A stretch of DNA of 64,000 bases. Source: Pseudomonadota bacterium. Its GTDB lineage: Bacteria; Desulfobacterota; Desulfobacteria; Desulfobacterales; Desulfolunaceae. The position numbers were made by a program, and so were the translations under genes. Numbering within the stretch: the first letter of the stretch is position 1; each line of letters starts with the position of its first letter. The stretch spans positions 1 to 64,000 of the forward strand of contig JAHIRD010000060.1 in assembly GCA_018818835.1 (NCBI GenBank). Direction: 5' to 3'. The notes beneath the pieces were generated by a model. The model did not search any database, was not told where the DNA came from, and was given only the letters and a program-made list of their open reading frames with translations. Shown here piece after piece: positions 1 through 64,000 of this stretch.

Positions 1-141
1 ATGCCTGAACTTTATTTCGTCAAGAAAGGATTATATCTGCCCGGAAACTAATCTTCCTGATCAGCCGAACCGCCGAGGTACGCGATCCGTATGCCAGGTG
101 GTGTGGGAGGGCTCCTCAGTGATGGGGAGTCCTATCCCGAT
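1..141 (+). mobile_element. 3' end of a group II intron (domains V and VI)
   Basis: Positions 69-102 form a 34-nt hairpin of the size of group II intron domain V: the basal helix pairs ACCGCC (69-74) with GGTGGT (97-102), including one G-T wobble, and an upper helix pairs TACG with CGTA. It is followed at once by a second hairpin, GGGCTCC (109-115) with GGAGTCC (126-132), in the place of domain VI, and by the 3' end CCTATCCCGAT near 141. The intron body and its reverse transcriptase lie beyond the left edge; the reading frame at 1-51 could be the last codons of the maturase but is too short to test. Family membership is inferred from structure only. Confidence 0.62.
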
Positions 142-158
142 GGGGCCTTTATTTTTGC

Positions 159-203
159 TTGACAATTCGATATAAATACGTACAATAAACCGTACAGGAG
201 GAG
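159..203 (+). promoter_or_regulatory. Promoter, candidate operator and RBS of yefM-yoeB
   Basis: A TTGACA -35 box (159-164) and TACAAT -10 box (181-186) are separated by 16 bp. CGTACA occurs twice (179-184 and 191-196), overlapping and just downstream of the -10. YefM of E. coli binds operators with a TGTACA core, so these GTAC cores are plausible autoregulatory sites. AGGAGGAG (196-203) is a strong ribosome binding site six bases before the ATG. Confidence 0.6.
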
Positions 204-209
204 CTAAAT

Positions 210-461
210 ATGGAAGCAATAACCTATACAGCTGCAAGACAAAATCTTGCAAAAACAATGGACAAGGTCTGCGATGACCGTTCGCCGATTATAGTGACAC
301 GTAAATCATCAAATTCTGTTGTTATCATGTCACTTGAGGACTATGAATCGCTTGAAGAAACAGCATATCTCTTGCGATCACCGAAAAATACAAAACGTCT
401 TTTAGAGGCAATAGCCCAATTGGAAAATGGAAAAGGGCATGAAAAGGAGCTTATAGATTGA
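210..461 (+). CDS. yefM: YefM/Phd-family antitoxin
   Basis: 83-residue antitoxin of a type II toxin-antitoxin pair. The N-terminal half (TYTAARQNLAKTMDKV, then PIIVTRKSSNSVVIMSLEDY) is the Phd/YefM DNA-binding fold; the C-terminal half (about 55-83) is the acidic, helical segment that normally wraps the toxin. The ATG follows an AGGAGGAG box. Its stop overlaps the TTG start of yoeB by 4 nt, so the two are translationally coupled. It should neutralise YoeB and repress its own promoter, as known for the family. Confidence 0.93.
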   Translation: MEAITYTAARQNLAKTMDKVCDDRSPIIVTRKSSNSVVIMSLEDYESLEETAYLLRSPKNTKRLLEAIAQLENGKGHEKELID

Positions 462-712
462 AGCTCATTTTTTCAGACCACGCATGGGACGATTACCTCT
501 TTTGGCAAAAAACTGACAAACAAATTTTACGCCGAATTAATAACTTGATCAAAGATACAATGCGTAACCCATTTGAGGGCATTGGTAAACCTGAACCTTT
601 AAAACATGCTCTCTCAGGGTATTGGTCTCGACGAATAACCGATGAACACCGATTTATCTACAAAGCCTCTGAAAATGCAATTGAAATTGCACAACTCCGA
701 TACCACTATTGA
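458..712 (+). CDS. yoeB: YoeB ribosome-dependent mRNA interferase toxin
   Basis: 84 residues, the same length as E. coli YoeB and alignable end to end. The RelE-fold catalytic residues known from E. coli are all present at the same positions: Glu46 (in GKPEPLKH), Arg65 (TDEHR), His83 and Tyr84 (RYHY). The toxin binds the ribosomal A site and cleaves mRNA. Translation starts at a TTG (458-460) inside the end of yefM. The sequence looks intact and active. It sits between an intron remnant and an IS91-type element, typical of a mobile accessory island. Confidence 0.95.
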   Translation: MKLIFSDHAWDDYLFWQKTDKQILRRINNLIKDTMRNPFEGIGKPEPLKHALSGYWSRRITDEHRFIYKASENAIEIAQLRYHY

Positions 713-861
713 TACTTTACATACAGCCCCAACGCCGCCCTTCACCCGCCGGGCGGAAATACCGAAAAAGGTTGAAAAGGCAATAATGGTTGTTAAACAA
801 AACCCTTTATCGAAGCGACGCCGTAAGCCCGGTCGGCTGTGCAAGGGCATTGTTATGTGTT

Positions 862-1413
862 TTACACAACCAATGTTAAATTGTGTGGTTTTGGATAAGT
901 CACTGGGATAAATTCAATTTTAAAGGGCAAATTATTATTTACCAAGTCTTTCACCTGACTTTCCATTAATTTTTTTTCAATACAATAAGTGACGACCAAT
1001 TTTAAATATCGTCTTAGGATCATCAAGGGTGGAAATGAATCTTTATATTCCATCCACTCCATTAAGTCCTTTTTCCCTTTTGAACTGTTACATGATCTAC
1101 ATGCATAAATTAAATTATCACCTGCGTCCTTACCACCATATTTTTGTGGGAAAATATGGTCAAGTGCTAAATCATCAGTTGCACCGCAATAACTACACTT
1201 ATTCCCAGACAATAATTTGATTTTTTCATCATCAAAGATTGTCCTGATATTCATTGAACCATCCATGAGTCCTTTGAATAATTTTGCTCTTATCATATAA
1301 TTAAAAGGTACATACTTCTCCTGTTTTCTATCAACTGCTGTGTGAGCCATCGCAAGGTTTGCATACGACCAGAACAAGAGATTTTTAACTATATTCAAAT
1401 CTTTTTTTGCCAC
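862..1413 (-). CDS. HNH endonuclease
   Basis: 183-residue protein with a zinc-stabilised HNH nuclease domain at about 70-115: CSYC (Cys73, Cys76), LDHIFP (His86), GDN (Asn100), and CRSCNSSKG (Cys105, Cys108, Asn109). The N-terminal 60 residues are helical and of unknown function, as is the C-terminal tail. It starts at GTG (1413-1411), six bases after AGGA. No restriction methylase or phage terminase is adjacent, so whether it is a homing-type, restriction-type or defence nuclease cannot be told. Stand-alone HNH proteins of this size are common on mobile islands. Confidence 0.82.
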   Translation of the reverse strand: MAKKDLNIVKNLLFWSYANLAMAHTAVDRKQEKYVPFNYMIRAKLFKGLMDGSMNIRTIFDDEKIKLLSGNKCSYCGATDDLALDHIFPQKYGGKDAGDNLIYACRSCNSSKGKKDLMEWMEYKDSFPPLMILRRYLKLVVTYCIEKKLMESQVKDLVNNNLPFKIEFIPVTYPKPHNLTLVV

Positions 1414-1842
1414 AAATATTCCTTATTATTTGCAAACGTAATGAATTTTATCCACTGTCCCGTGTTCAAAACTGAGCCAAAGATGGCATAATTCCAGCGG
1501 ACGTAAAGGTTCACCGGTCAAATCTTGACAAGGGATGGTGGATAAAATCCTGTTGGACTTGACCGGCGATTCTATGAAGGCTTACCAATATATATGGGGA
1601 TTGTAAAGTGAGTATTTCTTACGTCAGTAAAAGTGAGTGTCTCAGCATGCCATTTACCATCTGTTTTTTGCTTTGATTATTTATTTTCATGGCATCTGGT
1701 TCGATTCAAATGATGAAAAAGGTTAAAACCGATGAATACAAGTCCTTTTTATTTATAATATCCGTGCCAATGGCGCAGGTCTCCTATCGTTTATTTATGA
1801 AAACGCGCAAAGGATCATAACCTGTTATTGCAGAATGCTACA
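1414..1842. other. Gene-free stretch with a 25-nt imperfect inverted repeat
   Basis: No credible gene. ATTTTATCCAC at 1445-1455 is inverted as GTGGATAAAAT at 1538-1548, and the similarity extends imperfectly inward for about 25 nt. It may mark one end of an element related to the neighbouring IS91-type genes or a small relic; nothing here proves either. Confidence 0.4.
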
Positions 1843-3069
1843 TCACGACGTATTCCTCCTGTATTGCGGCCGGATAATTTCAAAGGAACCCGTACCATGG
1901 AGGTACTTTGGAATCTCAAATCGTTTGATCATGATTCCCTTTTGGCAGACCGGGCAACGTTTGATATCCTCTCCGGTAAGCGAAAGCATGATGTCTTCAA
2001 TTGATTTTTTGGCGGTTTTCCCTTGGGGCGTTGTCACACCAAGCAATGCCCGGCACAGAGCGATGTTTTTCTTTTTACATCGGTTGGCAAACAGACCAAA
2101 ATGTCTGATGCGCATAAAGTTCGGCGGCACCACGTGGAGAAGGAACCGCCGGATAAACTCCACCGCATCCAGAGTCAATTCCTCGATTCGATCCTTTTTG
2201 CGGTTTTTGTAGGAAAAGGTCACACGCCCGTTTTCGCAGGATATGATCCGGTTGTTTGAGATGGCCACCCGATGGGTGTAGCGGGCCATGTACTCTAACA
2301 CCGTCTCCGGTCCGGAAAACGGCGGTTTGGAATAGACCACCCAGGGTGTTGACCAGAGTTCGGACACCAGTGTCCTAAACCCTTTGGGCGATTCAAACCG
2401 GGCCGCCTGCCCTGGGAAGATGAGCGTTTTCTTGTCAAAGGCTTCCTTCAATCCTTCCATGAATTTCCCTCGAAACACCTCGGATAGAGCTTTGACCGGA
2501 AAAAGGAATGTCTCGGGACAGGTTTTAAACGCTGTTTTATCCGGCGATAAAACCCCGCCGGGAACCAGGAAATGAAGATGGATGTGATCCATGAGCTGTT
2601 GGTTCCAGGTGTGCAGAATGCCGATCACACCCAGCTTTCCTCCCATGCCGTTTTTCGGATTCTCACCAAAGGTGAGTAAGGTCTCTGAGACGGACTTAAA
2701 AAGCAAGGCATAAACCACCTTTTTGTTGCACAAGGCCAGGGGGTTGATGCTGTGAGGCAGGGTGAACACGCTATGAAAGTAAGGCACGGGCAAAAGCTCG
2801 GCTTTCCTTGCTTCCAGCCAACGGGCCTTGGCCATGGTCTGGCATTTGGGACAGTGCCGGTTGCCGCAGGAGTTATAAACATGGGCAGTGCTATCGCAAT
2901 CGTTGCATACATGGATATGGCCCCCGAGAAATGGGGTCCGGCACTCCAGGATATCCCCCACCACCTTGTAATGATCCGGGTGGAGTTTGTATGATTTTTG
3001 ATAATCGCCGATGTAGCGCCGAAAAATCTCGGCCATCTCCGGGCTTTTCTTACTCATCGATGGGATCAT
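1843..3069 (-). CDS. IS91-family HUH transposase
   Basis: About 408 residues. The N-terminal zinc-binding domain has paired cysteines (CNDCD, SCGNRHCPKC), followed by the transposase domain with the HUH motif HIHLHFLVPGG and a tyrosine pair (YMARY) as in IS91-type Y2 rolling-circle transposases. The ORF opens upstream at 3105, but ATG 3069 is preceded by GGAGGA (3075-3080) with five bases of spacing, so that start is preferred. It overlaps the end of the integrase gene by 20 nt and is likely translated from the same mRNA. It looks full length. Confidence 0.9.
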   Translation of the reverse strand: MIPSMSKKSPEMAEIFRRYIGDYQKSYKLHPDHYKVVGDILECRTPFLGGHIHVCNDCDSTAHVYNSCGNRHCPKCQTMAKARWLEARKAELLPVPYFHSVFTLPHSINPLALCNKKVVYALLFKSVSETLLTFGENPKNGMGGKLGVIGILHTWNQQLMDHIHLHFLVPGGVLSPDKTAFKTCPETFLFPVKALSEVFRGKFMEGLKEAFDKKTLIFPGQAARFESPKGFRTLVSELWSTPWVVYSKPPFSGPETVLEYMARYTHRVAISNNRIISCENGRVTFSYKNRKKDRIEELTLDAVEFIRRFLLHVVPPNFMRIRHFGLFANRCKKKNIALCRALLGVTTPQGKTAKKSIEDIMLSLTGEDIKRCPVCQKGIMIKRFEIPKYLHGTGSFEIIRPQYRRNTS

Positions 3070-3940
3070 GAGCGTCCTCCCACGGGGATTGGGCCAGGGG
3101 CTCATCGGCCATGTAAATATCCAATGGGGATTTGATTTTGGAAATACTTTCCCGGGTCACATGCAGGTAGATCATGGTCGTTGCGAGGTTCTTGTGACCG
3201 AGCATTCTCTGAATGCGGTGGATGTCGTATCCGGCTTCAAGCATGTGGGTGGCAAAACAATGTCGGAGCGTATGAATGCCATGCCCTCGGGTGATGCCTG
3301 TCCTTTTTTTAGTGCTGGAAAAGATTTTTTGGGCCGATGATTTTGAAAGGGGGTTTTCCGGGGTGGTGGAGTAAAACAACCAATCCTTGGGTTTGTATAT
3401 CCGCCAGTATTCCCGAAGTTCCTTCAATAGATTTTCAGATAAGGTGGTGTAGCGGTCTTTGTTGCCTTTTCCCTGAACCACCCGGATGACCATGCGTTTA
3501 CTGTCGATGTGTTCCAGCTTGAGAGAAACCAGTTCTTCAAGCCGCAGACCCGACGAATAGGCGGTCATCAGCAACAGGCGATCCCGGAAGCACTTGGTTC
3601 CGTTAATCAAGACCATGACTTCCTCGAAACTCAACACTTCCGGCAAGTGCTTGGGGGTTCGCTGTGCCGGAATGGCCATGGCGATTGTCTCGTCATTGAG
3701 AATATTCCTATAAAGAAACCGAATGGCACTGCGTGCTACATTGCAGCTGCTGAATGAAAGACCTATGCTTTCTTTCATGTAAATCAAGTAATCCTGAAGT
3801 TCTACATGACTGAGCTTGTCAGGGGACCGTTTATAATGCCGGGCAAGTTTATCAATGTGATAGAGATAGGCATCCTGAGTCTTGACTGAAAAGTTTCTTA
3901 CTTTCATGGGGCGGATCATGTCTTGTCTTAATACTGTCAT
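3050..3940 (-). CDS. Tyrosine recombinase of an IS91-type element
   Basis: 296-residue phage-type integrase: N-terminal SAM-like DNA-binding domain (about 1-90), then the catalytic domain with the first Arg (SSGLRLEELVSLK), the HTLRHCFATHML His-x-x-Arg box, LGHKNLATTMIYLH with the late His, and the Tyr nucleophile. Start ATG is five bases after AAAGGAG. Integrase plus IS91-type transposase in one overlapping pair is a recurrent arrangement in Proteobacteria, where the recombinase is carried as an accessory gene. It may assist resolution or be a passenger. Confidence 0.9.
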   Translation of the reverse strand: MTVLRQDMIRPMKVRNFSVKTQDAYLYHIDKLARHYKRSPDKLSHVELQDYLIYMKESIGLSFSSCNVARSAIRFLYRNILNDETIAMAIPAQRTPKHLPEVLSFEEVMVLINGTKCFRDRLLLMTAYSSGLRLEELVSLKLEHIDSKRMVIRVVQGKGNKDRYTTLSENLLKELREYWRIYKPKDWLFYSTTPENPLSKSSAQKIFSSTKKRTGITRGHGIHTLRHCFATHMLEAGYDIHRIQRMLGHKNLATTMIYLHVTRESISKIKSPLDIYMADEPLAQSPWEDAHDPIDE

Positions 3941-4450
3941 CGTTTCTCCTTTGAGTTAAAAAAATAATAAAATAAAGGAGATATAAAATGATTACAGCGT
4001 CATGAAAAGGGTTGTTCCGCTTTTTGTAACGTGAATCAAAGATTGTTTACATCAGAAGTGTTTGAAATTGCGAGGTATACTGCCGCGAAGCGGTTTAGTC
4101 CAACGTTGGGATCGTAGTAAAAAATATATTTTTTTCTATTACTTTTGTTCATTAAATCAAGCCCCCAACCCATTTGCCCAGCTTTTTAAGCTTGTCCCCG
4201 CGAAGGCGGGGAAGCTGGCCGCCGGAAGCATGTTTTTCTTTTCTTCGTGCTCTTGTGTGTGTTTAAACTTGCTTTTGTTTTTTTTGTCCACCACCCGTTC
4301 CCGTTGGTCACTGAAGAACACGAAGATCCACGAAGAAGGTCAAGGGCCTCCGGCTGTCCTGCCGAGGGCATGTTTTTCTTCATGAACTTCATGGCCTTCA
4401 TGGTAAAATTTCTTTTTGGGTGTGGCTTAGCCGAGCTATGCGCTTCATGG
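3941..4450. other. Gene-free repeat-bearing stretch
   Basis: No supported gene. It has the leader of the integrase and, from about 4160, decayed intergenic repeats that recur near 18.0-18.2 and 20.2-20.5 kb: phrases such as CCCAACCCATTTGC, a CCCCGC/GCGGGG hairpin, and CTGAAGAACACGAAGA-type runs. Confidence 0.5.
4179..4217. repeat. Dispersed 39-bp repeat, copy 1
   Basis: CAGCTTTTTAAGCTTGTCCC plus the following CCGCGAAGGCGGGG hairpin matches 17981-18018 with one substitution and one deleted base. It contains AAGCTT-centred and CCCCGC/GCGGGG dyads, typical of small dispersed palindromic repeats. Confidence 0.65.
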
Positions 4451-5995
4451 TTAATTTTTTCCGTCATGACGGGTTTTCCATCCGGGATAGTGTTTGCGTT
4501 TTGAGGGGACAAAGAGGCGGGCAAAGAATGTGGGGATGGTGCTTCTATCTCCTTTTTTCATATGTTCTATTCCCTGGCGGACAAGCCAGATGGTCATGAA
4601 CAGCTTGAAAAAAATATCCGGGCAGGCGATGTTTCCCCGGCGCCTGTAGATATTCATGACAAAACGGGCAAGGGGCTTGGAGTTAGTGGCCTGGATAATC
4701 ATAATCACCAGGGTGAGGATTTTTTTGGAATAATTGCCGTAATGGGAATGATAATACCAGGGATCCAGATCCATTTTTCTGGCCTGTTCGTATAGTTCTG
4801 TTCCGCAGTACATGCGCAGGGAATAAAGAATCAGGGTGAACCTGCCTTCAAGTTTCAATAAAAACTCGATGGAATCTTCCATGTCCTTTTCCGTGTCAAC
4901 CAGAGGGTTATCAATGATCAGATCATAATAGGGAAAAACCAGATCGGGGTAGGATCGCAGCATATCATGGCATTCTGTAAATTTTGAAACAAGACCGGGC
5001 CTGCGGTAGGATTTCAGGGTCCGTTTATTGGCTGACTGGAAACCGGTCCGTGTCCGGATCATCCCTGCCCGGACCAGGCAGTCGAGTTTTTTCCGTGTCA
5101 GATAGGAGGGAATAATCCCCATCACGGCAAAGGGGAGATTGATTTCCTCTTTGTATTTTTCGGCAAATTCCTCGATGTAGGCCTCGTCGTGGAAAATAAA
5201 GCCGTCATCGGGAATGCTCACATATTCCAGATCAGGGGACAGGCTCAGACAGTATTTCAACTCGGCGATCACGTAATCCACGCTGTGATATCGAAAACAA
5301 TCGTAGCCCTTTCCCAGCTGTTTGTAGCGACTGTTAATGCAGTAGCTGCATTCAAAAGGGCAACCGTGGCTGGTGAATACGGAATAATAACGGCCCATGT
5401 ATTTTCGAAGAAGCCTGTCATTCAGGGGGACCAGATGGCCTTTTTCTGCAATGAAATGATGCTGGAGACCGTAATCCGGAAAAGGCAGACGGTCGATATC
5501 ATCCATGGCCGGCCGGATGTCATTTTGTTTGATGGCCCCATCAGGCAAACGTTTCCAGAGGTTAAGGATGTCCGGGTTATCCGGGTCAAGGCACCATTCA
5601 TAAAGGGGTTCATACCCTTCTCCGACAATCACACAATCTGCAAGTTCAAGGGCATCACCTGGAAAGGATGAGGGATGAACCCCTCCAAGGATAATGGGTT
5701 TACCCGTGGGTCTAAGATGCTGGGTCAATGCCTTGACCCTGTCCCTGTCTGAGCTCATCATGGTGATGCCGATGGCATCATTGTCCATAACACAGTCTCG
5801 GATCTCATCAAGCAGAGCCCGTGAATAAAGACCGGGCTTATTCTGATGAAACACGATGTGCCAGATCTGGGCATATCTGGGCAAAAAGATCATGGTTGTT
5901 TCAATGCCCATTGATTTCAGATAGGCTGAAATTGACCGAAGCCCATAATTGTCAAAGCAATCCAGGGGACTGATCAAAGCGATTTTTCGAATCAT
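4451..5995 (-). CDS. B12-binding-domain radical SAM protein (A)
   Basis: 514 residues. A Rossmann-like cobalamin-binding domain occupies about 1-150 (ALISPLDCFDNYGLRSISAYL, IILGGVHPS, VIVGEGYEPL), followed by the radical SAM barrel with CPFECSYC (Cys212, Cys216, Cys219) ligating the 4Fe-4S cluster, and a C-terminal helical region. The family (BchE/HpnP-like class B) methylates unreactive carbons or rearranges rings; the substrate is unknown. It overlaps the upstream lipoprotein hydrolase by 4 nt, so the two are an operon, and they are divergent from the PfaC-like/ole genes. A role in lipid or hydrocarbon modification is an inference from context only. Confidence 0.88.
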   Translation of the reverse strand: MIRKIALISPLDCFDNYGLRSISAYLKSMGIETTMIFLPRYAQIWHIVFHQNKPGLYSRALLDEIRDCVMDNDAIGITMMSSDRDRVKALTQHLRPTGKPIILGGVHPSSFPGDALELADCVIVGEGYEPLYEWCLDPDNPDILNLWKRLPDGAIKQNDIRPAMDDIDRLPFPDYGLQHHFIAEKGHLVPLNDRLLRKYMGRYYSVFTSHGCPFECSYCINSRYKQLGKGYDCFRYHSVDYVIAELKYCLSLSPDLEYVSIPDDGFIFHDEAYIEEFAEKYKEEINLPFAVMGIIPSYLTRKKLDCLVRAGMIRTRTGFQSANKRTLKSYRRPGLVSKFTECHDMLRSYPDLVFPYYDLIIDNPLVDTEKDMEDSIEFLLKLEGRFTLILYSLRMYCGTELYEQARKMDLDPWYYHSHYGNYSKKILTLVIMIIQATNSKPLARFVMNIYRRRGNIACPDIFFKLFMTIWLVRQGIEHMKKGDRSTIPTFFARLFVPSKRKHYPGWKTRHDGKN

Positions 5996-6954
5996 CGCAA
6001 CAGAAATTCTCCATCATCATTGATGGGAGTCTTTGAAATAAAATCAAGAATAAGTTTGGCGGTTTCCACAGGTTTTTCTTCCTGGGGAACATGACCGCAC
6101 TGGGGAATGATCGATAATACCGAGTTGGTCAGATCTTTCCGGAAACGATACCCAACGGTTTCAAGGGGTATCCAGGCATCATCCCGCCCCCAGATAATCA
6201 GGGTTTTTGTGGTGTTGTCACGGGTTGCAAGCATGACAGGTGATTCATCGACAAATGCTATGGACCGTGCGGTTTTAATCTGGATGTCCTGGGCGTTTTC
6301 AGTGCATAGGCGTTTGTAGTAAGCATCAATTCGATCCTGAGTCACCTTGCTCTTATCGAACATCACTTCTTTCAGGTTCATCCGAATCATCCAGGGTCCA
6401 AAAATCATTTTTGAGAAAAAAGGCGACATGGGCAACCGGGCCAGTTTGATGATCATGGGCATGTCCATGGGATAGCCCCCGGCATCAATGAGCACCATGG
6501 ATGAGACCCGTTCGGGGTGGGTTTTGGATAAAACAGCCGTGATGGCACCGCCCATGGAATTGCCCACCATAACCACATCGGTCAGTTTCATCACATCCAT
6601 CCAGTCATCCACATCCTCCATAAGGGCTTCAATATTGTATCGCGAATCCAGAGGTTTTTCTGACCAGCCAAACCCTTTCAAATCCAGGGCCCAGACATGA
6701 TAACCCTCCTTGTTGAGAAGGGGGGCCACCTCTTCCCAGGTATAGGTGGACGAACCAAAGCCATGGAGAAGGACCACATCCTTTCCTTTTCCAGGGTATT
6801 CCGTGTAATGGAATTCAAGGCCCTTGACTGTTACCATACGGTCATAAACCGCCATGACAGGGACCTCGCCTGACGGGAGTTTTTTATTAAACAAACCGCA
6901 GGCGCACAGGCCGACCAAAGACAAACACACACACATCCATTTTAATAATTTCAC
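5992..6954 (-). CDS. Lipoprotein alpha/beta hydrolase
   Basis: 320 residues with a lipoprotein signal peptide: a Lys-containing start, a hydrophobic core and a lipobox ending at Cys19 (LCAC), so it is probably anchored to a membrane on the periplasmic side. The hydrolase fold follows from about 45: oxyanion HGFG, nucleophile elbow GNSMGG (Ser133), acid Asp259 (WGRDDAWIP) and base His288 (CGHVPQEEKP). Likely an esterase or lipase-type enzyme of unknown substrate. It is the first gene of a leftward two-gene operon with the B12-radical SAM protein and faces the PfaC-like gene across 445 bp. Confidence 0.85.
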   Translation of the reverse strand: MKLLKWMCVCLSLVGLCACGLFNKKLPSGEVPVMAVYDRMVTVKGLEFHYTEYPGKGKDVVLLHGFGSSTYTWEEVAPLLNKEGYHVWALDLKGFGWSEKPLDSRYNIEALMEDVDDWMDVMKLTDVVMVGNSMGGAITAVLSKTHPERVSSMVLIDAGGYPMDMPMIIKLARLPMSPFFSKMIFGPWMIRMNLKEVMFDKSKVTQDRIDAYYKRLCTENAQDIQIKTARSIAFVDESPVMLATRDNTTKTLIIWGRDDAWIPLETVGYRFRKDLTNSVLSIIPQCGHVPQEEKPVETAKLILDFISKTPINDDGEFLLR

Positions 6955-7399
6955 GTAAGTCCTCCTTTAGAATCCATATCGTTCACGATGGCATCATGAA
7001 ATCCAAGCCTATAAACCAAGGACGGATAGTCATGAACAACGATGCCATTTTTAGTGTACACTTAGGATTTGAATGGTTATTTGGATTAACTGATACACAC
7101 AGATTCTTCAAAAATACAATATCAAATTGACACACGTATAAATTGCTAAGTAATCGGTGTTTATAAACGTTGAAATGTAAAATGAGCAGTTGGTAAAAAA
7201 GATAAGCGATATTTATATATCATCGTCATTTATTGGTATATCTCAAACGGTGCACCTATGTCATCTCTCAGCCAACAAGGCCCTTGATTTACAAAAGTAT
7301 TACACTCAAAAACCCGCTTGTGCCTTGCCTTTCAAAGGCTCTTTATTATAGGATAACCCAAATTGTCAATAACTTCCAAAAGAATCAATTGCTCATACT
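6955..7399. other. Divergent intergenic region between the hydrolase and the PfaC-like gene
   Basis: 445 bp, AT-rich, without a credible ORF. It must hold the leftward promoter of the hydrolase/radical SAM pair and the rightward promoter of the PfaC-like/ole genes. TTGACA at 7127-7132 is the best -35-like match facing right, but no convincing -10 lies at 17 bp. No strong ribosome binding site precedes the ATG at 7400. No riboswitch was recognised. Confidence 0.5.
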
Positions 7400-10300
7400 A
7401 TGAATAAAAAAACACCCATCGCAGTTATAGGAATGGCAGGAATTTTCCCTGGAGCGCGGGATATCCATGCCTTCTGGAACAATATTGAAAATAAAGTCAG
7501 TGCTATCTGCGATGTTCCCAAAGACCGATGGATTCTTGATCCGGACCGAATTGTCAGCAAAACTGTGGAACAAGACAAAACCCTTTCCAAACGGGCCGGG
7601 CTGATCCGTGATTTCAATTTTGATCCGTCAGGTTTCTCCATGGACCCTGACCTTCTTCTCTGCCTTGATCCCATGTACCATCTGGTTCTGACCGCAGGGC
7701 GAGAAGCCCTATTGCCCATCCGGACAATCGATGCCATGAAAAAACGCAGCGGGGTGATTCTTGCCGCCATTGCTTTGCCCACGGACAGCGCCTCCATGGT
7801 GACCCGTGAAGTCCTTGGGAAAACCTTTGAAGCATCTATCTTCGGACATGGTGTGATTGATTCCATCGGCCCCCTTACACGAGCCCAGTGCCTTGCCAGC
7901 CGGGTCACCAGCCTTCCTGCAGCTATCCTCGCAAAATCCCTGGGCATGGGCGGGGGAAGCTATACTCTGGATGCAGCCTGTTCATCCTCCCTTTATGCCA
8001 TCAAACTGGCCTGTGACGAACTTTGGGCACGGCGGTCGGACATGATGCTGGCAGGCGGAGTATCCCGCCCTGAATCCCTGTTTACCCAGGCAGGATTCAC
8101 CCAGCTCAAAGCCCTGTCGCCCTCGGGCATTTGCTCTCCCTTTGATGCCAACGCCGACGGCCTGGTGGTGGGAGAAGGCGCAGGGGTCATTGTGCTCAAA
8201 CGACTGGATGATGCAGTAAGGGATCAGGACACTATCCATGCCCTGATTCACGGCGCTGGTCTCAGCAACGATATCGGAGGCAATCTCCTGGCTCCTGACA
8301 GTGAAGGTCAGATCCGGGCCATGAACCTTGCCTATGAAAACACAGGATGGTCTCCCTATGATGTGGACCACATCGAATGCCACGGCACCGGAACACCGGT
8401 GGGCGATGCCATTGAATTAAAAAGCCTGAGGGCGGTCTGGGGCCAGTCCGGATGGACAAAACAACAGTGTGCCATTGGCAGTGTCAAATCCATGGTGGGC
8501 CATCTCCTTACAGGCGCTGGAATCGCAGGAACCATCAAAACACTCATGGCCATGAAACACAAAACCCTGCCGCCCTCATTGAATTTCACTGAGCCGGCAC
8601 AGGGAAGCCCCCTTGTTGACGGACCTTTCCGGGTTCAGACAGAGGCCTCTGACTGGGATCGGCGAAAGGACCATCCGCGGCGTGCGGCCATGAGCGCCTT
8701 TGGCTTCGGGGGTATCAACGCCCATGTTCTGGCCGAGGAATGGGAGCCAGGATATGCCAAACATGCTTACGTTCCCTCGACACTTTCTTTGGAAAACGCA
8801 CAGCCTTTGTGTGATGTGGCCGTGGTGGGCATGGGTACCTTTTTCGGACCTGCCCAGACCCTGGAAGAATTTCAGAGCGCCTTGTTTGACGCACGCCCCA
8901 TGACAGGAGCCACTGCCGCTGCCACGCGATGGAAAGGGTCTGAAAAAGCCGGGGAAAAACATCTGGGTACCAAAAAACTGCCCAAAGGCAATTATCTGAA
9001 CACCCTTGAGGTGGCCATTGGAGAATTTCATATTCCCCCCAATGAAATTCCGGATATTCTGCCCCAGCACCTGATGATGCTCAAGGCCGCGGCCCAGGCC
9101 ATGGCTGATGCAGGCTTGCCCCATCGTGAAGACCGGCCCCGGATGGGAACGGCCATCGGCATGAATTTCGATTTTGAAGCCACTAATTTTCATATGCGCT
9201 GGAACCTTGAAAACCAGGTCCGTGACTGGAATCGCCTCCACAATCTGGGCCTTGACACGGAGGGCGAGCAAGCCTGGCTGGACGAGCTCAAAAAAGACTG
9301 TCAGCCACCCCTGTCATCGGCACGAACCACCGGAGCCCTGGGGGGTATCATCGCCAGCCGGGTGGCCAAAGAATTCAGACTCGGTGGCCCCAGCTTCATC
9401 GTATCCTGCGAAGATGCCTCGGGCTTGAAAGCCCTTGAAATCGGTCTTCGATCCATCCAGAACCGTGAAACAGATCTTTTTCTGGCCGGTGCTGTTGACC
9501 TCCCCGGTGAAATACGAAACCTCATTGTCACTGACCATCTGAGAGCCCTTTCAGACAACGATTTGATTTATCCATTTGATCCTTCTTCAACAGGCATTCT
9601 TCCGGGTGAAGGCGCTGTGGCGGTTGTTCTAAAACGTCTGGACAAGGCCATTGACGATGGGGATCGAATCTATTCCATCATCAAAGGCATGGGCCATGCC
9701 TCCGGCGGAGGGATTGATGAGCCGGGCCTTTCACGGGAAGCCTATGCAGAATCCCTGGGCCGGGCATTTAGCGATTCGGGTCTATCCCCCTTGTCTGTTG
9801 ATTATATGGAAACCCACGGAAGTGGCTTTGCACTGGAAGACAAGGGAGAAGCAGATGCCCTCAACCATTTTTTCAATTCCGAATCAACAAAGAAAAATCC
9901 CCTTGCCGGAAAGATCTCTCTGGGATGCACCAGCCCCATCACAGGACAGACCGGAGCCGCATCGGGCCTGACCGCATTGATCAAGGCCAGTCTCTGTGTT
10001 TACCAGGGGCAGATCCCCCCGTTTGTTCATCAACGCCATCCATCGGACAGTCTTTTTGATCCGGAGATCTTTTATTCTCCCCTGATCACCGTACCATGGG
10101 ATACCCCCAAAGGTGGTTATTCAAAACGGGCTTGCGTGGCTTCCATTACGCCGGACGGCAATATCTGCCATGTGATCATAGAGCAGCCCGGAACCGATTC
10201 AAAAGCAGAATCTGAGGTCGCGTTATTCAAGCCCCTGAAACCGGTTCGAGACACACACAGCTCCTCAAAAACAGGACCTGCAAAAATCATATCCCTGGTC

Positions 10301-12136
10301 GTGGGAGGGCCTGTCCTGAAGGGCACACCACCAAAAGGTGCACCGGCAAAACCCATACCCACCCGGATGAAGCCAGCCCCTGTGGCAGCGCATCCTGTTG
10401 TTCCTGAAATCAAGAGAACACCGGCCCCTGTGAAAGCCAGGGTCCCTGAGACACCACGATCCATGCCTGCCATGGCAACACCCCGGCCCATGTCTGGCAT
10501 GGAAACAGGTTCAAACCAGACGGTGATGGGACTTGTCCGTCAAACCATGGAAACCTTTCAAAAAAATAGTGCAGAAACAGCCAGATCTCATAACCGTTAT
10601 CTGGATTTTTCCCGCACCATGACCCAAAACTTTGCAAAGACCCTTATCTTCCAGTCAGAACTCGTGGAACAGGCCATACAATCTGGAAACGATGACCTTG
10701 TATCGTCCCTGATTATAGATGACCCTTTTGTCTGTACCCTGGATTCACAGGACTATCCCTATGATCAAGTCCCTGAACATAACCCTGATTTCAAGCATGT
10801 CCCATCCATGAAACCGCTTCCGGAACCTGTGATTGAGTCTCTGATTGCGATTGGCGAGCCCCCTGCCATGCCTTGGGTTGAAAAACAAAAACCGGCCGGG
10901 CCAGAGCCCGCTTTTCCCCGTGACATGTGTATGGAATTTGCCATCGGTTCCCTGGGCAAGGTTTTGGGGCCCATGTTTGACGTGGTGGACAGCTACAACG
11001 TCAGGGTCAGGCTTCCGGACGAACCCCTGATGCTGGTGGACAGGATTATGTCTGTTGAGGGCGAAAAAGGTTCCCTGAAATCAGGAAAGGTTGTAACCGA
11101 GCATGATGTGCTTCCGGGCGCCTGGTATCTTGACGGTGACAGGTGCCCGGTATGTATTTCCATTGAAGCCGGACAGGCTGATTTATTCCTCTGCTCTTAT
11201 CTCGGCATTGATCTTGCCGTAAAAGGCAAACGCAAGTATCGCCTTCTGGATGCCGTGGCTGAATTTCATAGTGGATTGCCCAGACCCGGCGACATCATTC
11301 GATATGATATTAAAATTGACCGTTTTATCAACCAGGGTGACACCTACCTGTTCTTTTTCCAATTCAACGGGTATATCAAAGACCGCCACATCATAAGCAT
11401 GAGAAACGGATGCGCGGGATTCTTCACGGACAAAGAAGTCAAGGATTCGGGCGGCATCATTCTCACACCCGAAGAGACAGCGCCCATCCCGGGCAAGATG
11501 ACACCGGCCTGGAAAGAGCTGGTCCCCTTTTTCGAGACCAATGACACATACAGCCTGTCTGATGATCAGGTCAATGCCCTGCGCACATGTGATCCCTATG
11601 CCGCCTTCGGCCCCCTGTTCAAGGGCAAACGAATATCACCGTCCCTGGCCATACCGGGGGGACGCATGAAGCTGGTGGATCGCGTTCTTTCCATTGATCC
11701 CAAAGGCGGCCGATACGGACTGGGTTCCATCCGTGCCCAGGCTGATATTTATCCGGATTCCTGGTTTCTCACCTGCCATTTCGTGGATGACAAGGTCATG
11801 CCCGGAACCCTGATGTATGAGTGCTGCATGCACACACTCCGCATCTTTACCATGCGCATGGGCTGGATCATGGACAAGGCCCATGTGGTTTGCGAACCGA
11901 TTCCCAATGTCAAAAGCATGTTGAAATGCAGGGGACCGGTCACTGTTGAAACAAAACACGTGTATTACGTGGTTGAAATAAAAGAAATTGGTTATAACCC
12001 CGAACCCTTTGTGCTTGCGGATGCCCATATGTACGCCCAGGATCAGCACATTGTCATGTTCAGGGATATGTCCATGAAGTTATCGGGGGTAACACAAGGG
12101 GATATTGAAGCTTTTTGGGGGAAAAAAGTAACATGA
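7400..12136 (+). CDS. PfaC-like synthase: KS, chain-length factor, two FabA-like dehydratase domains
   Basis: 1578 residues, somewhat shorter than marine PfaC proteins. Domain order: ketosynthase (about 1-455) with Cys194 in DAACSSS, His328 in HGTGT and His368 in VGHLLTGAG; a second KS-fold domain (about 470-930) in which the nucleophile position is Asp672 and the third position is Gln (GQTGAASG), marking a chain-length factor; a Pro/Ala-rich linker (about 960-1060); a helical segment; dehydratase 1 (about 1195-1355) and dehydratase 2 (about 1405-1560), the latter with the FabA signature HFVDDKVMPG (His1460). This is the PfaC layout of PUFA synthases, but no acyltransferase, ACP, ketoreductase or enoyl reductase gene is nearby. 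It overlaps oleA by 4 nt. Inferred role: elongation or desaturation of chains fed to OleA. Confidence 0.9.
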   Translation: MNKKTPIAVIGMAGIFPGARDIHAFWNNIENKVSAICDVPKDRWILDPDRIVSKTVEQDKTLSKRAGLIRDFNFDPSGFSMDPDLLLCLDPMYHLVLTAGREALLPIRTIDAMKKRSGVILAAIALPTDSASMVTREVLGKTFEASIFGHGVIDSIGPLTRAQCLASRVTSLPAAILAKSLGMGGGSYTLDAACSSSLYAIKLACDELWARRSDMMLAGGVSRPESLFTQAGFTQLKALSPSGICSPFDANADGLVVGEGAGVIVLKRLDDAVRDQDTIHALIHGAGLSNDIGGNLLAPDSEGQIRAMNLAYENTGWSPYDVDHIECHGTGTPVGDAIELKSLRAVWGQSGWTKQQCAIGSVKSMVGHLLTGAGIAGTIKTLMAMKHKTLPPSLNFTEPAQGSPLVDGPFRVQTEASDWDRRKDHPRRAAMSAFGFGGINAHVLAEEWEPGYAKHAYVPSTLSLENAQPLCDVAVVGMGTFFGPAQTLEEFQSALFDARPMTGATAAATRWKGSEKAGEKHLGTKKLPKGNYLNTLEVAIGEFHIPPNEIPDILPQHLMMLKAAAQAMADAGLPHREDRPRMGTAIGMNFDFEATNFHMRWNLENQVRDWNRLHNLGLDTEGEQAWLDELKKDCQPPLSSARTTGALGGIIASRVAKEFRLGGPSFIVSCEDASGLKALEIGLRSIQNRETDLFLAGAVDLPGEIRNLIVTDHLRALSDNDLIYPFDPSSTGILPGEGAVAVVLKRLDKAIDDGDRIYSIIKGMGHASGGGIDEPGLSREAYAESLGRAFSDSGLSPLSVDYMETHGSGFALEDKGEADALNHFFNSESTKKNPLAGKISLGCTSPITGQTGAASGLTALIKASLCVYQGQIPPFVHQRHPSDSLFDPEIFYSPLITVPWDTPKGGYSKRACVASITPDGNICHVIIEQPGTDSKAESEVALFKPLKPVRDTHSSSKTGPAKIISLVVGGPVLKGTPPKGAPAKPIPTRMKPAPVAAHPVVPEIKRTPAPVKARVPETPRSMPAMATPRPMSGMETGSNQTVMGLVRQTMETFQKNSAETARSHNRYLDFSRTMTQNFAKTLIFQSELVEQAIQSGNDDLVSSLIIDDPFVCTLDSQDYPYDQVPEHNPDFKHVPSMKPLPEPVIESLIAIGEPPAMPWVEKQKPAGPEPAFPRDMCMEFAIGSLGKVLGPMFDVVDSYNVRVRLPDEPLMLVDRIMSVEGEKGSLKSGKVVTEHDVLPGAWYLDGDRCPVCISIEAGQADLFLCSYLGIDLAVKGKRKYRLLDAVAEFHSGLPRPGDIIRYDIKIDRFINQGDTYLFFFQFNGYIKDRHIISMRNGCAGFFTDKEVKDSGGIILTPEETAPIPGKMTPAWKELVPFFETNDTYSLSDDQVNALRTCDPYAAFGPLFKGKRISPSLAIPGGRMKLVDRVLSIDPKGGRYGLGSIRAQADIYPDSWFLTCHFVDDKVMPGTLMYECCMHTLRIFTMRMGWIMDKAHVVCEPIPNVKSMLKCRGPVTVETKHVYYVVEIKEIGYNPEPFVLADAHMYAQDQHIVMFRDMSMKLSGVTQGDIEAFWGKKVT

Positions 12137-13176
12137 ACTATTCAAAGGTATATATCGATTCATTCGGATATGAACTGGCCCCGGTGGTGGTCAGCTCAAG
12201 TGATCTTGAAAAGCGGCTGGAACCCGTTTATAAAAAAATGCGCCTGAATCCGGGGCAACTGGAAGCCTTGACGGGGATTTTTGAGCGCCGTTACTGGCCC
12301 CACAAGCATTCCATGCATGAAGGGGCATCCATTGCCGCCAAACGGGCCCTGGCCAAATCCGGCCTTTCCCCTTCCGATATCGGTATGGTGGTTTATGGCG
12401 GTGTCTGCAGAGACAATATCGAACCGGCCACGGCCTGTTCTGTTGCCGACTGTATCGGCGCTGGCTCCCATGCCGTGGTCTATGATGTGTCCAATGCCTG
12501 CCTGGGTGTTCTGACAGGCATGATCCAGGTGGCCAACGCCATCGAACTGGGACAGATCAAAGCCGGTATCGTCGTATCCTCTGAATCGGCCCGACAGATC
12601 GTGGACCTGACCATTGAACGGCTCATCGCAGCCCCAAGCATGGAAACCTTCAAAAAAACCATTGCCACCATGACAGGCGGCTCCGGTGCCGTGGCTGTGC
12701 TTTTGACGTCCAAAGAACTGTCATCCAAGGGACACCGCCTCCTTGGCGGTGTGTTGAAAAACGATGTAAAACACCACAAACTTTGCGTATGGGGACCCGA
12801 TGCCGGGATCATGGGCGCCGGGGCCGAAGTTTTCATGGAAACGGATTCCGTGGGCGTTCTCACCCATGGGGCCAAGCTGGGCAAAGAAACCTTCGAAGCC
12901 TTTAAAAAGGAAATGGGCCTGAACGGCTCCCTGCCCGACAAGGTGATCTGCCACCAGGTTGGATCCGCTCACCAGAAACTCATTCTTGAAAGCCTGGGCA
13001 TCCCCAAGGGAAAAGATTACGCAACCTACCCCTACCTGGGGAATATCGGTACCGTGTCCCTCCCCCTGACCGCTGCCATCGCATCCGAACGGGAATTTTT
13101 AAAAAAAGATGATCTCGTGGCTTTCCTGGGAATCGGCAGCGGTCTGAACTGCATGATGCTTGCTGTCGAATGGTAG
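12133..13176 (+). CDS. oleA: OleA, thiolase-fold acyl-CoA head-to-head condensing enzyme
   Basis: 347 residues from ATG 12133, whose ATGA overlaps the PfaC-like stop; an in-frame TTG at 12115 is less likely. FabH-like fold with the triad Cys123 (SNACLG), His274 (CHQVG) and Asn304 (LGNIGT). The SNACLG context is that of OleA rather than FabH. OleA joins two fatty acyl chains in a non-decarboxylative Claisen condensation to a beta-ketoacid, the first step of long-chain olefin biosynthesis. Coupling to the PfaC-like gene implies the two act on the same chains. Confidence 0.9.
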   Translation: MNYSKVYIDSFGYELAPVVVSSSDLEKRLEPVYKKMRLNPGQLEALTGIFERRYWPHKHSMHEGASIAAKRALAKSGLSPSDIGMVVYGGVCRDNIEPATACSVADCIGAGSHAVVYDVSNACLGVLTGMIQVANAIELGQIKAGIVVSSESARQIVDLTIERLIAAPSMETFKKTIATMTGGSGAVAVLLTSKELSSKGHRLLGGVLKNDVKHHKLCVWGPDAGIMGAGAEVFMETDSVGVLTHGAKLGKETFEAFKKEMGLNGSLPDKVICHQVGSAHQKLILESLGIPKGKDYATYPYLGNIGTVSLPLTAAIASEREFLKKDDLVAFLGIGSGLNCMMLAVEW

Positions 13177-13456
13177 ATCATTCCCACACACGGATGGTGC
13201 TGACCCTAAAAAAAATGGGGTTAGCCATTGCATCAATGCTGTATTTTCCGTTATAAACGACATATGATCATTAATTAATCTTTGATAAACTCGTAAACGT
13301 CGACGGATGGCTATGGAAAAAGGTCCATAGGCAAGGCATAGTGTTTGGCCGTGGTTACGGCATACGTGATGCGTATGTCGAACGTCCGGACAAACACGAT
13401 AACGCCGCATATGGGACTTTTTACGACGCCATCATCTTTAGGAAATCAATCTCACT
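13177..13456. other. oleA-oleB spacer with a dispersed repeat
   Basis: A 280-bp spacer interrupts an otherwise tight operon. GATAAACTCG-TAAAC-GTCGACGGATGGCTATG at 13284-13315 resembles 24621-24654, and ACGGCATACGTGATGCGTATG is an imperfect dyad. It may be an inserted repeat; oleB could have its own promoter here. AGGA (13440-13443) is 13 bases before the oleB ATG, so a rather poor ribosome binding site. Confidence 0.45.
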
Positions 13457-14359
13457 ATGGCCATTGATTTAGAATCAATCAGACATCTTTACCCCTTTGA
13501 ATCCCATTATCTGACCATGGGAAAACACCGATACCATTATATTGATGAAGGGACCGGCGATCCCCTTGTCATGATTCACGGGAATCCCACCTGGTCCTTC
13601 TACTATCGTCATTTAATCCGGGAATTATCCAAGGAATACAGAACCATCGCCGTGGATCATATGGGCTGTGGTCTGTCTGACAAACCCGGAATGGACACCT
13701 ATGATTATCGATTGAAAAGCCGTGTGGACAATCTTGAGACCCTGATTGATCATCTGAATCCGGACCGGAAAATCACCCTGATTGTCCATGACTGGGGAGG
13801 CATGATCGGCCTGTGTTATGCCCTCAGGCATCCTGAAAAAATCGGACGCATAGTGATCACAAACACCTCGGGTTTTTTCCCTCCGGGTAAAGGTATCCCC
13901 TTACGCCTGTGGATCATGAGGTATTTGACGCCTTTTGCAAAAATCGGAACCCTGGGATTCAACCTCTTTTCAAGGGCTGCCCTGTACATGGCCCCAAAAA
14001 AATCCTTGTCTGCCGACGTTAAAAAGGGTTTGACCGCCCCTTATAACAGCTGGAGAAACCGCATGGCCACCTATCGCTTTGTCCAGGATATCCCCTTAAA
14101 ACCCGGCGATGCCAGCTATGATCTGGTTAAATCCGTGGATGAGAATCTTGGCACCTTAAAAAGCATTCCCATGACCATCCTCTGGGGTAAACATGATTTC
14201 ATATTCACCATGGAATATTTCAATGAATGGAAGCGGCGTTTCCCGGAAGTCGAGGCCCTTCTCTTTCCCGAGGCTGGCCATTATCTTCTGGAAGACGAAC
14301 CGGAAAAGGTCTGCGAGAAGATACAATCCTTTCTACTCAAAAACCCTATAGCTGAGTGA
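13457..14359 (+). CDS. oleB: OleB, beta-lactone decarboxylase
   Basis: 300-residue alpha/beta hydrolase of the haloalkane dehalogenase type. Oxyanion motif HGNPTWSF, nucleophile Asp112 in VHDWGG, acid Asp247 (WGKHD) and His275 (EAGHYLLEDEP). An Asp nucleophile instead of Ser, in an ole cluster, identifies OleB, which decarboxylates the beta-lactone made by OleC to a cis-olefin. Family OleB and OleC/D proteins assemble into large soluble complexes. It is followed after 15 bp by a membrane coiled-coil protein gene. Confidence 0.9.
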   Translation: MAIDLESIRHLYPFESHYLTMGKHRYHYIDEGTGDPLVMIHGNPTWSFYYRHLIRELSKEYRTIAVDHMGCGLSDKPGMDTYDYRLKSRVDNLETLIDHLNPDRKITLIVHDWGGMIGLCYALRHPEKIGRIVITNTSGFFPPGKGIPLRLWIMRYLTPFAKIGTLGFNLFSRAALYMAPKKSLSADVKKGLTAPYNSWRNRMATYRFVQDIPLKPGDASYDLVKSVDENLGTLKSIPMTILWGKHDFIFTMEYFNEWKRRFPEVEALLFPEAGHYLLEDEPEKVCEKIQSFLLKNPIAE

Positions 14360-14374
14360 TCAGGTGGTGTGACA

Positions 14375-14965
14375 ATGGCTAAAAGCAAGGATCTGACACT
14401 GAATACCAAAGAAACTGAGCCAAAGGAAAAGAAGAAGGGCTCACGAAAAAAAGTGCTTTTACTTGTTCTGCTGCTTCTGGTTCTCGTGTGCGGGGTTGTG
14501 GTTGTTTATATTTTATTTTTCAGTAAAAAACCCGCAGTGATCACCACAAGCCATCTTCCCAAGGAAATCATCGTCTTTAGTTTTGATGAACTGCCCGGTC
14601 TTTACGAAAAACTCCTGTCCTTAAACGAGGAGATCATCCTCACCCAAAAGGAAATTGACCGGATAGAAACCGTGGCAACCACCTACCCTGATCAACGGAA
14701 AATTGCTGACACGGAGAAAAAAAGCTGGACCGTGAATCTGGCGGCCTTGAATAAATGCCTGACCGATTTTGAAAAACAAATGGAAATGCTGTATGTGTCC
14801 TACCAAGTGAATCCTGAAACCGGGAAAACCCTGATGGATGAAAAGAAAGACGACTTAGAAAAAACCGTGGAAACCGTTGTGAACCAATCAAAAACCATGA
14901 CCGATAAATTACGGGCCATTGAAAACGCCAAAAGTTTTATTGAAAAAACCAAGGATAAATTTTAA
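14375..14965 (+). CDS. Membrane-anchored coiled-coil protein inside the ole cluster
   Basis: 196 residues from ATG 14375, seven bases after AGGTGG; a GTG at 14369 lies too close to the same box. A basic N-terminus (about 1-26) precedes one transmembrane helix (27-49, Leu/Val-rich) and a periplasmic or cytoplasmic region of charged helices (about 70-196) with heptad-like spacing. By the positive-inside rule the N-terminus is cytoplasmic. I do not recognise a family. It lies 15 bp after oleB and 12 bp before oleC, so it is co-transcribed; it could scaffold or anchor the Ole complex or help export product, both inferences. Confidence 0.82.
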   Translation: MAKSKDLTLNTKETEPKEKKKGSRKKVLLLVLLLLVLVCGVVVVYILFFSKKPAVITTSHLPKEIIVFSFDELPGLYEKLLSLNEEIILTQKEIDRIETVATTYPDQRKIADTEKKSWTVNLAALNKCLTDFEKQMEMLYVSYQVNPETGKTLMDEKKDDLEKTVETVVNQSKTMTDKLRAIENAKSFIEKTKDKF

Positions 14966-14977
14966 AAAAGTGAAACC

Positions 14978-16642
14978 ATGACTATGCATGAAACCGCCAT
15001 CATCAACATTGCAAGCTATCTTAAACTCCAGGCAGAACAACAACCTTACAAACGAGCTGTGGTTTATCCCGAAGGGAAAGACAGCCAGGGCCGTATCCGG
15101 TATGCCCACCTGACCTTTAAGCAGCTGGATCTTGAATCAGACCGACTGGCCCAGGGCCTCAAGTCCATTTCCATCAAGCGGGGAACCAAAACCATCTTGA
15201 TGGTCAAACCCTGCATTGATTTCTTTGTGCTTACCTATGCCCTTTTTAAAGTGGGTGCTGTCCCTGTGGTGGTGGACCCTGGCATGGGGGTGAAACGCAT
15301 GCTGGAATGCCTTGCTTCCACAGAAGCCGAAGCCTTTATCGGCATTCCCCTGGCCCATGTGCTTCGTACCCTTGCAAAAAAATCGTTCACTTCCGTGAAG
15401 ACATGGGTCACCGTGGGCAAAAAACTTTTCTGGAACGGCCATACCCTGGATGGAATACGACATGTTTCAGATGAGCCCTTTGAATATGCCCAAACCTTGG
15501 CAGATGAAACCGCAGCCATTCTCTTTACAACAGGCAGTACCGGCCCTGCCAAAGGCGTGGTCTACACCCACGGCACCTTTGACGCCCAGATCCGGAATAT
15601 CCAGGCCCATTTTCAGATATCCGAGGATGAAATTGATCTGCCCACATTCCCCTTGTTTGCCCTGTTTGACCCGGCCCTTGGCATGACAGCCATTATTCCT
15701 GACATGGACCCCACCAAACCTGCTTTTGTGAATCCAGTCAAAATCATTGAAGCCATTCACAACCAGGGGGTGACCAACATGTTCGCATCCCCTGCCCTGT
15801 TGAACAGGGTGGGAAAATACGGCAAGGAGAATGGTGTGAAACTGCCGTCCCTGAAGCGGGTGGTGTCGGCCGGAGCCCCGGTGTCACCGTCCAATATCGA
15901 ACAATTCACATCCATGTTTACGGGTGAAACCCAGGTGCACACGCCCTATGGCGCCACGGAATCCGTGCCCATTCTGTCCATAGCCAGTGATGAGATTCTA
16001 TCGGAAACCAAATCCTTTAGCGAGGACGGATACGGGACCTGCATCGGTCGCCCCATTGAGGATGCGGACATTAAACTCATCAGGATATCCGATGAACCCA
16101 TTTTGGAATGGTCTGACGATCTTGAGGTTACCACGGGAGAAGTCGGTGAAATCACCGTCAAAGGAAGCCTGGTCACCCGGAATTATTACAACAACCCCGC
16201 AGCCGACTTGCTGGCCAAAATCAAGGAAAATGGCCAAATCCGTCACCGGATGGGCGATCTGGGCTGGCTCGATAATAACGGCAGAGTCTGGTTCTGCGGC
16301 AGGAAAAACCACCGGGTGGAAACAGGCAAGCAGACCCTTTACACCATCAGTTGCGAAGCCATTTTCAACAAACACCCGGCTGTATATCGAAGCGCCCTGG
16401 TGGGCATCGGTCCCAAAGGCTCTCAAACCCCGGTCATCATCATTGAAATGGCCCCGGAATTCAAAGGCCGGAGTAAAAAGGATGTCAAAAACGAAATCCT
16501 GGCCCTGGCCAAGACATTTGAAAACACAAAATCCATCACCCACGTTCTGTTCCACCCCTCCTTTCCCGTGGATATCCGTCACAACTCCAAGATATTCAGG
16601 GAAAAACTGGCGGTTTTTGCTGAAAAAAAGATAAAGATATAA
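14978..16642 (+). CDS. oleC: OleC, AMP-dependent beta-lactone synthetase
   Basis: 554 residues of the acyl-adenylate-forming superfamily. The ATP-binding A3 motif TTGSTGPAKG lies at 184-193 and the adenine-binding YGATES motif at 324-329; HRMGDLGWLD is the hinge motif. Family OleC enzymes activate the 2-alkyl-3-hydroxyacid made by OleA/OleD and close the beta-lactone with release of AMP. Position between oleB and oleD supports this over a generic acyl-CoA ligase. A second ATG two codons in (MTMHE) is an equally good start. Confidence 0.9.
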   Translation: MTMHETAIINIASYLKLQAEQQPYKRAVVYPEGKDSQGRIRYAHLTFKQLDLESDRLAQGLKSISIKRGTKTILMVKPCIDFFVLTYALFKVGAVPVVVDPGMGVKRMLECLASTEAEAFIGIPLAHVLRTLAKKSFTSVKTWVTVGKKLFWNGHTLDGIRHVSDEPFEYAQTLADETAAILFTTGSTGPAKGVVYTHGTFDAQIRNIQAHFQISEDEIDLPTFPLFALFDPALGMTAIIPDMDPTKPAFVNPVKIIEAIHNQGVTNMFASPALLNRVGKYGKENGVKLPSLKRVVSAGAPVSPSNIEQFTSMFTGETQVHTPYGATESVPILSIASDEILSETKSFSEDGYGTCIGRPIEDADIKLIRISDEPILEWSDDLEVTTGEVGEITVKGSLVTRNYYNNPAADLLAKIKENGQIRHRMGDLGWLDNNGRVWFCGRKNHRVETGKQTLYTISCEAIFNKHPAVYRSALVGIGPKGSQTPVIIIEMAPEFKGRSKKDVKNEILALAKTFENTKSITHVLFHPSFPVDIRHNSKIFREKLAVFAEKKIKI

Positions 16643-16651
16643 GGATACGTC

Positions 16652-17659
16652 ATGACGGACAAACAAACCATTCTTGTCACAGGGGGCGGGGGTTTCCTGG
16701 GCTTTGCCATTGTGGACATGCTGGTAAAAAAAGGCCATGCTGTCACCAGCTTTTCCAGGGGACGCTATGCCAGCCTGGATGACCTGGGCGTGACCCAGAT
16801 CCAGGGAGATCTTTCCAGTGCCGAGGATGTTGACCAGGCTGTCCAAGGCATGGATACGGTCTTTCATGTGGCAGCCAAACCCGGTGTCTGGGGCTCCTAT
16901 GAGGACTATTACAACACCAACACCCTGGGAACACTGAATGTGGTCAATGCCTGCCTGAAACACAAGGTCCACCACCTGATCCACACCAGCTCCCCCAGTG
17001 TGGTGTTCACCGCAGGTGATATGGAAGGTGCCGATGAATCTGTTCCCTACACAAAGACCTTTCATACCCATTACATCAAAACCAAAAAACTGGCCGAGGA
17101 CATCGTTCTGAACGCTGTCCGTGAAAAAGGCCTGAAAGCCATCATTCTCAGGCCCCACCTGATCTGGGGTCCCAGGGACAACAACCTGGTTCCCCGGGTG
17201 ATTAAACGGCACAAACGCCTGGTGAAAGTGGGCAAACGGAACAATCTCGTGGATACCATTTACATTGACAATGCGGCCCATGCCCATGTCCTGGCCCACG
17301 AAAAACTGTCCCAGGATCCGTCCCTGTCCGGAAAGGTTTATTTTATCACCCAGGATGAGCCCATCCCCATGTGGGATATGATCAACGGAATTCTCACGGC
17401 AGCAGACCTGCCCCCCATCACCCGCACCCTTCCCCACCGTGTGGTCTGGTGTATCGGTGCCCTGCTTGAAGGCATCTATACCCTGTTCCGACTTCCGGGT
17501 GAACCCAAAATGACCCGCTTTGTGGCAGATGAACTGGCCACGGTCCACTGGTTTGATATCAGCGCCGTGAAAACAGATCTGGGGTATGCCCCCCTGGTGT
17601 CAACAGAACAAGGACTCAAGCGCCTGGCTTCCTGGCTCAAAGATAATCCTGTGACTTAA
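16652..17659 (+). CDS. oleD: OleD, NADPH-dependent 2-alkyl-3-ketoacid reductase
   Basis: 335-residue extended short-chain dehydrogenase. N-terminal nucleotide motif GGGGFLG (Gly11, Gly14, Gly17), catalytic Tyr141 and Lys145 (YIKTK). Reduces the OleA product to the 2-alkyl-3-hydroxyacid. AAGGA is six bases before the ATG and oleC ends nine bases upstream. It completes the oleA-B-C-D set; last gene of the operon, followed by palindromic repeats rather than a classical terminator. Confidence 0.9.
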   Translation: MTDKQTILVTGGGGFLGFAIVDMLVKKGHAVTSFSRGRYASLDDLGVTQIQGDLSSAEDVDQAVQGMDTVFHVAAKPGVWGSYEDYYNTNTLGTLNVVNACLKHKVHHLIHTSSPSVVFTAGDMEGADESVPYTKTFHTHYIKTKKLAEDIVLNAVREKGLKAIILRPHLIWGPRDNNLVPRVIKRHKRLVKVGKRNNLVDTIYIDNAAHAHVLAHEKLSQDPSLSGKVYFITQDEPIPMWDMINGILTAADLPPITRTLPHRVVWCIGALLEGIYTLFRLPGEPKMTRFVADELATVHWFDISAVKTDLGYAPLVSTEQGLKRLASWLKDNPVT

Positions 17660-17713
17660 AACAACATCGGGACAGACAAACAGGTTTAATCTCTGCGTCA
17701 TGATTTCTTCTCG

Positions 17714-17861
17714 CTCCCAGGCTCCAGCCTGGGAGTGTATACCCCATGGCTCCAGCCATGCATCTGGGGGAAAAGTCCTGGGAACAAGGCGGCAAAACCG
17801 CCCCAAAAACAATTCTCCATAGGTCCCATGGGTCTTATAGGTCCCATAAGACCCATGGGAC
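17714..17861. repeat. Series of perfect palindromes after oleD
   Basis: Four hairpins follow each other: CTCCCAGGCT/AGCCTGGGAG (17714-17735, 2-nt loop), ATGGCT/AGCCAT around 17746-17759, GGCGG/CCGCC near 17788-17803, and a perfect 16-bp arm pair at 17823-17838 and 17846-17861 built of GTCCCAT and ATGGGAC units. None is followed by a T run, so they look like dispersed palindromic repeats that may still act as an mRNA 3' end. Confidence 0.6.
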
Positions 17862-17980
17862 TTATATCATTTTATCTCATCTTTATTTGAGTATTATTTC
17901 AGGCCACGCTACTCATTCACAATCCCCAACCCATTTGCGTGCCGGGGCGAAGCCTTGGCGAAGGTTGGCGAAGGTTGGCT

Positions 17981-18018
17981 CAGCTTTTTAAGCTTGTCCC
18001 CGCGACGGCGGGGAGCTG
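17981..18018. repeat. Dispersed 38-bp repeat, copy 2
   Basis: Matches 4179-4217 with one substitution and one missing base, including the AAGCTTGTCCCCGCG core. Confidence 0.65.
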
Positions 18019-18260
18019 ACTCTCGGAGAGCTGCCAGAGGCATTTTCTTCGTGCTCTTCAGGAAGCGAAGCGACCGGGTGGTGGATATAAAAAAACTGAG
18101 TGAACATTATTTTTCTTTATATCCTTCATGTAAATCTATTTTCCCACCACCCGCTCCCGGTGGTCGCTGAAGAACACGAAGAGCAAAGAGCGGCAAAGCC
18201 ACAACCAAAAACAGGTCTCTCACAGAGGCACAACGAATACACAAGTGAGATCATCACACG

Positions 18261-18422
18261 GTGTTTCAATGTCCGTGTCAGTCAGTGCTCGTCCGTGTCC
18301 GTCCACGAAGAAATAGCCTGGACAAACACGGACTGACAGGGACAAACACGGACATGTGCCACCTGCTCAACTTTTGATTTCTGTTTTTTAAATCATGCGA
18401 CAACTATCCTGACACAGGGGGA
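18261..18422. repeat. 162-bp direct repeat with long palindrome, left copy
   Basis: Matches 20545-20706 over 162 bp with three mismatches and no gaps. Inside, 18269-18305 and 18319-18355 form 37-nt inverted arms (ATGTCCGTGT at the outer ends, GTCCGTGT and GTCCA inside) around a 13-nt loop; most remaining mismatches are tolerable in a hairpin. The two copies bracket the abiE operon. Confidence 0.9.
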
Positions 18423-18616
18423 CCACGGAGACACGAAGAAGGGGGGGAAAGCCTCCGGCGGCAGGCTTCCTCACCTACGCGAGGACAAGCTTGAAATGTT
18501 GGGTCCGGTTTTAATTCCCTTCAAACAAGGGCACGGCGCGCCATGCCCCTACATTGTATGAATGTTTTCGCTCAATCGATTGACCCTGACTCTATCCTTA
18601 AAATCTCCATGCCCGG

Positions 18617-19489
18617 TCATATCAAAATATCAATTTCTTGAATCAAATAATCAGAAAAAAAATCATTAGACCAGAGGCTTAGCTCATCTCTTTGGCCTGA
18701 ATTTTTTAAAAACGGTTCAACATCTCTTTTGGCCAGGTCAAAATCAATCTCTTTTATTTTTTCGGACATTATTTCAACAAGCTTTTCTTTGGTCAAAGTC
18801 GAAGATAAATCAATATGGCCAGTTTGTACCATTTTATTATTAAGATAAAATAAGTCACACGGAATATTGTTTTTAACAAACCAAATTAAATCATACCAGT
18901 CCCGGCCCTTAATATTTGTCCTTCGGGTTCGACATAGCAAGGCATGCATTTTACCGGCAAACAGACTGGGCAAAGCCATGGTTTTAATGGTAAATGGGAT
19001 GGGGTGGAGATGATATTTAAATTCACTGTTAAATCCGGTTGCCGGATCTATATCAATTTCCAACTTGATCTTCATCACAGCATGTTTATGGGTTTTTAAA
19101 TTTAAATCTATTTTTAGCAAATGGACCAATCTATTTGCTTTGATAAACGCTGAATCAATTGTGCTTTGATTCTTTTTATTTTTTTCTTCTGTTGAAACTT
19201 CAAAACCCCATAATTCCAGTTCTGATTTAACGGCACCAAGATATTTTTTAATATTGAAATCGTTTTCCGGCTGAATTAATGAAAAATCCAAATCCTCGGA
19301 GAAACGATCCAGTTTATATAGAATCCGTAATGCACTCCCCCCGTAAAAAACAGCCTTTTCATAAAACTTAGAACGCCATAAACCAAGCAAAACAACTTCT
19401 TGTATGATCTCTTTCAGCGCATTCTCATGGTCATGAATCGAATTTAATTCATACCGCTTAAGCATTTGTTCGATTTTTTCATCAAACAT
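18617..19489 (-). CDS. abiEii: AbiEii-type nucleotidyltransferase toxin
   Basis: 290 residues. The nucleotidyltransferase signature GGSALRILYKLDRFSEDLDF gives Gly50-Gly51-Ser52 and the metal-binding Asp66 and Asp68. Further down, KGRDWYDLIWFVKN matches the conserved Asp-containing motif of AbiEii/COG2253 toxins. In characterised AbiE systems this protein is a nucleotidyltransferase toxin causing growth arrest and phage abortive infection. It overlaps the antitoxin gene by 8 nt. Confidence 0.88.
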   Translation of the reverse strand: MFDEKIEQMLKRYELNSIHDHENALKEIIQEVVLLGLWRSKFYEKAVFYGGSALRILYKLDRFSEDLDFSLIQPENDFNIKKYLGAVKSELELWGFEVSTEEKNKKNQSTIDSAFIKANRLVHLLKIDLNLKTHKHAVMKIKLEIDIDPATGFNSEFKYHLHPIPFTIKTMALPSLFAGKMHALLCRTRRTNIKGRDWYDLIWFVKNNIPCDLFYLNNKMVQTGHIDLSSTLTKEKLVEIMSEKIKEIDFDLAKRDVEPFLKNSGQRDELSLWSNDFFSDYLIQEIDILI

Positions 19490-20099
19490 AATCGTCCTTT
19501 AAGCAATGAATCATCAGCGTTATACTTTGTCTGCGATATCCAGCCTCAATTTCTTCCAATAATGAAAAATCAAGGGTCTTGTAAACGCTGAAATCCAATC
19601 GCATTAATTCGAGGAATTCCTTCATTTCATTTTTTGTTGAAATATACGTTTGTGACGCTGCAATATCGCATAATGACTTTTCCGGGGAAGCAATTAACAT
19701 TTTTTTTTGATCTCCGGCATCCTCAAGCTGAATTCCAATGCTGAACGCAGGCTTTGGGCAATACAGATATGAGAACGTGCCAACCGGAGTATCAAACTGC
19801 TTCTTTCTCTTTGTTGTCATGCTGATCATGAGTTCAACACGTTCAGGTATCATGTTCCAAAATGCCAAAGCGGTTTGACCTGTGATATATGACGGTCCAT
19901 AAATCAGATTCGCCAGGACAAACATGTTATAAGGTTTATTATAATCGTTGCCCAGCACATAAAGGCCCTTTTTAACCCTTATGATATCCTTGTCCCTAAT
20001 AAGACCTCTGATCTTATCCCTTGGCTTTTTGTAATCCTTTAACGCGTGTAACAACAAATTGTAATCAAATTCTGCGGGTAACTGAATTAAACTTTTCAT
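19482..20099 (-). CDS. abiEi: AbiEi-type antitoxin/autorepressor
   Basis: 205 residues: an N-terminal winged-helix region (KIRGLIRDKDIIRVKKGLYVLG, about 28-50) and a middle domain (YITGQTALAFWNMIPERVELM; SPEKSLCDIA) characteristic of AbiEi-like type IV antitoxins. Such proteins prevent toxicity without direct toxin binding and repress their own promoter through inverted repeats. A matching dyad lies just upstream (20104-20139). Confidence 0.87.
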   Translation of the reverse strand: MKSLIQLPAEFDYNLLLHALKDYKKPRDKIRGLIRDKDIIRVKKGLYVLGNDYNKPYNMFVLANLIYGPSYITGQTALAFWNMIPERVELMISMTTKRKKQFDTPVGTFSYLYCPKPAFSIGIQLEDAGDQKKMLIASPEKSLCDIAASQTYISTKNEMKEFLELMRLDFSVYKTLDFSLLEEIEAGYRRQSITLMIHCLKDDYV

Positions 20100-20103
20100 A
20101 TTT

Positions 20104-20169
20104 CAACCAATATGTCTAATTATTTGGACTTACTGGTTGTATTTTAGGTGATGTAAAATAAATAGTCAA
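20104..20169 (-). promoter_or_regulatory. abiE promoter and inverted-repeat operator
   Basis: Reading leftward, TTGACT (20169-20164) and TAAAAT (20146-20141) are separated by exactly 17 bp. Between the -10 and the abiEi start is an inverted repeat: CAACCAATATGTC (20104-20116) against GACTTACTGGTTG (20127-20139), 11 of 13 arm positions matching, 10-bp spacer. AbiEi of the family binds such repeats for autorepression. Confidence 0.68.
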
Positions 20170-20544
20170 GACTATTTTGGTTCTGGGGGGGGGGCACATA
20201 AGACGTATAAGAAGAACGATTCTTTATTTATCCAACCCGTCGCTCACTGAAGGACACGAAGATCACAGTGCGTCATAGCCACAACCAAAAAACAGGTCTC
20301 TCACGGAGGCACAAAGATCACGGAGTAAGATCTATCGTCGTGCCCGTGCTTGCATCTCGACAGCGGACATTTGACTCATCCCAAAATTCATGTTTGGCAA
20401 CCTTTTTAAAAGAGCCTGCCCCAGCGAAGGCTGGGGTTGGCCCCCGGCAGGGATAATTTTTTGCCCTTCTTCGTGTGTTTAAAACGTTTTTATATTTCAC
20501 TTCCAGGCAAAGTCTGGAAACTTAACAAAAACGGCTTGACCTCA

Positions 20545-20706
20545 GTGTTTCAATGTCCGTGTCAGTCAGTGCTCGTCCGTGTCCGTCCATGAAGAAATAC
20601 CCTGGACAAACACGGACTGACAGGGACAAACAAGGACATGTGCCACCTGCTCAACTTTTGATTTCTGTTTTTTAAATCATGCGACAACTATCCTGACACA
20701 GGGGGA
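20545..20706. repeat. 162-bp direct repeat with long palindrome, right copy
   Basis: Right-hand copy of 18261-18422; palindrome arms at 20553-20589 and 20603-20639. The repeat ends exactly where the reading frame of the hcp remnant begins. Outside the exact 162 bp, weaker similarity continues to the left (20240-20340 against 18165-18260). Confidence 0.9.
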
Positions 20707-21159
20707 AATGTTGTTGCGATTCTCAAGGCATTACTTAGTCAGCACCTTTCAAAAGGTGGCCTTCTTTCCAAAGTGGTGTTGAGATTTTTCAAAAAAGATC
20801 CCCAGGAAAAAGAGGTCAACGTTCATAGCATCCATCTTGAAAATGCCCTGATCATTGACATTTCTCCTGAAATGAAACTGTCTTTCCTCGAAGAAAACGA
20901 ACCCTTCGGACATATGGAATCTGTTTCCTTTTCATACAGCGGCATCCGCTGGGTGGATGAAATCCACTCAAGGGAAATGTTCAATTTGTGTATGAAATCG
21001 GGTTACTCTCGGCATGCTCCGCTTCCGCGGCAGGGCATATCGGATTATCCAAATCAAACATACAGAGCCTCTTATCAGAATTCTGGGAGCACAGAAGAAT
21101 TGAATCTTGTCATGGAGAAGTGTCAGGCCCGTGTTCCGGGTTCTGTGGCCCTTACTTAA
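20707..21159 (+). pseudogene. hcp: Truncated type VI secretion tube protein Hcp
   Basis: The frame is open from the repeat edge and reads VVAILKALLSQHLSKGGLLS, then KVVLRFFKKD, SIHLENALIIDISPEM and HMESVSFSYSGIRWVDEIHS. This matches the C-terminal two thirds of Hcp/TssD: the helix, the V-L-R-F-Y strand, the strand ending in I-x-x-I, and the final V-S-F-x-Y-x-x-I-x-W strand. The first part of the barrel is missing and no other T6SS gene is near. From about 20995 the frame continues into sequence unlike Hcp. A GTG at 20773 could start a shorter peptide, but it would lack the fold. Confidence 0.62.
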
Positions 21160-21374
21160 TGCCAAGACTGGACACCGGTATTTGCATTAAGTAAGGTCCC
21201 CGGAATTCAGAATTCGAATAAGTAAGGCTGTCGTCAAAAGCACATCCGCCCCGCTGGGGCTCTCCAAATGAGGAACTGTGATGAATTAAGTATCATGCCC
21301 CCCGATTCCGACGGTGTTGGGATTTATTGTGGGGCTTGACCCCTTTTCTTCAAAAAGACCATTATGGATGTAAA

Positions 21375-23378
21375 CTAATTCAGCTTGAATGTGTTGACCA
21401 TGTCGTTGAGTATCTCAGCCAGTTTGGACAACTCTAAGGCACTGGTGTTGATCTGAGAACTTCCCTGCCTGATTTCTTCAGAAGCACGGCTGACCTGCTG
21501 GATGTCCTTGCTGATCGAATTGGCAAATTCAGAGGCCTGGCTGACATTTTGGTTAACCTCAAGAACCCCGCTGTTTGCCTGGCTCACGTTGTTTGATATT
21601 TCGCGGGTGGTGATGGACTGCTCTTCTATGGCCGCGGCCACCTGAGTGACGATGCTGTTGATGTTGTCAATGATATCGACGATGCCGTTGATGGCATCAA
21701 CAGACTCTTTTGCTGTGCTCTGGACATCATCGATCCGGCTGCCGATGTCCTTTGTGGCTTCGGCGGTCTGTTGTGCCAGGGCTTTGATTTCACTGGCAAC
21801 CACGGCAAACCCCTTACCGGCTTCACCGGCACGCGCGGCTTCAATGGTTGCATTCAAGGCCAGAAGATTGGTTTGCGCGGAGATATCCGATATGGTTTCA
21901 GTGACCTTACTGATTTCCGATACGGCAACCCCCAAATCGTTGACCTTGGCTGAGACGTATTCGGCCTTTTTGACAGCTTCCGCAGTGGTTGCACTGCCTT
22001 TGCTTGTTTTGTCGGCAATTTCGTTGATGGTTGCCGACATTTCTTCGGCCGCGGATACGACCATTTGAAGGCTGGTTGTGGCTTGCTCCGACGCGGCAGC
22101 CACACTGTTCAGGCCTGCTGCCATTTCTCCGCTTGCTGAGGATACATTGGTGGATTTTTGGGCGGTGTCCTCGGCATTGATGGTCAGTTGATCGGACACG
22201 GATGACAACTCTGTGGAAGAAGAGCTGAGGGTGCGTGCCCCCTCGGTGATTTGGCGGAGCATGGCCTGGAGGCTTAGGGTCATGGTTCTCATGTGGGCAT
22301 AAACACCGGTGCTGCCCCGTCTGTTATCGCCAAATTCGATGGTGAGATCTCCTTTGGAAATCCGCTCGGCAATGTGGGCGATGTCCGATGGATCACCCCC
22401 GAGTTGGACCATGATTCCTCTCACAAACCATTGAACCACACCAAGGGTCAGGATCAGAAAAATGACGCTGGCAATCAAAATGATGTTGCGGATATGGCGG
22501 GAGGAACTTAATAATTCATCTTCGTCCTGGGTCACCCCGACGCCCCATCCGGTGATGAGCACAGGGGCAAAGCCGCATATTTTCCGGATGCCGTCAACCG
22601 TGTAGTCATCAACCCCTGTGTTGCCGCTGAGTATGGAGTGCAAAATACCTTGCATATTCTTGTTATTATTAAAATTTAATTCAAGAACAAGACGCTCGTC
22701 CGGATGGGCAGTGACGGTTCCTGAATTGTCCAGCATAAAGGGATAGCCGGTTTTTCCCAGCTTTGTTTTTGAAATAATTTTGGTCAGGATATCGAGTCTG
22801 ATGACAATGGAAACGACACCGACAAATTCATCAAAGGTATTTATGAGCGGGACGGCAATGACGGTGATGGGCTTGCCCGATATCTCGGATTTTACAGGCT
22901 CACTGATCACACACTCACTGCTTTCTTTGGCCCGCTTGAAATAAGCACTGTCAGCAACAGAAATGCCCGTTTCCCGGTACTTGCCTCCTTCACTGTCTGA
23001 AATCATTGTTCCCTCTTTATCCGTAAGGAAGAATAATTCGTATTGTCCCCCTATGTCCGTGTGAAGTTTTCCAAAGTGATTATCCAGAGACTTAAGAACC
23101 AGCATGGTCATTTTGACTCCCATTTCGCTTGCTCCCTCGGCCGCGTTAAGAAGAAGGGGATCGGAAGCGATGATGCGGGCCACTCTGACTTCCACATCAA
23201 GAGCCTCATGGATCAAGTCTCCGATATCGGACGCGATCAGCCTGGTTTTTTCTTTCTCAGCCGAGATCATGGCGCGGCTTGCCGTTGTAACGGAAAAAAA
23301 ACCCACTAATCCGAGGGGAACTACAACGATAAGGGTACACACAGTAAATAGCTTGGTTTTCAATGTCATTTTTTTCAT
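21375..23378 (-). CDS. Methyl-accepting chemotaxis protein
   Basis: 667 residues: transmembrane helix 1 (about 9-29), a periplasmic dCache-type sensor (about 35-275), transmembrane helix 2 (about 290-312), a HAMP linker, and a long cytoplasmic coiled coil whose tip has the conserved [20 protein letters not shown] motif and [17 protein letters not shown]. The ligand is not predictable. GAGGGG six bases before the ATG supports the start. A monocistronic gene, with no che genes nearby. Confidence 0.95.
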
Positions 23379-23489
23379 GCAGGCCCCTCAGTAAGTTTGT
23401 AATAAGCTGTGTTTTTTTGCTATTTATAATCTTTGACCAAAATAACTGAAAAATCCGTTTCATTAAAGAATATGATCCGTGACGAAAGA

Positions 23490-23873
23490 TTAAAACACCA
23501 CATCGACTCCGTATTCTTTAAATCGGGAATCTGATGTGACCACCGGCATATCGAGTGTCAAGGCTGTGGCAATAATAAATCGGTCACAGGGATCTTTATG
23601 GATTTTAGGGAGTTCGGTCGCCCGAAGGCAAATACTGTGGCTCAGGTCTATGTGCTGGAGATGATGAAAATTCAGCACGGCATCGAACCACTCTGCAGGT
23701 GTGACGGGAAGTTTCAGTTTACCGGCCTTCGCTTTTAAACCGATTTCAAAACCTGAAATGGCTGAGACATAGACAACAGGTGATTTGTTTATATGATTGA
23801 GCACTTGGGCCGATAACCGATTTTCCGATTCTCCTTCAGCGATCCATAATAATGCGCATGTGTCAAGTATCAT
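23490..23873 (-). CDS. PIN-domain toxin (VapC-like)
   Basis: 127-residue PIN ribonuclease. The acidic active-site residues are in place: Asp4 (MILDTC), Glu43 (SGFEIG), Asp97 (PCDRFIIATAL) and Asp115 (VVTSDSRF). It overlaps the preceding Phd-type antitoxin by 4 nt. PIN toxins of this group cleave tRNA or rRNA; the target here is unknown. Confidence 0.9.
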   Translation of the reverse strand: MILDTCALLWIAEGESENRLSAQVLNHINKSPVVYVSAISGFEIGLKAKAGKLKLPVTPAEWFDAVLNFHHLQHIDLSHSICLRATELPKIHKDPCDRFIIATALTLDMPVVTSDSRFKEYGVDVVF

Positions 23874-24112
23874 TCGATTTCACCCCATTCGTCTTCACTC
23901 AAATCTTCTGTTGGATCATAATTCATTTGGATCTTACTCATGACGGGGTGCTTACCCAAACGCGACCCCGCACCCTTCTTGACAGGTGACAGTTCGGCGA
24001 CAGGTGTGCCGTTGCGGCAGATTAAAACCGTGCTGCCGGTTTGCTCTATTTGAGCCAGGATTGCCGATAGCTTGGTTTTTGCTTCATGGATGTTCAGTTT
24101 TTGAATTGGCAT
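23870..24112 (-). CDS. Phd/YefM-type antitoxin of the PIN toxin
   Basis: 80 residues: NIHEAKTKLSAILAQIEQTG and VLICRNGTPVAELSP form the Phd/YefM DNA-binding half; the acidic tail (PTEDLSEDEWGEIE) is the probable toxin-binding segment. GGAGGG lies seven bases before the ATG. Confidence 0.9.
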   Translation of the reverse strand: MPIQKLNIHEAKTKLSAILAQIEQTGSTVLICRNGTPVAELSPVKKGAGSRLGKHPVMSKIQMNYDPTEDLSEDEWGEIE

Positions 24113-24146
24113 GGATAAACCCTCCAGATGCGTCTGTTAGGTTGGT

Positions 24147-24182
24147 TTAGCTTAGTTTAGCTTTTGGCAAAGTGCTTGTCAA
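24147..24182 (-). promoter_or_regulatory. Promoter and candidate operator of the Phd/PIN operon
   Basis: Reading leftward, TTGACA (24182-24177), a 17-bp spacer and TAAACT (24159-24154). A direct repeat of TTTAGCT spaced 9 bp covers and follows the -10, a plausible autorepressor site. Confidence 0.6.
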
Positions 24183-24330
24183 CACGGGAGAGAATCTTTC
24201 AAAAAACTTAAAACTGTTCAGCAACGACAGAACAGGTGCTAAACGGCTATGCGGCTTATAAAAAATTGACCTGTCCCTAAAGCCTATAGAATGTCATGAT
24301 CGTTAATCGTGAAAGGATTTTTAGCAAATT

Positions 24331-24545
24331 TTATTGAGGCCCTATTGGTTTTTTCTTTCCCAAATGAGAAACCGTAATGATCCGTTTCAAGGTTTGCAAA
24401 AGTGGCCCGATGTGATGGGTGCAGATCCAGAAAACCTGTTCGGCATCAATATCAAAATCATGATGTGCAATGATATCTCGAAATCCGATGGCACCTTTCC
24501 AGTCGATTTCAGGGTAGAGGGATAATAAATTCCCGGATGTCATTT
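24331..24545 (-). pseudogene. HepT-like toxin remnant
   Basis: The segment GFRDIIAHHDFDID followed by FWICTHHIGPLLQTLKRI matches the C-terminal part of HepT (DUF86) nucleases of MNT-HepT pairs. The RX4HXY catalytic motif reads R-DIIA-H-H-D, with Asp for Tyr. The N-terminal half is gone and replaced by intergenic repeat (CTGAGGCGCAGAGGACGCAGAG type), and no MNT partner is present. Probably dead. Confidence 0.58.
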
Positions 24546-24620
24546 TATACAATCCCAAGGTTTTTCTCTGCGTCCTCTGCGCCTCAGCGAGATCCATTTC
24601 TTTTTTTATCGAATAACGTT

Positions 24621-24654
24621 GATTAACTCGTAAAATGTCGATGCATGGCTATGC
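24621..24654. repeat. Dispersed repeat related to the oleA-oleB spacer
   Basis: GATTAACTCGTAAAATGTCG then ATGCATGGCTATG matches 13284-13315 at most positions with small gaps. Confidence 0.5.
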
Positions 24655-24741
24655 CTGGGCATAAACAATCCCATTGACTCTTTACATGCGTTAAATTATA
24701 TGTGACAGGTATAATGAATAAACAAATCAGTCGTAATCTGT

Positions 24742-24823
24742 GATGGGCACACCTTAGTTTTGCCCATCTTACCTGTTGCGACATTTAGAAATGACAGGAT
24801 GGGCAAAGCGACGTGTGCCCATC
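24742..24823. repeat. 82-bp nested palindromic element
   Basis: Outer arms GATGGGCACAC (24742-24752) and GTGTGCCCATC (24813-24823) are perfect. Inner arms TTTGCCCATC...CTGT (24758-24775) and ACAGGATGGGCAAA (24794-24807) pair with a 4-nt bulge. Such GATGGGCA palindromes are a widespread intergenic repeat type. It ends 36 bp before the next gene's start. Confidence 0.75.
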
Positions 24824-24859
24824 TTCGGATTGAAACAGACGCTCAAAGGAAGGAATTTG

Positions 24860-27325
24860 ATGAAGTATCTTGTCGCATTCTGCGTTTCAGCCCTTTTCAT
24901 GTTCCATACCCCGTTTGCCATTGCCGATGAATTTGTGGGCACAGGCTCCAGGTGGCCGATTCCCCAGACCAACGCCATTGCAAGCGATCCGTCCATTGAT
25001 TATGTGTTTGTGGGGGATGGGGACACCCTTAACGTATTTCAGAAGAACAATATTGAGCTTGTCACCTTTCTGCGTTTGACAAACATCAGCGAAGGCATAA
25101 GGGCTCTTGTTTATGCTCCGGACAAAAACGTTTTGTATGCGGCCTGCGGCTATTCCGGACTTCAGATTATTGATGTGGAAGATCCCACACATCCCTTTGA
25201 GGCCGGATCGTTTACCACATCCGATCACCGCATCAATGCCAACACGGTCAATGCCTACGATATTTCTCTGTTCAACGACTATATTTTTATGGCTGACAAG
25301 GATTATGGTTTGAGGGTTCTAAGCATCGCCGTGGCCAAAACACCCGTAGAACTCGGGTGGATGGAGCTGGTCTCCCTTCCAAGCAGCTACAAACCCTTGA
25401 GAGTGGGTGTCTATTCCACGGGCCCGACATCCAACGTGACAGCTATCATGATGATGGACTCTGCATACGGGCCCGTGATTTCACGCATCGGTGTCTCGGG
25501 ATTCGAAGCCCCAGGACTTACCCTGACGCGCATTATGGCAACGGGTCTCCCCACGGTCATGGGAACCGTATCCCTTGATGTGGAAGAAAATTATGTCTAT
25601 TGCCCTGACGGTTACGGGAATGATTTACTCATCTATGATGTGAGCCATGACAACATGGATGAAGACGGCAACGATATCTCCCCGGAACTGGTCTTTTCCC
25701 AGAGAACCAACAGCGCCTATACGTCAAACAAACTTGTGTTGTATCAACCCCGGGGCATAGATATTCATAACAACACTGTTTATATCACCACTCACGGGTA
25801 TTACAATGATGCCGATGCGGACAATGCCTTGAATTATTTTGGATTGAATGTCATTGATATATCCGACCCAACCGCACCCCTTGCTGTTAACCGATACAAA
25901 ATGACCGGCGCCAACAGTGTGATGATCATGGACAATCATGCCTATATCACGAGTTTGCGGGACGGACTCAATGAACTGGATCTTACATCGGATGAAGAGT
26001 CGGTGACCATCACCAAAACAAGGACCTATATAAATGCCTTTGATGTCTGTATCCAGAAAGACATTGGAATCGCCTATATTGCAGACAATATTGCCCGTCC
26101 CGATTGCGGGCTGACCCTGATCCGACTCAAACCGGATACGGTTGAAGATGACGAGGATGGTGAGACCACCATCACCCGGTATGCCTCCCCTGCCCTGCCC
26201 ATCCGTGAAATGTTTCTCCCCACACCGGGCACGGCCAAGGCCACCTGCATCGCAAATACGAATTATTTCGCTTACGTGGCTGATGGACCCGGTGGAATCC
26301 AGGTCCTTCGCCTCAAAGAGTCAGGTGCCGGGGCACCTGTTATCATTCCGGGGTCCAATATTCCTGCACCGGCCTCCTATGATGTCATTGATGTATCCGT
26401 GCTCAATAATGGGGTGACGGATATGCTCATGGCCGTCACCACGGACCCTGACCAGGAAGTATGGATTGTGGATGTTTCAGCTGACACAACCCTGGACAAC
26501 CCAGCCACCTATGTCCCGATTCCCCTTGATTTTGTCGGTGACACGGCAACATCCACAAAGATCACCCACTACACCTGGGGGAGTTCCATCTATGCCATGG
26601 TCACCCGTGGATCCTCGGGCCTTTCGATTTTCCGCCTCAACCCCGATGACGAGCATCCTGAAACCATGGTTCTTCCCCCGGCTGTGGATAATGTATTTCA
26701 GATTGATGCTGACGAGGCTCTGGCCATCTATGCGAATTCCGATCAATCCGGTATGTATGCCTTTCTTGCTGACGGGGCATCGGGCGTGAAGATCATCCAA
26801 TTGTTCCAGGAAGACAACCAGGCAGACATGCATCCTTCGGTCATTCACACCATTGACACATCCGAATACGGTAAGGCCATTGATGTTTATTGTTATAAGG
26901 ACTCGGCAAGCCGTCATCTCTATGTCCTGACAGACAACCCGGAAAGCGCTGTTCTTCTCTACCAGGTGATCGATATGGAGAACCCCGAGTTCATGGGTTA
27001 TGTCTCGTCCTATGGCCAGGGCTCAGCCCTGTGGGCCACTGAAATAACCATGGCATCCAGCGCATCAATCACCGGTCAAGCTACGATTCGCGGCGTCTTT
27101 GTGGCAGACGGCCCCGGAGGCCTTTCCTTCAGGCAGACGACCAATGACCCCACATCCCTGCGAGACAGAGTCTGGCCCGATGACAGTGCGACCTTCTGCT
27201 TTATCTCAACTCCATTTACTTCCGTTGAAAAAACAGGCTTCTTTCCTGTTTTTATGTTTCTATTGATCTGTCTCGGCCTGGTCCTTGTCTTTGCCATGGT
27301 CCTCCACCGCCGAACAAAAAACTAA
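24860..27325 (+). CDS. Secreted, membrane-anchored LVIVD/beta-propeller repeat protein
   Basis: 821 residues. Signal peptide (about 1-23, FCVSALFMFHTPFAIA), a long exported region made of repeats with I-x-D-V-S/E-D-P-x-x-P and A-Y-V-A-D-G-x-x-G-(L/I)-x-(V/I) phrases (LVIVD type, probable beta-propeller), and a C-terminal transmembrane helix (about 793-815) before RRTKN. The frame opens 28 codons earlier, but ATG 24860 has AAGGAAGG upstream and is followed by the signal peptide. Function unknown. It stands just before the efflux operon, separated by 188 bp. Confidence 0.85.
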   Translation: MKYLVAFCVSALFMFHTPFAIADEFVGTGSRWPIPQTNAIASDPSIDYVFVGDGDTLNVFQKNNIELVTFLRLTNISEGIRALVYAPDKNVLYAACGYSGLQIIDVEDPTHPFEAGSFTTSDHRINANTVNAYDISLFNDYIFMADKDYGLRVLSIAVAKTPVELGWMELVSLPSSYKPLRVGVYSTGPTSNVTAIMMMDSAYGPVISRIGVSGFEAPGLTLTRIMATGLPTVMGTVSLDVEENYVYCPDGYGNDLLIYDVSHDNMDEDGNDISPELVFSQRTNSAYTSNKLVLYQPRGIDIHNNTVYITTHGYYNDADADNALNYFGLNVIDISDPTAPLAVNRYKMTGANSVMIMDNHAYITSLRDGLNELDLTSDEESVTITKTRTYINAFDVCIQKDIGIAYIADNIARPDCGLTLIRLKPDTVEDDEDGETTITRYASPALPIREMFLPTPGTAKATCIANTNYFAYVADGPGGIQVLRLKESGAGAPVIIPGSNIPAPASYDVIDVSVLNNGVTDMLMAVTTDPDQEVWIVDVSADTTLDNPATYVPIPLDFVGDTATSTKITHYTWGSSIYAMVTRGSSGLSIFRLNPDDEHPETMVLPPAVDNVFQIDADEALAIYANSDQSGMYAFLADGASGVKIIQLFQEDNQADMHPSVIHTIDTSEYGKAIDVYCYKDSASRHLYVLTDNPESAVLLYQVIDMENPEFMGYVSSYGQGSALWATEITMASSASITGQATIRGVFVADGPGGLSFRQTTNDPTSLRDRVWPDDSATFCFISTPFTSVEKTGFFPVFMFLLICLGLVLVFAMVLHRRTKN

Positions 27326-27329
27326 TTAT

Positions 27330-27353
27330 CTGCCCCCGCCCTGGCGGGGGCAG
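27330..27353. terminator. GC-rich hairpin after the LVIVD-repeat gene
   Basis: CTGCCCCCGCC (27330-27340) pairs perfectly with GGCGGGGGCAG (27343-27353) over a 2-nt loop, five bases after the stop codon. No T run follows, so it is either a weak terminator or a dispersed repeat. Confidence 0.4.
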
Positions 27354-27513
27354 TCCACCCAGTCCAGTCCAACAGGTCCACCAGTCACCTCCAAGTTCAA
27401 TCAGGATCAAGTCCTTGACACCTCAAGACCTGCGGGATATATTGACTCGATATTTAATCAGAATCTCAGCAATAAATCCATTAAACTCAACTGATTTTCT
27501 TTGAGGGGTACCT

Positions 27514-28893
27514 ATGACATTCAGACTCAAACTCCTGATAATGGCTATCATCTTTACTATGTCACTGACCACAGTTTCCACTGCTGAAAACACTCATGAT
27601 GGGACTCAGCCACAGAGTCCGTCATATACCCTGAACGACCTTTATTCCATGGCCCTTGATCAGGCTGAAAACATCAAGCGGGCCAAAGAAGATCTGTTTA
27701 TCGCCCAAAAAGACAAACAAAGAGCTCTGTCTGTTTTGATTCCACGATTTACGGCTTTTGGAAATTATAATCTGGGTGACAATGACCAGACCACCCACGA
27801 CCCCTCCGGAAGCTCAGGTTACCCCCCCGAGTTGAATTTGAAAACAGATTCCATGGCTTGGGGCCTTCGCCTGGAACAGTCTTTTACCCTGAATGGGAAG
27901 GAACTCATCGCCCTTGACATCAGCAAAGACTACATTGAAAAAAGCAATTTTGATCTGACCACAGCCAAAGAAACCTATCTTTTCCAGGTGGCAAGTGTTT
28001 ATTACAGCGTGCTAAGGGCATCCAAGGGCTGGGAAATAGCCACGGCAAGTGTCAAGCGTCTGGAGAAACACAGAGATGCGGTCAGCACACGATTAAAACT
28101 TGAAGATGTGACCAAAACCGATATGTTCAGAGCCGAATCGGAATTGTCCGATGCCCGGGCCAAACTCGTCGAAGATAAAAACACATATCTTTATACGAAA
28201 GCCGCATTACGATCCCTGGTTAATCTTCCTTTGGATTTCACCCTTCAGGAACCCATAGGAAAGGTTCAGCCATCTTCGGGGTTTGATCTTGAAGGTCTCA
28301 AAGAAGAAGGCCTTATCAACCGGTCTGAAATCAAATCCGCAAAAAGACTCCGGATCGTTTCTGAAAAGAATGTCAAACTGTCCAAGGGCGATTACTGGCC
28401 CACCCTCAGCCTTGAAGGCCAGTATGCAAAAAAAGACGAATCATTCACTGGAACACTGGATTACGACCAAGACTCCTCAGGTTATCTTGTGGGTGTGAAT
28501 CTGAACTTCACCCTGTTTGACGGTGGGCTTAGAAATGCTGAAATAAAGCAGTCCATGGCCCGTGAACAACAGGCGAGGCTGGTCCTATCGGAAATATCCA
28601 AACAGGTCGCTTTGGAAGTCGAAGAGGCCTATCTCCAGCTGGTGACCCAGAAAGGTCGACTGACAGCCCTGAACGACAAATTGTCTTTTTCAAGGCAGAA
28701 TTTCATGGCTGTTTCCGAACAGTTTAAACATGGCCTTTCAAACAGCGTGGATATGATGGATGCAAACACCCTCCTGGTTTCAGCTGAGCGAGAATTATCC
28801 GATGCCCGTTTTGGCTATAAACTTGCCTTTTTGAAACTTCAGCGGGCCACCGGCACCTTTTTAAGAGAAACCGTCAGCGAATTATCCAATTAA
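27514..28893 (+). CDS. TolC-family outer membrane efflux protein
   Basis: 459 residues: signal peptide (about 1-24), then the two-repeat helical-hairpin architecture of outer membrane factors (YTLNDLYSMALDQAENIKRAKEDL; LFDGGLRNAEIKQSMAREQQARL; VDMMDANTLLVSAERELSDARFGY). It should form the trimeric channel of the efflux pump encoded next. GAGGGG precedes the ATG; the adaptor gene starts 38 bp after its stop. Confidence 0.92.
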   Translation: MTFRLKLLIMAIIFTMSLTTVSTAENTHDGTQPQSPSYTLNDLYSMALDQAENIKRAKEDLFIAQKDKQRALSVLIPRFTAFGNYNLGDNDQTTHDPSGSSGYPPELNLKTDSMAWGLRLEQSFTLNGKELIALDISKDYIEKSNFDLTTAKETYLFQVASVYYSVLRASKGWEIATASVKRLEKHRDAVSTRLKLEDVTKTDMFRAESELSDARAKLVEDKNTYLYTKAALRSLVNLPLDFTLQEPIGKVQPSSGFDLEGLKEEGLINRSEIKSAKRLRIVSEKNVKLSKGDYWPTLSLEGQYAKKDESFTGTLDYDQDSSGYLVGVNLNFTLFDGGLRNAEIKQSMAREQQARLVLSEISKQVALEVEEAYLQLVTQKGRLTALNDKLSFSRQNFMAVSEQFKHGLSNSVDMMDANTLLVSAERELSDARFGYKLAFLKLQRATGTFLRETVSELSN

Positions 28894-28931
28894 ATATTTA
28901 TGGCCATCCCACGGCAAAACAGGATTTTATC

Positions 28932-30122
28932 ATGACCCGACACACACCCTATGAATCAACAAAGAAAAAAGGGAGCTGGCTGCCCATTCTTTTCATTTTT
29001 TTTCTCATCCTGATGCTGGGTATGTGTACCCATAATAAAGCCGTTCAGGTGGAAGCTGAAAAAAAATCCGCTCGAAAAGAAGAGGCTCCGGCCATCAATG
29101 TTGTGACAATGACCATGGCCCCAAAGATCATCCGTGACAGGATCAGCCTTCCGGGTACCCTGGCTCCCCAGGTCCGACTTGTCGTTTCCACCGAGGTTGC
29201 GGGACGTTTAGTGACTAAATCAGTCACCGCAGGGACATGGGTTAATCAGGGCGATCTTCTGGGGGTGATCGATTCATCCAAATACCAGAATGCATACAAT
29301 GCGGCCAAATCCTCCTATGAATCAGCCCTTTCATCAAAAAACAGACTTGAAAAACTATTCCGTTCCGAACTATCGAACAAATCCGATTTGGATGCCATTA
29401 CAGCCCAGATGGAAAACCATCAATCTGCCATGAAAATAGCGGCCATAGACCTTGAGAAATGCCGTATCACAAGCCCTATTTCAGGCCTGGTCAACCTTAT
29501 TTTCGCTGAAGAAGGTCAATTCATGGATAAGGGGAATCCCATCATTGAAATTATCCAGATGGACCCCATTAAAGTCAAGGTTGGCATCCCTGAATCTGAC
29601 GTGAGCGCCGTATCAACCCTCAGCCATTTTGATGTGAGTGTCGATGCCCTGAACGGAAAGGTGTTCAAGGCCCGAAAAAATTATCTGGCAGGGACCACCA
29701 GTTCCCTTGCACGGGTCTATGACCTGGAGCTTGTCATCGATAATAAGGATTTAGAGCTGCGTCCTGACATGTTTGTTCGGGTTGAACTTGTCAAAAAATC
29801 CATTGAAAACGCCTTATCCGTTCCCATTTACTCTGTGATTTCGGCTGATAACAAACAGATCGTCTATCTTGCCCGGAAAAATCCAAAATATGAGCTTATC
29901 GAAGCGGCTTTGGAAGCCCTGGGGCTTCCCAACAAAGCACCCATCGACACAGCCATAGCCCGTGTCATCTCCACAGGAATCCAGGATGGTTGGATGCTTG
30001 AAGTCACCGAAGGTCTCCAGGCAGGGGATCAGGTGATTACGGTGGGTCAGAGGAGTGTGACCGACGGCCAGAAAATTCATATTATCCGAACCCAGATCGA
30101 GCAGGAGGCTCTGGTACGATGA
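28932..30122 (+). CDS. RND efflux periplasmic adaptor
   Basis: 396 residues. N-terminal membrane anchor (about 17-32), then a split lipoyl domain (LVVSTEVAGRLVTKSVTAGTWV and CRITSPISGLVNLIFAEEGQFM) flanking a short alpha-hairpin (about 110-165), then beta-barrel and membrane-proximal domains. It links the RND pump to the TolC-like channel. Its TGA overlaps the pump's ATG by 4 nt. Confidence 0.93.
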   Translation: MTRHTPYESTKKKGSWLPILFIFFLILMLGMCTHNKAVQVEAEKKSARKEEAPAINVVTMTMAPKIIRDRISLPGTLAPQVRLVVSTEVAGRLVTKSVTAGTWVNQGDLLGVIDSSKYQNAYNAAKSSYESALSSKNRLEKLFRSELSNKSDLDAITAQMENHQSAMKIAAIDLEKCRITSPISGLVNLIFAEEGQFMDKGNPIIEIIQMDPIKVKVGIPESDVSAVSTLSHFDVSVDALNGKVFKARKNYLAGTTSSLARVYDLELVIDNKDLELRPDMFVRVELVKKSIENALSVPIYSVISADNKQIVYLARKNPKYELIEAALEALGLPNKAPIDTAIARVISTGIQDGWMLEVTEGLQAGDQVITVGQRSVTDGQKIHIIRTQIEQEALVR

Positions 30123-33100
30123 TCGTATCCGATACTGCCATCAAAAACCGTGTCAGCGTCATCATTCTGGCCATCATCATTCTGGTTGCGGGGACTTACA
30201 GTTATAATGCCCTGCCCAGGGAAGACGAACCGGATATCACCATCCCGTACGTGTTTGTCTCCACCACATACAAGGGTGTTGCATCGGCTGATATTGAAAC
30301 ATCCATCACCATCCCCATTGAAAAAAAACTCAAAGGGCTTGAAAATGTCAAAAACATCAGTTCGATCAGTTCCGAAGGCGAATCCAAAATAAACATCGAA
30401 TTCATTCCAAAAACCAATATTGATGACGTTCTTCAAAAAGTTAAAGATAAGGTGGATGAAGCCAAACGGGATCTGCCCACGGACATGGAGGATGATCCTT
30501 CGGTCTTCGAGGTCAATTTGTCGGAAATGCCCATCGTGGTCTATTCCCTGAACGGGGATTGTGGCGTTATTGCCCTCAAGAAAATTGCCGATGGCCTGGA
30601 GGAAGACATTGAGTCCATTCCAGGTGTCCTTCAAGTGGACGTGACCGGTGGCAGCGAACGTGAAATTATCATTGAGGTCGACCCGAACAAGCTGGCCTAT
30701 TATCATATTCCCATCACGGTCTTTGGCAAAGTGGTCCCCAGCGAGAACACAAACACATCCGGGGGCTCCATCTCCCTGGGCGATGGCAGATATCAGCTGC
30801 GCGTGCCTGGTGAATTCACCCACCCCGATGAAATCTACGGCCTGGTCATCACCACTTTTGAAGGGCAACCGGTGTATCTCAAGGATCTGGCCCGGATCGT
30901 GGACGGATTCAAGGATGAGGAAAGTCGTTCACGCCTCAATGGCAGGGAAGCTGTCAACATATCGGTCAAAAAACGCAGTGGTGAAAATATCATCCGGATT
31001 TCCGAAGAAATCGACCGACTGATTGAAAAACAGATGCCCACCTGGCCCAAGGGAACCCTGATCACCAAAATGATGGATAAGGCCAAAGGCATCCATATGA
31101 TGGTGACAGATCTTGAAAACAATATCCTGTCAGGCCTCCTTCTGGTAGTGGTGGTGCTGCTCTTTGCCCTGGGCTTGAGAAATGCCTTGCTGGTGGCCCT
31201 GGCCATTCCCTTTTCCATGCTTCTTTCCTTTTCCATACTTCAACTTTTAGGGGTGACCCTGAACATGGTGGTTCTGTTTTCCCTGACCCTGGCCCTGGGT
31301 ATGCTCGTGGACAACGCCATCGTTATTGTTGAAAACATATACAGATACATGGAACAGGGCGTCCCCCGCATTGAGGCGGCCAAAAAAGGGACATCCGAGG
31401 TGGCCTATCCTGTTATCGGATCCACATTGACAACGGTGGCAGCCTTTTCCCCCATGCTGTTCTGGCCGGGTATTATGGGTGAGTTTATGAAATATCTCCC
31501 CCTGACCCTGATCGTGACCCTGAGCGCAAGCCTTTTTGTGGCCCTGGTGATCAATCCGGCCCTCACCGCCTATTTCATGAAGCTGAAAAAAGGAGCCGTA
31601 AAACCCCCGCAAAATCTCACGGCCGATGAAATTGAACAAAAAGGGGAAGAACCCATTGCTATTGTGGGCCCCATTCTTACCACCTATGCCCGGGTCCTTG
31701 AATATTCCCTGAACAATCGCATGAAGGTCGTGGTGGCGTCATTCATGATTCTGATCGTACTCATGCAGACCTGGCTGGTGATCACGGGTATTGAAAAACC
31801 CGTGGAGTTCTTTCCCAGCGTGGATCCAAAAAACATCTACGTGAATATCGACCCCCCTGAAGGGGCGGATCTGGACTATATCGACGCCATCACCAAACAG
31901 GTCGAGGTGGCTGTCAATCATGCCACACACCCGGATCTCAATCTTGAAGAGCAATACCAGCAGGCATATATTCAGAAAATCCATGAAAATGCCCATGGGG
32001 AAACCTTTATGGGACCCAGTGATATCGACAACATTGAGCACATCTACGCCACCTCGGTCAAAAAATTCGGCAGCAAGTTGTTCACCCGCACATCAGCCAA
32101 CCATCTGGGCATTCAGTTTGTGGATTATGAAGACAGAAAAACACCGTCATCCGATGATATGATGGAAATCAGACATCGAATCCAGGGAATCCCCGGAGCA
32201 CGGATCACCGTCATGGAAGAAGAGCATGGCCCGCCCACAGGTGCCCCCATCAACATCGAAATATCAGGGGATAATTTCAAAATACTTGGAGCCTTGTCCA
32301 AACGGATCCAGAATATTCTTTCGGGTATTCCTCTGATCGAGGATATTCAAGACGATTACATGGACAGCATCCCTTCGATCCAGGTGAAAATTGACCGCCA
32401 GAAAGCCGCTCTGTTCAATCTGTCCACCGGGGATATCGGATTTGCATTAAAAACAGCTTACAACGGCTATACGGTATCCACCTTTCGGGAATTTGGAGAA
32501 GATTACGATATATCGGTGAAACTATCCGATGACAACCGGAAAATAACCGACATCCTTCACACCCTGATGATCCCGTCTCCCAGTGGACAGCTTATCCCCC
32601 TGACCACCGTGGCATCCATCGATTATTCAGGGACCATCGGCGATATCAACCGGATCAACCACCAGAGGGTCGTCACGGTAAAAGCCAACGTGGACCAGAC
32701 CAAAACCACAGGGTCAGTCCTCAGGATGGAAGCTGAAAAACTCTTGAAAAAATTCACCCTGCCCGATGGCTACTCCATCAAGTTCACTGGGGAAGGTGAA
32801 GCCCAGGATGAGGCCCAGGCCTTTCTGACCAAAGCGTTTATCATCGCCATTTTCCTGATCTTCCTGATTCTGGTCACCCTATTCAATTCCGTGACCCAGC
32901 CCATGATCATCATGACCTCGGTGGTCCTTTCCCTGGGGGGCGTATTTCTTGGTCTGGCCGTGATGCAGTACCCCTTTGGAATCATCATGTCCGGCGTGGG
33001 CGTAATTTCCCTGGCCGGTGTGGTGGTCAACAACGCCATTGTTCTCATCGACTACACGAACAAACTCAAGGAAAAAGGCATGGATATCAACCAGGCCATT

Positions 33101-33433
33101 ATTTCCGCCGGAGCTACCCGACTTCGGCCCGTCATGCTCACAGCCATCACCACCGTTCTGGGCCTCATTCCCATGGTCACCGGTATTTCAATTAATTTCA
33201 GGGAATTATCCGTTTCCCTTGTCAGCGAAACATCCCAGTACTGGAAGTCCATGTCTGTTGTTGTAATTTTCGGCTTGATCATTGCCACATTCCTGACACT
33301 GATCGTGGTTCCGACGCTCTATTCACTGACAGAGTCGGCCACTGTTCGTGTTAACCGATTTTTTGCTTCATTTGTTCCGGATGATTCGAACGATAGCGAG
33401 TCGTTGTCTGAAACAGTCCAAGACCAGATTTAA
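30119..33433 (+). CDS. RND-family efflux transporter (AcrB-like)
   Basis: 1104 residues, full length: transmembrane helix 1 near 10-30, two large periplasmic loops, and two bundles of six membrane helices. The proton-relay site in helix 4 reads LGMLVDNAIVIVEN: Asp398 is followed by Asn399, where AcrB has two aspartates; single-Asp variants are common in the wider family. The second half has GVISLAGVVVNNAIVLIDY. Substrate unknown; could be drugs, or lipids or hydrocarbons. Third gene of the efflux operon. Confidence 0.94.
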   Translation: MIVSDTAIKNRVSVIILAIIILVAGTYSYNALPREDEPDITIPYVFVSTTYKGVASADIETSITIPIEKKLKGLENVKNISSISSEGESKINIEFIPKTNIDDVLQKVKDKVDEAKRDLPTDMEDDPSVFEVNLSEMPIVVYSLNGDCGVIALKKIADGLEEDIESIPGVLQVDVTGGSEREIIIEVDPNKLAYYHIPITVFGKVVPSENTNTSGGSISLGDGRYQLRVPGEFTHPDEIYGLVITTFEGQPVYLKDLARIVDGFKDEESRSRLNGREAVNISVKKRSGENIIRISEEIDRLIEKQMPTWPKGTLITKMMDKAKGIHMMVTDLENNILSGLLLVVVVLLFALGLRNALLVALAIPFSMLLSFSILQLLGVTLNMVVLFSLTLALGMLVDNAIVIVENIYRYMEQGVPRIEAAKKGTSEVAYPVIGSTLTTVAAFSPMLFWPGIMGEFMKYLPLTLIVTLSASLFVALVINPALTAYFMKLKKGAVKPPQNLTADEIEQKGEEPIAIVGPILTTYARVLEYSLNNRMKVVVASFMILIVLMQTWLVITGIEKPVEFFPSVDPKNIYVNIDPPEGADLDYIDAITKQVEVAVNHATHPDLNLEEQYQQAYIQKIHENAHGETFMGPSDIDNIEHIYATSVKKFGSKLFTRTSANHLGIQFVDYEDRKTPSSDDMMEIRHRIQGIPGARITVMEEEHGPPTGAPINIEISGDNFKILGALSKRIQNILSGIPLIEDIQDDYMDSIPSIQVKIDRQKAALFNLSTGDIGFALKTAYNGYTVSTFREFGEDYDISVKLSDDNRKITDILHTLMIPSPSGQLIPLTTVASIDYSGTIGDINRINHQRVVTVKANVDQTKTTGSVLRMEAEKLLKKFTLPDGYSIKFTGEGEAQDEAQAFLTKAFIIAIFLIFLILVTLFNSVTQPMIIMTSVVLSLGGVFLGLAVMQYPFGIIMSGVGVISLAGVVVNNAIVLIDYTNKLKEKGMDINQAIISAGATRLRPVMLTAITTVLGLIPMVTGISINFRELSVSLVSETSQYWKSMSVVVIFGLIIATFLTLIVVPTLYSLTESATVRVNRFFASFVPDDSNDSESLSETVQDQI

Positions 33434-33454
33434 CGATTGGCTGGGATTTTGACA

Positions 33455-33523
33455 ATGGGACGTATGGGACTCATAGGACTTTTTATGGGACTTATGGGAC
33501 GGATGAGACTTATGGGACTTATG
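33455..33523. repeat. Degenerate tandem GGGACTTAT/GGGACGTAT array
   Basis: About six imperfect 9-12-bp units of the type ATGGGACTT. The same word builds the palindrome at 17823-17861, so it is a genome-wide repeat motif. An ORF through it (Met-Gly-Leu rich) is a repeat artefact. Confidence 0.65.
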
Positions 33524-33568
33524 TTTTTTAGCACCATGTCTCTTAAGGTAATATTCTCAAAAAAGGGG

Positions 33569-33625
33569 AAGGGAACAGAATGGGGCGACGTTACGAAGGG
33601 TGTATCGCCATCATCCTGTTCCCTT
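33569..33625. other. Long imperfect hairpin after the RND gene
   Basis: AAGGGAACAG (33569-33578) pairs perfectly with CTGTTCCCTT (33616-33625), and GGCGA (33584-33588) with TCGCC (33605-33609) inside. It could be a processed 3' structure of the efflux mRNA or a repeat; T content after it is modest. Confidence 0.4.
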
Positions 33626-33900
33626 TTGGAGAATGAAAAAATTATGATTGCATATCACTAAAATCGTTCCTTTGCCTTGGCAGAACAAGTGGAACGGTCT
33701 CAGCCAAAATATTAGCACACATTGCCCAATAAAATTGCTCTCAGCCAGAACATAATAAGCACGTGCATGCACTGATTGAAAATAACAAGGGTTAACGTGT
33801 AAGTTGAGTTTGGACCGCAAATACAATCCACGTTATTTATTACAACCAGTGTTTTTTATTTAATCTGCTTTGATTTTCATGTCGCGTCAATTCCGGTTCT

Positions 33901-33942
33901 TGTCCAAAGTGTCATCTATAAAGGATCTGGACACTTTGGACA
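33901..33942. promoter_or_regulatory. Perfect 13-bp inverted repeat upstream of bioA
   Basis: TGTCCAAAGTGTC (33901-33913) and GACACTTTGGACA (33930-33942) are exact inverted copies separated by 16 bp, about 200 bp before bioA. The spacing is like BirA operators, but the half-site is not the known TTGTAAACC. TATAAA lies inside the spacer, as in an operator over a promoter. The bound protein is unknown. Confidence 0.5.
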
Positions 33943-34139
33943 CATAAGGATATCTGTTTTTGTCCATGTATGTTTATTTCTTTATTTTCATGTCGTTACC
34001 ATCTGCGTAACATCAAAAGCCAATTTAACCAGTTAATTTTTGAAATCATATTTAACCATTTATTCGTGGACAGATTCTATCAATCATATTAATCATGATG
34101 CCATTGTCATAACCTCCAATGAAAAAGGATCCATAAGCC

Positions 34140-35423
34140 ATGAAAGATTCTGCTATGATCGCCTTTGATAAAAATCATATCTGGCACCCCTACACATCCA
34201 TGAAAAACCCTCTTCCTGTTTACCACGTGGAATCAGCCCGAGGTGTCCGCCTGAAATTAAAAAATGGCCCTGAGTTGATTGATGGTATGTCCTCCTGGTG
34301 GGCAGCAATTCACGGATACAACCATCCCGTGCTGAACCGTGCAGCGGTGGAGCAGCTGAATAAGATGTCCCATGTCATGTTCGGAGGCATCACCCATGAC
34401 CCGGCCATTGAGCTTGCGTCTTTGCTGGTTGAGTTGACGCCCGCCCCCCTCACCCAGGTGTTCTTCAGTGATTCGGGCTCCGTGTCCGTGGAAGTGGCCA
34501 TGAAAATGTCTGTTCAATACTGGCACGCCAAGGGTGAGCCTGGGAAAAAAAGTTTCCTGACCATCAGAAACGGCTACCACGGTGACACCATCGGTGCCAT
34601 GGGGGTCTGTGACCCTGATACGGGCATGCACTCTTTGTTTTCAGGTTTTCTTTCAAAGCAGTTGTTTGCCGATGCCCCCCAATGCCGTTTTGATGATGCC
34701 TGGGATGAAGCAGACATCTCAAGTCTAAAAAAACTCCTTGAACAAAACCATGAAATGATCGCTGCTGTGATTCTCGAACCCGTGGTCCAGGGTGCGGGGG
34801 GAATGCGTTTTTATTCACCCGAGTATTTGAGGCGGACACGGTCCTTATGCGATGAGTACGGCGTGCTTCTTATCTTTGATGAAATTGCCACAGGGTTCGG
34901 AAGATCAGGGCGATTGTTTGCCTGCGAATATCCGGGCGTTGTCCCGGACATCATTTGCATAGGCAAAGCCCTCACTGGAGGCTATATGACCCTGGCTGCC
35001 ACCATGACCACCCAAAGCGTCAGCCGATGCATCTCAGAAGGAAATCCGGGGGCTTTTATGCACGGCCCCACATTCATGGGGAATCCCCTGGCTTGCAGTG
35101 TGGCCGTGTCCAGCATCAAACTCCTTCTTGAATCAAACTGGAAACATCAGGTTGACCGAATTGAAAAAGGACTGCGTCAAGGCCTTGCTCCGGCTGCGTC
35201 CCTATCCCAAGTCAGGGATGTCCGCTGTCTTGGAGCCATCGGTGTCATTGAAATGAAAGAACCCGTCAATATGGACGTTATCCAGAAACGCTTTGTTGAA
35301 AAAGGCGTCTGGGTCAGACCCTTTGGCAGACTGGTCTACGTCATGCCCCCCTACATCATGGTTGATGAGGACCTCAAAACCCTCACACAAGCCATGGTCG
35401 ACGTGGTCAGCACCCTCCCCTGA
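34140..35423 (+). CDS. bioA: Adenosylmethionine-8-amino-7-oxononanoate aminotransferase
   Basis: 427 residues, class III PLP aminotransferase. The N-terminus ([20 protein letters not shown], then [16 protein letters not shown]) is diagnostic of BioA; the PLP region has [13 protein letters not shown] and the Schiff-base Lys in [12 protein letters not shown]. It converts KAPA to DAPA in biotin synthesis using S-adenosylmethionine as amino donor. It stands alone, without other bio genes; a biotin-dependent control site may lie upstream. Confidence 0.95.
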
Positions 35424-35477
35424 CCGTCCACACCGTCCACACCGTCCACACTGTCCACACCGTCCACACTGTCCACC
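35424..35477. repeat. Six tandem 9-bp units directly after bioA
   Basis: CCGTCCACA x3, CTGTCCACA, CCGTCCACA, CTGTCCACC, beginning at the base after the bioA stop codon. Units differ only at position 2 and the last base. Probably a slippage-prone variable-number repeat. Confidence 0.9.
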
Positions 35478-35483
35478 AAATAA

Positions 35484-35515
35484 AAAAGGCCTGATCATTT
35501 AAGATCAGGCCTTTT
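35484..35515. terminator. Bidirectional terminator between bioA and the tRNA genes
   Basis: A perfect 13-bp stem, AAAAGGCCTGATC (35484-35496) with GATCAGGCCTTTT (35503-35515), 6-nt loop. It ends in TTTT rightward for bioA and in six T leftward for the tRNA transcript. Confidence 0.88.
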
Positions 35516-35521
35516 AAAATT

Positions 35522-35599
<78 letters not shown>

Positions 35600-35623
35600 G
35601 TAAAATATTTTTTACGTCATGTT

Positions 35624-35699
35624 TGGTGGGTCATGTTGGACTCGAACCAACGACTCTCTCCTTAAAAGGGAGATACTCTACCAACTGAGTTAATGACCC
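35624..35699 (-). tRNA. tRNA-Lys (anticodon TTT)
   Basis: 76 nt with encoded CCA. Acceptor GGGTCAT pairs ATGACCC, discriminator A; anticodon loop CTTTTAA gives TTT; T arm GTTGGTTCGAGTCCAAC is standard. Probably co-transcribed with tRNA-Glu and ended by the hairpin at 35484-35515. Confidence 0.96.
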
Positions 35700-35852
35700 G
35701 CGTGCTCAAAAACAAGAAGCTTTTACCTGATCCCCGAGCTCTTTGTCAACTATAAAAAAATTATTTTTTTCCCCACCCTGCCCCCCTGCCGGGGCACAAC
35801 GGGTGGATCGACAATTAATCCAGTCAAATACACTCTGGATAGCAGGCACAAA

Positions 35853-37301
35853 TTATTTCCGCCAGAATTCCGGAACCAGGAGTATTACAACGGTGTAGAT
35901 CTCCAGACGCCCAAGAAGCATGCACCAGATAAGCAGCCACTTGCCAGCCTTGGGGATCATGGCAAAATTTTCCGTTGGCCCCACCATGCCGAATCCGGGC
36001 CCCACGTTTCCAATGCAGGAAGCAACGGCTGTCAAAGACGTGACAAGATCCACACCTAAACCCGCGAGTGCAATGGAGCAGATGACATACAGCCCCATAT
36101 AGAGAGCCAGGAAGCCCATGATACTCTTCATCACATCTTCGGGCACGGTCTTTCCCGCCATTTTCACCTGGGAGACTGCCCGTGGATGAATCAGTGCAAA
36201 TAATTCACGGTAACAGTATTTAAAACAAAGCATCACACGGATGCATTTTACGCCACCCCCGGTGGACCCTGCCGATGCACCTAAAAACATGCATACAAAG
36301 AGAATCACCTGGCTCATGCCGGGCCAAAGCTCATAGTCCGCGGTGGCATAACCCGTTGTCGTGACAATGGACGCCACCTGAAACGCGCTGTAACGAACAG
36401 CATCAATGATGGTTTTATAAACAGATCCGTAGGTATCATAGGAAACCAAGGCTGTGAATAAGAGAAAAATACCTATAAAAAAACGACATTCACGATCCCG
36501 CCAGAACGCCAAAGGTTTTCCCTTCAGGAATTGATAATGGAGGGAAAAATTAATTCCTGAAATCACCATAAACAGTATGATCACACAGTCGAAGTAAAGG
36601 CTGTCATAATGGGCAATGGACGTATTTCGTGTTGAAAATCCACCCGTGGGCATGGTGGTAAAGGTATGGCAGAGGGAATCGAACACAGTCATACCGCCCA
36701 GCCAAAGCAGAATGAACTGGGCCAGGGAAATCAGAGCGTAGACCTTCCACAGAATCATGGCGGTTTCACTGAGCCGGGGTTTCAGCTTATCCGGCACAGG
36801 ACTCGGGACTTCAGCTTTGTAAAGCTGCATGCCGCCAACGCCTAAAAATGGAAGAATGGCAAGGGACAGTACAATGATGCCCATGCCCCCCAGCCACTGG
36901 ATCAGACTGCGCCAGAAAAGAATCGCACGGGGCAATGCCTCAATGTCCGTGATCACGGATGAGCCAGTTGTAGTAAATCCTGAAACCGATTCAAAAAACG
37001 CATCAACAAAGAATTCGAAGTACCCACTGAAATAAAAGGGAAGCGCTCCCACAAGTCCAATGGCGGTCCACCCAATGGCCACCACAGCCATACCTTCCCG
37101 GGGACTGATGTAGTCAAAACGATGTTTTCGGAACACCCCATGGAGTAAAAGCCCCAGAGACAAGGCAATTATGATGGATTTAATGAAGGCATGGTAGCTG
37201 TGATCAAAATAATAGAAAGAGCATAACAATGGGAATATCATGGCCAGACCAATGGCGATAATCAGTATGCCAAGAATGTTGACAAGATTGTTCCATCGCA
37301 T
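35853..37301 (-). CDS. trkH: TrkH potassium uptake channel subunit
   Basis: 482 residues, about ten transmembrane helices with four pore-loop repeats; the signature selectivity-loop segments include SGFTTTGSSVI, MPTGGFSTRN, VTTTGYATADY and SCIGNVGPGFG, each with the filter glycine. It forms the membrane channel of the Trk potassium system with TrkA. Its ATG follows the trkA stop directly. Confidence 0.93.
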   Translation of the reverse strand: MRWNNLVNILGILIIAIGLAMIFPLLCSFYYFDHSYHAFIKSIIIALSLGLLLHGVFRKHRFDYISPREGMAVVAIGWTAIGLVGALPFYFSGYFEFFVDAFFESVSGFTTTGSSVITDIEALPRAILFWRSLIQWLGGMGIIVLSLAILPFLGVGGMQLYKAEVPSPVPDKLKPRLSETAMILWKVYALISLAQFILLWLGGMTVFDSLCHTFTTMPTGGFSTRNTSIAHYDSLYFDCVIILFMVISGINFSLHYQFLKGKPLAFWRDRECRFFIGIFLLFTALVSYDTYGSVYKTIIDAVRYSAFQVASIVTTTGYATADYELWPGMSQVILFVCMFLGASAGSTGGGVKCIRVMLCFKYCYRELFALIHPRAVSQVKMAGKTVPEDVMKSIMGFLALYMGLYVICSIALAGLGVDLVTSLTAVASCIGNVGPGFGMVGPTENFAMIPKAGKWLLIWCMLLGRLEIYTVVILLVPEFWRK

Positions 37302-38666
37302 TTAAAAAAACTCCAGTTTGACCGTAAGAAGTTTTTCAATTTTAGGAACAGCCTCCCTCAAGGCAAAAATGATAATCCGGTCATCGGGCTCAATAATGGT
37401 TTTCCCCGAGGGAATAATCACGTCATCTTTCCTCAGGATGCCGATCAGAAGTGATCCTTTGGGAAAAGAGACCTTCATTAAGGGCTTGCCCACAATCTCC
37501 GATGTGGGAAGAGCAAGGGCCTCGATCACTTCTGCCTGTTCACCATGAAGAGAAATGGCAGACAAAACCTTCCCTTTTCGGATATGCTGAAGAATACTAT
37601 CAATGGCTGAAAGCCTGGGACTAACAACCTGTTCGAGCCCAATAGTCCCCATCAAGGGCAGATAACTGAATTTCCCGATTTTTGTGATGGTGTTACCGAC
37701 ACCCATGCGTTTGGCCAGAAGTGAGACAAGAATATTTGTTTCCTCATCGTTGGTCAATGTGACCAATACATCGGTATCCTGAATATTTTCTTCCTGGAGC
37801 AGACTCTGGTCCGATCCATCGCCATGCAGGATCACTGTTTTGTTCATCCGGTCAGCAAGATACCGGCATTTTTTCTGGGACTGCTCAATGATTTTCGTGT
37901 GGATGGATTTGGCTTCCAGGAGATTCGCAAGGCGAATACCGATCCGTCCACCGCCCACGATAATGGCCCGCTTCAAGGGCCTCTGCTCCTTGCCGAACAA
38001 TGAAAGAACCCCGGACAGTTTGTTTTTTTCACTGATAAAATAAACAATATCCCCTGCCATCATGCGGTCACTTCCCCGGGGAACGATCATCTGCTCCTCC
38101 CGCACAACACCGGCCACCAGAGGGGCCTTATCTCCGAACCTGCTTCCGAAATCTGCCAGTTTCAGGCCATTTAATTCACTGCCTTTTTCAATCCGCATAC
38201 CGATAAGCTGGAGACGGCCTTCAGCGAACTCGGCCACATCCAGGGCTCCGGGCACCTGGATCAAACGTTCAATGGTTTTCACCACTTCGATTTCCGGGTT
38301 GATGATGGTATCGATATGGGGGGCAAATTCCCGGAAATGATCATGGTAGTTGTCATAATCCGCATTCCGGATTCGGGCGAGTTTTTTTGTGGTGGGAGAA
38401 ACGATATTGGCCACAAGACAGGCCACCAGATTGGCCTCATCACTGTCGGTTACGGCCAGCAATATGTTGGCGGCCTTGATTCCGGCGTCCTCGAGAACAG
38501 AAGGACTGCTTCCTGAGCCTCGAATCACCTGAACATCTAAATTCTCCGAGACCCGGCGCAGGGCATTTTCATCTTTATCAATGACCACTACATCTTTGCT
38601 TTCATTTGCAAGGCGACTTGCAATATGAAAACCAACCTCACCGGCACCCACAATGACAATCTTCAA
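37302..38666 (-). CDS. trkA: TrkA potassium uptake regulator
   Basis: 454 residues with two RCK (NAD-binding plus TrkA-C) halves: the first begins KIVIVGAGEVG, the second RAIIVGGGRIG. It binds NAD(H)/ATP and gates TrkH. The frame extends to 38759, but the family N-terminus starts at a TTG (38666-38664) seven bases after AGGAG, giving E. coli-like length; that start is preferred. Confidence 0.93.
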   Translation of the reverse strand: MKIVIVGAGEVGFHIASRLANESKDVVVIDKDENALRRVSENLDVQVIRGSGSSPSVLEDAGIKAANILLAVTDSDEANLVACLVANIVSPTTKKLARIRNADYDNYHDHFREFAPHIDTIINPEIEVVKTIERLIQVPGALDVAEFAEGRLQLIGMRIEKGSELNGLKLADFGSRFGDKAPLVAGVVREEQMIVPRGSDRMMAGDIVYFISEKNKLSGVLSLFGKEQRPLKRAIIVGGGRIGIRLANLLEAKSIHTKIIEQSQKKCRYLADRMNKTVILHGDGSDQSLLQEENIQDTDVLVTLTNDEETNILVSLLAKRMGVGNTITKIGKFSYLPLMGTIGLEQVVSPRLSAIDSILQHIRKGKVLSAISLHGEQAEVIEALALPTSEIVGKPLMKVSFPKGSLLIGILRKDDVIIPSGKTIIEPDDRIIIFALREAVPKIEKLLTVKLEFF

Positions 38667-39001
38667 ATAGTTGCTCCTGATCAGAATTTGCGATACAGCA
38701 TGAAGGGATGTGTTTAAGGTGATGGAAGATCGTCTCTCAGACAAGCACGATGCACCCATGAGTGTAAAACGGCCTCAACGCCTTAAATAAGGTATGGCTT
38801 AGCCTTTAGCAACCTTGGCCTCACCGTTTGAATGCAGAACGACATATGCCCATCCCAAAAACATAATCTTTAATTTAATATCCGATAATACCCTTCAGGT
38901 CAAATAATGAACCCGGATTTTTAAAAAAAATCCGGGTTCAAAGATAAATCAGCTGTGGACTGAAGGTAGCACAAGGCCACCTATTGCAGAACAATGGTCG
39001 T
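38667..39001. other. Intergenic region between motA and trkA with a hairpin
   Basis: No gene. TGAACCCGGATTTTT (38908-38922) is inverted as AAAAATCCGGGTTCA (38926-38940), about 60 bp after motA in the leftward direction, a likely terminator for the mot transcript, though the T run lies in the stem. The trkA promoter must lie in the remainder or within the upstream in-frame extension. Confidence 0.5.
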
Positions 39002-39964
39002 TTATGAAGGCCCCAAGCCAGCCTCGGGTGCCTGACCGTTGGATCCTGTCTCTATACGGACTTTAAGATCCTGCTCGGTTACCAGATTGCTTTTTGCAAG
39101 AATTTCCCGGATACGCTTCAGTGAAACCAGCTTCCCTTCCCTGGCTGAGGGAGTCAAAAAGGATTTCAACTTTCGTTCAAGGACGGAAGGATGAGATTTA
39201 CTCCCGATGGCAATGGTCCCTTCCATGATAATCTTCTGAAGCAGAAGTTCCTGATCGGTCCTCTCCCTGATATTGGCGGCAAAGGGCAAAAAGAAAAAAT
39301 TAGACAGAACGATGCCGTAAAGTGTCGAAATCAGGGCGACAGGCACGGTGGCCAGAATCACGGCCGTGTCCCCTATTCCGGACAGCATGCTGATCAGCCC
39401 CACCACAGACCCCACAAGCCCAAACGACGGACAGATATCAGCCATGGTGGTCAGAACCCGTTCACTTTCCTCCCGCCTCTGCCTGAAAAAATACATTTCA
39501 GCCGAAAGGCTTTCACGGATTTCCCTTAAGGGATATCCATCAACAAGGAAACCCAGGGCCTGTCGAAGAAACATGACCGTGGTTTCCTCTTCATCATTCT
39601 GTAAGGACAAAAGCCCCTGGATCTTACTTTTCACAGAAAGATCCACCAGGATTCCCACCACTTCGTCCGGGCTTTTAACCGACGTTCGATAGGAACTGAC
39701 AAGAACTTTCCAGACAATGGCCAGACGTTTGAATCTGAAACAGATCAATGTGGCGCCCAGAGTCCCCCCGAACACAATAAGGAGGGCAGAAAAATTAAAA
39801 TACATGGCCAGATTACCGTTGACCAGAAATCCCGCCATAAAAATCAGACAACAGATCACGACCCCAATGACATTCTTTTTTGAAGAAAGCCAGAAAAACG
39901 GCACCCCCAATTTTTTTAAGGTGTCTTTAAGCATGGGCCTGACATTATCATTTTCACCAGTCAT
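39002..39964 (-). CDS. motA: MotA flagellar stator subunit
   Basis: 320 residues, four membrane helices. TM1/TM2 near 30-75, a long cytoplasmic loop, and the TM3-TM4 region with the conserved prolines: DICPSFGLVGSVVGLI and ATVPVALISTLYG. With MotB it forms the ion channel that drives flagellar rotation. GGGGG lies five bases before the ATG. Downstream of motB by 47 bp. Confidence 0.9.
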   Translation of the reverse strand: MTGENDNVRPMLKDTLKKLGVPFFWLSSKKNVIGVVICCLIFMAGFLVNGNLAMYFNFSALLIVFGGTLGATLICFRFKRLAIVWKVLVSSYRTSVKSPDEVVGILVDLSVKSKIQGLLSLQNDEEETTVMFLRQALGFLVDGYPLREIRESLSAEMYFFRQRREESERVLTTMADICPSFGLVGSVVGLISMLSGIGDTAVILATVPVALISTLYGIVLSNFFFLPFAANIRERTDQELLLQKIIMEGTIAIGSKSHPSVLERKLKSFLTPSAREGKLVSLKRIREILAKSNLVTEQDLKVRIETGSNGQAPEAGLGPS

Positions 39965-40011
39965 CTTTTCCCCCTGACGGTATGATGCTCGAATATGAAG
40001 TATATCTGATA

Positions 40012-40779
40012 TTATTCCGGCCGGTCCCGGGTGATAATGATTTCAACACGTCTATTTTCAGCCCTGTTCGTGGCATTATCATTGGGTTTCAACGGGTTGT
40101 GGAATGAATGGCCGCTGATGAAAAACCGTTCCCCGGGTATCCCTAAATTTTCACTCAGATAACGGGCCACCACACAGGCCCGAATGGCAGACAATTCCCA
40201 GTTTGTAGGAAACTCGGCACTGTGAATGGGGACATTGTCCGTATGGCCTACCACATTGATGATATAAGGCGTCTGTTTTAAAACAAATGCCACATCGCCA
40301 AGGACCCCCTTGGCCTGTTCTTTCAGGTCTGCTTTTCCTGTTTCAAACAACAAATCGTTGGTCAGTGTAATCCGGACCGCCCGGTCTGAAATCAATTCCA
40401 CCTGGGCAACATCAGGAATGCTTTTCCGGCTCAAATCATAAATATCAGGAAAGGATTCTTGGATGGTCTCGTTGACACCTTCATTCATGACCACCCCTGA
40501 TCCGCTGTCAGAAAAATTTGTGGTCCCCGGCCCCTTGCCGTACTTCCACTCTCTGTTGGCAAGCTGATAGATATACATGACCGCAAAAAGAATAAACATG
40601 GTCATCATCAGATCCGACCATGCCACGGACCAGTGGGTATTGCCGCCCTTGTCAAAATGCCGACTTCGTCTGTCAAACAAATTGACGCTGAACGCATCTT
40701 CCTGGTTCCAGATGGCACCGGAATCGTTCATGTCCTCAATATTATCTTTGCCTTTCACGGCAGGGTCAGCATCAGTCAT
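40012..40779 (-). CDS. motB: MotB flagellar stator subunit
   Basis: 255 residues. One transmembrane helix (about 53-73) with the ion-carrying Asp56 (WSDLMMTMFILFAVMY), a plug/linker region, and a C-terminal OmpA-like peptidoglycan-binding domain (NVVGHTDNVPIHSAEFPTNW, LSAIRACVVARYL). It anchors the stator to the cell wall. It begins 16 bp after the last gene of the glycan cluster, in the same direction, and could be read through from it. Confidence 0.9.
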   Translation of the reverse strand: MTDADPAVKGKDNIEDMNDSGAIWNQEDAFSVNLFDRRSRHFDKGGNTHWSVAWSDLMMTMFILFAVMYIYQLANREWKYGKGPGTTNFSDSGSGVVMNEGVNETIQESFPDIYDLSRKSIPDVAQVELISDRAVRITLTNDLLFETGKADLKEQAKGVLGDVAFVLKQTPYIINVVGHTDNVPIHSAEFPTNWELSAIRACVVARYLSENLGIPGERFFISGHSFHNPLKPNDNATNRAENRRVEIIITRDRPE

Positions 40780-40795
40780 AAGCCACTGTCATAAT

Positions 40796-42118
40796 TTAAT
40801 TTTTTAAATCTATAAGGTTATCTTGAGCATGTTTCAGTCGAAAAAGGGTTTGTTCATCAAACGAAGTCAGGTTAATACAATAATCCGTGGCATCGCCCAG
40901 AGACTCGATGTAAGCAGCTTCATCCCGGATAAAGCTCCGGCATGCGCTGTACAATTCGGTTCCAGGATATGGAGTTGCAAAAAACGAACCACACGTGATA
41001 TCCAGGCTTTTTTTAAAATCTATGGTTTCCTGAATTGTTTCGATTGTTTCACCGGGGTATCCGAAAATAAAGGTCGTGTTGGGATAGATACCTGCTTTCC
41101 GTGTGTTCACCACAGCCGTTCGGGCTGCAGTCACATCCGCTTTTTTGTTCATGGCATTGAGCATGGATTCACTGCCTGATTCGATTCCGTATCCAATCCA
41201 GACACAGCCTGCTTCCGCCATCAGTTCTAGAATTTCGGGCATGGCACTGGTCACCCGTCCATGGCAGCCCCATAAGACCTTCCAGGGTTTTTTCTTTAAC
41301 AACACACAAAATTCCCTGAGACGTTTTTCCGATGCCATCATGTTATCATCGACAAACCCTACAAAATCGACGTCATACCGTTCAACCAGAATATCCATCT
41401 CATCAATGATGTTCTGAGCTGACCGATACCGATAACTTGATTTCCCGAACAGATGATAGCAGTAATTACAGGAAAAGGGACAACCCCGGCTTGAAATAAT
41501 ATTCATGCTTCTGGTGATAACAATATCCTTCCTGAAACCCGAAGAGTTGCTTGCCACATCTCCCCATATGGGATTTTTAAGGTAAATATCCATGGGCAGA
41601 AGATCCCAGGCCGGAAATGAGAGAGAATCCAGATTATCGATATTTGCTCTCTGTGGGGTCAAACAAATCCCATTACCTTGCCTGAAAGCAATCCCATCAA
41701 TAGTTTCTAAGGATGAGCCCTGCTCCAAAGCATGTAACAGGGCCAGCATGGTGGCCTCCCCTTCGCCAATCACAGCCATATCCATAGGGCTGTTCCGAAA
41801 AAGAAGTTCATAACTGGTGGTCGCAAGACCTCCTCCGGAAATCACCGGGGCTTGGGGGCAAATGCGTTTCAACTCCGAAATCAGCCATTTCTGAAAAGTA
41901 TAGGTGGTGATCAACCCGGAAATACCTGCCACATCCCATTGAAGATTTTTCAGATGGTCGATAATCTCATGGTTGCCATGACGATGTGCATTGATGTCAT
42001 AGATCGTGACGCTATGGCCATGATCTCTCAAGACAGCAGCAATCACGGCAAGGCCGTAGGGGATATTATTGGGTCGGGCGTTTAACCTGATCGGTGAATT
42101 GATAAGAAGAATGTTCAT
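40796..42118 (-). CDS. B12-binding-domain radical SAM protein (B)
   Basis: 440 residues from ATG 42118 (family-like MNILLINSP); a GTG at 42127 overlapping the previous stop is possible. B12-binding Rossmann domain about 1-140, then radical SAM barrel with CPFSCNYC (Cys213, Cys217, Cys220) and DFVGFVDDNMM. Class B family: likely methylates an inert carbon, using methylcobalamin and SAM, or makes a related radical change. Last gene of the glycan cluster; substrate unknown. Confidence 0.86.
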   Translation of the reverse strand: MNILLINSPIRLNARPNNIPYGLAVIAAVLRDHGHSVTIYDINAHRHGNHEIIDHLKNLQWDVAGISGLITTYTFQKWLISELKRICPQAPVISGGGLATTSYELLFRNSPMDMAVIGEGEATMLALLHALEQGSSLETIDGIAFRQGNGICLTPQRANIDNLDSLSFPAWDLLPMDIYLKNPIWGDVASNSSGFRKDIVITRSMNIISSRGCPFSCNYCYHLFGKSSYRYRSAQNIIDEMDILVERYDVDFVGFVDDNMMASEKRLREFCVLLKKKPWKVLWGCHGRVTSAMPEILELMAEAGCVWIGYGIESGSESMLNAMNKKADVTAARTAVVNTRKAGIYPNTTFIFGYPGETIETIQETIDFKKSLDITCGSFFATPYPGTELYSACRSFIRDEAAYIESLGDATDYCINLTSFDEQTLFRLKHAQDNLIDLKN

Positions 42119-42123
42119 GCACG

Positions 42124-42975
42124 TCACTTTCTGTTTTTTTTAGATGTTATGACCTGGTGTTGGCAAGCAGTCTGAAAGGCACGGGCCCTCAATGCACAGC
42201 GTTTTGATTCGTCGAGCAGATTCGTGTAGCGTTCATCACTGTGCTGACCTGTTTTCCGTTGCTTTCCATGATGCCGTACCGAATAAAGAATTTTTGGAAC
42301 ATGGACGAAACGGGCCCCATCCATGGCAAAACGGAGGTAGTGGTCATAGTCGTTGGCCGATGTGTAATTGTCAGCATCCATAAAACCCGATGTTTGATGT
42401 AGTGAGGTTTTATAGAGATGACTGACACCTAAAAAATACCAGTCGGCCAGACAAGACTCAAAATTATAATCCGGCAGACGGATCTGACGGACAATGGCCC
42501 CTTGGTCATCCACAACATCCATGTCCGAATAGGAAAAATCCGCATCTCCCTTTTCCAAAGCATCGACCAGTTCTTCAATCATATGGGGAAACGGAAGATC
42601 ATCTCCGACAATATAGGTGCAGTATTCCCCCGTGGCTTGTTTGAAACCTTCGTTGTATGTTTGTGTTGGCCCGATATCCTCATCAAAAATAAGGATTTTT
42701 AGGTCTCGATTCTGGGGAAATACCTTTTCCTCTTTCCGGATGATCTGTCCATGACTATCCATGGAGGAAATGGGTCTAATGTCTTTTTCTGCTATCTCAC
42801 GTTCCAGATTTTTTAAATAATCTTTGGTTCCGTCCGTTGAGCCGCCATCGACGATAACAATCTCCAGTTCTGGATAGGTCTGGCACAGACAGCGACTCAC
42901 GCAGGCATTCAGGTATTCACCCTGGTTGAACGTGGGAATGACGATGGTGACTTTTTTTATTCGGGAATCCATCAT
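42124..42975 (-). CDS. Family 2 glycosyltransferase
   Basis: 283 residues, GT-A fold: VTIVIPTFNQGEYLNACV, nucleotide-binding DGGSTDGT (43-50), YSDMDVVDD with the metal-binding DxD. No membrane helices, so a soluble cytoplasmic sugar transferase. Ends where the radical SAM gene begins and follows the 157-residue cytidylyltransferase-like gene by 9 bp. Confidence 0.9.
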   Translation of the reverse strand: MMDSRIKKVTIVIPTFNQGEYLNACVSRCLCQTYPELEIVIVDGGSTDGTKDYLKNLEREIAEKDIRPISSMDSHGQIIRKEEKVFPQNRDLKILIFDEDIGPTQTYNEGFKQATGEYCTYIVGDDLPFPHMIEELVDALEKGDADFSYSDMDVVDDQGAIVRQIRLPDYNFESCLADWYFLGVSHLYKTSLHQTSGFMDADNYTSANDYDHYLRFAMDGARFVHVPKILYSVRHHGKQRKTGQHSDERYTNLLDESKRCALRARAFQTACQHQVITSKKNRK

Positions 42976-42984
42976 TCTGTTTCC

Positions 42985-43458
42985 TTATTCTTTTATCATG
43001 AGGGCTTCAAGGGGCTTGGCCCTGTCGCGCAGAATGTCTCTGTCCATGATAAAAAGATCTATCCGAATGTCATCAGGTGCCCTGTCAAAGGCGAAACCAG
43101 AGGGAAGAAAGATCAGAGCGGGCTTGATGCTGTACACCAAAGGATATTTCTGACGGCTCCCGCGGATGTCCCTTTGAACATCCATGACGTACTGTTCATG
43201 GCCCGTTTCATCCACCCTCATCAGGCGGTATGGATGGACATCCGAGCGGCATGCCGTCACAACGATTCCCACCTGCGATTGTGAATAGGCTCCGAACGCG
43301 TCGATATGGTCCGGCCGGATCAGTGGATAGTCCGAATGCAACACCATACGATGATGATTCGTGGTCCTTAACCTGGAAAACCGTTTTCCGAAAAATATAA
43401 AGGTATCATCACCACGTCCATTTTCAAAAATCGTTTCAAGCAAAGAGGTCGTTTTCAT
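42985..43458 (-). CDS. Cytidylyltransferase-like half protein
   Basis: 157 residues. HSDYPLIRPDHIDAF resembles the P-T-x-P-L-R-x-x-x-D-I-D-x-A motif of NeuA-type nucleotidyltransferases, and the later order (VVTACRSDVHPYRLM, KPALIFLPSGF, DDIRIDLFIMDRDI) follows the C-terminal half of that fold. The N-terminal nucleotide-binding RGGSKG half is absent. It overlaps the complete NeuA-like gene upstream by 4 nt. It may be a second subunit, a degenerate paralogue or a remnant. Confidence 0.5.
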   Translation of the reverse strand: MKTTSLLETIFENGRGDDTFIFFGKRFSRLRTTNHHRMVLHSDYPLIRPDHIDAFGAYSQSQVGIVVTACRSDVHPYRLMRVDETGHEQYVMDVQRDIRGSRQKYPLVYSIKPALIFLPSGFAFDRAPDDIRIDLFIMDRDILRDRAKPLEALMIKE

Positions 43459-44165
43459 TCATGCATACCGGCGGGAAAAGGATAAAGCCCTGCGCCAACA
43501 ACGGCACGGGCCCGTTCAAGATCTTCGGGTTCGTCAATATCAATGGCTTCAATATCGTTTAAAATCACGGGGGTTCTCAGATGATTGTTTTCTCTGAATT
43601 CATAAACAATATTGAAGGAAAGACTGCTTTGGATGAGATCTTCTTGTTTTATTTCATGGGCACCGGGGATCATGTAGCGGCATGGCCCATGCTCACCCAT
43701 TTGCCAATAATTTCTAATATCCTGAGACACGGGGCCCACCGACCCGATATTGAATATACCCGGATCATCCAACCCTCGGACAAGGGCGTCCCTGACCAGG
43801 CCGGGACGCCGGAACGGATATGTGGGGCTCATGATGATGATGATGTCGTACACATAATCCTGGTGTTGTCTGTACCACAAGCTGGCATGTTTGACCGCCT
43901 CCACCAGATCGGAATCGTCACGTGCCAGCTCCTCCGGCCTGAGAAATGGAATGTCCGCACCTAAAGAACAAGCCACATCTTGTATTTCCGCATCATCCGT
44001 GTTGACGTGGACCTTGGTTCTGCCCCCGAGCTCCAGGGCATAGTCGATGGTGTGGGCAATGAGGGGTTTGTTCCCCAGAGGCTTCAACGCTTTTCGGGGA
44101 ACGCCCTTGGAGCCGCCCCGTGAAGGGATCAGGACAAAAATCCGTTTATCCATATAACTATTCAT
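43455..44165 (-). CDS. NeuA-like cytidylyltransferase
   Basis: 236 residues. IPSRGGSKGVPRKALKPLGN is the nucleotide-binding loop of CMP-sugar synthetases; VNTDDAEI and MSPTYPFRRPGLVRDAL follow as in the family, and DIDEPEDLERA closes it. It activates a sugar acid or alditol phosphate with CMP; which one is not predictable, and no sialic/legionaminic acid synthase is in the window. Start codon overlaps the upstream gene stop by 4 nt. Confidence 0.82.
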   Translation of the reverse strand: MNSYMDKRIFVLIPSRGGSKGVPRKALKPLGNKPLIAHTIDYALELGGRTKVHVNTDDAEIQDVACSLGADIPFLRPEELARDDSDLVEAVKHASLWYRQHQDYVYDIIIIMSPTYPFRRPGLVRDALVRGLDDPGIFNIGSVGPVSQDIRNYWQMGEHGPCRYMIPGAHEIKQEDLIQSSLSFNIVYEFRENNHLRTPVILNDIEAIDIDEPEDLERARAVVGAGLYPFPAGMHE

Positions 44166-45373
44166 ATGATATGATGTATCGCAATTAACACCTGTGAATA
44201 TTTTTCCATGGAAAATTCTCTACAGAAGGTCTCAATGCTTTGTGTATAATCGTTATTCATAACCTCATCTATGGCCTTGATGATTGTCCGGGGTTCACGG
44301 GCCGAATAAATTGTCCCCAGGTTGTTGTCCCTTACCAGATCGGCCATAAATTCGGATTCTTCATACATGACAATAGGGATTCCGGCTTCAAGATAGGTAA
44401 ATAATTTTGATGCAAGATTATACTTAAAATGATCTAAGCTATAGGAGGATAGTAAGATATTATCGAAAAAAATACCCGCATCATAATATGACAATTCCCT
44501 GCTGATTTCACAATATGGAAGCCCCTGTTTAAAATGGAAATGGTGATGGCTTTTTTCAAGATCATAATAATGCCCATGCTGATGCCATGGCATGTCCCGT
44601 GCGTTCTGATTGACATAAATAGACAATTCAAACGTGTCGGGACCGGTCAACTCTATCAGATCGTCGAAAATATGGTTCTCATGCCCCCTCGAAACCGCAA
44701 TGTCGTATGGAATAATACCCCCTGCATATGCAACATGGGGTGTTGGTTTTACCGCTTTCAACCTATTGGAATGTAAAAATGAAGGATGGGGATAACTCAT
44801 GATTGATGTGCTTCCACACTGAAGACCATACTCCCCAATAAGATTATTCCATGCAGCATCGGGCATTTTATGGACGATGTGATCCACATGATTCATAACA
44901 GCCCGTTCAATGTGTATGGACGGGTCATGTTTATCTTTGGCCATAAAAAATGCTGCATCATTGACATCAAGAACAATATTTGATTTTTTCGAACAGGCAT
45001 TGATTACAATCGCGCCGTGATAGATTGGTGGCGCAAGATGCCATGAGTAAGGGTTGCTTTTACTTACAATGTCATGAAGTTCACGAAAACTTTTGTATTC
45101 ATAGTATTGATCAAAATAATTTTCAATTTTCGCATCTTCACGTATACACCCTGCAATCAGCGTTACATAGACTCTGCCGGTTGCCTTCATCACCATGGCT
45201 TTCTTCAGAAATTGCGGATCAGGATAATATGAAATAAAAATAATATGATGGCGATTATTTACCATTTTTTTATCAAGATGTTCCGGTATTTTTGTATAAT
45301 ACCGCGTCCCCCGATTATCAGGTATGGGCCGTTGAATGACATCTGCCACATAATCATTGATTAAGGTTTTCAT
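44162..45373 (-). CDS. Probable GT-B glycosyltransferase
   Basis: 403 residues. The C-terminal half has a GT-B-like end: YYDAGIFFDN, LASKLFTYLEAGIPIVMYEE, IKAIDEVM. The N-terminal half is poorly conserved (HHIIFISYYPDPQFLKKA; VLDVNDAAFFM). No membrane helix. Placed between the split transketolase and NeuA-like genes; probably transfers the activated sugar made there. Donor and acceptor unknown. Confidence 0.68.
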   Translation of the reverse strand: MKTLINDYVADVIQRPIPDNRGTRYYTKIPEHLDKKMVNNRHHIIFISYYPDPQFLKKAMVMKATGRVYVTLIAGCIREDAKIENYFDQYYEYKSFRELHDIVSKSNPYSWHLAPPIYHGAIVINACSKKSNIVLDVNDAAFFMAKDKHDPSIHIERAVMNHVDHIVHKMPDAAWNNLIGEYGLQCGSTSIMSYPHPSFLHSNRLKAVKPTPHVAYAGGIIPYDIAVSRGHENHIFDDLIELTGPDTFELSIYVNQNARDMPWHQHGHYYDLEKSHHHFHFKQGLPYCEISRELSYYDAGIFFDNILLSSYSLDHFKYNLASKLFTYLEAGIPIVMYEESEFMADLVRDNNLGTIYSAREPRTIIKAIDEVMNNDYTQSIETFCREFSMEKYSQVLIAIHHII

Positions 45374-45384
45374 GTCACAATTCT

Positions 45385-46305
45385 CTATTTGTTTTTTATA
45401 ATTTCAGAGATTAGTTTTTCCGTGGTAATCGAATACGTTTGAAGTAACGATGCCTGGGATCCATACTCATCAGGAAAGACGTCAGGAATTGCAATTCGTC
45501 TGAATTTTTTTATAGAATCAAAATCCGCTTCCGCAATAATTTCCGCGACTGCCCCACCAAGACCGCCTATGATTGAGTGTTCTTCAATCGTTATAATGGT
45601 AGATACCTTTTGAGAGTGTTCGAGAATAGATTCTTTATCGATGGGCTTAACCGTATGTAAATGCAGTACACCGACACTGACGCCTTGTTTTTCAAGCTCA
45701 TCAGCGGCTGACAAAGCAGAATTCAGCATCACACCCGTTGTGATAATCAACGCATCATGACCGCACCTGTATGTGACTCCTTTTCCAATTTCAAAAGGGA
45801 GGTCGCCTGAAGAGACAACGGGATCCCAGCCTTTGGCAAGCCTAATATAAATTGGGCCTTTATGATCCAGAGTTGCAGGTATAAGCCGTTTCATCTCCTC
45901 AGCATCACAGGGCGCAACAACCGTCATATTAGGAATAGCCCGCATGATTGCAATGTCTTCAATGGCAAGGTGAGTTGGACCTAAAGGCGCGTAGACAAGC
46001 CCCCCCCCGTTCCCGATCAACCGGACATTCAGATTCTGCAGGCACAAATCGATTGTTATTTGTTCAAAGCACCGGCGAGTCAAAAAGGAGGCGATTGTGT
46101 TTACAAATACAACCTTCCCATTCAAGGCAAACCCGGCGGCCATTCCAATAATATTGGCTTCAGATATACCCTCCATAAAAAATCTATCAGGCAGATCTTT
46201 CTTAAAGGCATCCAGTGTACCCTGCCCTAAATCGGAACCGATAAAAATAACTCTGCCATCTTTTTTAGCTAATTCATAAACTGAATTCAAGCACGCCTTC
46301 CGCAT
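45385..46305 (-). CDS. Transketolase, C-terminal (pyrimidine-binding) subunit
   Basis: 306 residues. Contains the Pyr domain with the catalytic Glu in FMEGISEANIIGMAAGFAL, and the C-terminal transketolase domain (LIITTGVMLNSALSAADEL; TIEEHSIIGGLGGAVAE). Together with the next gene it makes one split transketolase, as in several bacteria and archaea. Within a glycan cluster such pairs usually build a dedicated branched or long-chain sugar by two-carbon transfer. Confidence 0.9.
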   Translation of the reverse strand: MRKACLNSVYELAKKDGRVIFIGSDLGQGTLDAFKKDLPDRFFMEGISEANIIGMAAGFALNGKVVFVNTIASFLTRRCFEQITIDLCLQNLNVRLIGNGGGLVYAPLGPTHLAIEDIAIMRAIPNMTVVAPCDAEEMKRLIPATLDHKGPIYIRLAKGWDPVVSSGDLPFEIGKGVTYRCGHDALIITTGVMLNSALSAADELEKQGVSVGVLHLHTVKPIDKESILEHSQKVSTIITIEEHSIIGGLGGAVAEIIAEADFDSIKKFRRIAIPDVFPDEYGSQASLLQTYSITTEKLISEIIKNK

Positions 46306-46307
46306 AA

Positions 46308-47117
46308 TTATCGTCCTATCTCAGAATATAGAGCAGCCAGTTCATCAGAGGTGATAGAGCTCTTGTGGTGCCACTCAAGGTTTTTTTCTAAAAATGAGAT
46401 GCCTTTTCCTTTGATGGTGTGACAAATTAAGACACAGGGTTTTTCCTGATGGAAAGGCCGTTTTGTAAGAACAGCTCTCAAGGACGTCAGGTCATGTCCA
46501 TCCACCTCTTTTACATCAAAGCCAAAACTTGTCCATTTATCAGCAAACGGCTCAAGTTCCTGAACTTCGGAAACACTGCCATAGGATTGTTGCTTATTGT
46601 AATCCACAATAGCCAGAAGAGAATTTAATCGATGTTTACTTGCACTCATGGCCGCTTCCCAAACAGATCCCTCGTTACATTCACCATCACCCAGCAAAAC
46701 AATTGTTCTGTAGTCTGACTTTTCATATCGTGCATTTAAAGCCATCCCAACACCAATGGAAAGCCCATGCCCAAGAGCGCCGGTAGAGGCTTCTATTCCT
46801 GGCACCTTACCATACTCGGGGTGACCGCCTAAACGTCCGGCTGAACTGCAAAATTTTTCCAATTCATTTTTCGGGAAAAATCCTTTATTTGCTAAAATCA
46901 CGTAAAGTGCGAGACAGCCATGGCCTTTGCTGAGAATGAAACGATCTCTTTCCGGCCACAACGGTCTGAGTGGATCATATTTCAATACATCGTCATACAA
47001 CACCCTGAGAATCTCGACGATTGAAAATGCCGAGGGCACATGTCCTCTTTTACTGCATGCAACCGTATTAATGATATCTTTTCTGAGACGTCGTGATACA
47101 GAATCCAGCCCATTCAT
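46308..47117 (-). CDS. Transketolase, N-terminal (TPP-binding) subunit
   Basis: 269 residues from ATG 47117, which overlaps the kinase stop by 4 nt and follows GGGGAG; an ATG at 47135 is also in frame. The thiamine diphosphate motif GDGECNEGSVWEA...DYNKQQSYG, the substrate histidine in SKGHGCLALY, and HGLSIGVGMAL are intact. Partner of the C-terminal subunit two bases downstream. Confidence 0.9.
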   Translation of the reverse strand: MNGLDSVSRRLRKDIINTVACSKRGHVPSAFSIVEILRVLYDDVLKYDPLRPLWPERDRFILSKGHGCLALYVILANKGFFPKNELEKFCSSAGRLGGHPEYGKVPGIEASTGALGHGLSIGVGMALNARYEKSDYRTIVLLGDGECNEGSVWEAAMSASKHRLNSLLAIVDYNKQQSYGSVSEVQELEPFADKWTSFGFDVKEVDGHDLTSLRAVLTKRPFHQEKPCVLICHTIKGKGISFLEKNLEWHHKSSITSDELAALYSEIGR

Positions 47118-48163
47118 AAAGGTACTCCCCCCCATGTCCTATTCAAAAAAAATGATGAATGCTCAAACTCTTCCTGCAATTGTATTAATTTCACCTTTGA
47201 TTTTTCCAGTTGTTCCTCAATGAGGATGGCATCTTGAAGATCAGGATTGGCAAAACGCTTTCTATCCATAACATCAGGCAAACAGATATTGAGCATTAAC
47301 AGACACCATTTCAGCCCTACTGCAAAATAAACCTTTTTTAAACGGTGAATTAAAGCATTTCCTATTTCTGAGAACGTTATAAAAGAATTGAGAAAAAATA
47401 GTTTCTCTTTTACTGACAACCCCATTGCTGGATGGTGAAAAAAATCGGAGATCATTTTTGCGGGATCATCCCAGCCAAAATATTCAAAATCAATAAAGGT
47501 TATTTCCCCGCTTTTTAATTTAAGGGCGTTATGAAAACCAAAATCAGAAGGGCTCAAAACAGGACTCAAATGACATATGGTTGTTTCAGCTGAAATTTCT
47601 TCAAACCTGTTCCGAATTATTTTACAAACAGGGTAAAAGCTCGTTTCCATAAAATCGGCAACGTGTCGGTATTTTTTTTTGCTGACAATGGCCTGGCAGA
47701 TTTTTTGATGACGCGTTTCAATACTGCCCCAGTAATCCTGAAGCGTCAAGCATGCATCCGAAGCGATTCCGATCTGTCTTACGTCAGACGATTCACTCAG
47801 GCCATGAAGCTTTCCAAGAAAACGTGCGGCTTGAGATAAATCATCATGTTGAATATCTCCTTTGTTTATTTTTCGTCCGTCAATGTATTCGTAAATCCCT
47901 ATCTGATTTTCTCTATCAGCATGGATGGGCTCAGGAATTTGTCTTATACCATGCTGCCACAGAAAATGAAGTGCATTGAACTCCCTACTCAGTCGTCTGT
48001 TTTTATCGTTGTTGCCTTTGGGAAAGTAAACCTTGGCCAATAATTTCTCATCATCACAAATGATTTTAAAAACCTGGTTATTCCCCCCACTAACGAGTTT
48101 TTCAATGGAGAGAAGCTTTTTCTTTAAATCAGAAGAGACAAGGTGTTCGATAATTTTTTCCAA
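47114..48163 (-). CDS. APH/choline-kinase-fold phosphotransferase
   Basis: 349 residues. N-lobe with GGNNQVFKI and LLAKVYF; catalytic loop SPSDFGFHN (Asp and Asn of HxDxxxxN, His replaced by Pro-Ser) and metal-binding FIDFEYFGWDDP. The family phosphorylates small alcohols, sugars or antibiotics. In this setting it probably phosphorylates a precursor for the NeuA-like cytidylyltransferase. The altered His makes its activity worth testing. Confidence 0.82.
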   Translation of the reverse strand: MEKIIEHLVSSDLKKKLLSIEKLVSGGNNQVFKIICDDEKLLAKVYFPKGNNDKNRRLSREFNALHFLWQHGIRQIPEPIHADRENQIGIYEYIDGRKINKGDIQHDDLSQAARFLGKLHGLSESSDVRQIGIASDACLTLQDYWGSIETRHQKICQAIVSKKKYRHVADFMETSFYPVCKIIRNRFEEISAETTICHLSPVLSPSDFGFHNALKLKSGEITFIDFEYFGWDDPAKMISDFFHHPAMGLSVKEKLFFLNSFITFSEIGNALIHRLKKVYFAVGLKWCLLMLNICLPDVMDRKRFANPDLQDAILIEEQLEKSKVKLIQLQEEFEHSSFFLNRTWGGVPL

Positions 48164-48169
48164 AATAGG

Positions 48170-48790
48170 TTATATAGACTCTTCAAATAAAAATGTTTTA
48201 ATTTTAAGCCAGGAAGAAAAATGTCTGACCGACTGAGATATGTCTTCCGTTGAGTTATGGTTGAAGTGTATTTTTTTCACGTTATCCGGAAAAGCGGGGT
48301 CTTCAAGGACGTCAATCAGATCATCAATAAAGTGGGTACACCCTATTTTCGAAATACATTCTATTTTTTGTTGCCGGGTCGATTCGAAAAATACGTTTTC
48401 CTTATTTAGCCCAAAGACTTCCCTGTCAAAAAAACGATTTTCAGTCATCCAATTTAAAGCCGCTTCCTGAAGATTTGCTCTTTTATCCTGAGCCGCAAAT
48501 TTTGTTTTATGACTGACAATTGAAATTTTTATTTGTCGCCGTTTACATTCACGGATAAACACATCCGCATCTTTCATTAATTCTGCGTGGTTCATTTTAT
48601 GGTAATAGACGATTGCCTGTAGTTTCTGCCATAAAATCTCGCCCCCATGACGCATCCGTATATGGTCTCTAATCATCTCTTTATTAGGTTTAAAGCCTTT
48701 TCCTATCAGGCCTTGTTCGGAAGCAAATCTGAAGAATACGCTGTCATAATTAACGATTGTATTATCAAAATCAATTCCGATATGCATCAA
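48170..48790 (-). CDS. HAD-superfamily phosphatase
   Basis: 206 residues. Motif I GIDFDNTIVNYD (nucleophile Asp), motif II ISIVSHKT, and motif IV FIDDLIDVLED. A helical cap lies between. Likely a small-molecule phosphatase in sugar precursor synthesis, between a radical SAM gene (18 bp) and the APH-fold kinase gene (6 bp). Confidence 0.82.
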   Translation of the reverse strand: MMHIGIDFDNTIVNYDSVFFRFASEQGLIGKGFKPNKEMIRDHIRMRHGGEILWQKLQAIVYYHKMNHAELMKDADVFIRECKRRQIKISIVSHKTKFAAQDKRANLQEAALNWMTENRFFDREVFGLNKENVFFESTRQQKIECISKIGCTHFIDDLIDVLEDPAFPDNVKKIHFNHNSTEDISQSVRHFSSWLKIKTFLFEESI

Positions 48791-48808
48791 ACCTCTTTAC
48801 CCCCGATG

Positions 48809-50206
48809 TCACACATTCCATCGTTTCCAGAATATCGCAGGGATTGCACGACGAATCGTTTTCAGGCGGCCAAATATGTGTTCTCCGGGATGACGCATGC
48901 ACAATGCGAGATAGTGTCCACTGAAATAAAATTTACGATAGGCTTTCTTGGCCATCTTCCTGATCTGCTCATTTGTAAATTGCGGCATATCCGGTTGTCC
49001 ATCCTCATTCAACCATCCATTTTCCGTCATTTCTTTATAGTATGGCGTTCCTGCAAATGGGATCATAAGCTGGAACTGTGCAGTATGCGGCTTGAGTTTA
49101 CAGGCCAGTTCTATTGTTTTCATGGCATCTTCAGGTGTTTCTTCAGGAAAACCAAATGCAAAATCTCCGTGAATACGTAACCCGGCATCGTTGGCTCTTT
49201 TTGTAAACGTCTCCATCTGTTCCAGTGTAATGCCTTTCCGAATCTTTTTTAAAACCTTTTCGCTTCCAGATTCATACCCCACATGCAGATTCCTGCAACC
49301 GGCCTGCTTCATCAGCACCAACACATCAGAGTTCATGTCCGCCTTTACATAGCAGGACCAGGGCAATTGAATGCCTGCGGATAACTTCGCCTCACAAAAT
49401 TCCCGGGCTCGATCTTCAGTAAAGGTGTCATCCTGAATCATCACTGAACGAATCCATGGCATCTCTTCCGCTATGAAACGGAACTCTTCAATAACATTCT
49501 CCATGCTCCGGACATTGTATCGTTTACCCTTAATAAAGGTATTAACCCAAAGACAATAGGTGCACATGCCCCAGGCACAACCGCGGCCGGTCATGATATC
49601 GATATATGGGTACAGTTCAGAAGGCGTCTTATACCGGTTGATATCCACATTGTCCCTGAAGAAACGGGAAACAAAGGGTATTTCATCCAGTTCTTCTCCG
49701 GTCATATAGTCACGCATGGGATTTCTGATAATCGTTTGGCCCTCTTTATACACAAGATTTTTTATATTCTCGGGGTTCACCCTGTCAGCAATTTCTCCGA
49801 CGGCAATCTCGAATTCTCCAACCACAAGCTTCCCGACAAAGCGTGACCGTGCAAGGGTTTTTTCAGGATTAATAGAGGCATAAGGCCCGACGATTACAGT
49901 ATCACAAGGGACCGCATCCAGTAATGAATCGGCAAATTCAAGATCATTCTCCTCACTCATTGATCCGGTATAAAGGACAAGCAGTTCAGGGTTAAAGCCA
50001 TGAACAATTTTTCGTGTAGCCTCATGGTCCAGATAATGTGCCGGGGCGTCCACAAACCGGATTGAGTGTCCCTTTCCCTGGAGATAAGAACCACAGTACC
50101 CAAGAAGAATGGGGTACCACTGCGTGGCTGAAAGTGAAACAAAGTCACAGCGCGCATTGCGCATGTATTCCTTTTTAAAAGGCGGCGAAAGTAAAAGGAT
50201 ACGCAT
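48809..50206 (-). CDS. B12-binding-domain radical SAM protein (C), unusual Cx4Cx2C cluster motif
   Basis: 465 residues. N-terminal cobalamin-binding region about 1-150 (LLLSPPFKKEY; TVIVGPYASINPEKTL; VVGEFE). The cluster motif reads GRGCAWGMCTYCLW: Cys210, Cys215 and Cys218, i.e. Cx4Cx2C rather than Cx3Cx2C; the DNA reads clearly in frame and no shift is implied. The barrel (MIQDDTFTEDRAREFCE; NLHVGYESGSE) is otherwise normal. Substrate unknown. Confidence 0.85.
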   Translation of the reverse strand: MRILLLSPPFKKEYMRNARCDFVSLSATQWYPILLGYCGSYLQGKGHSIRFVDAPAHYLDHEATRKIVHGFNPELLVLYTGSMSEENDLEFADSLLDAVPCDTVIVGPYASINPEKTLARSRFVGKLVVGEFEIAVGEIADRVNPENIKNLVYKEGQTIIRNPMRDYMTGEELDEIPFVSRFFRDNVDINRYKTPSELYPYIDIMTGRGCAWGMCTYCLWVNTFIKGKRYNVRSMENVIEEFRFIAEEMPWIRSVMIQDDTFTEDRAREFCEAKLSAGIQLPWSCYVKADMNSDVLVLMKQAGCRNLHVGYESGSEKVLKKIRKGITLEQMETFTKRANDAGLRIHGDFAFGFPEETPEDAMKTIELACKLKPHTAQFQLMIPFAGTPYYKEMTENGWLNEDGQPDMPQFTNEQIRKMAKKAYRKFYFSGHYLALCMRHPGEHIFGRLKTIRRAIPAIFWKRWNV

Positions 50207-50211
50207 AATTA

Positions 50212-51069
50212 TTAGTTCCTTACCGTTATATTATCTACATCCGCAGACGGTTTAAAAGAAATATCCGCTCCTTTATCACTATCCCTGCAAGGATTTAAAT
50301 GGTCAGCTACCGGGTTAAAGGCTTCAATCGGCTTGCTATGTGATTCCTTGCTGACCCGATAGAATAAATTATATTTGAAGATACACCACATGGCCCAGAC
50401 TCCGTCCTTCCAGTTTATCTTTTTCCCTTCAGCATATGTCCGTCCGTAATATGAGATGGGGACTTCGTAGATTCGAAGTTTTTTCTTCGCCATCTTTGCA
50501 GTAATCTCCGGTTCAAAACCAAATCGTTTTTCCTGAATCTGTATTCCGTCAAGGGCATCTCTTGTAAAAACCTTGTAGCATGTCTCCATATCCGTCAAAT
50601 TCACGTTGGTAAAAATGTTGGATAGAAATGTCAAAAACTTATTCCCCATATAATGCCAGAAATAAAGCACTCGGTGGGCGCCATGGCCTGCAAAGCGTGA
50701 GCCGTAAACCACATCGGCCTTTCCAATCAGGATCGGTCTGAGGAGAACGCTATATTCGGAAGGGTCATACTCCAGATCCGCATCCTGAATCAGGATAATG
50801 TCTCCGGTAGCTTTAGAAATACCCGTCTGAAGGGCCCCGCCTTTGCCGATATTGGTTTCGTGTAGAAAGATTTTCACATCCGGAAGGGTAACCCCGGACA
50901 GTATATCCTGGGTACCATCCTGAGAACCGTCATCCACCACAATAATTTCCTTTGAATATGGTGTCGAAGCTACGGCGTCCAGAATATCGATAATCGTATC
51001 TTTCTCATTATAAACCGGGATGATAATGCTGAGTAAAAAATCTTTTCGTGGTTCTTTAATCTGAATCAT
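50212..51069 (-). CDS. DPM1-like family 2 glycosyltransferase
   Basis: 285 residues. [36 protein letters not shown] and QDADLEYDP are those of polyprenyl-phosphate mannose/glucose synthases. No C-terminal membrane helices. It would load a sugar onto a polyprenyl phosphate, the donor type used by the GT39-like membrane protein upstream. A polar tail of about 40 residues is extra. Confidence 0.88.
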
Positions 51070-51108
51070 CGGATAAACCTTTTCAGTTTAATGATAAAAA
51101 AAGAATAA

Positions 51109-52077
51109 TTACATTTTCAAAAAAAGACCTGTTCCGGTAATGTGAAACATCGGATGTGTATCCATGAATTCCAGCGCGGCAAGACGTTGGCCAAAATGTG
51201 TCCCGCCATTTAATGTAAAATACTCGAAATGTTCCATCATTATTACCCCAGTTGATGAAAGGCGGTCATAAACAGCCGCTAAGGCACATTGAACGGACGT
51301 GTAATCGTTCAAATCAAAAACAACCATCGCCACAGGTTCATCTGACATTTCATTTATCGATTGCTGAATTCCCCCCGGGACAAGACTGATATTTTTAATG
51401 TCTTGAAGGTTTTTTTTGAGCACCTCATGCGGGGTTTTCATAGATTGGTCAACGGCTTTATCCGCTGCACAGGAAACCTCTCCAGCCGTGTCGTATCCGA
51501 TGACCTTGCGTGTTGAGCCTTCAAAATGGTCCAGAATCAACGCGGTAAAATAGATTGCCCAGCCTTGAGATACCCCAAAATGGATGATGTTGCCCTTTAT
51601 CTTGCGAGTCATGATGTATTTCAATCCCTCGTATAGATGAATTGGGACATCACCAGAAAGATTGCAACTCAGATGATCAGGGACGTCACTATGACATCTC
51701 CAATAATCCGGGTCTGAAATATGAGAACGGGTTTCCCAGAATTTAGATCCCATAAAAACAATACGGGGTGACACTCCGTAAACTCGAACAAGCTTTTCAT
51801 AGCTGGAAACGGTTTCCTTGCGAATAAACGATAGAATAATCACCTCTTCAGGCTTAAATTCTTCAATAGCCTCAGGACCCTCAATTTGCCTGTCCAAAAT
51901 AAACTGTCCCTGCTCGTCTTTGGATTCTGAAATAATCCGGTAATCCAGACCGACGCATACATTTTCTTTCTGAAAAGCAATTAAAACCATCTCATTCACG
52001 CCCCAGAACACAACGCGTTTTTGGCTCAATCTTGCCAGAACAACCCGATTGAGTATCTCCTGAATAAACCCTTCCAT
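51109..52077 (-). CDS. TylF-like methyltransferase paralogue, degenerate
   Basis: 322 residues. Same two-part layout as the next gene: an N-terminal Rossmann-like domain (KRVVFWGVNEMVLIAFQKE, about 1-115), then a TylF/MycF-type SAM methyltransferase fold (GNIIHFGVSQGWAIYFTAL). The acidic motif reads FDLNDYTS where the paralogue has YDMDDYTP, and the GFDTFTG motif is changed to GYDTAGE. It may have lost metal-dependent activity, or taken a new role. Confidence 0.72.
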   Translation of the reverse strand: MEGFIQEILNRVVLARLSQKRVVFWGVNEMVLIAFQKENVCVGLDYRIISESKDEQGQFILDRQIEGPEAIEEFKPEEVIILSFIRKETVSSYEKLVRVYGVSPRIVFMGSKFWETRSHISDPDYWRCHSDVPDHLSCNLSGDVPIHLYEGLKYIMTRKIKGNIIHFGVSQGWAIYFTALILDHFEGSTRKVIGYDTAGEVSCAADKAVDQSMKTPHEVLKKNLQDIKNISLVPGGIQQSINEMSDEPVAMVVFDLNDYTSVQCALAAVYDRLSSTGVIMMEHFEYFTLNGGTHFGQRLAALEFMDTHPMFHITGTGLFLKM

Positions 52078-52097
52078 TTATTTTTTCTCCACTTAAA

Positions 52098-53114
52098 TCA
52101 ATTCTTCATCTTCAAAAACATGTTCGTACCCATTGAGTGATACATGGGATTTTCTTCAAGAAATTCGAGCAAGGCGATTCTCTGCCCCATCGTATGCCCG
52201 CCATATATTGTGTAGTATTCAAAATGATCCATAATAAAAACACCATTCATGGAAAGCCTTTCAAACACAGGCCCGAGGGTGTGTTTTGTGGGCGTGTAAT
52301 CATCCATGTCATAAAATGCTAACGCAATGGGCTGATCATCAAGTAAGTGGATCGTTTCAACGACGTCGCCCTGAATCAACCTGACATGACTAAACGAATC
52401 CAGGTTCCTTTGTGTCAGTTCTAAAGATGTGTTTGAAAGCCGTGTGGCTTCATATACGCCGTCAGTCGTCAGTTTACTGAAAACATCGTATATGGACTGT
52501 GCCTCTGTAAAGCCGGTAAATGTGTCAAAACCAATAACAAAACGATCTGTTTGACCAAAATGTTGCAGCACTGTGCTGATGAAATACATTGACCATCCTT
52601 GAAAAACACCAAAATTAACTATATTTCCAGGAATGTTATGCGTGATAATGTGTTTCACACCCTCATATAAAAATTTTGTCACATGATCTGCTACACCACC
52701 TCTGATATGGGCAGGCATCCGTCGCAGACAGTCCTGATAACCTGTATCGGCAACATATAATTGTGTATTCCATATATCCGCCACCATAAAAACATAAAGG
52801 GGGTCCTGCTTATAGTCGATCACAAGCCTTTCGTATATCGGTATTGCTTCTTCCGGTGTGAAATAGAGAATAACCAACTCATCAGGTTGAAAATCATAGA
52901 TTGCACGTGGAGGTTCGATTTTTGTTGCCAACACTCTCTTGTTTTGATGCTCTTCCTGATCTGAAACAAAAAGGAAGTCGAGGCCATTCAAAAGATTTTT
53001 TCGATAGAGCGCAATGGCAACCGTCTCATTCCATCCCCAGAAGGAGACACGCTTCCGTTTAATCTTTGCTAAAGCAACACGGTTTACGATCTCCTGAATA
53101 TGCGCTTCAGTCAT
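52098..53114 (-). CDS. TylF/MycF-like O-methyltransferase
   Basis: 338 residues: N-terminal Rossmann-like domain (KRVSFWGWNETVAIALYRK) and a C-terminal class I methyltransferase of the macrocin O-methyltransferase type (GNIVNFGVFQGWSMYFIS; VIGFDTFTGFTEA; YDMDDYTPTKHTLGPV; MDHFEYYTIYGGHT). Family members methylate sugar hydroxyls with a divalent metal. Likely decorates the glycan. Tandem duplicate of the gene 20 bp downstream. Confidence 0.75.
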   Translation of the reverse strand: MTEAHIQEIVNRVALAKIKRKRVSFWGWNETVAIALYRKNLLNGLDFLFVSDQEEHQNKRVLATKIEPPRAIYDFQPDELVILYFTPEEAIPIYERLVIDYKQDPLYVFMVADIWNTQLYVADTGYQDCLRRMPAHIRGGVADHVTKFLYEGVKHIITHNIPGNIVNFGVFQGWSMYFISTVLQHFGQTDRFVIGFDTFTGFTEAQSIYDVFSKLTTDGVYEATRLSNTSLELTQRNLDSFSHVRLIQGDVVETIHLLDDQPIALAFYDMDDYTPTKHTLGPVFERLSMNGVFIMDHFEYYTIYGGHTMGQRIALLEFLEENPMYHSMGTNMFLKMKN

Positions 53115-53228
53115 TTTAAGACCTCCATTATGAACTCAGTCAAAGAAATTAATTCCGCACCTATTGAGTCTCCGGATTCTACTGTTTCGCAATGAGCAGC
53201 GTCCTGGCTTTGGAACTGACGCGGTCAA

Positions 53229-54659
53229 TCACTTCGTAAATATTTTTGTACTCATGATTTTTACGCCAGCAATAAAATCACTCACATTCATATGTCTTAA
53301 AAGCTTCAGCATGCGACTTGGCTTAAAATACATTTTGCGATACACTTTATTGAGCATATTCATTAATGTATGCCTGTCGACATGTTCTGTTTCTATTAAA
53401 ATACGTGGAGTTTTAATATCAAATATATAGTTATTCCAATCCTTGGCTTCTTCTGTCAAATACCCCTTTTCTTCACAAATATCGCGTGCCACAGTCCCGG
53501 GAAAAGGGATCAAATTAACCGCGGCCATACTATCAAGATCCAAGCCCATAAAAAAATCTATTGATTCTTCAATATCCGCCAAGGTTTCACCTGGATAGCC
53601 CAGAATAACGTTTGACCCAACCAAGTACCCTAATTTTTTCGCTATCAGGATGTTTTCTTTTGCTTTATCTAATGATAATTTCTTCTGCATTAAATCAAGA
53701 ACATGGGGCGACCCTGACTCTATACCGAATGAAATAGCATAACATCCAGCCCTTTTCATTTTCCGTAATAAGTCTTCATCGACGCCATCAGCGCGGATAC
53801 CATTTGCGAATTTAATAGGAATGCCATAATCGTTTTCTATGATTGCATCAAGAACAGCATTCGCCCATACTTTATTCGCTGTAAAGTTATCATCTTCAAA
53901 CCATATTTCATTAACGTTGTATACATCGATAAGGTGCTCCATCTCACCCATTAAGGACTCCACCGATCGGCACCGCATTCTCCGGCCCATAACACGGCAA
54001 CAATACGTGCATAATTGGGGGCAGCCACGGCTACTCATAACAGGCAACACTCTCGTTCCCTTTTTGAATAACCCATGACGGTTATATTTAAACACCTTTT
54101 TTAAATCCAGGAGATGAAAGGCCGGATATGGCAATGCATCCAATTCAACAGACTCAAGAAACGGAATGCGTGCATTATGAACTACCTGATTGTCCTTGAC
54201 ATAGCAGATATTGGGAATATCCCGTAACCCACTGTCAGACATCCCCCCCACAACCCACTCACCCAAGGCACATATGGTGCGTTCCCCTTCTCCAATGACA
54301 ACAAAATCAACAGCATCCCAGCGGATCACTTCCTCTGGCATCGCTGTGGGATGCGGTCCACCAAACACAACGATTGATTCGGATAATATGGACTTAATAA
54401 GCTCCGTGAGTTCACGACCTCTCAAAACAGAGGCCGTTACTGCGGTAATACCAATAATCGCTGGATTAAAGTCGATGACATCTTGTATGACATTGCTATT
54501 AACACGCTCATCAAAGAATGCAACGTCCCAACCCTCCGCCTCCATAATCGCAGCCATAATAAGAACCCCCACCGGAGGGATTAAATTTCCATCATCAATA
54601 TCGGGCTGAATAAACGCGAGTTTTTTTATGTGCACTTTTTCATGATCCTTGCTATTCAT
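53229..54659 (-). CDS. B12-binding-domain radical SAM protein (D)
   Basis: 476 residues. Cobalamin domain about 10-150 (LAFIQPDIDDGNLIPPVGVLIMA; VVFGGPHPTAMPEE; FVVIGEGERT), radical SAM motif CPQLCTYC (Cys213, Cys217, Cys220), ISFGIESGSPHVLDLMQKK. BchE-like class B. Lies between the methyltransferases (114-bp gap) and the GT39-like gene. Confidence 0.86.
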   Translation of the reverse strand: MNSKDHEKVHIKKLAFIQPDIDDGNLIPPVGVLIMAAIMEAEGWDVAFFDERVNSNVIQDVIDFNPAIIGITAVTASVLRGRELTELIKSILSESIVVFGGPHPTAMPEEVIRWDAVDFVVIGEGERTICALGEWVVGGMSDSGLRDIPNICYVKDNQVVHNARIPFLESVELDALPYPAFHLLDLKKVFKYNRHGLFKKGTRVLPVMSSRGCPQLCTYCCRVMGRRMRCRSVESLMGEMEHLIDVYNVNEIWFEDDNFTANKVWANAVLDAIIENDYGIPIKFANGIRADGVDEDLLRKMKRAGCYAISFGIESGSPHVLDLMQKKLSLDKAKENILIAKKLGYLVGSNVILGYPGETLADIEESIDFFMGLDLDSMAAVNLIPFPGTVARDICEEKGYLTEEAKDWNNYIFDIKTPRILIETEHVDRHTLMNMLNKVYRKMYFKPSRMLKLLRHMNVSDFIAGVKIMSTKIFTK

Positions 54660-54689
54660 CTTCTTTGATTAATTCATAACCTTATATAA

Positions 54690-56993
54690 TCAGTGATTAT
54701 ATTCCGAAAGATATTGCCGGGCTTTTTTATGCTGGGGCTTATGTTTGAGACATTTTTTGAAACAGAGTTTTGCTTTGTCATGGTCTCCATCTGACAGAGC
54801 CATCTCACCAAGATGAAAATAGACCCCCCAACGTTGAAATCCTTTTTTCTCAAGAAGTAAGAAGACCTCTTGTGCCAGTCGATGTTGTCCCGATGACTTC
54901 AGCTCACTTGCACGGACATAGACCTTCCTCATATTCTCCTGAAAGACCGTCGTGTCCTCTCGTTCAGGACTGTTCTGCCCTGCTTCACGCAGGTATCTCT
55001 GATACCATGCTGTTGCTTTTATAATATCGCTGTCTGCATAATAATCACCAATGGTACAATACCAGTCCGGACAAAGAAGGTGATAGTCTCCCTTTTCAAT
55101 CATCTCTGTTGCCCTGTCCAGAAGCCCTTCTCTTTCTGCCAGATAGAACAAAAGGTCTTCGCCAAAAACATTCAGTGTCGGAGCATGGACGTCTTCCCTG
55201 GTCAGGACATGATATACATCTGCAAGAACTCTGGCTGTCGTCCCAGAAAAACAGTCTGAACAATCCATCAGACGCTTCAATAGTGAAAGATCCAACTCGA
55301 GAAAACCAAGCGTCAATCCGGTCCGTTTACAAAACAACCACGACTCGGATATCCAGTTGAGCTGTGTGATAACATGGGCCAGATCCTGACACTCTGATTT
55401 TAAACCAGGAACATCCGTAATCATCCCACCGATTTCAAGATTTGTGATCTCAAACAAGGCATACTCATCAACAACATCTGATTCTATATCACTGTTCTCA
55501 TAGGTTTTTACAAGGCGGATAATACCAAAAAAATCTGTTTTGGAAAAATCAATGTTTCCCCCTCGTGATGAAAATAGCAGGTATTTTGCATCTTCTTTCA
55601 GCGCCCACTCCAGTATCATCTGATTATCCATGGAATCATCCGCGCAGGAGAATAATCGTTGCCGACGTACCTGCCAGAAAAAGCGATAGGCATAGCAATG
55701 AGCATAGACCTCTGAGCCTTCAGGGATATCCCCGTCAAGGGCCTGGCTGTTCTTTTCCACACCATGGGAGCGACATGCCTTGAATCGACGGACAACTCTA
55801 TACTGTGACGCCGCATAGAAGAAAACCGAAACCAAACAGACGATCAGGATAACGATACCCCCATTCGGAAACAGGAACAAAAAGGCATCTGAAATGGAAC
55901 GGCAAACAAGGCACACAAGCATCATAAGAAGCGGAAATAAGGAGACCGCCCTCTTAAGGAAAAAAAACATGGTGGCGGACAAAATCAGATACACCAGGGT
56001 AAAAACAATGATGACGTGTCCGGCCCGGTGCATTCCCATAACAAGGCTGAAGGAGGTTGCAAGCGTAACCACAAAAGAGACGACAAGGAGTACTCTGCGG
56101 TGATATAAACGTTTGCCACCCCATGGGAAAAAAAACCATTCTGCAAAATGGATCAGATATTCCGGGAAAACCGACCAGCCCGAAGGCGTAAATTTCTGCA
56201 ATAAATCAACGTTCCTGCCGGATTGTTGTTTAAAAGCACTTAAGAGATTAAAATAACGCCAACGGACAATGCCCATTCGGTAGAGAATAACAAGCTGCCC
56301 CCCCTCAAAAAAGAGAATACCTGCCATGGCCCCAAGAAACATTCCCGGCAGGCCGGATCGTCCAACAGGATCGATGAGTGCCATAACAAAAAAAAGCATA
56401 TATCCGTACAGGGCATAATTAGGTTTAAACAGGAGAGAAACACCTGTGAAAAAAGCAAACCAGAACAGATTTTCACTCAAAAACAGAGGATAATGAATAT
56501 ACAGAAAAAGGATACTGCACAGAAGAAACGTCATCACGTTTTCAAGAATGGCATGCCGGGTCAACAGAAAGTTACAATAGCTGAGCAGATAAATCATGCC
56601 GATGCATGCACCCACAATTCCGGGTGCAAGCGTCTGAAAAGAAAGGATGCAGAAAAGATTGGTCACCCCTGCCATCAGAATAAAAAAGACCCTCAGCCCC
56701 ACGTTGTTAAATCCGAACAACCGGAACCCCATTGCCGCCAGAAGCGGACCTGCTAAACCAAAGGCCGCAGAAACCGGGTAGGGTTTGTAGTCATCAATAC
56801 CCATATCAGCATGATGACGCAGATAATAATACCGGCAATCTGAAATCATAATTTTTTCATCATGATGAATACACCAGGAGCTGAACCGCGCAGGTCCCAA
56901 CAGGGGCGAGGCATACTCAGCCCTTGAATCCCAAAGCTGAATCAGGGTAATGGCTGCCAAGGTAGCAAAAACAAAAAACAATGCCATTGTCAT
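54690..56993 (-). CDS. GT39-like membrane glycosyltransferase with C-terminal TPR
   Basis: 767 residues. About 11-12 membrane helices in 1-420. After helix 1 an extended loop has WDSRAEYAS and SDCRYYYLRHH, with acidic/aromatic residues as in PMT/ArnT-type enzymes; these use polyprenyl-phosphate sugars. The soluble part (about 430-767) ends in tetratricopeptide-like repeats (YFHLGEMALSDGDHDKAKLCFKKCLKHKPQHKKA). The ATG overlaps the preceding stop by 4 nt. Confidence 0.72.
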   Translation of the reverse strand: MTMALFFVFATLAAITLIQLWDSRAEYASPLLGPARFSSWCIHHDEKIMISDCRYYYLRHHADMGIDDYKPYPVSAAFGLAGPLLAAMGFRLFGFNNVGLRVFFILMAGVTNLFCILSFQTLAPGIVGACIGMIYLLSYCNFLLTRHAILENVMTFLLCSILFLYIHYPLFLSENLFWFAFFTGVSLLFKPNYALYGYMLFFVMALIDPVGRSGLPGMFLGAMAGILFFEGGQLVILYRMGIVRWRYFNLLSAFKQQSGRNVDLLQKFTPSGWSVFPEYLIHFAEWFFFPWGGKRLYHRRVLLVVSFVVTLATSFSLVMGMHRAGHVIIVFTLVYLILSATMFFFLKRAVSLFPLLMMLVCLVCRSISDAFLFLFPNGGIVILIVCLVSVFFYAASQYRVVRRFKACRSHGVEKNSQALDGDIPEGSEVYAHCYAYRFFWQVRRQRLFSCADDSMDNQMILEWALKEDAKYLLFSSRGGNIDFSKTDFFGIIRLVKTYENSDIESDVVDEYALFEITNLEIGGMITDVPGLKSECQDLAHVITQLNWISESWLFCKRTGLTLGFLELDLSLLKRLMDCSDCFSGTTARVLADVYHVLTREDVHAPTLNVFGEDLLFYLAEREGLLDRATEMIEKGDYHLLCPDWYCTIGDYYADSDIIKATAWYQRYLREAGQNSPEREDTTVFQENMRKVYVRASELKSSGQHRLAQEVFLLLEKKGFQRWGVYFHLGEMALSDGDHDKAKLCFKKCLKHKPQHKKARQYLSEYNH

Positions 56994-58720
56994 ATGATTT
57001 CCGGCTTCAGGGAGTCAACAAAGTCAATAAGCCTGTCGATGTTCTCTTCCACAGTGAAAATATTTCTTGCAGCATATGTCTCTTTAAAAATTTCATCCCA
57101 GTTCTTTCCCTTAATAATACCGCCCAGATTTTTGATTTCAGAAAGCTCCAAAGGTATAAAAAATTCAGATGGAAATTCGTTAAGCAGGCCCTGCATACTT
57201 CTGTTGATAAACATCGGTATTCCTGCCGACCCAAAAAGGAGAGCACTGCTAGGTACTGTTGTCATATGAAACATGTAGAAAAGGTCCCGCAAAAAGGGAG
57301 AATTCAACTCGCTCATATTGTCCACAAGAACCTGAGTATTGTGCACCAGCCACCCGGCATGACAGCTGCTGATTTCATACATGAGTTTTTGTTGATCTTT
57401 GATAAAGGCATGCCGATGAAAATAGCGTTGTTCATCATCGTCAAGTGAATCATAAAATGCTTTTGTTTCAGGATCATCAGAGTAATAATGAATGTGAATT
57501 CCTTGGTTAAGCATCGATTTTACATAGGGAATTGTTTGCCTGATAGAACTGCTTTTTTCCAGAAAGCCCCACATCATTACAAGGTGGAATCCGTCTTTCT
57601 TTTTTTCCTGAAGTTCCAGAGCCTTATAATTATACCGAAGAAAGGTGGTCATGGGTTTATCCAAAGACACGGACTGTTTCAAAAAGTCCCCGGCCTCATG
57701 GGTATTTGCACTCAGAATAACGCCCGACGCATTGCGAAGCACCTCCGTATAAACGCCGACCAGTTCATCTTCTGTGGCCTGTTTAACAAAGGGAACGATC
57801 ACATCTGTGAGACTTAAAACAGTTGGGATACGCGCCATACTCATGACAGCGGCTGCAAAGGCATAGCCTCTGACAATCATCTGATGAACATCGCCGTGAA
57901 ACACACAGAATGCTTCAGCCGTAACCCACAAGTGCCCTCTGTCTAGATGTCTGAGCAGATAAAGCATCTCATAGAACTCCAGATAATGCCTCGTGGCAAA
58001 GGGAGCAATGTCATCAATGGACGTATTCGTGTGACTGTAAGGGGGATGTATGTGCTCCGGTTGACTGGCGATAATAAAAATATCATAACCCCTGCGTTTC
58101 AACATCGTGTAGATGGGCGTGTAATTACTGTAGTAGACAATACCCAAAACGACCAGAGCACGGGGAGAACACCTTATCTGTTCAACAATACTTTTTATAT
58201 GCCCAAATGTTTTACGGGCACGGTAACGGTGTGAGACCTCATCCGCAAACTGCTCAAAAACAATTGCCCGTTCCCCCGGAATACTCTCAAGGAAAATGTT
58301 CTGTACTAAACGGTCACTGGTCGGAATAAGAAATGCATCCACATCATCGGTATACCCGCTGAACTCATCTTGATCGATAATCTCTATGCCATTTATGATT
58401 CTTCCCTTTTTAATATTATCGCACAGGATAATTTTTGAAAAATATTTCTGGAATACACCCAGATTATCCAGAATAAAATCACAGCAAGGCATCACGGCCA
58501 GGGTTTGAACATCCTTTTTGACCAGACACTGAAACATCTCTTTCAGATTGATTGTATCGGTCTTTAAAACATCTGCCACATGACACGAAAGATGATTTTC
58601 AATATAAGTGAATACGTCGTCTATTCTGTTTTCCGGTGATGACACACAGGAAAGAGCTGACGAAAGATATCCTTTAAATTCATTTAGCAATTCGTTTAAC
58701 ACACGACTGTTTTCTGTCAT
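56990..58720 (-). CDS. Large cluster protein, probable GT-B-like, function unknown
   Basis: 576 residues, soluble, no signal peptide. A first Rossmann-like part (about 70-180: LAVMPCCDFILDNLGVFQKYF, FLIPTSDRLVQ), a middle part (ALVVLGIVYYSNYTPIYTMLKRRGYDIFIIA), and a GT-B-like C-terminal third (LVMMWGFLEKSSSIRQTIPYV; SSCHAGWLVHN; FGSAGIPMFINRSMQ). I do not recognise a named family. Ends overlapping the GT39-like gene and starts at the stop of radical SAM protein E. Confidence 0.6.
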   Translation of the reverse strand: MTENSRVLNELLNEFKGYLSSALSCVSSPENRIDDVFTYIENHLSCHVADVLKTDTINLKEMFQCLVKKDVQTLAVMPCCDFILDNLGVFQKYFSKIILCDNIKKGRIINGIEIIDQDEFSGYTDDVDAFLIPTSDRLVQNIFLESIPGERAIVFEQFADEVSHRYRARKTFGHIKSIVEQIRCSPRALVVLGIVYYSNYTPIYTMLKRRGYDIFIIASQPEHIHPPYSHTNTSIDDIAPFATRHYLEFYEMLYLLRHLDRGHLWVTAEAFCVFHGDVHQMIVRGYAFAAAVMSMARIPTVLSLTDVIVPFVKQATEDELVGVYTEVLRNASGVILSANTHEAGDFLKQSVSLDKPMTTFLRYNYKALELQEKKKDGFHLVMMWGFLEKSSSIRQTIPYVKSMLNQGIHIHYYSDDPETKAFYDSLDDDEQRYFHRHAFIKDQQKLMYEISSCHAGWLVHNTQVLVDNMSELNSPFLRDLFYMFHMTTVPSSALLFGSAGIPMFINRSMQGLLNEFPSEFFIPLELSEIKNLGGIIKGKNWDEIFKETYAARNIFTVEENIDRLIDFVDSLKPEII

Positions 58721-60181
58721 TTATCTGCCTTGTTTTTCCGAGGCATTCGTCAGCCTGGTGACCACCCATGTCCTCACGAGAAAGAATGCAATCCGAAAGG
58801 CCCGGCGCATCTCAGAAGCTTCAATCATCCTTATATAGTTAATCATATAGTTAAAATTGAAGTAGTAGCGTAAAACAAACCGGGACCGGAGTTTAAAAAC
58901 CTCTTCCATGGAAACCTCGGTCACCGGGTGTGTAACAGGCTCCAGAACCGTGGGGTCTTTTGCATATTCCCGCCAGAAATCCCCCGGGAGTGTCTTGTCT
59001 TTCACGGCATTTTTATAAAGCGTCGTCTCAGGTGCCCAGTTATAGACATTGAAACTGACATAGGTGGGCCGTATCTTCATCAACAGCTTGAAATCTTCGA
59101 ACATTTCCTGCCGGGTCTGCCCGGGGATATTCAGCATCAGATTCGCAACCGTCCGGATACCAACCTGCTTGCACGTCTCAAATGCCCGCTCAATCTTTTC
59201 CCGTGACGTCCTTTTATTCAGAAATCTGATCAGATCGGGAGACGACGTCTCCAGCCCGAACTGCATGAGGATGAGCCCTGTTTTTTTCAACCGGATCAGT
59301 GTCTCCTTTGGCACGGTGTTGACCACGGCCCCCCGTATTGCCCATGTAAGTCCCAGATCAGCCTTCTCAAGCGCATCGGCAAACTGTTCAAGTCTTTTCT
59401 CACTGGTATTAAATGTTTCATCCCAGAACTCGACATACTCCACACCCATCGCCTTATAGCGCGTCATCATATGAACAACGCGATGGACAGACAAGGGGCG
59501 ATAACGGGATTTCTCAGACCAGCAGTAGTGACAGTGGTTGGGACACCCCCTCGAACTGTTCAGGAGCCCTACTGTTTTATCCAGCAGAAAATCCCGGTAC
59601 CCCTTATGATCACCAAGCAAACTCAGATCCGGAACAGGCAGTTCATCCAGATCGGGGAAAACATATGGCGTCCAGACACCGTCTTCCGGAATACTGTTTT
59701 TTGTATAAACGCCAGGTGGAAGCTGTTTGTCACCCAACCGCCCCTTTTCAATAACCTGCTCACAAATCTGCAGGAAAGGGACTTCACCATCACCTAAAAC
59801 GATTGAATCGATATGATCCAGCAACATGGTTTCCATGGGATACATGTTCACATGGGGACCGCCCACACAAATATGCGTTCCCGGAGATTCTTTTTTGATG
59901 GTGGTAATCATTTTGTATGCATTAAACAGACTATATGTATACAAGGTAATACCGACAACAGCCGGAGGATTATGCCTGAGTCGATGGGTCAGGGAGGCTT
60001 GGGCATTGGCGTCTCTAACCATATTAACCAGAGAAACCCCATAGCCTGAATTTTCTTTTATGTATGTTCCAAGGGCCACCAGCGCCATATTATATTTTGA
60101 CCAAAGGTATTCCTTAACCTCTTCGGGCGCTGTTTCCGCAGCAAAGGGCAAATCAAGGAGAAGTATCGGGGCATCGTTCAT
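58721..60181 (-). CDS. B12-binding-domain radical SAM protein (E)
   Basis: 486 residues. Cobalamin domain about 1-145 (VVGITLYTYSLFNAYKM; CVGGPHVNMYPMET; IVLGDGEVPFL), radical SAM motif CPNHCHYC (Cys213, Cys217, Cys220), FWDETFNTSEKRL and MQFGLETSSPDLI. Class B. Immediately upstream of the 576-residue gene, with no gap. Confidence 0.86.
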   Translation of the reverse strand: MNDAPILLLDLPFAAETAPEEVKEYLWSKYNMALVALGTYIKENSGYGVSLVNMVRDANAQASLTHRLRHNPPAVVGITLYTYSLFNAYKMITTIKKESPGTHICVGGPHVNMYPMETMLLDHIDSIVLGDGEVPFLQICEQVIEKGRLGDKQLPPGVYTKNSIPEDGVWTPYVFPDLDELPVPDLSLLGDHKGYRDFLLDKTVGLLNSSRGCPNHCHYCWSEKSRYRPLSVHRVVHMMTRYKAMGVEYVEFWDETFNTSEKRLEQFADALEKADLGLTWAIRGAVVNTVPKETLIRLKKTGLILMQFGLETSSPDLIRFLNKRTSREKIERAFETCKQVGIRTVANLMLNIPGQTRQEMFEDFKLLMKIRPTYVSFNVYNWAPETTLYKNAVKDKTLPGDFWREYAKDPTVLEPVTHPVTEVSMEEVFKLRSRFVLRYYFNFNYMINYIRMIEASEMRRAFRIAFFLVRTWVVTRLTNASEKQGR

Positions 60182-60233
60182 CTGTATGTTCCTTCATAAA
60201 TTATCATGTACAAACTGCCTCATGACGCTCTTT

Positions 60234-61658
60234 TCAGGTTCCGCTGGACCAGTTCAAAAAAGAGAACAGTCCCTTGGCATAACGGCGAATGTCATTAAAC
60301 GATCTGATCCCCATAAGTTGGCGGAGAATATACAATGGCCGCAGGTAATATCGCTTGTAGGCATCGCGGTAAAAAATGACCAGTTCGCTCTCTGACACAT
60401 CAGTAAGCCGGATCAACGGATGGGGACCATCAGTCCGGTCATACAAATCCATGCCGTCATAGAGAAGTAGCCCTTCGGCCTTGGCCTGATCGTACATGGC
60501 CGTACCGGGAAGGGGGATAGCAATATTAAACATGGCAAAATCAGTATTCAATTTAAGGGCAAGGGTCAGCGTTTCGTTCATACTTTTCCGTGTCTCTCCC
60601 GGAAAACCAAAAATATAAAAAGCCCGCGTCTCAATCCCCGCTTCTTTCGTCCACCGGATCGCCTCTTTGGCATTGTCAATGGATATACCCTTATCGACCT
60701 GCCGCAGGATATCTACATCACCGGCTTCTATTCCATAACCCACAGAAATACAGCCACTCTTTTTCATTTTTTTCAGGAGCCCCGGGCTGACAAGATTAAT
60801 TCGGGTGCTGCAGCTCCAGGTAATGGATATTTTTTCCTCGATCAACAGATCACACAGGATTTCTGTCGCCTTCTGATTGCAGGTAAACACATCATCATTA
60901 AAAATGATTTCCCTGATGCCGTACTCACTGATCAGATGCTTTATTTCCTGTAATGTTTTGTGAGGTGACTGTGCACGGTAACGAGATCCAAAGATACTCT
61001 TGGAACAAAAATTACAGAGGAACGGGCATCCCCGTGATGTAATCATATTCGTCGCAGGGAGCCTTCGAAACGTGCCATGTGCAGGACGGTACATAGAGAT
61101 ATCCACAAGATCTCTTGCCGGCATGGGAAGATTTTCCATTTCAAGGTTACTGACTCGTTGAGGCGTCTCTATTATCTGATCGCCCAGTTTGTAGTAAATC
61201 CCTGCAACATCTGCAAGATCCCCATCCCGAGTCAGGGTACTCACCAGATCCGTAAATGTTTCTTCACCCTCACCGACCACGGCCATATCAATATGGGGCG
61301 AGGTCAGGCATTCCCGAGGCATGATAGAAGCATGTGCACCACCGGCAACAACCTTACAGTCCGGAAAAACCTCTTTAATCACTCGGGTGGTCTGTAAAAC
61401 AATGGAAAACGTGGTTGTATACACGGTAATGCCTACGACATCAGGCCTAAAGTCGATTGACTCCAGACGTTTTCGCATGCTCTCCAGACTTATCCTTTCT
61501 GCAGAAGCATCCAAAACCCGGATCATCACGTCCGGCATTTCCTTTCGTAAATATGCCGCCAGAGAGAGTAGACCCAGTGGCGGTAAAATAGCGCCGGTTT
61601 TACTATATGGACTATCGTTCGAAAGGAGAAACGGAGGCGTAACCAGTAGTATGTTCAT
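60234..61658 (-). CDS. B12-binding-domain radical SAM protein (F)
   Basis: 474 residues from ATG 61658 (MNILLVTPPFLL), seven bases after AGGA; the frame opens ten codons earlier. Cobalamin domain about 1-140 (VVAGGAHASIMPREC; AVVGEGEETF), radical SAM motif CPFLCNFC (Cys211, Cys215, Cys218), IIFNDDVFT, SVGYGIEAGDVDIL. Class B. Neighbour of protein E (52 bp) and of a SAM methyltransferase. Confidence 0.86.
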   Translation of the reverse strand: MNILLVTPPFLLSNDSPYSKTGAILPPLGLLSLAAYLRKEMPDVMIRVLDASAERISLESMRKRLESIDFRPDVVGITVYTTTFSIVLQTTRVIKEVFPDCKVVAGGAHASIMPRECLTSPHIDMAVVGEGEETFTDLVSTLTRDGDLADVAGIYYKLGDQIIETPQRVSNLEMENLPMPARDLVDISMYRPAHGTFRRLPATNMITSRGCPFLCNFCSKSIFGSRYRAQSPHKTLQEIKHLISEYGIREIIFNDDVFTCNQKATEILCDLLIEEKISITWSCSTRINLVSPGLLKKMKKSGCISVGYGIEAGDVDILRQVDKGISIDNAKEAIRWTKEAGIETRAFYIFGFPGETRKSMNETLTLALKLNTDFAMFNIAIPLPGTAMYDQAKAEGLLLYDGMDLYDRTDGPHPLIRLTDVSESELVIFYRDAYKRYYLRPLYILRQLMGIRSFNDIRRYAKGLFSFLNWSSGT

Positions 61659-61721
61659 GATCAAGTCCTGTTGATTTATGTATATCATGCAATGCGTTGA
61701 TGAAGATTTGGCGTGCAGTCT

Positions 61722-62480
61722 TCAAAGGGTCCCCTTTGTTGCCAGAATCGACGAGATCGGTGCCCATCCCTGCTTCAACGTCTTTGTTCCAAACAGTGTG
61801 TCTGTAACAGGTGTGAGTCCATACCAGTGAAAGGTTTTTTCAACCTGTAATCCGGTTTCTTCAAACAATGAAACGATCCGGTTTGTTTCCACCCCGTTTT
61901 CCTGATATTCAGTAAGCTCATATAATTCTCTTGTAATTTCAGCACTTGCCTTCCGGTATCGTGCACAGGCATCGTGATATGTCCTGTATACCTTAAGAGG
62001 CAGACGGAACCGTTTATAAAATGAGGCATCCATATCATGATCCGAGTAAAAGATTCCCCCTGGACGAAGTATCCTTGCACATTCGTTCACAAGCCGGTCA
62101 TAATCGTAAAGGTGATGAAGAACAGCAAAACAGGTGATTACATCAAAACTCTGATCCGGAAACGGGAGATGGTCCACATCCCCTGCCACAGCCAGATCAA
62201 ACACCTGACGATTAAGTGCCAGAAGTCCGGGGGACAAATCAAGACCGACCAATGGGGAAAAAATACCCCTTGCACATCTTGCCGCCAGACCACTGCCGGA
62301 ACCTAAGTCAAGAAAACGACCGGGGCCGGTTTTATCCCTTAAGGCAAGGAGATTGTTTCTAAGCCATGCTTCCATGGAGGGTGACCGACGCCCGTCTGTT
62401 TCTTCATAATGTTCAGCAACAGCGTCATAAAAGCAGCGGTTCGCTGTCTTCACTGCCTGCCTGTTCATATCCAGGTTCAC
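61722..62480 (-). CDS. Class I SAM-dependent methyltransferase
   Basis: 252 residues. Motif I FLDLGSGSGLAARCARG, VGLDLSPGLLALNRQ, FDVITCFAVLHHLYDYDRLV and LRPGGIFYSDHD. UbiE/Methyltransf_11 type, probably small-molecule methylation. The start codon overlaps the stop of the epimerase gene by 4 nt. Confidence 0.88.
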   Translation of the reverse strand: MNLDMNRQAVKTANRCFYDAVAEHYEETDGRRSPSMEAWLRNNLLALRDKTGPGRFLDLGSGSGLAARCARGIFSPLVGLDLSPGLLALNRQVFDLAVAGDVDHLPFPDQSFDVITCFAVLHHLYDYDRLVNECARILRPGGIFYSDHDMDASFYKRFRLPLKVYRTYHDACARYRKASAEITRELYELTEYQENGVETNRIVSLFEETGLQVEKTFHWYGLTPVTDTLFGTKTLKQGWAPISSILATKGTL

Positions 62481-63448
62481 AGCCCCTCCTTGCTGTAGAA
62501 TTCCCAGGCCCGGGCAACACTCTCACGAAAGGTGTAGCGTCGACGCCAGGCAAGTTCTTCTTCTGCCCGCTGGCTGGAATAATTTTTGAACGAAAAGAGG
62601 TCAGAAACAAGTTGCGGTGTGAGAAATCGGCTGTCCGTTACCATCCCTGCTGCGCGGACTGCCATTGCCACAGGCCATCTCAGCCAAAGTGGCAGTGGAA
62701 CAAACACGGGCCGACGCCCAACGATGTCGGACACAATTGAAAAAATTTCAGAAAAATGCAGATTTTCACCACCCAGTATATATCGCCGTCCGGATGCACC
62801 CGTCTCTCCTGCGGCGATTATTCCCTGAACCACATCATCCACATCCACCACATTGCTTCCGCCCGGCGGAACCGGCAATATCTTTGACGATGCGACCTTT
62901 AGCACCAGTGTACCCGAGTTAAGACTCCAGTCACCGGGCCCGTAAACGGTGGTCGGATTCACAATGACCGTCTCAGCCTTTTCAGCCGCTGCCATGGCCT
63001 CTGATTCCGTTATCAGCTTACTCGCCAGATAGGGGCTCGCCATAACATGTTCATGGTCAGGTCGGGAGTCTTCAGCCAGAGATCTTTCGATCGAGTTTGA
63101 AAGCCCCATGGTACATGCACTGCTCACCACAACGGATCGTTTCACACCCCATCGTCGTGCCGCATCCAGTACATTACGGGTTCCCTGACCATTGACTGCA
63201 AAAAGAGCATCCTTTTTTCCCGGGTCAAAGGTAACCATTGCAGCCAGATGATATAGCCGGTCACACCCAAGGCCTGCATCACCAAAAGAGTCTGGATTCG
63301 TGATATCTCCACAGACCTGTCTAACCTTAGATGAAAAGTTCGGGTCCTTGTGCCTTTGCATGGTGATAACCCCAATATCTCTCCTAAGAAGTTCCGCCAC
63401 CAATCGCCTGCCTATAAAACCGGTCGCTCCGGTCACAAAGATGTTCAA
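62477..63448 (-). CDS. NAD-dependent epimerase/dehydratase-type SDR
   Basis: 323 residues of the extended SDR superfamily: FVTGATGFIG (Gly7, Gly10, Gly13), SSACTMG with the catalytic Ser/Thr region, YLASK as Tyr-x-x-x-Lys. The 3-beta-HSD-like C-terminus (YILGGENLHFSEIF, RPVFVPLPLWL) suggests a lipid or polyprenol-like substrate as much as a nucleotide sugar. Overlaps genes on both sides by 4 nt. Confidence 0.85.
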   Translation of the reverse strand: MNIFVTGATGFIGRRLVAELLRRDIGVITMQRHKDPNFSSKVRQVCGDITNPDSFGDAGLGCDRLYHLAAMVTFDPGKKDALFAVNGQGTRNVLDAARRWGVKRSVVVSSACTMGLSNSIERSLAEDSRPDHEHVMASPYLASKLITESEAMAAAEKAETVIVNPTTVYGPGDWSLNSGTLVLKVASSKILPVPPGGSNVVDVDDVVQGIIAAGETGASGRRYILGGENLHFSEIFSIVSDIVGRRPVFVPLPLWLRWPVAMAVRAAGMVTDSRFLTPQLVSDLFSFKNYSSQRAEEELAWRRRYTFRESVARAWEFYSKEGL

Positions 63449-64000
63449 CTATCATTTCCTTTCAGCTGTTCAAATTTCCCTACAAACAAACCGTAAATGA
63501 TCAGCCAGGGTGATATTATAAATACAAACGTCCCCACTATAAAAAAAAGAGGATTAGATTTTACTTTAAAAAGAATCAACGTTTCTTTCATTAAGTACAG
63601 GCCAATCAATGAGCTGATCATGATTAAACTTGTTTTCCAATAAATATCTTTAACAAAATTAAGTATCAGGAAAGCAAATACTCCCATTAAAACGGCCACA
63701 AGCCACTTTTGAATCATTCGATTTTGCCCGACTTTAACCGTTTCATTATCGACTTTCATTGCTCCAACTGGTTGGTCAACCGTCATGCGACTATGTATTT
63801 TACCGCCTAAGATAAACTGCCATAGCAAATATGTCATGGTGACTTGCTTTAAGTGAACAAACTCCACTGGGCCGTGAAGGGCATATTTACATAGTGCGGC
63901 CATGCGTTGCCCAAATTCTTCATCTTCTAGAAATCGCATCTCCTCATTAAATTTTCCAATATCCATAAATTCCTGCCGTTTAATTAGAAAGCAAGATGTG
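63445..64000 (-). CDS. GT2 membrane glycosyltransferase, C-terminal part (gene runs off the right edge)
   Basis: An ATG exists at 63966, but the frame stays open to the window end and reads CFLIKRQEFMDIGKFNEEMR then FLEDEEFGQRMA, the typical end of a GT2 catalytic domain (L-I-R-R-x-x-F...G-x-F-D-E...E-D-x-D-L). So this is the last 185 residues of a larger gene, not a small protein. Three to four transmembrane helices follow (about 88-160 from the ATG), as in processive or membrane GT2 enzymes. First legible gene of the cluster. Confidence 0.75.
   Translation of the reverse strand, partial: TSCFLIKRQEFMDIGKFNEEMRFLEDEEFGQRMAALCKYALHGPVEFVHLKQVTMTYLLWQFILGGKIHSRMTVDQPVGAMKVDNETVKVGQNRMIQKWLVAVLMGVFAFLILNFVKDIYWKTSLIMISSLIGLYLMKETLILFKVKSNPLFFIVGTFVFIISPWLIIYGLFVGKFEQLKGNDS

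Follow-up and report, generated by a model that had tools for sequence, protein, structure and literature searches.

The abiE operon in the 64,000-nucleotide stretch of DNA analyzed here (the window) lies between two copies of a 162-bp repeat, repeat A, which probably derives from the left end of an IS3-family element as a MITE-like relic, scattered within a mosaic of other intergenic repeats. The two copies would then flank an acquired abiE operon by coincidence, having neither brought it to this site nor served as the ends of a unit that contains it. The analysis places repeat A in a dense mosaic of intergenic repeats with links to IS3-family ends and removes a tempting reading of the locus, that of a repeat-bounded mobile toxin-antitoxin module, which is unsupported.

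The abiE Locus and Its Flanking Repeats

The locus is situated between a 3-beta-HSD-like gene (16652-17659) and a gene for a chemotaxis receptor (21375-23378). Its features, in the coordinates of the window, are as follows.

18156 to 18240, plus strand: module D, a dispersed intergenic repeat, left copy (at least 45 genome matches)
18261 to 18422, plus strand: repeat A, copy 1 (A1), composed of PAL (18261-18361) and END (18361-18422)
18397 to 18421, minus strand: 25-bp IS3-family-type terminal inverted repeat (TIR) at the right edge of A1, an exact match to the shared TIR
18617 to 19489, minus strand: abiEii, encoding the nucleotidyltransferase toxin of the type IV toxin-antitoxin pair (Pfam PF08843, E 3.9e-28; PADLOC AbiEii, E 5.8e-103)
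19482 to 20099, minus strand: abiEi, antitoxin (PADLOC AbiEi, E 3e-62; NCBIfam match below its cut-off)
20236 to 20317, plus strand: module D, right copy (84% identity to the left)
20338 to 20475, minus strand: spacer usually found beside module C (98.6%)
20475 to about 20544, minus strand: module C, by module match
20545 to 20706, plus strand: repeat A, copy 2 (A2), by repeat search and genome matches
20681 to 20705, minus strand: 25-bp TIR at the right edge of A2, by TIR match
20707 to 21159, plus strand: hcp-like gene truncated at its 5' side, with an open frame that begins where A2 ends (the Pfam PF05638 match covers just profile positions 65-127 of 129)

A repeat search of the window recovered the pair of 162-bp direct repeats described in an earlier note on this DNA; they are 98% identical, with three mismatches, and their starts are separated by 2284 nt. 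The inverted arms of 37 nt around a 13-nt loop that the note ascribed to each repeat are likewise present, and in copy 1 the arms (18269-18305 and 18319-18355) are 76% complementary; the resulting 87-nt palindrome is thus imperfect, and its arms are built from a degenerate decamer, GTCCGTGTNN. When copy 1 was folded as single-strand DNA a z of −3.2 was obtained, with 1 of 200 dinucleotide shuffles folding equally well. In a covariation analysis of the hairpin, 93.6% of cells were paired; half of the 30 pairs (15) are invariant, however, and two-sided change occurs in only one, so that there is no evidence of selection on the pairing. An Rfam search returned only two sub-threshold matches to miRNA families. 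Further imperfect inverted repeats, with arms of 39 and 38 nt that are 76-77% complementary, lie beside the two repeat blocks at 18046-18182 and 21134-21212.

The identity of the enclosed genes as an abiEi/abiEii pair was borne out by PADLOC and, for abiEii, by Pfam. The two genes overlap by 8 nt, and this is the single abiEii in the host genome. Judged from its genes, with an AbiEii nucleotidyltransferase encoded beside AbiEi, the locus would be an AbiE type IV toxin-antitoxin system; it resembles known systems in its overlapping operon, its nucleotidyltransferase toxin and its patchy distribution, and the genes themselves are in no way unusual. The closest abiE loci, with 80-89% protein identity, are mostly in Desulfobacterota MAGs, including Desulfobacula. 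Where both genes are covered, DNA homology to these loci extends from about 18622-18633 to 20136-20178, a span that comprises the two genes only and stops short of both repeats. In the three relatives that were checked, abiE is not flanked by direct repeats of at least 30 nt, and a 16-mer check of 19 abiE loci, some with short flanks, found flanking direct repeats in one of them, L159. The best reading of these results is that the operon was acquired horizontally and lies in a repeat-rich intergenic mosaic.

The repeats of L159, which is from another MAG, are 211 nt long and 82% identical (463-673 and 3590-3800), and they enclose, besides abiEi and another small pair of genes, an AbiEii that is 89% identical to the present one; a tRNA-like sequence is present at the start of the locus. 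They adjoin sequence similar to a segment that lies next to a Y1 transposase match in the genome studied here. Since they are unrelated to repeat A, repeats beside abiE can arise independently and do not characterize the system in general. In the window, about 3 kb from abiE, a pair of open frames on the minus strand (23490-24112) encodes PIN-like and Phd-like proteins that, judged from their translations, are probably a VapBC-type toxin-antitoxin pair.

Dispersal of Repeat A in an Intergenic Mosaic

The host genome (6.75 Mb in 334 contigs) was searched for repeat A, and all repeat copy counts given here are lower bounds. At least 11 copies were found, of which 8 extend over at least 153 of the 162 bases and 3 are truncated (C129, C232 and C245). 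Repeat A is therefore a short, non-coding sequence in multiple dispersed copies. The earlier note had held that many genomic copies unrelated to any gene cargo would make the bracketing of abiE accidental, and this is the situation encountered, as at least nine further copies lack abiE cargo; none of these is paired with another A or located near abiE. Among the matches listed, A1 and A2 are the only two copies that share a contig. This pair aside, the copies are on separate contigs and form no array of the kind seen for integron attC sites. A related palindrome, B, which lacks the last 62 bases of A, is present at 20 or more other sites, in some of them in tandem (C273 and C99). Beyond the host genome, a pattern scan of a genome-contig collection with the END segment gave no match, a search of phage sequences found none that matched, and in plasmids the IS-like end had two short matches, covering 20% of the query. 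Elsewhere in the host genome palindrome-like units of 108 and about 101 bp are arranged in tandem, and the arm repeat forms an expanded 20-nt array (L054, 3026-3337; L061, 15-354; L058, 3094-3274).

Two other modules accompany A and B. The 22-nt core of module D occurs in at least 92 places in the genome (control, 0), and module C, with at least 42 genome matches, is a unit in which GGTTTAACCACG follows a small hairpin (TTTCCAGGC...GCCTGGAAA). The order D(+)...C(−) is found at many intergenic sites, D-PAL-C(−) in several copies of B and C-PAL-END in several copies of A. At the abiE locus the left block is D-A1, and the right one runs from D through the spacer and C(−) to A2. Among five copies of A that bear module C, the PAL-END segment is 95.7-99.2% identical, whereas the adjacent 55 nt are 76-86% identical in 8 of the 10 pairs, so that A has spread independently of its flanks; comparison of these sequences indicates that its spread is recent relative to them.

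A Single IS3-family End

The final sequence of END, GCGACAACTATCCTGACACAGGGGG, is also present in many genomes of the order. At two loci (L067 and L068) OrfA and OrfB are encoded downstream of the same TIR, and each OrfB scores above the NCBIfam cut-off for the IS3 family. A strong hairpin is found just inside this TIR in L024-L026, which are at contig edges in the host genome, and in L073, L075-L077 and L082; read on the minus strand, repeat A has the same order of TIR, spacer and hairpin, which suggests that A is the 5' end of an insertion sequence without its genes or its other end. In L025 and L026 an OrfA-like sequence, MPYSEIFKRKM, can be read from the reverse complement beyond the hairpin. 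In L075, L077 and L082, which are IS3-type ends from this order, the hairpins are near-perfect, of about 19-28 bp within roughly the first 110 bases of the strand concerned, and they differ in sequence between genomes at a constant position.

At least 13 matches to the TIR were found in the host genome (control, 0), and 9 of the 13 listed belong to copies of A. In every copy that has that end, the TIR is at the right end only, and A is thus not two-ended. The tetranucleotide CACG flanks A1 as a target-site duplication would, but it is a common word in this sequence, and the left edge of A is uncertain. Against derivation from an IS3-family element, no transposase with this TIR was seen in the bin when it was searched with OrfB of L067, in a search run without a positive control. 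Since contigs break there, the body of the element may lie beyond the contig edges C47, C137 and C236 and be missing from the assembly.

The hcp-like gene begins at the IS-like end of A2, and its N-terminal half was not found within 16.5-21.5 kb. In three other loci (L028, L029 and L030) sequence resembling the tail of module D follows END immediately; L029 and L030 share both flanks and may represent one event. The absence of the expected intervening sequence in these loci and at the A2/hcp-like junction suggests deletions next to the IS-like end, and one-sided deletion beside the TIR may have extended into the hcp-like gene. In a related genome (L100), a stretch 61% identical to the hcp-like sequence lies inside an open frame of 550 amino acids.

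Origin of the Repeat Pair

In the mechanism that we favor, the 5' (left) end of an IS3-family element, comprising the 25-bp TIR, spacer and leader hairpin, would have been cut off at about the point where the transposase gene would begin, and the relic would have been scattered to at least 11 intergenic sites in the mosaic of modules C and D and palindrome B, presumably by an IS3-type transposase acting in trans. The abiE operon would have arrived, or persisted, in such a repeat-rich region, so that the pairing of A1 and A2 would be a matter of chance. Against this reading, uniform placement predicts only 0.019 same-strand pairs of A this close, and at three variable sites A1 and A2 have the same combination, one that is absent from every other copy. 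In addition, modules of this kind are confined in the 64-kb window to the vicinity of 4.2-4.4 kb and the two blocks around abiE. The dispersed repeats do cluster, however, with five close pairs of D where 1.4 are expected; the pair of A is therefore unusual by itself under the uniform model but unremarkable in a clustered mosaic. A further reading, in which A is a hairpin and single-TIR element that spreads in trans by one-ended transposition with an IS3-type transposase, is quite unlikely; if true, it would produce copies with a constant right end and a variable left end, along with deletions beside the TIR, and would be an unusual route for the multiplication of IS debris.

The earlier note had proposed that the repeats might be the end pair of a composite transposing unit. 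That A1 and A2 bounded a composite or MITE-based unit which carried abiE in as one piece fits their direct orientation, their 98% identity and the presence of just two genes between them, and the mobilization of cargo by MITEs, covered in a review of these elements (PMC10969869), also counts in its favor. It is nonetheless highly improbable, since homologues of abiE occur without the repeats, the homology ends before reaching them, and at least nine other copies of A have no such cargo. Because each A has one TIR and both copies are in direct orientation, the outer left edge of the pair lacks a transposase end; neither two complete IS copies nor ends that move with cargo were found. No matching short duplication was seen outside A1 and A2 on inspection of the sequence, and the D modules, whether within the interval or beyond it, belong to no such unit. 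The idea that the repeats carry or move the enclosed genes is thus not supported.

The three-site combination peculiar to A1 and A2, together with the order D then A in both blocks, would also be explained if the pair had arisen locally, by duplication or gene conversion around abiE, and now permitted loss of the operon by homologous recombination. Repeats of 162 bp with 98% identity are sufficient for RecA-type recombination, and loss of the module by deletion between A1 and A2, which the earlier note had also suggested, would be mechanically possible. We regard local origin as unlikely, in that identity between the left and right D copies is only 84%, that the left D is more closely related to copies elsewhere than to the right D, and that module C is present to the left of A2 but not of A1. 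Moreover, A1 differs from two remote copies at two positions and from A2 at three, all of them private to A2. Segmental duplication of the whole block as one recent event is not supported, on the basis of the divergence of D and the different make-up of the blocks; A alone may have been duplicated in this way.

Comparison with Known Systems

Repeat A is palindromic, intergenic, multicopy and partly tandem, and the genome has five Y1_Tnp matches, as might be expected if it were a palindrome of the REP/REPIN type mobilized by a RAYT (Y1) transposase. This origin is very unlikely, as neither GTCCGTG nor CACGGAC occurs in the examined flanks of any of the five Y1_Tnp loci and A terminates at its fixed end in an IS3-family TIR. 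Elements of the IS3 family with REP palindromes as their targets, such as IS1397, have been described (PMC1525189), as have the GTAG and CGTC palindromic repeats (PMC3733652). The REP/BIME/REPIN sequences with IS1397 are like A in being intergenic, multicopy palindromes tied to IS3-type sequence, but the palindrome of A is much longer and no association with a RAYT was found; also, the IS-like end of A lies beside the palindrome instead of interrupting it.

The relic of an IS3-family left end that we favor is like intact left ends with a leader hairpin in its order of TIR, spacer and hairpin but has no orfA, orfB or second end, and the sequence of its hairpin is unlike theirs. The suggestion that the repeats are MITE-like holds in part. 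Like MITEs, A is short, non-coding, dispersed and palindromic, adjoins other repeats and ends in the TIR of an insertion sequence of the IS3 family, but only one TIR was found and the left end varies between copies. Because it falls outside the definitions of both a two-ended MITE and a RAYT-linked REP, we describe it as MITE-like without classing it among the MITEs.
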